From Brachyspira sp. (GTDB taxonomy: Bacteria; Spirochaetota; Brachyspiria; Brachyspirales; Brachyspiraceae): a stretch of 32,950 bases of DNA. A program made the translations under genes and the position numbers. This document shows, piece after piece, positions 1 through 32,950 of the stretch. Each line of letters opens with the position of its first letter. The stretch's first letter is position 1. The stretch spans positions 1 to 32,950 of the forward strand of contig NZ_JARHYI010000051.1 in NCBI RefSeq assembly GCF_029258575.1. The letters are read 5' to 3'. Below the pieces are notes generated by a model. That model searched no databases. It saw nothing but the letters and a program-made list of their open reading frames with translations, and was not told the origin of the DNA.

Positions 1-102
1 AAATTAATAAAATATAATAATTTTTGGAATCATAAAAGAATACATTCCGCTTTAAATTATGATACTCCTATGTTATACTTCAAAAAAATAAGGAATACTT
101 AA
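1..102 (+). pseudogene. C-terminal tail of an IS3/rve-type transposase (partial)
   Basis: The reading frame is open from the first base of the window to a TAA at 100-102 and gives 33 residues. It contains the segment YNNFWNHKRIHSALNYDTP, which fits the conserved C-terminal motif of rve-type (IS3 family) transposases: Y-N...R-x-H-S-A-L-x-Y-x-T-P, just after the catalytic Glu region. The DDE catalytic residues would lie outside the window, so I cannot tell whether the element is intact. No matching reading frame of an insertion sequence continues to the right, and the following 700 bases are poor in coding signal, which is why I treat it as an element end or remnant. The family call rests only on this motif. 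Confidence 0.6.
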
Positions 103-283
103 AGGAAATATCTCTAGCTCCCGTGCATATTTATATAATTCATTTTAAATAAAACTTTCTTTATTATTTGTTTAAATAAGCCATATATTAATTTTTTTAT
201 AAAAATATTAAAGTTAATTTCCAAGCGGTCGATAATATATTTAGTTGATTGGACTACCCCCCAATAACTATATTTGTAATAAG

Positions 284-320
284 CCGCTTTGTTCATCCCA
301 CAAAAGCGGTTTATTTTTTT
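284..320 (+). terminator. rho-independent terminator
   Basis: CCGCTTTG (284-291) pairs with CAAAAGCGG (301-309) with one bulged A and a 9-base loop. The stem is followed by TTTATTTTTTT (310-320). It is GC-rich against a very AT-rich background and has a U-tract only in the + direction. It would end transcripts coming from the transposase tail on the left. No intact gene lies between the transposase stop and this site. Confidence 0.65.
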
Positions 321-418
321 AATTCTTAAAAAATCTAATTTATATTTATACGAGCATATATTTAGCATTTGATAATGAAATGTTTTAAACAATATAAATT
401 TTTAGTATATATTATTAA

Positions 419-715
419 TTATTAAAAATTATATTATTAGTATTATTTAAGGATTATATATTTGATTATTTTGATGATACGCTCATAAAAATAAAAGATT
501 TCAAAGATAATTATCATTATAAAGAAAAACTGTCAGGAGAATATGTAGGTATATTTTTACTTATATTGGTGCGTTCAAAGTTATTAGATGAAAAATATTA
601 TATATTAGTTCTTCCTTATCATAAATATTTAGAATATTTTAGTTTTCCAAGTAAATTATTTGTAGAATTGTTAGAATATACTTCATTAGAATATCAGGAA
701 CTTATAAAAAAATAG
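419..715 (+). pseudogene. unrecognised reading frame without a start codon
   Basis: An open frame follows the stop at 416-418 and ends with TAG at 713-715. It translates to a plausible globular tail (ending ...LEYTSLEYQELIKK) but has no ATG. A Shine-Dalgarno-like AAGGA at 449-453 is followed only by a TTG in a different frame (462) that stops after eight codons. A frameshifted or 5'-truncated gene is the simplest reading, and it lies next to a transposase tail, a common setting for gene decay. I do not recognise the family. Chance opening in AT-rich DNA cannot be excluded, though the composition looks protein-like. Confidence 0.3.
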
Positions 716-818
716 TTCAATATGAAAAATATTTAGATAATTGCTATTAAAAAATTATTTTTTTTCATATATAATATAGTTCTTAATAATATTTTATCAA
801 TTTTTATGGGGTTATTTT

Positions 819-1709
819 ATGAAAAAATTTATACCTATTCTTCCTATACTTTCAGGTATATTTTGTGGCGGCGGTGGAATATTTATTAGAAGGCTTATGG
901 AATTAAATATAAACAGTTATAGCATTGTTTCTTCAAGGGTTATAGTGGCAAGCATAATATTTTTTGTAGGTTTATTTATATATGATAAGTCTTTGCTAAA
1001 AATAAAATTAAAAGATTTATGGATATTTGTATGTGCTGGAATACTTGGTATATTAGGGCTTAATATTTGTTATAATGAATCTATAAAGGAATTATCATTA
1101 TCTTTATCCGCTGTACTTTTAAGCTTGGCACCTATATTTGTTTTAATATTTGCAAGCATATTTTTTAAAGAGAAAATTACTTTAAGAAAAATTTTATGTA
1201 TGATACTAGCATTGATAGGGTGTTTTTTTGCAAGCGGAATTCTTGAAAACAATGAAACTATGAATTGGACATATTTGGGCATATTTATAGGACTTCTTGG
1301 AGCTTTTTGTTACGGACTTTACAGTATATTTTCTAAACTTGCTATTTTAAGAAACTATAATACATTAACAGTAACTTTATATGCATTGTTAAGTATTTCT
1401 ATTATACTATTTCCTTTCACAGATTGGAAAACAATTTCAAATGTTATAGTGGATAATGGTGCTGGTATGTTATTATTTATGATTATGCATTCGCTTTTTA
1501 CTTCAGTATTTCCTTATGCTTTTTTTACTATATCATTAGGTTATATTGATGTAGGAAAGGCTTCTATACTTGCATCAGGAGAACCAATAGCAGCAACTGT
1601 TTTCGGGCTATTATTTTTTAATGAGATACCAACTGTACTTTCTGTTATAGGGGTATTATTAGCATTAATAGCTTTAACTTTACTTAGTTTGCCAGATAAA
1701 AATAAATAA
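819..1709 (+). CDS. EamA/DMT-family permease
   Basis: The product is a 296-residue integral membrane protein with about ten hydrophobic segments arranged as two similar halves of five, the hallmark of EamA (DUF6) drug/metabolite transporters. The second half carries the typical segment GKASILASGEPIAATVFG before the last two membrane helices, as in RhaT/YdcZ-like exporters. The length is normal for the family. The ATG at 819 is preceded by TATGGGGTT, a good ribosome-binding site about eight bases upstream. The substrate cannot be read from sequence; amino acids or other metabolites are usual. It is followed by a separate promoter for the peptidase, so it is probably a single-gene unit. Confidence 0.85.
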   Translation: MKKFIPILPILSGIFCGGGGIFIRRLMELNINSYSIVSSRVIVASIIFFVGLFIYDKSLLKIKLKDLWIFVCAGILGILGLNICYNESIKELSLSLSAVLLSLAPIFVLIFASIFFKEKITLRKILCMILALIGCFFASGILENNETMNWTYLGIFIGLLGAFCYGLYSIFSKLAILRNYNTLTVTLYALLSISIILFPFTDWKTISNVIVDNGAGMLLFMIMHSLFTSVFPYAFFTISLGYIDVGKASILASGEPIAATVFGLLFFNEIPTVLSVIGVLLALIALTLLSLPDKNK

Positions 1710-1711
1710 TT

Positions 1712-1741
1712 TTTACAAAAATATATTTTTTAGTATATAAT
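1712..1741 (+). promoter_or_regulatory. sigma-70 type promoter for the M24 peptidase
   Basis: TTTACA (1712-1717) and TATAAT (1736-1741) are separated by 18 bases, and the likely start lies about 40 bases before the peptidase ATG at 1789. An overlapping TATATA gives 16-base spacing. AT-rich DNA makes chance matches common, but the position directly upstream of the gene supports it. Confidence 0.5.
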
Positions 1742-1788
1742 ATAATTTATATTATTTTGAAGTTATGAAAAAAATAAAGGGTTAGTTT

Positions 1789-2865
1789 ATGAACAGCAAT
1801 AGATTAAATAGAGTTATTAATGCTATGAAAGAAAAAGATATTTATCAGTTTATTATAACAGATAGAATGTCAATATATTATCTTACAAATATTAATATAC
1901 ATTCAGGGGAAAGATTTTTAGGACTTTATATTAATCAGGATAATGAAGTACATTTAATTAATAATCAATTATTTCCATTAAATAATAATGATATAGATGT
2001 TTTGTATTATTCGGATACGGAAAGTGCTGTAAATAAATTATCTAAATTTATTAATAAGGATAAAAATATTGGTATAGATAAATTAATGACTGCTAATTTT
2101 TTACTTGAGATGATGGAGCTTAATATTGCAAAGAACTATATTAATGCATCTTCCTGTATAGATTATGTAAGAATGCAAAAAGATGAAGAAGAAATAAAAA
2201 AAATGATTAAAGCTTCTGCAATTAATGATAAAAGCATGAAAGATATTATTGATTTTGTTAAAACAGGCATGAAAGAGATTGAAGTTTTAGAAGAATTAAA
2301 ACTTATATATAAAAGAAATGGAGCAGACGGAGGATTTTCATTTACTCCTATAATAGCATTCGCTTCTAATGCGGCTAATCCTCATTATAGCACTGGAAAT
2401 ACTGTTATAGGTGATAAAGGATGTTTGGTTATAGATAAGGGCTGTATGCATGATGGATATTGTTCTGATATGACTAGAACTATATTTTTCGGAGAGCCTA
2501 ATGAGGAATCTAAAAATATTTATAATATAGTGAAAACAGCAAATGAAAGAGCTATTAATAAGATAAAAGAAAATGTGAAATTTTCAGATATTGATAATGA
2601 AGCACGTTCTTATATTACTGAAGCAGGATATGGTGAATATTTTACACATAGAACAGGACATTGTATTGGTATGGATGTGCATGAGTATGGGGATATAAGC
2701 GGTATACATCATGCTCGATTAAAAGAGGGTATGATATTTTCAATAGAGCCTGGTATTTATTATAAGGATAAAGAAGTTGGTGTAAGAATAGAAGATTTGG
2801 TGGTTGTAACTAAAGAAGGACATAAAAATTTAAATAGCTTCACTAAAGAACTTATAATAAAATAA
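1789..2865 (+). CDS. M24-family metallopeptidase (Xaa-Pro aminopeptidase/dipeptidase type)
   Basis: The 358-residue protein has an N-terminal creatinase/prolidase-like domain (about 1-130) and a C-terminal pita-bread M24 catalytic domain (about 135-355). All five dinuclear metal ligands are present: D216 in VIDKGCMHDGYCSD, D227, H291 in HRTGHCIGMDVHE, E320 in SIEPGIY and E335 in GVRIEDLV. H199 in NPHYS fits the substrate-binding histidine. The protein should be cytoplasmic (no signal peptide) and would cleave peptide bonds next to proline. Whether it is an aminopeptidase (PepP/YpdF type) or prolidase (PepQ) is not resolved by the motifs. The ATG is preceded by AAAGGGTT at good spacing. Confidence 0.9.
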   Translation: MNSNRLNRVINAMKEKDIYQFIITDRMSIYYLTNINIHSGERFLGLYINQDNEVHLINNQLFPLNNNDIDVLYYSDTESAVNKLSKFINKDKNIGIDKLMTANFLLEMMELNIAKNYINASSCIDYVRMQKDEEEIKKMIKASAINDKSMKDIIDFVKTGMKEIEVLEELKLIYKRNGADGGFSFTPIIAFASNAANPHYSTGNTVIGDKGCLVIDKGCMHDGYCSDMTRTIFFGEPNEESKNIYNIVKTANERAINKIKENVKFSDIDNEARSYITEAGYGEYFTHRTGHCIGMDVHEYGDISGIHHARLKEGMIFSIEPGIYYKDKEVGVRIEDLVVVTKEGHKNLNSFTKELIIK

Positions 2866-2927
2866 TAATTATTTTTTATATATCTTATTAAAGACAATAA
2901 AAAATCTTTATTTGACTTTAATTGAAA

Positions 2928-2956
2928 TTTACATTAAGATTAATATCTAGTATAAT
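2928..2956 (+). promoter_or_regulatory. sigma-70 type promoter for tyrS
   Basis: TTTACA (2928-2933) and TATAAT (2951-2956) are separated by exactly 17 bases. The predicted start near 2963 gives a leader of about 36 bases to the tyrS ATG. There is no room for a T-box leader, so tRNA-dependent control of tyrS is not indicated here. Confidence 0.6.
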
Positions 2957-2998
2957 TATATTTTTTGTTTTAATAAATTTTACCAAAGGGATATAAAA

Positions 2999-4195
2999 AT
3001 GGAAGAGAAAAAATACAGTATTGAAGAATCTATAGAATTGATTACAAGGGGAATAAGCGAAGTTATAGGACTTGAAGAGATAAAAGAAAAATTAAAAAGT
3101 GGAAAGAAATTAACCGTTAAAGCAGGATTCGATCCTACAGCACCTGATATACATTTGGGACATACTGTACTTTTAAGGAAGATGAGACATTTTCAGTTAT
3201 TAGGGCATAAAGTTATATTTTTGATAGGGGATTTTACAGGGAGAATAGGAGATCCTTCAGGAAAAACTAAAACAAGACCAAGACTTACTTTAGAAGATGT
3301 TTTAAGAAATGCTGAAACCTATAAACAGCAAGTTTTTAAGATTTTGGATCCTGAAAAAACTGTAGTAGAATTTAATTCAAAATGGCTTGAAAAAATGAGT
3401 TTTGCTGATGTATTGGGATTAACTTCAAGATATACGGTTGCACAAATGATAGAGAGAGATGATTTTGCTAAAAGATATAAAAATGGTCAGCCTATAAGTA
3501 TGATGGAGTTTATGTATCCACTTGCACAAGGATATGACTCTGTTGCTTTAGAATGCGATATTGAACTTGGAGGAAATGATCAGAAATTTAATCTTCTTGT
3601 AGGAAGAACTTTGATGAAAGAATATGAATTATCTCCTCAGGCAGTCATTACAGTACCTTTATTGGAAGGTTTGGACGGCGTTGAGAAGATGAGTAAATCT
3701 TTAGGTAATTATATAGGAATATATGACAGTGCCAAAGATATGTATGGTAAGGCTATGAGTATACCAGACAATTTAATATCTAAATATATGGAGCTTCTTA
3801 CTGATATACCTATTAATGATATTAAGAATTATATTAGGGCTATGGAAAATGGTGAGAATCCTAGGAATATAAAAGCAATATTGGCAAAAGAGATAGTAAA
3901 GATTTATCATGGAGAACAAGAGGCATTGAATGCAGAAGAGGAGTTTAAAAGAATATTCAGTTCTAAAGGACTTCCTGATGAAATAGAAGAAATTACAGTT
4001 AAAAAAGCTGATAATATTTTGAATATATTATCTCAATGTATGTCTTCAGAAAGTAAGTCTAATTTGAAAAGACTTGTTTCTCAGGGAAGTGTTTCTTTGG
4101 ATAATGAAAAGATAAATGATATAAATGCGGCAATTTCAAAAGAAGGTATTTTAAAAGTAGGTAAACGCAATTTCTTTAAAATTAAATTTTCTTAA
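2999..4195 (+). CDS. tyrS: tyrosyl-tRNA synthetase
   Basis: This class I aminoacyl-tRNA synthetase of 398 residues attaches tyrosine to tRNA-Tyr in the cytoplasm. The HIGH signature appears as HLGH at 52-55, inside [15 protein letters not shown], and a perfect KMSKS lies at 230-234. The stretch [10 protein letters not shown] (191-200) is the usual tyrosine/tRNA-binding region. The C-terminal 60 residues fit an S4-like RNA-binding domain ([15 protein letters not shown]). The [10 protein letters not shown] sequence and 398-residue length match the TyrZ-like bacterial branch. The start is set by AAAGGGA just upstream of the ATG. The lptD-like gene begins 29 bases after its stop and may be cotranscribed. 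Confidence 0.95.
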
Positions 4196-4224
4196 TAAAT
4201 AGAAGTTGAGTTTTAGAGGGTGTA

Positions 4225-7161
4225 ATGCGAATCTTTATCTTGTTATTATTTACATTAATATCTAATGTATTTTTATATGCACAAGATACAAATATCAATA
4301 ATACTAATGCAGTAAATAATACTATTTCGACCAATAATATAGGCGAAACTGCAATAATGCAGATAAATAGATTCGATGCCAAAAAAAATCCTATATCCTT
4401 TATTAATTTAGTTAATTTTACTCCATTTTATGTTCTTAGAGAGTATGCTAGAATTAATAATATAGAAATTTATCCTTATGATACAGAAAGCAGTTTAAGA
4501 GCTAGAATTATAGAAAGACAGGTTAATATAAAACAGGAAATAATTAGGGATAAAGATCAAATAAAGGAAGTAGCAAGAATTACCATAAATAGAGGTGGGG
4601 CTCAGGTAGAACTTATAGGTGCTGATTTTGTAGAACGTTATGAAATAACAGAAGCAGAAGAAGAACTTATATCATTATATGGTAATGTTACTATGCGTTT
4701 ATATAATAATATTCTAATTGCTGATAGAGTTGTATACAGTTTAAAAACAGGAGAGGTTTTTGCCTCTGGTAATTTAACTGTAAAAGCAGGCGAAAGTACT
4801 CTTAATGGCGAATGGTTTATGCTAAATAGAGAAAGTAAAAAAGGGGTACTATTCGGTGGAGGAACTAAATTTATGTCTTTCACTGTTCAGGGGCGTATAA
4901 TAAAATTTAATGATCAGGATTTTTTTGCAGAAAACAGTAGTGTAAGTTTTTCACGTCTTACTCCTATAGCTCATGATTTTTTAACAAGTAGGGTTTATCT
5001 TTGGAACAATAAAAATGTAATGATATTCAATAGTCTTTATAGAGTTGGAAGACAGCCAGTATTTTATTTTCCGCTATTTATACAGAATAATGTTGGTACT
5101 GGTATTATATCTGCTTTCGGAGAATCTTTAAGAGAAGGTGTTTATATACAAAATTATAAAATATTTAATTTATACGGTGTGCAGCATAAAATAAGATTCG
5201 ATGCTTATCAGAAACTTGGTTTTCTTTTAGGAGATGAAATAAGATATACTAGTCAGTATCAGGATTTGGCATTAGATGCTATGTTCGCTTTGGGAAGACA
5301 GTATTATTTGCTTGATTCATATATTACATCAAGTATAGGTTATGGTACAAGATATGTTAACTATTTTGCTTCTGGGGAGAGCGGAAAATTTGTACCTAGA
5401 TATAAATTTCAATATGATCATACAATTCAGCTTTATAACAGTCAGAATATCAATAGTTATATAACTGGTAAATTGAATTTAAATAGCGATTTATATTTCA
5501 GATCTGATTTTTATAATCAAAGAGGACGGTTTGATATATTAACATTTTTTACTTCTATTACAGGTAATTTGCAGGATATTGGAGATTCTTATCCTGAAAG
5601 CTATATAGAAAATTCTGTATATATTAATAATAATATTTATGGAGTAAATTTAAAAGTAGGGGCAGAATGGGATTTAGAGGCTGTTAGAAATATATCGGTA
5701 GATAATAATACTAATTTTGACTATTATATGCCTAAACCTTATAAATTAGTTTTACCTTCAGTTGAAGCTAGTTATAGTTCAGTACTTGGAGATGAAACTT
5801 CATATTATCTTCCTGGGCTTAATATAAATTATAATTTAAGAGCTAATTATAATCATACTATCAATTATAAAACTTCTGAAGGTATTGCTTTTGTTAATAA
5901 TCCTATGCTTGATTCGCAATTGAATGATAAACTTGCAGAAAGAAATAATTTAAATTTATACGGAGATATATCAAGAACTTTTACTAATGAGTTTATAAGA
6001 TTTTCTCCTAATATAAATTTGGAATACTCATATCAAAACAGTATAAATCCTAGTGCAGAAGACTTAATTTATGATAAAGATAATACATATTTTGGTATTG
6101 GTACAGGAATGAATTTTTCTATGTTTCTTCCTTATAGTATATTGCCTTATAATTTTACTAAATATTTTGAACCTACAATAAGATGGGATACTACTTATGC
6201 TTTGGGCTATAGATTTAAAGAAAAATATATTGATACAGAAACATCAGGAAATCAGGTTGGAGAGTTTAATAATCATAATTTCACCACTAGATTTGCTATA
6301 GGAGGAACAGGATACAGTTTATTTTATCTTCCTAATTTAAATCTTAATTTGGAATCTTTTATAACTACAGGATATGACTTTATACCTACATACAATTCTG
6401 AAACTAAAATTTATGGGGTGGAATTCTCAACAAATAAAATGCTTACAACAGAGGTAGGTGCTTCTGCGAGACTTTTATATAATCAGTCCTACATCTCATA
6501 TGATGTATCAAGGAATTTATTAGGTACAAATTTGACAGTTAATCGTATAAATTCTTATTTCCATTTTCCAATACCTCTAGGAAAAATTACTGATTGGATT
6601 TTGATAAAAAATAATAAGAAGCCTTTTTTTGACGGTATAGTTAATGATTTCAATTTATACTTTGGATTTGCTTTTACTCATGATTTTATTAACTATAGAT
6701 ATAACACGGCTTCATTCACATTTGGTATAGAACTTCAGGTTATAAATCAATGGAAATTTAGAATAGGTACTACAAGTGCGAATGAGAATGCTTATAGATA
6801 TATAAAATCTTATGCAGAAAAGGAAAATCAAACTTGGGTGAATCCTTTTTGGGATATTATAAATTCATTTAATTTTTCTAATCCTCAAAAAAGGGTAGAA
6901 AGTTTATTTAAATTAAAATCTATTGAGGCTAGTATTTGGCATGAATTAGACGGCTGGCAGATTCAGGCTACATTTGCAGTAAGACCTTCTACACTTCCTT
7001 CTGATATTACTTCAGGTTCTGTTAAAGGTGTTTATTGGAATAAAGAATTTTGGATTGAATTTACTCTTACTGACTTTCCTAGTGTTGGTTTACCTAAAAG
7101 AGAATATAACCTTAATAGCACAATTACTGATTTACAGGATAGTGCTGCTACTACACAATAA
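4225..7161 (+). CDS. LptD/OstA-like outer-membrane assembly protein
   Basis: The 978-residue protein has a signal peptide (first 20 residues, hydrophobic core then AQ). An OstA/LptA-like beta-jellyroll domain lies at roughly 140-230, recognisable by EEELISLYGNVTMRLYNN and the Y/A-rich GEVFASGNLTV strand. A long C-terminal beta-barrel-like region has alternating aromatic strands. The segment PVFYFPLFIQ near 287 is typical of LptD at the junction of the two domains. Spirochaetes encode LptD homologues of this size, and Brachyspira makes a lipooligosaccharide, so the inferred role is inserting that glycolipid into the outer leaflet. The disulfide cysteines of enteric LptD are not evident, as expected for distant homologues. 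The start has GAGGG five bases upstream. Confidence 0.8.
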   Translation: MRIFILLLFTLISNVFLYAQDTNINNTNAVNNTISTNNIGETAIMQINRFDAKKNPISFINLVNFTPFYVLREYARINNIEIYPYDTESSLRARIIERQVNIKQEIIRDKDQIKEVARITINRGGAQVELIGADFVERYEITEAEEELISLYGNVTMRLYNNILIADRVVYSLKTGEVFASGNLTVKAGESTLNGEWFMLNRESKKGVLFGGGTKFMSFTVQGRIIKFNDQDFFAENSSVSFSRLTPIAHDFLTSRVYLWNNKNVMIFNSLYRVGRQPVFYFPLFIQNNVGTGIISAFGESLREGVYIQNYKIFNLYGVQHKIRFDAYQKLGFLLGDEIRYTSQYQDLALDAMFALGRQYYLLDSYITSSIGYGTRYVNYFASGESGKFVPRYKFQYDHTIQLYNSQNINSYITGKLNLNSDLYFRSDFYNQRGRFDILTFFTSITGNLQDIGDSYPESYIENSVYINNNIYGVNLKVGAEWDLEAVRNISVDNNTNFDYYMPKPYKLVLPSVEASYSSVLGDETSYYLPGLNINYNLRANYNHTINYKTSEGIAFVNNPMLDSQLNDKLAERNNLNLYGDISRTFTNEFIRFSPNINLEYSYQNSINPSAEDLIYDKDNTYFGIGTGMNFSMFLPYSILPYNFTKYFEPTIRWDTTYALGYRFKEKYIDTETSGNQVGEFNNHNFTTRFAIGGTGYSLFYLPNLNLNLESFITTGYDFIPTYNSETKIYGVEFSTNKMLTTEVGASARLLYNQSYISYDVSRNLLGTNLTVNRINSYFHFPIPLGKITDWILIKNNKKPFFDGIVNDFNLYFGFAFTHDFINYRYNTASFTFGIELQVINQWKFRIGTTSANENAYRYIKSYAEKENQTWVNPFWDIINSFNFSNPQKRVESLFKLKSIEASIWHELDGWQIQATFAVRPSTLPSDITSGSVKGVYWNKEFWIEFTLTDFPSVGLPKREYNLNSTITDLQDSAATTQ

Positions 7162-7178
7162 TTGAGAGTTATTTTATT

Positions 7179-8570
7179 ATGAGAACAATTTTTATTTTAA
7201 TATTTTGTTTTTCTTTATTTTTATATTCGCAATATGATCATTATGATTTTGCAGACCATATGGAAAATATAGAGAATAATATATCAAAAACTCATTATAA
7301 TAATTTATATGAAGCTATAGACAATAATGATTTAAAGTATATAAAATCAATTATTAGTAATGATGATATTAATATTAATTCTAAATTACCTGAAGATTAT
7401 GCTAATAATTTGGGTGGTGCTACACCTTTGCTTTATTCTATATATAAAAATAATAGAGAGATAACTGAGCTTTTAATAGAAAATGGTGCTAATTTAAAAA
7501 TAAGAGATTTTAAAACTTGGAATAGTATAATGTATGCTGCTGCTTTTTCTGATTTATATACTATATCATTAATTGCTCAAAAAGATTCTGCATTACTTGA
7601 TAGTAAGACGGAGTTTAATGTTACGCCTTTGCATATAGCATGCGAATATAATAATCTTGAAGTTATAATGTATTTATGCACTAATTCCAATATAGATATA
7701 AATGCAAGAGATATTGACGGCTGGACTGCACTTTATCATGCTGCAAATTCTAAAAGTATGGAAGCTTATAATTTGCTAATAGTACTTGGAGCAAATACAA
7801 ATATTGCAGATAATCATAATGTACTTCCTGCTACTGTTTTAACTAGAAAAATAGAAAATGATGTTAATGAATTAAGAGATATAGATATTGAATTATTTAA
7901 GGCTATTGAAATTGATGATTATAAAGCCATTAGATCTCTTATTAATAGAGGAGCTAATATCAATGCTAAAGATGGTTATGGTTTAAGTGCTTTGCATCTT
8001 GCTATAAAAAATAATAGTATGTATTCTATTAATATTCTTCTTGCAAATAATAATATAGATTTAGAATCAAAACTTCCAGAAGGTTATTTTACTCATTTAA
8101 ATAATAATTCCACTGATGCTGTTTATATAGGAAAGGCAACTCCCCTTATTTATGCCATATTTAAAAGTAATGGAGATCCTAAAATAGTAAATATGCTTAT
8201 AAGAAAAGGTGCTGATGTTAATGCTACTGATGAAGAGGGCTGGTCAACATTTTTGTATGCTGCTGCTTTTGGGGACAGTTCCATATTGAGAAATATTGCA
8301 TCTAAAAATAGAAAACTTATTAATTCAAAGACTAAAAATAATGTTATGCCTTTGCATATGGCTGTAGTTTATGATAATATAAATAATATTAAATATTTAG
8401 TTAGAAATTTAAAAGTTGATATTAATGCTCAAGATGATGACGGTTGGACTGCACTTTATTATGCTGCTGCCAATAATAAGATGGAGGCGTATAAATTGCT
8501 TTTGAGATTGGGTGCTAATAGAAACATAAAAAATAATGAAGGATTAAAGCCTGCCGATGTTTTACAATAA
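7179..8570 (+). CDS. secreted ankyrin-repeat protein (two homologous halves)
   Basis: The 463-residue protein has a cleavable signal peptide (about 1-18, MRTIFILIFCFSLFLYS) followed only by ankyrin repeats, so it is probably periplasmic or surface-exposed. The protein is an internal duplication: residues about 75-230 and 290-463 align repeat for repeat. In both halves a long irregular insertion starting LPEDY/LPEGY precedes the ATPL helix, then comes YAAAF, then DIDGWTALYHAA/DDDGWTALYYAA, then a cap ending P-A-(T/D)-VL. Typical consensus pieces such as GANINAKDGYGLSALHLAI are intact. It begins 17 bases after the lptD-like gene. The ligand or partner is unknown; no catalytic domain is visible. 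Confidence 0.85.
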   Translation: MRTIFILIFCFSLFLYSQYDHYDFADHMENIENNISKTHYNNLYEAIDNNDLKYIKSIISNDDININSKLPEDYANNLGGATPLLYSIYKNNREITELLIENGANLKIRDFKTWNSIMYAAAFSDLYTISLIAQKDSALLDSKTEFNVTPLHIACEYNNLEVIMYLCTNSNIDINARDIDGWTALYHAANSKSMEAYNLLIVLGANTNIADNHNVLPATVLTRKIENDVNELRDIDIELFKAIEIDDYKAIRSLINRGANINAKDGYGLSALHLAIKNNSMYSINILLANNNIDLESKLPEGYFTHLNNNSTDAVYIGKATPLIYAIFKSNGDPKIVNMLIRKGADVNATDEEGWSTFLYAAAFGDSSILRNIASKNRKLINSKTKNNVMPLHMAVVYDNINNIKYLVRNLKVDINAQDDDGWTALYYAAANNKMEAYKLLLRLGANRNIKNNEGLKPADVLQ

Positions 8571-8659
8571 AATATAAATTTTGTTGTTATTAATTGATTG
8601 TTGTTATATAATTTCAAAATTATGTTTACTAAAATAAAAAATTGTTAGGAAGATATTTG

Positions 8660-11212
8660 ATGATAAAAAACGGAATTTTATTTATTATATTACTATTATC
8701 TATTAGTTTTAATATATTCGCTCTAACTCAAAAAGAGAAGGAATTTTTTGATGCTATTAAAGAAAATAAATATGAATCTCAATTAAAAAATCTTTTAAGA
8801 TATAAAATGAATTTGAATACTACGAATGAAGAAGGATTAACTCCACTTTTGTATGCTATTGAAGTTGATAATGAAAGGGCTGTGAGATTGCTGCTTGATT
8901 ATAGCGAGGTTAATATGGAATATGAACTTCCTAATAACTTTTCTGATTATACAAAGATAAATATGTATGAAGGTGAGAGTTTTAATATAGGAGGAGCTAC
9001 TCCTTTAATGTTTGCTATATTTAAAGGTAATCCTAGAATAGCTAAGCAACTTATAGATAAAGGGGCGAATGTTAAGGCTAGGGATAATGAAGGAAGTTCT
9101 GTATTTTTATATGCATGCGGTTTTGGAAATGGTAATATTATAAGAATGCTTCTTGTAAAGGATAGAACTTTAGTTAATGATAAAACTCCTAACGGTAATG
9201 TTAATGGACTTCATCATGCTGCTTCTCTTAATAATTTAGAAACTATTAATTTTTTAGTTAAAAATGTTAATATGAATATTAATGACATCGATTCAAACGG
9301 ATGTACTGCTTTATATTATGCTGCTTACTATAAAAAAAGAGAGGCATATAATCTTCTTATCAAACTTGGTGCTAATAAAGAAATAGGTGATAATTATGGA
9401 GTTAAGCCTGAATATGTTTTGACAGGAGGAAGTTCTTCTGTTGATTTAGATAATAATGAAAATTATGATTCTCTTACAAATACTTATAATGAGAATATGT
9501 TCATTGTAGAAACTATTCAAACATCAGACACTAATGCTTTAAGAAATATAATGATGTATTCTAATTTTAATATGAATTCTGTAATTATAGCTTATGAAAC
9601 TCCTCTTACTTATGCTATACATCTTAATAAAGATGATATGGTTAATGAACTTCTTAAGTATAGAATGAATAATACAAATATTATCAATATAGAAACTGCT
9701 TTTATACCAGAAAATGAATTATATTTTAATGAAAGTAGCAATGGAATAGAGTTTAAAGGTTATGTATATTTGCATAATGCTGGTCCTTTGCAGTATTCTA
9801 TATTTAAAGGAAATATTAATATAATAAATACTCTTTTGAAGCTTTGTGCAGATATAAATAGAAAAGACAGTTTAGGAAATAATGCTTTAATGTATGCCGC
9901 AAGTTATGGAAATGCAGAAATTATTGATACGCTTTTAAATTATTCAAGTAATTCTTATAGAGCCGTTGATATATATGGAGATACTCCTTTACATAATGCA
10001 GCAGCATTAGGAAATACTAATACTTTAACTGCCCTTATGAATAGAACTCCTATAAATATAAATGCACAAAATATTGATGGTGATACTCCTTTGCATTTGG
10101 CAGTAAAAAATCATAATAGTAATACATACAGATTTTTATTATTAAAAGGTGCTGATTATACTATAAAAAATTATGATGGAAAAACTGCTTCTGATTTATT
10201 GTATGGCGATGGAGTTGAGAGTATAGAGAGTGTTATAAATACAAACGGTTTTAATACAAATAATAGTTCTTACACTAATGATAATATAGGCGGAAAAATA
10301 AATACAAATTTGAATGAGAGTTTATTTAATAAAGAAACTAATTCTCTGCCATCAAGTAATTATTATACTAATAGTATGAATAATATTAATGATGTTAAAG
10401 TTGTTCTAGCTAATACATTTGCTGATGATTTAATATATGAATATAGTGATGAAAATAGTGTAGAAGATGATTATTTTGAGCCTTCTTCTGATGATGATTC
10501 TTCTCATATATACGATGGCAATAAACCTTTATTTGAAGCTATATATAATAATAATATTTCTGACATTATTAAAGCAATATCACAAGGTATAGATATAAAT
10601 GTGAGAAATGATGAAGGATTTACTCCTTTACTTTATGCTATAAATTATGATAGAACTGAAGCGGTAAAAACTCTTTTAAGTTATAGCAATGAAATAGATA
10701 TAGAAATGCCTCTTAATAATTATACAAATTTCTATTCTGTAAAAGGTAAAAATTTCAGTGGAGAAGTATTATTTAATGGCACAACACCTTTACAGTATGC
10801 AGTATTTAAAGGCAATACAAATATGATAAATTTGCTTATAGAAAATAATGCTGATATTATAAATAAAGATTATAACGGACATTCTATTTTATTTTATGCT
10901 TCATCTTTTAGTGATGCTAATATGATAGATTTTTTACTAAAGAAAGCTCCTTCTCTTACTAGAGAGAAATCTTTAAGCGGAAGAACAGTTATACATTTGG
11001 CAGCCATTTATGGAAATGATGATGCCATATCATATTATTTGATGAACACATTTTTGAGTATTAATGCTCAAGATAGTGAGGGTAATACACCTTTACATTA
11101 TGCAAATGAAAAAGGATATTCAAGTACTATAGATTTGCTTTTAAGTAGAGGTGCTAAAACTAATATAAAAAACAATGATGGCTTGATACCATCCGATCTA
11201 CTAAAAAAATAA
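8660..11212 (+). CDS. large secreted ankyrin-repeat protein (three-module)
   Basis: I place the start at the ATG at 8660, because AGGAAG lies seven bases upstream and the protein then begins with a good signal peptide (MIKNGILFIILLLSISFNIF, then ALTQ). An in-frame TTG at 8642 would put the ribosome-binding site inside the gene. The 850-residue product consists of ankyrin repeats grouped in three modules similar to those of the preceding gene, each with the long insertion before a (A/T)TPLx(Y/F)A(I/V)F helix. Modules two and three are separated by a low-complexity Asn/Ser/Asp-rich linker (about 540-620). It is probably a periplasmic or surface binding protein; its partner is unknown. Confidence 0.85.
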   Translation: MIKNGILFIILLLSISFNIFALTQKEKEFFDAIKENKYESQLKNLLRYKMNLNTTNEEGLTPLLYAIEVDNERAVRLLLDYSEVNMEYELPNNFSDYTKINMYEGESFNIGGATPLMFAIFKGNPRIAKQLIDKGANVKARDNEGSSVFLYACGFGNGNIIRMLLVKDRTLVNDKTPNGNVNGLHHAASLNNLETINFLVKNVNMNINDIDSNGCTALYYAAYYKKREAYNLLIKLGANKEIGDNYGVKPEYVLTGGSSSVDLDNNENYDSLTNTYNENMFIVETIQTSDTNALRNIMMYSNFNMNSVIIAYETPLTYAIHLNKDDMVNELLKYRMNNTNIINIETAFIPENELYFNESSNGIEFKGYVYLHNAGPLQYSIFKGNINIINTLLKLCADINRKDSLGNNALMYAASYGNAEIIDTLLNYSSNSYRAVDIYGDTPLHNAAALGNTNTLTALMNRTPININAQNIDGDTPLHLAVKNHNSNTYRFLLLKGADYTIKNYDGKTASDLLYGDGVESIESVINTNGFNTNNSSYTNDNIGGKINTNLNESLFNKETNSLPSSNYYTNSMNNINDVKVVLANTFADDLIYEYSDENSVEDDYFEPSSDDDSSHIYDGNKPLFEAIYNNNISDIIKAISQGIDINVRNDEGFTPLLYAINYDRTEAVKTLLSYSNEIDIEMPLNNYTNFYSVKGKNFSGEVLFNGTTPLQYAVFKGNTNMINLLIENNADIINKDYNGHSILFYASSFSDANMIDFLLKKAPSLTREKSLSGRTVIHLAAIYGNDDAISYYLMNTFLSINAQDSEGNTPLHYANEKGYSSTIDLLLSRGAKTNIKNNDGLIPSDLLKK

Positions 11213-11312
11213 ATGTATAAAATGTATGGTATTTGATATTTACATATAATTTACAATAATATGACTATTAATTTAATTATATTGTGAAATTGAAATATAT
11301 TTTTATATGTAT

Positions 11313-11332
11313 ATACTATATAGTATTATAAT
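11313..11332 (+). promoter_or_regulatory. palindrome abutting a -10 box upstream of namA
   Basis: ATACTATATAGTAT (11313-11326) is a perfect 14-base palindrome and is followed directly by TATAAT (11327-11332). The predicted start lies about 20 bases before the namA ATG. No good -35 hexamer is seen at 16-18 bases, which would fit a promoter needing an activator or blocked by a bound regulator. The operator role is an inference. Confidence 0.4.
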
Positions 11333-11358
11333 AAATATTATTGTTAAGGAGTTATAAA

Positions 11359-12393
11359 ATGAAGCCAGAAAAAAGTAATCTTTTTACACCTTTGAAAATA
11401 GGTAATCTTGAAATAAAAAATCGTGTGGTAATGCCTCCAATGTGTATGTATTCTTCTGAAGACGGTTATGTTAATGATTGGCATATTCAGCATTATGTTA
11501 CAAGAGCTATAGGTGGCACAGGTTTGATAATAGTTGAGGCTACAGGAGTTATGCCTAATGTAAGCGGTATTACAGATAATGATTTGGGAATTTGGGATGA
11601 TAAATATATTGACGGATTAAGCAAATTAGCTAATGCAGTTCATGATAATGGTGCTAAAATTGGTATACAGTTAGGACATGCTGGAAGAAAAGCTGAAGGA
11701 ACAAAAACAGATAAAATTTATGCTCCAAGTGCTATAGCATTCAATGAGAAATATAGAACTCCTATTGAAATGAGTCAGTCTGATATTAATGAGGTAATAG
11801 ATGCTTTTGCTAAGGCTGCTTTGAGAGCTAAAAAGGCTGGATTTGATATTGTAGAACTTCATGCTGCCCATGGTTATTTAATTTCCACTTTCTTATCTCC
11901 ATTATCAAATAAGAGAACTGATGAATATGGTAAGAACAGAGCTAAATTCTTGGAAGAAGTTTTAGTAAAATGCAGAGAAGCTGTAGGAAGTGATTATCCT
12001 ATACAGATAAGAATATCTTCTTATGATTGGAAAGAGGGCGGAAACACAGTAAAAGATTTTGCTGAGATGTTAAAGCCTTTAGAGGAAAAAGGTTTATTGG
12101 ATTCTATCAATGTTAGTACAGGAGCTGTAACTGCTGATGGAAAAATCATTCCTTATGAAGGATATCAAGTGCCTTTCTGTCGTGAATTGAAGCAGTACAT
12201 GAAAATTCCATGCATAGGTGGAGGACTTATATATGATCCTAAAATGGCTAATATGATGGTTAGAAATGGTGCTGCTGATGCTATATATATAGGCAGAGAG
12301 CTTTTAAGAAATCCTTATTGGGCATTACAGGCTGCAAGAACTTTGGGTATTGATGTACCATTCCCTAAACAGTATGAACAGGCTAAAAGATAA
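11359..12393 (+). CDS. namA: old yellow enzyme family NADPH dehydrogenase (YqjM/NamA type)
   Basis: The 344-residue TIM-barrel flavoprotein reduces the C=C bond of alpha,beta-unsaturated carbonyls, nitro compounds or similar electrophiles using NAD(P)H and FMN. YqjM-class marks are present: the redox-sensing cysteine C29 and Y31 in PPMCMYSS, the substrate-binding pair H168 and H171 in ELHAAHGYL, and the FMN-phosphate-binding region near DAIYIGRELL. I start at ATG 11359, which has AAGGAG eight bases upstream, rather than the in-frame TTG at 11341. It has its own promoter region and a strong terminator, so it is an independent unit set inside the ankyrin cluster. The physiological substrate is unknown. 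Confidence 0.92.
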   Translation: MKPEKSNLFTPLKIGNLEIKNRVVMPPMCMYSSEDGYVNDWHIQHYVTRAIGGTGLIIVEATGVMPNVSGITDNDLGIWDDKYIDGLSKLANAVHDNGAKIGIQLGHAGRKAEGTKTDKIYAPSAIAFNEKYRTPIEMSQSDINEVIDAFAKAALRAKKAGFDIVELHAAHGYLISTFLSPLSNKRTDEYGKNRAKFLEEVLVKCREAVGSDYPIQIRISSYDWKEGGNTVKDFAEMLKPLEEKGLLDSINVSTGAVTADGKIIPYEGYQVPFCRELKQYMKIPCIGGGLIYDPKMANMMVRNGAADAIYIGRELLRNPYWALQAARTLGIDVPFPKQYEQAKR

Positions 12394-12416
12394 TAGTCAT
12401 TAAATATTTTATTTTT

Positions 12417-12452
12417 AAGTCTGATTATGTTTATTCATAGTCAGACTTTTTT
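12417..12452 (+). terminator. rho-independent terminator of namA
   Basis: AAGTCTGATTATG (12417-12429) pairs with CATAGTCAGACTT (12436-12448) across a six-base loop with one G-U pair. It is followed by a run of T to 12452. It begins 24 bases after the namA stop. Confidence 0.9.
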
Positions 12453-12570
12453 ACAATGAAAATAAATTTACTAAATACTATAATTTATATATGTATTTTT
12501 GATATAATAATTATTATAATTTATTTCTTGCTATATTTTTATTTAATAATAAAATTATATAATGTAAATT

Positions 12571-13317
12571 ATGAAAACTATATTTATTATAATTTTTATT
12601 AGCATATGTTCTAATATTGCATATTCATTTACTCAGGCTGAAAATGATCTTTTGATAGCAGTTGAGAAATCTGATATTATGTCTGTTAGAAATTTGCTCA
12701 ATACTAAAGACATTAATATTGATGTAAAAGATAGATATGGTGTTACTCCTTTAATGCATGCGATATTTAATAAAGATATTTATATATTAGAACTCCTTTT
12801 AAAAAACAATGCAAATCCTAATATTCAAAATGATAGTGGTAAAACGGCTTTAATATATGCATGTATTAATTGCGATTTTGACATTATACAAATGCTTATA
12901 CTTTATAAAGCGGATGTTAATATTACTGACAATTATAAATCTACTGCTTTGATTTATGCTTCTAGCAGGAATATTGATATTATAAAATTATTAGTTGATT
13001 CTGGTGCTGATATAGATGCTCAGAATTTAGATGGAAAAACTGCATTGATGTATAATATTTTATATAGGGCTGATGCTAATATGATTAATACTTTTATTAG
13101 TTTGAGAGCTGATATTAATATTCAAGATATTCATGGTTATACTGCTTTAATGTATTCTTCTATATTGGATTATAGAAATTTGGTGAAAATATTAATAAAA
13201 AACGGAGCTGATATCAATAAAAGAAATAATCATAATAAAACTGCTTTAACTATGGCTGAAGAAAATAAAAATTATAAAATGGCTGATATTTTAATAAAAA
13301 ATGGTGCTGTAAGATAA
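12571..13317 (+). CDS. small secreted ankyrin-repeat protein
   Basis: The 248-residue protein has a signal peptide (about 1-19, ending SNIAYS) followed by about six ankyrin repeats of near-consensus form, such as DRYGVTPLMHAIFNKD, NLDGKTALMYNI and NNHNKTALTMAEENKN. It lacks the long insertion found in the two larger neighbours, so it belongs to a different subgroup. There is no recognisable Shine-Dalgarno sequence. Instead TATAAT at 12558-12563 sits so close to the ATG that transcription could begin at or just before it. It is convergent with the next ankyrin gene. A periplasmic location is inferred; the function is unknown. Confidence 0.85.
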   Translation: MKTIFIIIFISICSNIAYSFTQAENDLLIAVEKSDIMSVRNLLNTKDINIDVKDRYGVTPLMHAIFNKDIYILELLLKNNANPNIQNDSGKTALIYACINCDFDIIQMLILYKADVNITDNYKSTALIYASSRNIDIIKLLVDSGADIDAQNLDGKTALMYNILYRADANMINTFISLRADINIQDIHGYTALMYSSILDYRNLVKILIKNGADINKRNNHNKTALTMAEENKNYKMADILIKNGAVR

Positions 13318-13338
13318 AGTGTCAATATTATGCACTTT
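13316..13338 (+). terminator. weak stem-loop between convergent ankyrin genes
   Basis: AAAGTG (13316-13321) pairs with CACTTT (13333-13338) around an 11-base loop, followed by TTA. It overlaps the stop codon of the upstream gene. The 6-bp stem and short T-run make it a weak candidate, possibly serving both convergent genes. Confidence 0.3.
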
Positions 13339-13361
13339 TATTACAGCATCATTATTATCAA

Positions 13362-14642
13362 TTAATTTATAGCTTCAAGTCCTAATAATTTTCTTATATC
13401 TTTATTATTCATTTTTTTTGCTAAATCTATTGCATTTTTATCTACAGTTGCATTATTTCTTATAAGTTTTCTGCACATTTCAAAATTATTATTTTCTACT
13501 GCTGTTGCTAATGGAGAGTATCCTCTTTTATCTTTTATATTTACATCCGCACCATTTGATAATAAACTGTCAGCTATAGCCATATTATTATTTTTTACAG
13601 CCATATGTAATGGAGCATATCCATCATCTTTATTATTCAAATCTGATTTTGCATTTATTAAAATATTTGATATTTCAGTATCGTTATTATAAACAGCTAT
13701 ATTCAAAGCTAATTGATTTTTATTATTCAATGCATTTATATTGGCATTATATTTTATTAAAGCATTTATCACTTGTATATATTCATTTCTTGATTTATTT
13801 GCATTAATTACAGCTAAATGTAATGGAGTATTTCCATCTTTATCTTTTATATTAGGATCAGCATTTTTTGATAAGAGTAAATTAACACTTTCTAGTAATT
13901 TATTGGAATGATTTTCTATAATATAGTGCAAAGAAGTTTTGAAATTAGAATTTGTATTATCAACATTTGCTCCTAATTTTATAAGTTTATCAGCAGCCTC
14001 TATAGATCCATTACCTACAGCATAATGAAGCATAGTATTTGTATCTTTAGTATCAACATCTATACCCAAATTCTTTACTAAATAATTTATATTTTCTGCA
14101 TTATTTCCAATACTTGCAGATTTTATTAATGATACCACATCTTCACTATTCATAAGAAGATATATATTCTTATTAAGATAAAGTTCTAATATTTTAGGAT
14201 TAGCATATTCTGAAGCCAAAAATTCACTTCTTGGTTTTTCTTTCATTTGAAAATTTATATTGGCCCCTGAGTCTATTAATAATTTCACACTTTCAAAATT
14301 TCTATTTACAGCAGCAATATCCATAGCAGAATAGTATGATCCGTCTATATCATAATTACTATTTTTTATTTTTGTATTGCTTTCTAAAAGAACATTCAAA
14401 TCAGTATAAGGAGAATTTTTAAGTATATTTATAGAAGCAGTTTGATTATTTTCTGCTGCTATATGTATAAGAGAGAAACCTCTTTCATCTTTTATATTTG
14501 GATTTATATTTTGCGATAATAGATTTTGTATAGTTCTAACATCGCCTGATTTCACCGCATTTATCATTTTATTTTCATTTTCAGTAATAGCATATAAGCT
14601 TATAATATTTATAAATAAAGTAATTATAATGATCTTTTTCAT
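13362..14642 (-). CDS. secreted ankyrin-repeat protein, minus strand
   Basis: I start at the ATG whose first base is 14642. GGGA lies a few bases upstream and the product begins with a clear signal peptide (MKKIIIITLFINIISLYA). An in-frame ATG 33 bases earlier would add a polar stretch before it. The 426-residue protein has roughly ten ankyrin repeats, including well-formed KDGNTPLHLAVINANKS and DDGYAPLHMAVKNNN. An irregular insertion lies near residues 85-110 and some middle repeats are degenerate. Like its neighbours it should be exported to the periplasm. It is divergent from the HD-domain operon. No enzymatic domain is visible and the binding partner is unknown. Confidence 0.85.
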   Translation of the reverse strand: MKKIIIITLFINIISLYAITENENKMINAVKSGDVRTIQNLLSQNINPNIKDERGFSLIHIAAENNQTASINILKNSPYTDLNVLLESNTKIKNSNYDIDGSYYSAMDIAAVNRNFESVKLLIDSGANINFQMKEKPRSEFLASEYANPKILELYLNKNIYLLMNSEDVVSLIKSASIGNNAENINYLVKNLGIDVDTKDTNTMLHYAVGNGSIEAADKLIKLGANVDNTNSNFKTSLHYIIENHSNKLLESVNLLLSKNADPNIKDKDGNTPLHLAVINANKSRNEYIQVINALIKYNANINALNNKNQLALNIAVYNNDTEISNILINAKSDLNNKDDGYAPLHMAVKNNNMAIADSLLSNGADVNIKDKRGYSPLATAVENNNFEMCRKLIRNNATVDKNAIDLAKKMNNKDIRKLLGLEAIN

Positions 14643-14721
14643 ATTATTCCCATTTACTAATTTAATATTATACATATAATAATCGTTTTTATATTAATTT
14701 TTATTATAACTTTTTTATATT

Positions 14722-14741
14722 TTCTTATATAAATATAAGAA
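14722..14741. repeat. inverted repeat between divergent genes
   Basis: TTCTTATAT (14722-14730) and ATATAAGAA (14733-14741) are perfect 9-base arms around a 2-base centre. It lies between the minus-strand ankyrin gene and the HD operon, just upstream of the HD promoter. An operator shared by both directions is possible. AT-only arms make chance more likely. Confidence 0.35.
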
Positions 14742-14749
14742 TAAAAATA

Positions 14750-14778
14750 TTGAAAAATAGAAAAATATAATATATACT
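14750..14778 (+). promoter_or_regulatory. sigma-70 type promoter of the HD-pncA-ogt-GNAT operon
   Basis: TTGAAA (14750-14755) and TATACT (14773-14778) have a 17-base spacer. The predicted start lies about 18 bases before the ATG at 14803, leaving just enough room for the TTTGGAGG ribosome-binding site. Confidence 0.6.
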
Positions 14779-14802
14779 TATGATAATGTTTGGAGGTTTT
14801 AA

Positions 14803-15375
14803 ATGTCTAGTATAGAAAGAGATAAAGCTGTTGAGTTGTTCAAAAAATATAATGATGAGCATTCTTTATTTAGGCATGCATTATCTGTAGAGGCAGTGAT
14901 GAGATATTTTGCAAGAAAAAACAGAGAGGATGAAGATGAGTGGGGCATAGTAGGATTTTTACATGATATGGACTATGAGAAATATCCTGATGAGCATTGC
15001 TTTAAAGTAAAAGAGGTTTTAGAAAAAGAAGGTTTACCTGATAGCTTTATAAGAGCAATTCAAAGTCATGGTTATGGTATATGTACAGATATTGAACCTT
15101 TAAGCGATATGGAAAAGACTTTATATGCAGTTGATGAGCTTTCTGGATTTATTACAGCCTGTGCTTTAGTAAGACCTTCAAAGAGTTTAGAAGATATGGA
15201 AGTAAAATCAGTTAAGAAGAAATTAAAGGATAAAGCATTTGCTGCAAAAGTAGATAGAACTATTATAAATAAAGGTGCTGAAATGTTGGGCATTAATATA
15301 GACGAACTTATAAAAGAAACTATACAAGCACTTATTCCTGTACAAGAGAGTATAGGTCTTAAGAAAATTTCCTAA
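14803..15375 (+). CDS. HD-domain protein (putative phosphohydrolase)
   Basis: The 190-residue cytoplasmic protein has the H...HD...D metal-binding pattern of the HD superfamily: H25 in LFRHAL, H54-D55 in GFLHDMD and D111 in YAVDELSG. H89 in QSHGYG is a further likely ligand. It resembles the stand-alone HDIG-type proteins found in many bacteria, whose substrates (usually phosphorylated small molecules) are mostly unknown. GGAGG at good distance fixes the start. It heads a four-gene run, and pncA begins 19 bases after its stop, so a nucleotide-related role is possible but unproven. Confidence 0.85.
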   Translation: MSSIERDKAVELFKKYNDEHSLFRHALSVEAVMRYFARKNREDEDEWGIVGFLHDMDYEKYPDEHCFKVKEVLEKEGLPDSFIRAIQSHGYGICTDIEPLSDMEKTLYAVDELSGFITACALVRPSKSLEDMEVKSVKKKLKDKAFAAKVDRTIINKGAEMLGINIDELIKETIQALIPVQESIGLKKIS

Positions 15376-15394
15376 ATATTAATGGACTTTGGTT

Positions 15395-16036
15395 ATGAGT
15401 AAAATAAAGATACTAACAATAGTAGATATGCAAAATGATTATATGGAAGGCGGTCCTATGGCTGTTAAGGGTGCTGTTAAACTTGTGCCTATTATAAATG
15501 ATCTTATAAAAAATGGCGAGTATGATGCTATAATTGCCACTCAGGATTGGCATCCTTCTAATCATATATCTTTTGCTTCCACTCATGAAAGAGAGCCTTT
15601 TTCAAAAATAAAAGTTATAGATCAGAATACAGGAGATGAGGAAGTTCTTACTTTATGGCCTCGTCATTGTGTTGCTAGAACTTACGGATCTGCTATAGTT
15701 GATGGACTTAGAAAGAAAAGAGATTATATATATGTTCAAAAAGGAGTTGATCCTGATGATGAGGGGAACTCTGGTTTTTCTTATATGCATAAAGAGTTTA
15801 TTGATGCAGCTAGAGAAAATAAGGAAACTTTAATACTTGATTTTGTTGGGGTTTCTCTTGATTACTGTGTTTTTCATACGGCAAGAGATACTGCTGAATA
15901 TGTGGCTTCTATTGATGCAGAATATTTGGTTAGTGTGAATGTGCTTGAATATGCTTCTGTTGCTGTTAATCCTGAATCTATTGAAGCTTTATATACTTCT
16001 TGTCCTCTTATCAATCTTAAAAAGGTTAGATTGTGA
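15395..16036 (+). CDS. pncA: nicotinamidase (isochorismatase-like hydrolase)
   Basis: This cysteine hydrolase converts nicotinamide to nicotinic acid plus ammonia, the first step of NAD salvage by the deamidating route. The catalytic triad is visible as D11 in VDMQNDY, K116 in VQKGVD and C158 in SLDYCVFHTA. The metal-binding site of nicotinamidases is D51, H53 and H57 in DWHPSNHISF. WPRHCV is the typical segment before the lysine. I prefer the ATG at 15395 to the in-frame TTG at 15389 because GGA lies at proper distance from the ATG; the protein is then 213 residues. The next gene overlaps its stop by four bases, indicating translational coupling. Confidence 0.9.
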   Translation: MSKIKILTIVDMQNDYMEGGPMAVKGAVKLVPIINDLIKNGEYDAIIATQDWHPSNHISFASTHEREPFSKIKVIDQNTGDEEVLTLWPRHCVARTYGSAIVDGLRKKRDYIYVQKGVDPDDEGNSGFSYMHKEFIDAARENKETLILDFVGVSLDYCVFHTARDTAEYVASIDAEYLVSVNVLEYASVAVNPESIEALYTSCPLINLKKVRL

Positions 16037-16569
16037 AGATCATTAGGCTTGATAAAAAAGAGAATTTTAATAAAGCCTATATTTATAAAAGCCCAATTGG
16101 AGATTTAATACTTACTTCTGATGATTCTTCTAATTATATTACTTCACTTAAATTCACTTTGAATGATAATCAGATCATTATTAAAGATGAAGAGCCTTCC
16201 ATAATAAAAAAAGCAAAAAAAGAATTGGATAATTATTTTGCAAATAAATTAAAAGAATTTTCATTACCTTTAGCTCTATATGGAACAGATTTTCAGTATG
16301 ATGTTTGGATAGAAACTTCTAAGGTGCATTTTGGTAAAATTGCAACTTATTCGGATATAGCTAGAAATATTTCAAATAAGAAGGGAAGCATATCAAGGGC
16401 TGTTGGTACAGCAGAGGGTAAAAATAATATAGCCATTATTATACCTTGTCATAGAATTGTTGGTATTAATAGAAAGCTTACAGGGTATGCTGGGGGTATT
16501 GATAAAAAAGAATATTTACTAAGGTTTGAAGGTTTTAATATATTAGATTACAAGATTATGATTAAATAG
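16033..16569 (+). CDS. ogt: methylated-DNA--[protein]-cysteine S-methyltransferase
   Basis: This is a suicide DNA-repair protein that takes the methyl group from O6-methylguanine onto its own cysteine. The acceptor motif IIPCHRIVG is intact with C139. The DNA-binding helix region ISRAVGTAEG and the GYAGG...K..LL..E C-terminus are conserved. An N-terminal ribonuclease-like domain (about 1-80) is present, so the 178-residue length fits the Ogt/MGMT type. It starts at GTG (16033), sharing bases with the pncA stop in GTGA, so translation is probably coupled. No AdaA-type regulatory domain is fused. Confidence 0.92.
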   Translation: MKIIRLDKKENFNKAYIYKSPIGDLILTSDDSSNYITSLKFTLNDNQIIIKDEEPSIIKKAKKELDNYFANKLKEFSLPLALYGTDFQYDVWIETSKVHFGKIATYSDIARNISNKKGSISRAVGTAEGKNNIAIIIPCHRIVGINRKLTGYAGGIDKKEYLLRFEGFNILDYKIMIK

Positions 16570-16584
16570 TGTGGGGTATTTTGT

Positions 16585-17139
16585 ATGCTTAAAGAATCTT
16601 ATAAAACTAATAGACTCTTTTTAGTTCAGCCTAATACTGGTATGGCTGGAGAAATAGTTGATTTTTACAGTAGAAATAAAGATTTTTTTAGAGATTTTGA
16701 TCCTCAAAGACCAGAAGCCTTTTATAAAATTAGTACTCATAAGAATATTATAAAAAGAGAACTTGAAGAGATAAAAGCCTCAAGAATGCTTAAATTTTGG
16801 ATTTACAAAATAGAGAATAAAAAAAGAATCATAGGAATGATTAATTTTAGTAATATTACTATGGGTATTTTTTTATCAACTAGTGTAGGATATAAATTAG
16901 ATGAATTTGAGCAGCATAGAGGTTATATGACAGAGGCTCTTAAGGCAGCTATTATAATATTATTTAAAGAGCTTAAACTTCATAGAATAGAAGCGAATAT
17001 TATGCCTCATAATAAACCTTCATTAGAATTGGTAAAAAGACTTGGTTTTGAATATGAGGGACTTGCTAAGAAATATTTAAAAATTAACGGTAAATGGGAA
17101 GATCATATTCATATGACTATAATAAATGATGAAATATAA
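16585..17139 (+). CDS. GNAT-family N-acetyltransferase (RimJ/RimL-like)
   Basis: The 184-residue protein has the acetyl-CoA-binding pattern of the RimJ/RimL group. EQHRGYMTEALKAAI supplies the pyrophosphate-binding loop and helix, and IEANIMPHNKPSLELVKRLGF supplies beta5 and the following helix. The C-terminus KINGKWEDHIHMTI is also typical. Such enzymes acetylate protein N-termini or small amines; the substrate here is not predictable. GTGGGGT ten bases upstream of the ATG is a good ribosome-binding site. It is the last gene of the HD-pncA-ogt run, 15 bases after ogt. Confidence 0.88.
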   Translation: MLKESYKTNRLFLVQPNTGMAGEIVDFYSRNKDFFRDFDPQRPEAFYKISTHKNIIKRELEEIKASRMLKFWIYKIENKKRIIGMINFSNITMGIFLSTSVGYKLDEFEQHRGYMTEALKAAIIILFKELKLHRIEANIMPHNKPSLELVKRLGFEYEGLAKKYLKINGKWEDHIHMTIINDEI

Positions 17140-17425
17140 TTTTTTATTATTTATTTAATGCAAATATATATTCTATTTTTTATATTGACAAAATATAATT
17201 ATTATATTAGAACTCGTTACTAAATTTAACAATACACAATCCAATAAATTTATATAATAAGTAAATATCAAATTTACTAATTTTCAATATATATTTAATA
17301 TGCCTCATATTAATACTCGCTTAGGTTAAAATAAATTCTTTTAAAAACCCTAACATCATTTATTTTAGCAACTACTAATGAAATATAATATGGGACTCTA
17401 TGTTTTAGTGATATTCAAATTTATT
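17140..17425. other. intergenic stretch between the GNAT gene and argD
   Basis: I see no gene. It holds a TTGACA (17185-17190) without a properly spaced -10 box. A small AT-rich hairpin, AGTAAAT/ATTTACT at 17260-17278, is followed by AATTTT; it might end the HD operon transcript. The rest is unstructured AT-rich sequence. Confidence 0.4.
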
Positions 17426-17456
17426 AAACCTGCCGAACATTTTTTACAGCAGGTTT
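17426..17456 (-). terminator. terminator of the arg operon
   Basis: AAACCTGC (17426-17433) pairs with GCAGGTTT (17449-17456) around a 15-base loop. It lies ten bases beyond the argD stop codon in the direction of transcription. The T-run is short (the stem itself ends in TTT, then AATAAATTT on the minus strand), so efficiency is uncertain. Confidence 0.6.
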
Positions 17457-17465
17457 ATTAATATA

Positions 17466-18695
17466 TTATTCTATACATTCAGAAAGTATATTAACAGCTT
17501 TTTCTAATTCTTTATCTGTTATTGTGAGGGGAGGAAGAAGCCTTATTTTATTTTTAGCGGTTAAAGGTATCACTCCTTTTGATATGCATTTTTCTACAAC
17601 TTCTTTAGCATTAAGACCTTCTTTTAATCCTATACCAAGCATTAAACCTATACCATCAACATTTTCTACATTATTGAGTTTTATTAATTTATCTTTTATA
17701 TATTTTGATTTTTTATTTACTTCTTTTAATAAATCTTTGTTTATAATGTTCAATACTTCCAAAGCAGCACTTGCAACAATAGGATTAGCACCGAATGTAG
17801 AACCATGATCTCCCTGAACAAATACATCAGAGCATTTTTTACTCATAAGCATTGCCCCTATAGGAAGTCCTCCTCCTAAACCTTTGGCTAATGTAGTAAT
17901 ATCTGGTTTTATATCGAAATGTTCAGAACATAAAAATTTACCAGTTCTTCCCACACCTGTTTGTACTTCATCAACTATAAAAAGTATATCATTTTTTTCG
18001 CAATATGTTTTTAATCTTTGTATATATTTTTTATCAAGAGGTATAACTCCTCCTTCTCCCTGTATAAGTTCTATCATTAATGCACAGGCATTGTCTTTCA
18101 ATTTTTCTACGGTATCATCATAATTGTTAGCCTCTGCAAATGAAAAACCTTCTAGAAACGGAAAAAAGAAATTATGAAAAACTTCCTGCCCTGTGGCTGA
18201 AATTGTAGCTAAAGTTCTGCCATGAAATGAATTTTTTAATGTTACTATTTTATTTCTTTTATAATATCTATTATTATCAGCATATTTTATAAATGAGTAT
18301 TTCCTTGCACATTTTATAGCAGCTTCATTTGACTCTGCACCTGAATTGCAGAAAAATACTTTATCATACTTTGTTATAGTGCATAATTTTTTTGCTAAAT
18401 CTATATAAGGTTTATTATAGTAAAGATTTGAAGTATGCTGCAAGGTTTTTAATTGATTAGTTACAGCATTTATATAATCTTTATTAGAATATCCTATGCT
18501 ATTTACTCCGATTCCGCTTCCTAAATCAATATACTTTTTTCCTTCTATATCTTTTAATACAGCTCCTTTTCCAGATTCTAATACCAAATCGAATCTAGCA
18601 TAAGTATCGGCTACATATTTTTTACTGTTATTTATATATTCTTTTTTTAATTTTGATTTTTGATTATTATTTTTATTTGTTTTCTTACAAGTCAT
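17466..18695 (-). CDS. argD: acetylornithine aminotransferase
   Basis: This PLP-dependent class III transaminase of 409 residues converts N-acetylglutamate-5-semialdehyde to N-acetylornithine with glutamate as donor. Diagnostic segments are NSGAESNEAAIKCARKYS, SFHGRTLATISATGQ, the PLP-ring Asp in VDEVQTGVGRTGKF (D242) and the Schiff-base lysine K271 in TTLAKGLGGGLPIGA. The N-terminus has a Lys/Asn-rich extension of about 20 residues before the usual start. The ATG is supported by AGGAGT six bases upstream. It is the last gene of argC-argJ-argB-argD, 15 bases after argB. The same fold also serves ornithine or succinylornithine, but the operon fixes the assignment. Confidence 0.93.
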   Translation of the reverse strand: MTCKKTNKNNNQKSKLKKEYINNSKKYVADTYARFDLVLESGKGAVLKDIEGKKYIDLGSGIGVNSIGYSNKDYINAVTNQLKTLQHTSNLYYNKPYIDLAKKLCTITKYDKVFFCNSGAESNEAAIKCARKYSFIKYADNNRYYKRNKIVTLKNSFHGRTLATISATGQEVFHNFFFPFLEGFSFAEANNYDDTVEKLKDNACALMIELIQGEGGVIPLDKKYIQRLKTYCEKNDILFIVDEVQTGVGRTGKFLCSEHFDIKPDITTLAKGLGGGLPIGAMLMSKKCSDVFVQGDHGSTFGANPIVASAALEVLNIINKDLLKEVNKKSKYIKDKLIKLNNVENVDGIGLMLGIGLKEGLNAKEVVEKCISKGVIPLTAKNKIRLLPPLTITDKELEKAVNILSECIE

Positions 18696-18710
18696 TTTGT
18701 GACTCCTACA

Positions 18711-19577
18711 TCAATTTTTATAAAACATAGTTCCTATACCTTCATCAGTGAACATTTCTATAAGTAATGAATGGCATAATCTTCCGTCTATAATAAATAC
18801 TTTTGATACTCCGTTATTAACAGCATCTATACAATGCTTAACTTTAGGAAGCATTCCTCCTAAAATAGTTCCGTCATTGATAAGATTATCTATATCTTTA
18901 ATATTTATTGTACTTATCAAAGTGCTTTCATCATCTTTATTTTTTAAAAGTCCAGGGGTATCTGTCATATATATTAATGTTTCAGCTTTTAAACTCTCAG
19001 CTATTTTTGCTGCTGCAGTATCCGCATTTATATTGTAAATATTTCCATCTTTATCACTTCCAACTGTAGCAACTATTGGAATATATTTATTTGTTATTAT
19101 TGTATTTAACAAATCAGTATCAACATCGTCTACATCGCCTACAAAACCTAAATCTTCGCTTCCTTTATATTTGCTTACTTTAAACATATTTCCATCAATA
19201 CCGCATATTCCGAGACATTTTCCTCCGCAGTTTTCAATTGAGGCTACAAGCTCTTTATTCACTTTTCCAGCAAGAACCATTTTTACTATTTCTGCGGTTT
19301 CTTTATCTGTATATCTAAGTCCATTTATAAACTTTGATTCTTTTCCTACTTTGTTCAGCATAGCAGTAATATCTTTTCCTCCTCCATGTACTACTATAAC
19401 TTTTATTCCTACTGTAGAAATCAAAGCAACATCGCTCATAACTTTCTTTTTTAATTCAGAGTTTTCCATAGCACTTCCGCCGTATTTTATTACAACAGTT
19501 TTTCCTGTATATCTTTGTATGTACGGTAATGCCTGATTAAGTATAAATGCTTTATCTCTATTTGAAATATTATCCAT
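18711..19577 (-). CDS. argB: acetylglutamate kinase
   Basis: The 288-residue amino-acid kinase phosphorylates N-acetylglutamate with ATP, the second step of arginine synthesis. The glycine-rich ATP-binding segment KYGGSAM (K31), the substrate loop VVHGGGKDI and AGKVNKELV are all present. An N-terminal helix (about 7-22, KAFILNQALPYIQRY) precedes the first strand. In characterised enzymes this extra helix is found in the arginine-inhibited hexameric form, so feedback inhibition by arginine is expected. GGAAAA upstream of the ATG serves as ribosome-binding site. It follows argJ by 43 bases. Confidence 0.94.
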   Translation of the reverse strand: MDNISNRDKAFILNQALPYIQRYTGKTVVIKYGGSAMENSELKKKVMSDVALISTVGIKVIVVHGGGKDITAMLNKVGKESKFINGLRYTDKETAEIVKMVLAGKVNKELVASIENCGGKCLGICGIDGNMFKVSKYKGSEDLGFVGDVDDVDTDLLNTIITNKYIPIVATVGSDKDGNIYNINADTAAAKIAESLKAETLIYMTDTPGLLKNKDDESTLISTINIKDIDNLINDGTILGGMLPKVKHCIDAVNNGVSKVFIIDGRLCHSLLIEMFTDEGIGTMFYKN

Positions 19578-19620
19578 TTTGTATTTTCCTTTTTTATATA
19601 TAATAAGTTTGCATAATATT

Positions 19621-20862
19621 TTAGCTCCTGTATGAGCCGTTAATTTTTACATAGTCATAAGTTAAATCACAGCCCCAAGCTACAGCCTTGCTTTCTCCTG
19701 AATTCATATTGATTGTTACTTTTATTTCATCTTCTTTTAATATTTTCAATGCCTCATCTTCATCAAAAGCAATACCGTATCCATCTTTATAAACATTCAT
19801 ATCGCCATATTTTGAGCCTACATTTATAGAAACTTTATTTATATCAAAATCAGCATCTTCAGTATATCCTACAGCACATGCGATTCTTCCCCAATTCATA
19901 TCGCATCCGAACATAGCAGCCTTTACTAAATTTGAAGTTATTACTGACTTAGCTATTTTTTTTGCCAATTTTAAATCGCTTACATTGATTACCTCGCATT
20001 CTATAAGCTTTGTAGAACCTTCTCCATCTTTTGCTATTTGTTTAGATAAATAAGTATTAACTGTATTCAATGCATTACAGAATATTTTATAATTATCATC
20101 TTCTTTATCTATCAAAATATTTTCAGCTTCTCCATTAGCAAGTATTATGCACATATCATTTGTAGAAGTATCTCCATCAACACTCACCATATTATAAGTG
20201 GATTTTGTATCTTCGCTTAAAGCTTTTTGAAGCATTTCGCTTGTAATATTGCAGTCTGTAGTTAAAAATGCAAGCATAGTAGCCATATTAGGGTGAATCA
20301 TTCCGCTTCCTTTTGCTATTCCTCCAATATGAACTGTTTTTCCTGCTATTTCAAATTCATAAGCTATTTCTTTCATAAATGTATCCGTAGTCATTATAGC
20401 TTCAGCTGCATTTTTAGAATGCTCTGAAGAATGATTGGCATTATCAATTAATTCTTTTATATTTTTTTGTATATGCTCTATTGGAAGAGGTACTCCTATA
20501 ACACCTGTAGAAGCAACAGCAACATCTTTTTCATCAATACCCAATACATTTGCAGTGAGTTTGCACATTTCTTTTGCATTTTCAACTCCGTTTTTATTAC
20601 AGGTATTAGCATTTCCAGAATTGCATATAATTGCCTTTGCTTTTCCATCTTTTAAATGTTCTTTACTTACTGTGATATTCGCTCCGCATACTTTATTTTG
20701 AGTATATACTGCCCCTACAGAACATAAACTTTTGCTATAAATTATTGCTAAATCTTTTTTATCTGAATTCTTTTTTATTCCTGAATGTATTGCGTTTGAT
20801 GAAAATCCTTTAGCGGCACATATTCCACCTTCAATTTGTTTTATATTATTATTTTGAATCAT
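19621..20862 (-). CDS. argJ: glutamate N-acetyltransferase / amino-acid N-acetyltransferase
   Basis: The 413-residue ArgJ transfers the acetyl group from N-acetylornithine back to glutamate, giving ornithine and regenerating N-acetylglutamate (cyclic pathway). The self-cleavage site is intact: T195 in KGSGMIHPNMATMLAF becomes the N-terminal nucleophile of the beta chain. The oxyanion-hole region ASTGVIGVPLP is also present. Whether it can also use acetyl-CoA (bifunctional) cannot be read reliably from sequence. It lies 132 bases after argC, and that gap contains a dyad. Its presence explains why no argE or argA is needed locally. Confidence 0.94.
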   Translation of the reverse strand: MIQNNNIKQIEGGICAAKGFSSNAIHSGIKKNSDKKDLAIIYSKSLCSVGAVYTQNKVCGANITVSKEHLKDGKAKAIICNSGNANTCNKNGVENAKEMCKLTANVLGIDEKDVAVASTGVIGVPLPIEHIQKNIKELIDNANHSSEHSKNAAEAIMTTDTFMKEIAYEFEIAGKTVHIGGIAKGSGMIHPNMATMLAFLTTDCNITSEMLQKALSEDTKSTYNMVSVDGDTSTNDMCIILANGEAENILIDKEDDNYKIFCNALNTVNTYLSKQIAKDGEGSTKLIECEVINVSDLKLAKKIAKSVITSNLVKAAMFGCDMNWGRIACAVGYTEDADFDINKVSINVGSKYGDMNVYKDGYGIAFDEDEALKILKEDEIKVTINMNSGESKAVAWGCDLTYDYVKINGSYRS

Positions 20863-20895
20863 TTTATTTTCTCCTATTTTTTTATCATCTATAAT

Positions 20896-20920
20896 CAGTA
20901 ATAAATGACTTTATTTACTG
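20896..20920. repeat. dyad in the argC-argJ gap
   Basis: CAGTAATAAA (20896-20905) and TTTATTTACTG (20910-20920) form near-perfect arms with one unpaired base around TGAC. It could be an RNA stem-loop between argC and argJ or a protein-binding dyad. There is no adjacent T-run in the direction of transcription. No function can be assigned. Confidence 0.35.
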
Positions 20921-20994
20921 TATTCTCTCTTAACTAAACAATTATTATTGTTAAAAAATTACTCTTATCAATTTATGTTATCAATTATATTTAA

Positions 20995-22053
20995 TTAAAA
21001 TGCAGGCGGTATAAAATTTAGTCCTTCATCTTCTTTTAAACCTAATGCTATATTCATATTTTGTATAGCCTGTCCTGCCGCTCCTTTTACCATATTATCA
21101 ATTGCTGATACTATTATCAATTTGTCTGTTCTATTATCTAAATGCAAAGATATATCGCAGTAATTAGAATATTTAACATATTTTAAATTTGCTGTTTCTC
21201 CAATATCAAGAACTCTTATAAATTTTGAATCTTTATAAAACTCTTTATAAATATTATATATATTTTCTAATCTTTCATTTTTATTTTCTAATTTTGTATA
21301 TATTGTAGAAACTATACCTCTGTTTAATGGAAGTAAATGAGGTACAAAAGTGATTTTTATATCCTCGCCGTATATGTTGGATAAAGTCTGTTCTATTTCA
21401 GGGGTATGTCTATGATTTGCAACTTTGTATGGTGAAAATGCTTCATTACATTCTGTATAATGAGTATTTAATTTTAATTCTCTTCCTGCACCTGTTGCTC
21501 CTGATTTTGAATCTATTATAATATCATCTTTGATTATCAATTTATTTACTAAAGCAGGTGCTAATCCTAAACTTATAGAAGTAGGGTAGCAGCCAGGATT
21601 TCCTATTATTTTAGCTTTTGTTAATTCCTTTTTATTATATACATTATCATATTTTATTATTTCAGGTATTGAATATATTGCTTCTTTATGAATATCTTTA
21701 TATTTATATTCTTTGCCGTACCAATTTTTATAATCTTCTTCATTATCTAATCTGAAGTCAGCACCTAAATCTATAAATAAAATATTTTTTTCAAAACATT
21801 TCTTTGCAATATTATCGCTTAATCCTGCAGGTAATGATGCAAATACAACATCAGTGTCTTCAAATATTTCATTTTCATCTGATAATAATTTATCCAAATT
21901 TTTGTTTAAATTAGGATATACTTCATTTATATTTTTACCCGCATAACTTTTTGATGATAGATTTTTTAATTCTACTTTACTATGCGATAATAATAATCTA
22001 ATTAATTCTGCACCTGCATATCCTGTTGCACCTATAACGGATACTTTTATCAT
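20995..22053 (-). CDS. argC: N-acetyl-gamma-glutamyl-phosphate reductase
   Basis: The 352-residue NADPH-dependent enzyme reduces N-acetylglutamyl phosphate to the semialdehyde, the third step of arginine synthesis. The N-terminal dinucleotide-binding motif is VIGATGYAGAELIRLL. The catalytic cysteine is C155 in GNPGCYPTS, and the C-terminal KGAAGQAIQNMNI is typical. The length fits the common bacterial ArgC type 1. AGGAG lies eight bases before the ATG. It is the first gene of the operon and is preceded by a leader of about 180 bases containing an arginine-rich-codon peptide. All eight arginine codons in this gene are AGA, in contrast to that leader. Confidence 0.95.
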   Translation of the reverse strand: MIKVSVIGATGYAGAELIRLLLSHSKVELKNLSSKSYAGKNINEVYPNLNKNLDKLLSDENEIFEDTDVVFASLPAGLSDNIAKKCFEKNILFIDLGADFRLDNEEDYKNWYGKEYKYKDIHKEAIYSIPEIIKYDNVYNKKELTKAKIIGNPGCYPTSISLGLAPALVNKLIIKDDIIIDSKSGATGAGRELKLNTHYTECNEAFSPYKVANHRHTPEIEQTLSNIYGEDIKITFVPHLLPLNRGIVSTIYTKLENKNERLENIYNIYKEFYKDSKFIRVLDIGETANLKYVKYSNYCDISLHLDNRTDKLIIVSAIDNMVKGAAGQAIQNMNIALGLKEDEGLNFIPPAF

Positions 22054-22145
22054 AATAATATACTCCTATAATAATTTAAAATGATATCATCAAGAATAAT
22101 ATCTAGTTTTGATAAACTTAGTTTTGTTTAAGAAACGAAAGAATA

Positions 22146-22164
22146 AAGCGGAGGCTTAACGCCT
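22146..22164 (-). promoter_or_regulatory. overlapping alternative hairpins at the end of the arg leader peptide
   Basis: On the minus strand, AGGC (22164-22161) can pair with GCCT (22155-22152), enclosing the CGT codon remainder and the stop codon. Alternatively AAGC (22157-22154) can pair with GCTT (22149-22146), displaying CTCC in a four-base loop. The two helices share bases and exclude each other, and the exposed CTCC complements the GGAG of the argC ribosome-binding site. Both stems are only 4 bp, so the structure is suggestive rather than proven. Confidence 0.4.
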
Positions 22165-22206
22165 TAAGAAATTATTTTCGATTGTAATTTTATTAATATT
22201 ATACAT
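22156..22206 (-). CDS. putative arginine-responsive leader peptide of the arg operon
   Basis: A 16-residue frame, MYNINKITIENNFLRR, starts at ATG 22206 with AGGA eight bases upstream and ends TTA-AGG-CGT-TAA. It lies about 30 bases after a predicted minus-strand promoter and 102 bases before argC. The last two sense codons are both arginine and both non-AGA, whereas all eight arginine codons in argC are AGA. This is the layout of a leader peptide sensing charged tRNA-Arg through ribosome stalling, as for trp or his leaders. No canonical terminator follows, so translational attenuation or Rho control would be needed. The short length means chance cannot be excluded. Confidence 0.5.
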   Translation of the reverse strand: MYNINKITIENNFLRR

Positions 22207-22240
22207 TTTTATTTTCCTAAAACTGTTTAATATTTAAAAA

Positions 22241-22268
22241 ATAATACAACAAATTATAAAAAAGTCAA
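22241..22268 (-). promoter_or_regulatory. sigma-70 type promoter of the arg operon
   Basis: Read on the minus strand, TTGACT (22268-22263) and TATTAT (22246-22241) are separated by 16 bases. The predicted start is near 22234, giving an argC leader of about 180 bases that contains the leader-peptide frame. Confidence 0.55.
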
Positions 22269-22652
22269 GTAATTTTAATAAAAATTATTAATTTAATATT
22301 AAGTTGTATTTTAGAATTTTTATATTTACTATTCTAGTATTAAAAAGTTTTGTCTTAAGTAAATCATTAAATTATGTTGAAAAAATAAGTTTTATATTGT
22401 AATATAAATATATGTTTAATTTTTTCTTCTATTCATTTCATTTAAAGCTAGGTATCAAGCCAAGCCAATGGTTTAAATTTTTCTTATCAAAAAAAGAAAT
22501 TTGTATACAGATTATCAAAAAAAATTATTTAATTTTATTCAAAATATTATATAGTATTAAGAAGGCAAATAAAATTAATAAACATAAAATTTTAATAAAA
22601 CTTATTTATAGTAATAATAAAAAATTATATAATAATATTTGAGGGTTATTTT
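22269..22652. other. AT-rich stretch between the divergent arg operon and lipoprotein gene
   Basis: It holds no convincing gene. A possible + strand promoter, TTGAAA (22377-22382) and TAATAT (22400-22405) with 17-base spacing, would make a leader of about 240 bases for the lipoprotein gene. A 76-codon frame at 22412-22642 has no ribosome-binding site and is discussed as a possible relic. The remainder is low-complexity A/T sequence. Confidence 0.4.
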
Positions 22653-24365
22653 ATGAAAAAGAATTTTCTTAATAAAAAAATATACTTCATACTTCTTTTA
22701 TTGATTCTTGTTATAGTATTGATGATATCCTGTAAGAAGATTAATATTTTAGGACCTACACATATACCGCCTCCTACTGACTTTATTATACCTGAAAATG
22801 CAATACCTGGACATATCGATGTTAATCCTGTGCCTGCTAAAGATGGTGAAGTTTTTGGAGGTTTTAGAAAAAAGTTTAAATATAAAGGCAAATGGTATAT
22901 ATTAGCTGACAATATGTATGATTATGATCCTAAAAGCAAAGCATTAAATAAAAAAGCCACAAAAATAATACTTCAAATAGATGATAATGGAAATATATCA
23001 GTTTATGATAAAAACAGTATAGGATATGATGATTTATTAATGATGGATGTAATAGAAGAAAACAGAGTTTTATATGAAGGTTATAATTATGGAAATTATA
23101 ATCATTCTTCACAATCCTTTATTTTAATTGATTGCAAAAATGAAAGAAAAATGCATACATTTATAAAAGACATAACTTTCAATAATACGATAAGAATCTC
23201 AACAGATTTAGTAAATTGGAAAACTGAAGGTGATGGAAATAATATTTATAAATCATTTCCTAGTGTCAGTAAAAATCCTAATGACAGTTTTCAAGGTACA
23301 TTCGGAGCAAATGATTACAAAATTGTTGAATTTAAAAACTATATATATTTAATTGGATTACAAGAAGATTTTAGAGAACAAAATGCTTTAACAGGATGTC
23401 GCAATGAAAAACAGGGAGAATTTACTGTAAGCAAAGATGTATATTATAGAATAGATAAAAATAAAGATACTTCAGTAGGATCTAATTGGGAGAAAATAAA
23501 GACTCCTTGGGGACAAAGAAGCAGACTTTATGTTCGTTATGATAAAGATAAAATATATGTTACAAAAGGTAAAAGAGGATATTATAAATTTTATACATCA
23601 AATTCTAAATGGGGGATTAATTATGAAGAATTTGAAAATGATAATACTATATGGTCAACTACTGACGGTGTAACTTGGAATACAGAACCTGATTCATCAG
23701 CTTATAATAATGCGAATGAAATATATTCTTATAACATCATTGGAGGAGAATTGCCCCCTATACAAAGAAAAGTAAAAACTCCTGAAGAGCCTAATTGGAT
23801 AAAACTTAATAATGGAAGATATTATAAATCTGACAATTCTCTTCATGAAATTTATAAAATAAATAATAAATACTATTATATTCCTATACCTCCTTATGAA
23901 GAAATAAGAAAGGCTTATAACAGCGGACAGGAATATTTCACTATTACAGAAGCTCATATAAAGAGTGCGGGACTTAATCAATTTTTAACCAAAGATAAAG
24001 AACCGAATAAAGATGAAGATTGGACGGTTATCACTCCTATAGATTATACAGATAAATTAATGGTATGGCAGAGTGGTGGTGAGAAAGTAATGCTTAATAT
24101 TAATAATAAGGCAGTTCAGCTTGTGGACTATACGCAAATAGAATATATGTATAATACTATTAAAGAATATTCTATTGTAATAGATGATTTTAGAAGAACA
24201 TCAAAAGAATTGAGAGAAGGATCACATGGAGCATATGGAAGAGATATACTCAGGGCTATGCAGTATGATGCTAGAGCTGATATACTTGAGCTTTTGAAAA
24301 ATAATAGGGAGTATATTATGCCTGATCAGGTAGTTACACATTATACTGTAGAGTTTAAATATTAA
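22653..24365 (+). CDS. large lipoprotein with Asp-box-like (BNR-like) repeats
   Basis: The 570-residue protein starts with a lipoprotein signal peptide: basic N-terminus, long hydrophobic core and lipobox LMISC with C27 as the likely lipidated cysteine. The mature part has at least two segments resembling sialidase-type Asp-box strands, ISTDLVNWKTE (near 190) and STTDGVTWNTE (near 340), which suggests a beta-propeller. KYKGKWYILADN and FKNYIYLIGL look like propeller blades too. No sialidase catalytic residues can be identified, so enzymatic function is not claimed. GAGGG nine bases upstream supports the start. I do not recognise a named family; an outer-membrane or periplasmic anchor is inferred. 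Confidence 0.7.
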   Translation: MKKNFLNKKIYFILLLLILVIVLMISCKKINILGPTHIPPPTDFIIPENAIPGHIDVNPVPAKDGEVFGGFRKKFKYKGKWYILADNMYDYDPKSKALNKKATKIILQIDDNGNISVYDKNSIGYDDLLMMDVIEENRVLYEGYNYGNYNHSSQSFILIDCKNERKMHTFIKDITFNNTIRISTDLVNWKTEGDGNNIYKSFPSVSKNPNDSFQGTFGANDYKIVEFKNYIYLIGLQEDFREQNALTGCRNEKQGEFTVSKDVYYRIDKNKDTSVGSNWEKIKTPWGQRSRLYVRYDKDKIYVTKGKRGYYKFYTSNSKWGINYEEFENDNTIWSTTDGVTWNTEPDSSAYNNANEIYSYNIIGGELPPIQRKVKTPEEPNWIKLNNGRYYKSDNSLHEIYKINNKYYYIPIPPYEEIRKAYNSGQEYFTITEAHIKSAGLNQFLTKDKEPNKDEDWTVITPIDYTDKLMVWQSGGEKVMLNINNKAVQLVDYTQIEYMYNTIKEYSIVIDDFRRTSKELREGSHGAYGRDILRAMQYDARADILELLKNNREYIMPDQVVTHYTVEFKY

Positions 24366-24447
24366 GTCAAATTTCTATTGATTTTTTATATTCTTACAAT
24401 TATAATGTTTTAACTAATAATGACATTAAAATGAGGCATTTATATAT

Positions 24448-25086
24448 ATGAATAATATATTCGATTCTGAAAGTTTGCTTAATTCAGCTATGATTGTTTG
24501 TTGGATAGGTTTGCTTATATCTTCAGTATTGGGATTAACTATAATAGTTGATAGATTTATTTATTTTACCAGAATAAAATCTCAGGATAATTCATTAGCT
24601 CCGAAACTTCTTTCTCTAATTAAAGATAATGAATTAAAGGCAGCTATTGCATTATGTGAAACAGCTAAATCTCCATTGGCAAATATAATAATGGCAGGTT
24701 TGAATAATAAAGATATACCTAAAGAATCTATGCAGGGGGCATCAAATAAAGAATTACCTAGACTTGAGAGATTCATTTCTACTCTTTCTACAATATCAAC
24801 TATTGCACCTCTTTTAGGACTTTTAGGTACTATACTTGGTATGATACAGTCATTTGCTGTGATATCTGTTGTGGGAAGCGGTAATCCTAATGCTTTGGCT
24901 TCTGGTATTGCTAATGCTTTATTAACAACTGCAGCAGGACTTATTATTGCTATACCTACTGTTGTTTTTTATAATTATTTTGTAAATACCATAAATGCTA
25001 GAATACTTTTTATAGAAAATTTATCCAATGAAATTTCTGATTATATGATTAATCATTATAATAAAGAAAGTAAAAATATTTACTAA
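24448..25086 (+). CDS. MotA/TolQ/ExbB proton-channel family protein
   Basis: The 212-residue inner-membrane protein has three hydrophobic segments (about 15-37, 110-132 and 150-175). It carries the family signature in STIAPLLGLLGTILGMIQSF and the third helix ANALLTTAAGLIIAIPTVVFYNYF. Its size matches ExbB/TolQ rather than MotA. These proteins use the proton gradient, together with ExbD/TolR, to drive TonB or TolA. No ExbD/TolR gene follows: after a 126-base gap the next gene is a binding protein with its own promoter, so the partner must be encoded elsewhere. A ribosome-binding GAGG is about ten bases upstream. Confidence 0.85.
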   Translation: MNNIFDSESLLNSAMIVCWIGLLISSVLGLTIIVDRFIYFTRIKSQDNSLAPKLLSLIKDNELKAAIALCETAKSPLANIIMAGLNNKDIPKESMQGASNKELPRLERFISTLSTISTIAPLLGLLGTILGMIQSFAVISVVGSGNPNALASGIANALLTTAAGLIIAIPTVVFYNYFVNTINARILFIENLSNEISDYMINHYNKESKNIY

Positions 25087-25134
25087 AATTATTCCCTAAA
25101 TATTAAATTACAAATATACAATGATAGAATTGTA

Positions 25135-25162
25135 TTGACAATTAGGTATTTAAGTTTATAAT
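25135..25162 (+). promoter_or_regulatory. consensus sigma-70 promoter of the ABC importer operon
   Basis: Perfect TTGACA (25135-25140) and TATAAT (25157-25162) hexamers have a 16-base spacer, about 50 bases before the ATG at 25213. The leader is too short to hold a riboswitch. Confidence 0.7.
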
Positions 25163-25212
25163 CATAAGATTATTATTATGAAAAATAAAAAATCAGAGAA
25201 AGTTTATAGTTT

Positions 25213-26166
25213 ATGAAAAAAATCAGAGTATATATAATATTCATTTGTTTTAATATATATTTATTTCTATCTTTATTTTCATGTAGTAGTAATGATGTTA
25301 ATAATAAAAATGAAACTATAAAAGACAGGGCAGGAAATGAAATAGTTTTGCCTGAAAAAATAGAAACTATTGCCTGCTTATCACCTTCTACAACTGAAAT
25401 TGTATTATCTCTAGGACTTGCTGATAAAATAATAGCTTCTGATTCTACTTCTAAAGAAATTCTTCAGACAAATAATATAGATGTATCCAATATTTCTGTT
25501 TTTGATATGCTTAATCCTAATTCTGAAAAGATGACAGTACTCAAACCCGATATAATTTTTGTTAATAATTTCAGCGTATTTGGAGGAAAAAATTCTTTGG
25601 ATTCTATACAAAATTCTGGAATATGCATTGCCGTTATACCAAATAGCGATACTATAAAATCAATAGAAGATGATATATTATTTTTAGGAAATGTACTTGA
25701 TAAATCAGATGTTGCATCTAATATTATTAATATTATGGATGAGAATATAGAAAAAATCAGATCTATAGGAGAAACTATAATAAACAAGAAAAAAGTATAT
25801 TTTGAGATATCAGCTTTACCTAATATTTATAGCTTTGGTACTAATGTTTATTTAGATGATATGATAAATATAATGGGGGCTGAGAATATATTTTCAAATA
25901 GAAACTCTTGGATATCAGCCTCTGAAGAAAATGTACTGTTTTCAAATCCTGATATAATATTTACAAGTGTTCATTATATAACTAATCCTACAGATGAAAT
26001 ATTAAGCCGTGAATCTTGGCAGAACATAAATGCTTTAAAAAATAAAGATGTCTATTATATACCTTCAGGTTCATTGCCTACTCATAATATTATTAATGCT
26101 TTAATTATGATGGCTAAATATACTTATCCTAATGAATACAAAGATATTGAAATTATCAGGAATTAA
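25213..26166 (+). CDS. periplasmic binding lipoprotein of a BtuF/FecB-type importer
   Basis: The 317-residue protein has a lipoprotein signal peptide with lipobox LFSC (C24). A class III helical-backbone binding fold follows: RAGNEIVLPEKIETIACLSP and TEIVLSLGLADKIIASD are typical of the N-lobe, and VYFEISALPNIYSFG of the C-lobe. Such proteins capture cobalamin, haem or ferric siderophores outside the inner membrane. The family cannot be split by motif alone; the adjacent cobalamin-riboswitch-like RNA and B12-dependent pdu operon favour a corrinoid (BtuF role). It is the first gene of an operon with permease (gap 4 bases) and ATPase. GAGAAAG precedes the start. Confidence 0.85.
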   Translation: MKKIRVYIIFICFNIYLFLSLFSCSSNDVNNKNETIKDRAGNEIVLPEKIETIACLSPSTTEIVLSLGLADKIIASDSTSKEILQTNNIDVSNISVFDMLNPNSEKMTVLKPDIIFVNNFSVFGGKNSLDSIQNSGICIAVIPNSDTIKSIEDDILFLGNVLDKSDVASNIINIMDENIEKIRSIGETIINKKKVYFEISALPNIYSFGTNVYLDDMINIMGAENIFSNRNSWISASEENVLFSNPDIIFTSVHYITNPTDEILSRESWQNINALKNKDVYYIPSGSLPTHNIINALIMMAKYTYPNEYKDIEIIRN

Positions 26167-26170
26167 ATAA

Positions 26171-27178
26171 ATGATAAAAAAGATTATAATAATTCTTTTA
26201 TTGGTTATTATTTCTACTGTATTATCAATATGTATAGGAAGTGTTTTTATATCGCCTAAAGAAATAGGAGCCATATTATTATATAAATTTTTTAATCTCG
26301 AAATTATAAATATAGATAAAATAAATGCAGATATTATAGGAATAAGACTTCAGCATGCAATATTATCTTTATTTGTAGGAGCTTCTCTTTCAATGACAGG
26401 CGTTGTAATACAGTCTATACTTAGAAATCCTTTAGCTTCTGCATACAATTTAGGAATATCATCAGGTGCTGGGTTAGGTGCTGCTTTGCTTATAGTTATG
26501 CATGTGGCTTTTAATCAGTATTTTTTTATAAGTATATCTATGCTTTTTGCTTTTATTACTATACTTTTTATATTATTTATTTCTAATAGGATAGATAAGT
26601 ATATGAGTAATAATTCTATAATACTTGCAGGAATAGTTATATCATTATTTTTAAGTTCTGTGATGAGTTTTTTATCCTATATGTTTCCTAAATATTCAAA
26701 TCAAATAATATTATGGCAACTTGGAAGTTTATTTGTAAGAAATAAGTTTGATATTTTTATCATTATATTTATAACATTGATATTTTTATTAGTACTTATG
26801 AAATATTCAAGTGTACTTGATATAATGACATTTGGAGATGAAACAGGATTATCTTTAGGTGTTGATGTTAGAAAGATGAGAATATTTTTTATATTAATTT
26901 CTTCTTTTATAACTGCAGTATTAACGGCATTTACAGGTATAATAGGTTTTGTAGATTTAGTATCTCCTCATATAGCAAGAAAAATGTTTGGCTCTAAGCA
27001 TATTATAATTTTTCCTATGTCTGCTTTGATAGGGGCATTACTTTTGAATATTTCAGATATATTTTCAAGAATTATAGTTCAGGGTTCTAATATTCCTATA
27101 GGAATAGTTACTGCCGTTATAGGCGCTCCTTTCTTTTTATATGTATTTATATCAAGTAATGGTATTAAAGGAAGATAA
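26171..27178 (+). CDS. FecCD/BtuC-family importer permease
   Basis: This 335-residue polytopic membrane protein has the signature ILRNPLASAYNLGISSGAG and the C-terminal GFVDLVSPHIARKMFG, which contacts the ATPase. About ten transmembrane helices can be counted, the BtuC/FhuB number, and the length is normal. It should form a homodimeric channel with two copies of the ATPase encoded next. It starts four bases after the binding-protein gene and ends six bases before the ATPase gene. Cobalamin versus siderophore specificity is not readable from the permease; the B12 context is the only argument for cobalamin. Confidence 0.9.
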   Translation: MIKKIIIILLLVIISTVLSICIGSVFISPKEIGAILLYKFFNLEIINIDKINADIIGIRLQHAILSLFVGASLSMTGVVIQSILRNPLASAYNLGISSGAGLGAALLIVMHVAFNQYFFISISMLFAFITILFILFISNRIDKYMSNNSIILAGIVISLFLSSVMSFLSYMFPKYSNQIILWQLGSLFVRNKFDIFIIIFITLIFLLVLMKYSSVLDIMTFGDETGLSLGVDVRKMRIFFILISSFITAVLTAFTGIIGFVDLVSPHIARKMFGSKHIIIFPMSALIGALLLNISDIFSRIIVQGSNIPIGIVTAVIGAPFFLYVFISSNGIKGR

Positions 27179-27184
27179 TTTATT

Positions 27185-27955
27185 ATGAGTAAGATGGTTG
27201 AAGTAAAAAATTTATCTTTAAGCTATACTAATAAAAAAGAAGTTTTGAAAAATATATCTTTTTATGTCAATAGTAATGAAAATTTATGTATAATAGGTCC
27301 TAATGGCTGCGGAAAGACCACGCTTCTTAAATCACTATGTAAGATAATAGATTTTAATGAAGGTGATATACTTATTAGTAATCAGAATATAAGAAATATT
27401 GATATTTATAAAACTATAGCTATAATGAGTCAAATGTCTACTATATATTTTGGATATACTGCTTATGATACTATAATGATGGGTAGATATTTTAATTATA
27501 AAGATAAGCTATTATCCATTCCAAGTAAAGAAGATAAAGAATTTGTTATTTATTATATGGAAAAACTTAGAATAATGCATTTAAAAGATAAATTGATAAC
27601 TGAACTTTCAGGTGGAGAATTGCAGAGAGTATTTTTGGCTAGAACTTTAGTGCAAAATCCAAGTATTATACTTATGGACGAACCTACTAATCATTTGGAC
27701 TTGAATAGTCAGATAGAGCTTGTTTATAATTTGAAAGATTGGGTGAAAAAAGGAGAAAGATGCATTATCGCTGTTTTGCATGATATAAATTCGGTATTAA
27801 ATTTTGCTGATAAATTATTAGTTTTGAAAGATGGCAATTCTAAGTATTTCGGCAATATAGAGGATTTTAATATTTCACTTCTTAATGATATATATAATAT
27901 AGATGTTATGGGCTATATGAATAAATCTTTGGAAAAATGGCATTTAAAATATTGA
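27185..27955 (+). CDS. BtuD/FecE-type ABC importer ATPase
   Basis: The 256-residue ABC ATPase is complete: Walker A GPNGCGKTT (38-46), Q-loop Q83, signature LSGGELQR (141-148), Walker B IILMDEP (161-167), D-loop NHLDL and the switch histidine H199 in VLHD. It powers uptake through the permease encoded just upstream. It closes the importer operon; no terminator hairpin follows, so transcription could run on into the riboswitch-like RNA 30 bases downstream. Confidence 0.93.
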   Translation: MSKMVEVKNLSLSYTNKKEVLKNISFYVNSNENLCIIGPNGCGKTTLLKSLCKIIDFNEGDILISNQNIRNIDIYKTIAIMSQMSTIYFGYTAYDTIMMGRYFNYKDKLLSIPSKEDKEFVIYYMEKLRIMHLKDKLITELSGGELQRVFLARTLVQNPSIILMDEPTNHLDLNSQIELVYNLKDWVKKGERCIIAVLHDINSVLNFADKLLVLKDGNSKYFGNIEDFNISLLNDIYNIDVMGYMNKSLEKWHLKY

Positions 27956-27987
27956 TTTTTTATTATTTTTATATTATACTAATAATG

Positions 27988-28125
27988 TATATTGAAGGAA
28001 ATAGGTCAGAATCCTATACTAGCCCGTAGCCGTATTCAGTAGCGAACCCTAATTAACCATTGTTACCTTTAAAGGTGATGAGAAGGTAGGATGTAGAAAG
28101 CTGTAAGTCGGAATATTTCAATATA
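27988..28125 (+). ncRNA. cobalamin-riboswitch-like RNA
   Basis: A perfect 9-bp closing helix joins TATATTGAA (27988-27996) to TTCAATATA (28117-28125). Inside, GGAA is followed by hairpin ATAGG-TCAGAAT-CCTAT (28001-28017), close to the conserved GGTGAGAATCC element of cobalamin riboswitches. Next come AGCCCGTAGCCGTA (28021-28034), like the CCCGCnACTGT core, then GAGAAGG, and AAGTCGGAATA (28105-28115) in the place of the B12 box. The order and spacing of these blocks agree with the cobalamin class, but several bases deviate, so it may be a divergent or variant member. It lies between a BtuFCD-like importer and a B12-dependent diol dehydratase operon, both on the same strand, which supports the call. 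Confidence 0.7.
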
Positions 28126-28301
28126 TAGTTTATTTTCTGTCGAGGAGCATGGAATGGAATTTCTATTATAACTATTTTTTATATCATTAATTAATTAATT
28201 CAGATCTTTATATTAAATTTGTTTAATTATATAAATCAATTTTCTATATCGTTTCAATTTAATGAAACTTTTTTTATTTTTTTAAAAATGAAGTCTTTTT
28301 G

Positions 28302-28330
28302 TTGACAATCGTATACTATTGTCTTATACT
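28302..28330 (+). promoter_or_regulatory. strong promoter of the pdu operon
   Basis: TTGACA (28302-28307) and TATACT (28325-28330) have the optimal 17-base spacer. The predicted start near 28337 lies downstream of the riboswitch-like RNA and leaves a leader of about 150 bases before pduB'. I see no structured element in that leader. Confidence 0.75.
28305..28322. promoter_or_regulatory. dyad operator inside the pdu promoter spacer
   Basis: ACAATCGTATACTATTGT is an 18-base dyad in which 16 positions are symmetric; the one mismatched pair is position 6 with 13. It fills the space between the -35 and -10 boxes, so a bound dimer would block RNA polymerase. A second, looser dyad (TATAC-N5-GTATA, 28325-28339) overlaps the -10 box and reuses the GTATA word. 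The cognate regulator is not in the window. Confidence 0.5.
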
Positions 28331-28488
28331 ATATGTATAGCAGTGGCTTGTCGTATATTTTGTGATAATTTTCTGTTAAATTCTAAAATTAATATCTTCT
28401 ATATATGTAATTCATTGCTTTTTTATATTGTTGTATTAAAAAATAAAAATTATTAATTATATTTTATCATTTTTAAGGAGGAATTTTT

Positions 28489-29181
28489 ATGGGTAGAGCA
28501 ATAGAGTTTGTAGGAACTGCTATAGGAGATACTATAGGTCTTGTTATTGCTAATGTAGATAAAAGTGTGTTGGAGAAGATGAATTTAGAAACAAAATACC
28601 GTTCTATAGGTATTATAGGGGCAAGAACAGGAGCTGGTCCTCATATCATGTCCGCTGATGAGGCTGTAAAAGCAACTAATACTGAAATAGTTTCTATACA
28701 ATTGGCCCGCGATACAAAAGGTGGTGCAGGTCATGGTAACTTAATCATTTTCGGTTCTGATGATGTTTCAGATTCAAGACGTGCTGTAGAAGTTGTATTG
28801 AAAGATTTAGACAGAACTTTCGGCGATGTTTACGGAAATGAAGCAGGACATATAGAACTTCAGTACACAGCAAGAGCCAGCTATGCTTGTAATAAGGCAT
28901 TCGGTGCTCCTGTAGGGAAGGCATTCGGTATTTGCGTGGGTGCTCCTGCTGCTATAGGAGTGGTTATGGCTGATACTGCAGTTAAATCTGCTAATGTAGA
29001 GGTTGTAGGTTATGCTTCTCCTGCGAATGGTACTAGTTTTTCAAATGAGGTTATATTACAAATATGCGGAGATTCAGGAGCTGTTAGACAGGCTATTATC
29101 GCTGCAAGAGAAATAGGCTGTGAATTATTATCTACTTTAGGTTCTGCACCTAAAAATGACAGACCGTCATATATAATTTAA
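28489..29181 (+). CDS. pduB: microcompartment shell protein PduB, short (PduB') form
   Basis: The 230-residue protein has two tandem BMC domains (about 1-110 and 115-225), which form trimers in the flat facets of 1,2-propanediol-utilisation microcompartments. EFVGTAIGDTIGLVIANVD, the GARTGAGPHIM segment and ELQYTARASYACNKAFGAP match PduB closely. It corresponds to the short PduB' product, beginning at the position of its internal start. An in-frame TAA at 28474-28476, four codons before the ATG, rules out the N-terminal extension of full-length PduB. The ribosome-binding site AAGGAGG is perfect. It is the first gene of the operon; a pduA does not precede it. Confidence 0.93.
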   Translation: MGRAIEFVGTAIGDTIGLVIANVDKSVLEKMNLETKYRSIGIIGARTGAGPHIMSADEAVKATNTEIVSIQLARDTKGGAGHGNLIIFGSDDVSDSRRAVEVVLKDLDRTFGDVYGNEAGHIELQYTARASYACNKAFGAPVGKAFGICVGAPAAIGVVMADTAVKSANVEVVGYASPANGTSFSNEVILQICGDSGAVRQAIIAAREIGCELLSTLGSAPKNDRPSYII

Positions 29182-29202
29182 TTTAACAATTAGGAGAAGT
29201 TC

Positions 29203-30864
29203 ATGAAATCTAAAAGATTTGAAATATTAAGAAACAGACCTGTAAATCAGGACGGATTTGTTGGTGAATGGCCTGAAGTTGGTCTAATAGCAATGGATGG
29301 TCCTAATGATCCTAAACCTAGCATAAAAATAGTAAATGGTAAAATAGTTGAGCTTGACGGTAAAAAAGCAGAGGATTTTGATTTTATAGATTCTTTTATT
29401 GCTAATTATTCTATAAACATAGAAAATGCTGAAAAAGCTATGAGTATATCTTCCAAAAAAATAGCACTTATGCTATGCGATCCTAATGTAAAAAGAAGCG
29501 AAATAGTTGAAATAACAACTTCAATAACTCCTGCTAAAATATCTGAGGTTATGAGTTATATGAATGTTGTTGAAATGATGATGGCCTTGCAGAAAATGAG
29601 AGCTAGAAAAACTCCTTCAAATCAATGCCATGTTACTAATGTTAAAGATAATCCTATACAGATAGCGGCTGATGCTGCAGAGGCATCTGTAAGAGGTTTT
29701 GATGAAGAAGAAACTACAGTAGGTATAGTTCGTTATGCTCCTTTCAATGCTTTGGGCTTATTGATAGGTGCTCAGGTTGGAAGACCTGGAGTTTTAACTC
29801 AATGTGCATTGGAAGAGGCTACTGAATTATTATTAGGTATGAGAGGCTTAACTTGTTATGCTGAAACAATATCAGTTTACGGAACTGAAAGAGTATTCAC
29901 AGACGGAGATGATACTCCATATTCTAAGGCTTTCTTAGCTTCATCTTATGCATCACGCGGTTTGAAAATGCGTTTTACTTCAGGTACAGGAAGTGAAGTT
30001 CAAATGGGTTATGCTGAAGGTAAATCCATGCTTTATTTGGAAGCTAGATGTATATTTGTAACAAAAGGTGCAGGTGTACAAGGTTTACAAAATGGTTCTA
30101 TAAGTTGTATAGGGGTTCCGGGCGGAGTTCCTAGCGGTATAAGAGCTGTTTTGGCTGAAAACTTAATTACAGAATGTATGGATTTGGAAGTTGCTTCTGG
30201 TAATGATCAGACTTTCTCCCACTCAGATATAAGAAGAACAGCAAGAATGTTAATGCAGTTTTTACCTGGTACAGACTTTATATTCTCAGGATATAGTTCT
30301 ACTCCTAACTATGATAACATGTTTGCAGGTTCAAATTTTGATGCTGAAGACTTTGATGACATAAATGTTTTACAAAGAGATTTGAAAGTTGATGGTGGAT
30401 TAAGACCTGTAAAAGAGGAAGAAATAATAGCAGTAAGAAATAAAGCAGCAAGAGCTATGCAGGCTATATTTGCCGAGTTGGGTTTTCCTGAAATTACAGA
30501 TGAAGAAGTGGAAGCTGCAACTTATGCACATGGCAGTAAAGATATGCCTGACAGAAATGTTGTAGAAGATTTGAAAGCTGCCCAAAGCATACTTACTAAT
30601 GGAATAACAGGCTTGGATATAGTTAAGGCTTTATATAGAAAAGGTTTTGAAGATGTAGCTCAAAGCGTTTTGGACATGCTTAAACAACGTGTTGCAGGCG
30701 ATTATTTGCATACTTCTGCTATCATTGATAGAAATGGTTATGTTATCAGTGCCGTTAATGATGTTAATGATTATCAAGGTCCCGGCACAGGTTATCAGAT
30801 AAAGAAAGATCGTTGGGAAGAAATTAAAAATATTCCTAATGCTATTAGCCCAGATTCTATTTAA
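29203..30864 (+). CDS. pduC: propanediol dehydratase large subunit
   Basis: The 553-residue TIM-barrel alpha subunit of coenzyme-B12-dependent diol dehydratase converts 1,2-propanediol to propionaldehyde (glycerol to 3-hydroxypropionaldehyde). Substrate and metal residues known from the Klebsiella enzyme occur at identical numbers: H143, E170, E221, Q296, D335 and S362. S301 and Q336 of the substrate pocket are also kept. The start is set by TAGGAGAAG upstream. Diol versus glycerol preference cannot be fully separated by sequence, but linkage to a shell gene and to PduD/PduE subunits with encapsulation-type N-termini favours propanediol. Confidence 0.96.
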   Translation: MKSKRFEILRNRPVNQDGFVGEWPEVGLIAMDGPNDPKPSIKIVNGKIVELDGKKAEDFDFIDSFIANYSINIENAEKAMSISSKKIALMLCDPNVKRSEIVEITTSITPAKISEVMSYMNVVEMMMALQKMRARKTPSNQCHVTNVKDNPIQIAADAAEASVRGFDEEETTVGIVRYAPFNALGLLIGAQVGRPGVLTQCALEEATELLLGMRGLTCYAETISVYGTERVFTDGDDTPYSKAFLASSYASRGLKMRFTSGTGSEVQMGYAEGKSMLYLEARCIFVTKGAGVQGLQNGSISCIGVPGGVPSGIRAVLAENLITECMDLEVASGNDQTFSHSDIRRTARMLMQFLPGTDFIFSGYSSTPNYDNMFAGSNFDAEDFDDINVLQRDLKVDGGLRPVKEEEIIAVRNKAARAMQAIFAELGFPEITDEEVEAATYAHGSKDMPDRNVVEDLKAAQSILTNGITGLDIVKALYRKGFEDVAQSVLDMLKQRVAGDYLHTSAIIDRNGYVISAVNDVNDYQGPGTGYQIKKDRWEEIKNIPNAISPDSI

Positions 30865-30874
30865 GGAGTAAGTA

Positions 30875-31558
30875 ATGAATATAGATGAAAAAACTCTAAA
30901 ATTGATAGTTAGCGAAGTTATAAAAAATATTAATAATCAAAGCAGCGGTAGTGTAAATGTAAATAGTTCCAATACTAATAAAAATGTAAGTTCTAAACAT
31001 CAGGCTCCTCCTCCTCTTAATTTTAAAGATTTAGGAAAGGCAGAAGTAGGAAAAAATAAATCAGAAGTTGTAATAGGTATAGCTCCTTCTTTCGGTATTC
31101 ATCAAACTGAAACTATAGTGCATATACCTCATTCTCAAGTATTAAGAGAATTGATTGCTGGTATAGAAGAAGAAGGACTTAAGGCTCGTATAGTTCGTTT
31201 TATACATACTTCAGATGTTTCTTTTATAGCAAATTCAGCTGCTAAATATAGCGGTTCGGGAATAGCTATAGGAATACAGTCTAAAGGAACTGCAGTTATA
31301 CATCAAAAAGATTTACAGCCTTTAAGTAATGTTGAATTATTCCCTCAGGCACCTCTTTTGGATTTGCCTACTTTCAGAGCTATAGGTAAGAATGCTGCTA
31401 AATATGCTAAGGGAGAATCTCCAACTCCAGTTCCTGTTCGTAATGATCAGATGGCCCGTCCTAAATATCAGGCAATAGCTGCTTTACTTCATATAAAAGA
31501 AACTGAACATGTTGTAGATAATGCAGATCCTATAGAACTATCAATTTCATTATCATAA
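30875..31558 (+). CDS. pduD: propanediol dehydratase medium subunit
   Basis: The 227-residue beta subunit helps form the cobalamin-binding face of the PduCDE dehydratase. The conserved core runs from about residue 45 ([20 protein letters not shown]) to the end, with [18 protein letters not shown] near the C-terminus. The first 20 residues ([20 protein letters not shown]) form an amphipathic helix, followed by a Ser/Asn-rich linker. This is the arrangement of the encapsulation peptide that carries PduCDE into the microcompartment in Salmonella. AAGGAG overlaps the pduC stop, which suggests coupled translation. Confidence 0.95.
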
Positions 31559-31576
31559 TTTGTAAGGAGATAAAAT

Positions 31577-32077
31577 ATGGATGAACAACTTTTAGAGAAA
31601 ATGATAAAAGAAATAGTTACTAATATTAATAAGAGCAGTAATTCATCAAATATTTCAAGTAATGTTGATATTAGTGCTAAAGATTATCCTTTAGGTTATA
31701 ATAGAAAAGATTTGATAAAAACTTCTACAGGAAAAAGATTAGATGATATTACATTAGAAGCTGTAATGAATGATAAAGTAGGTCCTAATGATGTTCGTAT
31801 TACAGCTGAAACTTTAGAGTATCAAGCTAGAATTGCTGAATCTGTAGGTAGAAAAATATTTGCTATGAATTTAAGAAGAGCTGCTGAATTAACTAGAATA
31901 GAGGATGACAGAATATTAGAGATATATAATGCTTTAAGACCTTTTAGATCAACAAAATCAGAATTATTGGCTATAGCTGATGAGTTAGAAAATAAATATT
32001 CAGCTACAATATCTGCTTCTTTAGTAAGAGAGGCTGCTGAAGTTTATGAAAAGAGAGATCGTTTAAAAAGAAAATAA
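31577..32077 (+). CDS. pduE: propanediol dehydratase small subunit
   Basis: The 166-residue gamma subunit completes the PduCDE dehydratase. DYPLGYNRKDLIKTSTGK (about 36-53) and LEYQARIAESVGR are family hallmarks, as is the C-terminal LVREAAEVYEKRD. It also begins with an amphipathic helix (MDEQLLEKMIKEIVTNIN) and a Ser/Asn linker, resembling the N-terminus of PduD. AAGGAG lies seven bases before the ATG, and pduD ends 18 bases upstream. The length is close to that of enteric PduE. Confidence 0.95.
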   Translation: MDEQLLEKMIKEIVTNINKSSNSSNISSNVDISAKDYPLGYNRKDLIKTSTGKRLDDITLEAVMNDKVGPNDVRITAETLEYQARIAESVGRKIFAMNLRRAAELTRIEDDRILEIYNALRPFRSTKSELLAIADELENKYSATISASLVREAAEVYEKRDRLKRK

Positions 32078-32146
32078 ATATTAGAAAGTTAATATAAAAA
32101 TTGTTTAAGTTTATTTAACAGATTTTTATTAATAATGGAAATGCCA

Positions 32147-32950
32147 ATGAAATATATTGCAGGAATAGATATAGGCAATTCTACCACTGAAATTGCAGTT
32201 GCTAAGATTGATGATAATAATAATGCCGAGTTTATATCTAGTGATTTAGTATTTACTACAGGTATAAAAGGTACTTTTTCCAATAAGCATGGTATTTTTG
32301 GGGTTTTGAAAAAGAGTTTAGATAAAGTGAATCTTACTGTAAAAGATATATCTTTAATAAGGATAAATGAGGCTACTCCCGTAATAGGCGATGTTGCAAT
32401 GGAAACTATAACAGAAACAATTGTAACTGAATCTACTATGATTGGGCATAATCCTAAAACTCCGGGAGGTTCAGGAATAGGTATTGGAAAGAGTGTGCAT
32501 TATAATGATATTTCTAATCTGAATAGAGGAGAAGATGTTATAATAGTTATTCCTGATAGTATAGATTTCAAAGATGCTGCTGATTCTGTTAATTATGCTT
32601 TATCAAAAGGTATTAATATTAATGGACTTATTTTACAGAAAGATGACGGTGTTCTAGTACAAAATAGAATCAATAAGAATATACCAATAGTTGATGAGGT
32701 CATGCTTATAGATAAAGTTCCTATAGGTATGCTTTGTGCACTTGAAGTGGCATTACCTGGTAAAGTAATTGATACATTATCCAATCCTTATGGTATAGCT
32801 ACAGTATTTAATTTATCTCCTGAAGAAACTCAGTCAATTGTTCCTATAGCAAGAGCTTTAATAGGTAATCGTTCTGCCGTTGTAATAAAGACTCCTGAAG
32901 GAAATGTAAAAGAGAGAAGAATTCCTGCAGGCAAATTAAAAATAATAGAT
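32147..32950 (+). CDS. pduG: diol dehydratase reactivase large subunit (partial, runs off the window)
   Basis: The frame is open from 32147 to the end, giving the first 268 residues of a protein of about 610. It is the chaperone-like ATPase subunit (DdrA/PduG) that expels damaged cobalamin from PduCDE. The actin-like phosphate-binding motif is GIDIGNSTTE (6-15). The blocks INEATPVIGDVAMETITET, TMIGHNPKTPGG and LSNPYGIATVFNLSPEET match PduG closely. Two earlier in-frame ATGs (32135 and 32141) exist. I choose 32147 because GGAA sits six bases upstream and the protein then starts MKYIAG like other PduG. It follows pduE by 69 bases. Confidence 0.94.
   Translation, partial: MKYIAGIDIGNSTTEIAVAKIDDNNNAEFISSDLVFTTGIKGTFSNKHGIFGVLKKSLDKVNLTVKDISLIRINEATPVIGDVAMETITETIVTESTMIGHNPKTPGGSGIGIGKSVHYNDISNLNRGEDVIIVIPDSIDFKDAADSVNYALSKGININGLILQKDDGVLVQNRINKNIPIVDEVMLIDKVPIGMLCALEVALPGKVIDTLSNPYGIATVFNLSPEETQSIVPIARALIGNRSAVVIKTPEGNVKERRIPAGKLKIID

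Follow-up and report, generated by a model that had tools for sequence, protein, structure and literature searches.

The argCJBD operon and its leader

The window, by which we mean the whole stretch of 32,950 nucleotides of Brachyspira sp. DNA analysed here, carries argC, argJ, argB and argD on its minus strand behind a short leader with a reading frame of its own. A first-pass annotation had placed a promoter, an AGGA ribosome-binding site and a 16-codon frame ending AGG-CGT-TAA ahead of argC, and all were located at that minus-strand site. The features are as follows:

17466..18695, minus strand: argD (TIGR00707, above the NCBIfam cut-off)
18711..19577, minus strand: argB (TIGR00761, above the NCBIfam cut-off)
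19621..20862, minus strand: argJ (TIGR00120, above the NCBIfam cut-off)
20995..22053, minus strand: argC (TIGR01850, 407 bits against a cut-off of 233.6)
22054..22155, minus strand: C-rich, G-poor spacer from the leader stop to argC, a putative Rho-loading region (base composition)
22063..22067, minus strand: argC Shine-Dalgarno AGGAG (sequence)
22152..22164, minus strand: hairpin AGGC-GTTAA-GCCT, its loop containing the stop codon (consensus structure; −4.9 kcal/mol)
22156..22206, minus strand: leader ORF of 16 codons plus stop, MYNINKITIENNFLRR (ATG at 22206, TAA at 22158–22156)
22159..22164, minus strand: tandem Arg codons AGG (22164–22162) and CGT (22161–22159), the probable sensor (invariance, rarity)
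22215..22218, minus strand: leader Shine-Dalgarno AGGA (TTTAGGAAAA retained in most argC leaders)
22241..22268, minus strand: promoter-like TTGACT-16 nt-TATTAT (sequence; recurrence in relatives)

Matches to the consensus promoter are common in this AT-rich stretch, where 5 were found against 5.7 in shuffled sequences. TTGAC and a −10 element stand at the matching position, 55–67 nt from the start of the leader ORF, in every relative with complete sequence. An Rfam search gave no match to the leader region. Elsewhere in the window, a cobalamin riboswitch (RF00174, 50.1 bits) lies at 27957–28137 on the plus strand, directly after an iron/B12-type ABC transporter; the genes from 28489 that follow it we take, by recognition, to be a propanediol-utilisation-like operon (shell protein, diol dehydratase subunits).

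argC is present in 23 of 26 Brachyspira genomes. A search for ArgR (PF01316) found it in none of the 26, while the same search detected it in 9 of the 14 known genomes used as controls. No Arg-Arg leader frame was found in the upstream regions of argF and argG in Brachyspira. argG itself is missing from 7 of 21 near-complete genomes of the genus (G001, G002, G011, G013, G014, G018 and G019); six of these retain argC, and the pathway there may end before arginine.

Conservation of the leader frame

We found 19 distinct Brachyspira argC leaders with a frame of 15–21 codons that ends AGG-CGT-TAA. Their ATG-to-AGG spacing varies (39, 42, 45, 48, 51, 54 or 57 nt), every value being a multiple of three, and in these intervals the leader frame is free of stops, whereas the other two frames contain 22 and 34. 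These two regularities indicate that the frame is selected, and on the strength of such sequence comparison we regard it as almost certainly real. In an AGG-anchored alignment, AAGGCGTTAAGCCTC is invariant in 17 leaders and nearby positions on either side drift. The peptide shows no conservation outside the terminal Arg-Arg-stop, the residue before Arg-Arg being S, L, F or I; a peptide that drifts apart from this end fits codon sensing. Including six transporter leaders described below, AGG-CGT is invariant in 25 leaders and Arg-Arg stands immediately before the stop in 24 of them, these leaders all coming from related species of one genus, so that the counts are not independent and represent fewer independent events.

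The earlier expectation that relatives would keep the start codon, the frame and AGG-CGT-TAA while the flanks drift was therefore borne out, but a second hairpin that had been expected to be kept with them was not. Conservation of the frame and its Arg codons, seen in these 19 leaders, also stops short of B. alvinipulli and two relatives (L029, L020 and L021), whose argC leader frames, MYNSLLHYLFILGNSLV, MYNSLLHYLFILGNSLL and MYIFIATLFVHTR, lack the Arg-Arg end; non-conservation in close relatives, which the first-pass annotation had named as refuting its proposal, is confined to this clade. The lack reads as a lineage-specific loss, or as a gain elsewhere, the rooting being unsure; in the argC tree, the outgroup and the incomplete L017 are labelled as Arg-Arg by default only. 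L021 retains a single AGG before the stop, and L029 and L020 are shifted by a one-base difference. Tandem TTGGC repeats lie upstream of argC in G020, the source of L020, and a short TTGGCTTGGCTTG stretch occupies a similar position in the window (22470–22446, minus strand).

The argC upstream regions of spirochaetes outside the genus, 31 in number, yielded no similar Arg-Arg leader, and their short Arg-containing frames look like chance in sequence that is mostly GC-rich. Among the matches listed from a genus-wide scan for promoter-ATG-AGGCGT, the recognisable leaders are those of argC and the transporter only; the remaining matches listed lie within genes, at gene starts or in a repeated element. 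None of eight other AGGCGTTAA sites in the window's genome is a leader. A repeated element of about 250–300 bases with inverted ends, GACTTGTTTCAAAACTAC ... AGTTTTGAAACAAGTC, occurs in several copies in G006 (L295 and L319, near 1440–1760) and also in G018, and looks like a MITE.

A second leader before a transporter

Five species (G011, G012, G013, G014 and G017) have a further frame whose product ends ...FFQVLIRR before the stop; it comes with AGGCGTTAAGCCTA and a promoter of its own. The genes behind it encode a polar amino-acid ABC transporter, inferred to be of the arginine type, the order in G012 being binding protein, binding protein, permease and ATPase. In a sixth species, G019, which has no argC, the leader MKIYYNSYKSRRISLNNVQFKK carries an internal AGG-CGT before a related transporter gene. 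That such a leader recurs ahead of an uptake operon of the kind one would expect is, in our view, the strongest functional evidence.

Codon rarity and tRNA supply

Codon usage was sampled in 529 genes (0.8 Mb) of the relative G004. AGA makes up 82% of Arg codons there, AGG 10% and CGT 4.5%, and none of the 233 Arg-Arg pairs in these genes is AGG-CGT. In the window, argC uses AGA for each of its eight arginines, as had been noted; the view that two successive codons of other kinds stand out before the leader stop is thus upheld. Among the 30 of 33 tRNA genes examined in the window's genome, the Arg anticodons are TCT, CCT, GCG and TCG, and this set, together with codon usage, indicates that AGG and CGT are probably read by minor isoacceptors. 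The same 30 genes include a GCG anticodon and no ACG; CGT would need a tRNA with G34.

The first-pass annotation had interpreted the leader as an attenuator in which ribosomes stall according to the supply of charged Arg-tRNA, with a translational readout. The first part is supported, in that the conserved frame, the transporter leader and the absence of ArgR make the Arg codons the probable sensor, and we hold it quite likely that the leader senses arginine through Arg-tRNA supply. The second part is not, for reasons given below.

RNA structure and readout

No terminator-like site was found in the leader, as the first reading had also concluded, and terminator-based attenuation was rejected on this ground. 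RNAalifold across the leaders returned a sole consensus structure, the 4-bp hairpin AGGC-GTTAA-GCCT, which is invariant in 17 leaders and shows no covariation. In L019 and L023 the pairing shifts register to GGCG-TTAAT-CGTC or CGCC, a hint that it may matter to have the stop codon in a hairpin loop. Besides this hairpin, no conserved structure over the spacer or masking the argC Shine-Dalgarno was found in the 19 leaders. The AGGC/GCCT hairpin had been described as one of a mutually exclusive pair; it exists, but its proposed partner AAGC/GCTT (22157–22146), though present in the window, is absent from the 18 other leaders.

The readout first proposed was translational: CTCC, once unmasked, would base-pair to the Shine-Dalgarno of argC, which would be freed when a stalled ribosome covers CTCC. 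CCTC is indeed invariant in 17 leaders, CTCC is complementary to GGAG, and the lack of a terminator would suit such a mechanism. The predicted pairing between this core and the Shine-Dalgarno, however, reaches 0.14–0.31 in only three argC leaders and is at most 0.004 in the other 16 of 19 and in all five transporter leaders. Moreover, CTCC is replaced by CTCT in 7 of 17 leaders, the alternate hairpin occurs only in the window, the 4-bp hairpin is the sole consensus structure, and modelled masking by a stalled ribosome clearly raises Shine-Dalgarno accessibility in only 3 of 19 leaders. This claim has not survived the comparison, and we judge translational readout unlikely.

The composition of the spacer points elsewhere. 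The 60 nt after the leader stop contain 12 C and 5 G in the window (7–13 C and 1–5 G across the argC leaders), against means of 4.7 C and 5.3 G in 355 control upstream regions of G004; C exceeds G by at least 6 in 17 of 19 argC leaders and in 4% of the controls. Rho is present in all 26 Brachyspira genomes. Since the spacer is C-rich and G-poor and every genome has Rho, Rho-dependent attenuation is the leading candidate for the readout. The case for Rho is less strong in that the transporter leaders show a smaller bias (6–8 C and 2–4 G; 5 C and 4 G in G019) and leaders without the Arg codons an equal one: the spacers of the B. alvinipulli clade are C-rich and G-poor despite having no Arg-Arg end, so such a spacer need not go with Arg sensing. 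In absolute terms, the C content of the spacer is low for a classical rut. If the leader does sense arginine, we put the chances that it is read out through Rho at about even.

A ribosome parked at the Arg codons might instead alter mRNA decay, rather than termination or initiation. There is a precedent in the Salmonella orf34-speF leader, which responds partly via an RNase G-sensitive mRNA structure (PMC6386406), but the 4-bp hairpin is the only conserved structure in the Brachyspira leaders, and we think an effect on mRNA stability improbable. Sensing by the peptide itself would be a bacterial counterpart of the arginine attenuator peptide of fungi, with nascent Arg-Arg at the stop arresting the ribosome in response to free arginine or another ligand. 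It would account for the position of Arg-Arg next to the stop in 24 of the 25 leaders; yet residues beyond Arg-Arg are not conserved, Arg-Arg is internal in G019, and the choice of codons never varies, although a peptide sensor would have no need of fixed codons, all of which makes this reading very unlikely. Lastly, it is most improbable that an unknown repressor binds the palindrome AGGC-N5-GCCT as its DNA operator, the frame being incidental. In favour of this reading, the perfect dyad does not vary among 17 argC leaders and five transporter leaders, and each genome has a single copy of the exact 15-base motif, which lies upstream of argC. Against it, the frame is maintained across seven lengths, L019 and L023 break the dyad while keeping Arg-Arg-stop, and G019 has AGG-CGT without the dyad.

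A proposed model for arginine-supply sensing

The promoter, the Shine-Dalgarno, the frame, the identity of the codons, their recurrence before a transporter, the absence of ArgR and the presence of Rho are observed in the sequences, and from these we infer stalling, the direction of the response and Rho as the readout. We propose a model whereby a ribosome initiates at the leader ATG, a short way behind the promoter. When Arg-tRNA is plentiful, AGG-CGT would be read, the ribosome would terminate at TAA and leave, the C-rich, G-poor spacer would be exposed to Rho, and expression of argCJBD would be low. When charged Arg-tRNA is scarce, the ribosome would stall when AGG or CGT occupies its A site, cover TAA together with the conserved GCCTC that directly follows, and, so parked, shield the start of the spacer from Rho, allowing the operon to be expressed. 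Counting against the model are the presence of only two regulatory codons, compared with the runs of such codons in classic attenuators, the lack of such a leader at argF and argG, and the lack of the Arg-Arg end in the B. alvinipulli clade. Overall, a leader that senses arginine supply, with Rho-dependent termination as its leading readout, is the best explanation of the data, and we consider it likely.

Relation to known leaders

The closest parallel is Salmonella orf34 (SpeFL), in which the consecutive Arg codons AGG-CGG sense arginine and ribosomes pause when arginine is low; synonymous Arg codons still function there and Lys codons do not, and the orf34-speF leader is also subject to Rho-dependent termination (PMC6386406). 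Both systems have a short leader ORF with two adjacent Arg codons and would share a sensing principle. They differ in that orf34 has 34 codons, a HIRRT..HIMM domain, internal Arg codons, a long structured 5' UTR and an ornithine decarboxylase as its target, whereas in the Brachyspira leader the Arg codons come last in the ORF, the remaining peptide drifts, and the targets are arginine synthesis and uptake. By inspection, the HIRRT..HIMM core of SpeFL/orf34 (PF10940) is absent from the Brachyspira peptides, most of which are too short for a profile search. The sensing principle thus appears to be one already known from orf34-speF, with a different peptide, target and leader structure.

In E. 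coli tnaC, a ribosome that halts on reaching the end of its leader ORF can keep Rho off the RNA immediately beyond the stop, the arrest acting through the TnaC peptide and free tryptophan; in the Brachyspira leader the likely sensor is the codons, not the peptide. As in the trpL, hisL, leuL and ilvB1 leaders, a short leader, predicted to be translated, stands ahead of a biosynthetic operon and contains codons for the amino acid under control. Unlike them, it has no intrinsic terminator or terminator/antiterminator pair, and only two regulatory codons, at its very end. In the translation attenuation of erm and the mycobacterial cysteine uORFs a stalled leader-ORF ribosome controls the gene behind, as it would here, but Brachyspira lacks a conserved structure masking the argC Shine-Dalgarno. 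ArgR acting on ARG boxes controls the same target genes in many bacteria, but ArgR is absent from this genus. In agreement with the earlier remark that no such leader was known from spirochaetes, the open-access literature yielded no Arg-codon leader peptide for an arginine biosynthesis operon, nor any in spirochaetes.

Implications

These observations lead us to suggest, tentatively, that an ArgR-less spirochaete genus controls arginine synthesis and uptake through a minimal two-codon AGG-CGT sensor that ends a freely drifting peptide, has its stop codon in a hairpin loop, and is read out by Rho and not by a terminator hairpin. Because AGG and CGT are invariant in the leaders, in genomes where AGA is the predominant Arg codon (82% in the relative sampled), isoacceptor-specific sensing is directly testable, and the leader may serve as a tiny natural assay for which tRNA isoacceptors are depleted first. 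If true, the model would explain how Brachyspira, without ArgR, adjusts arginine synthesis and uptake.
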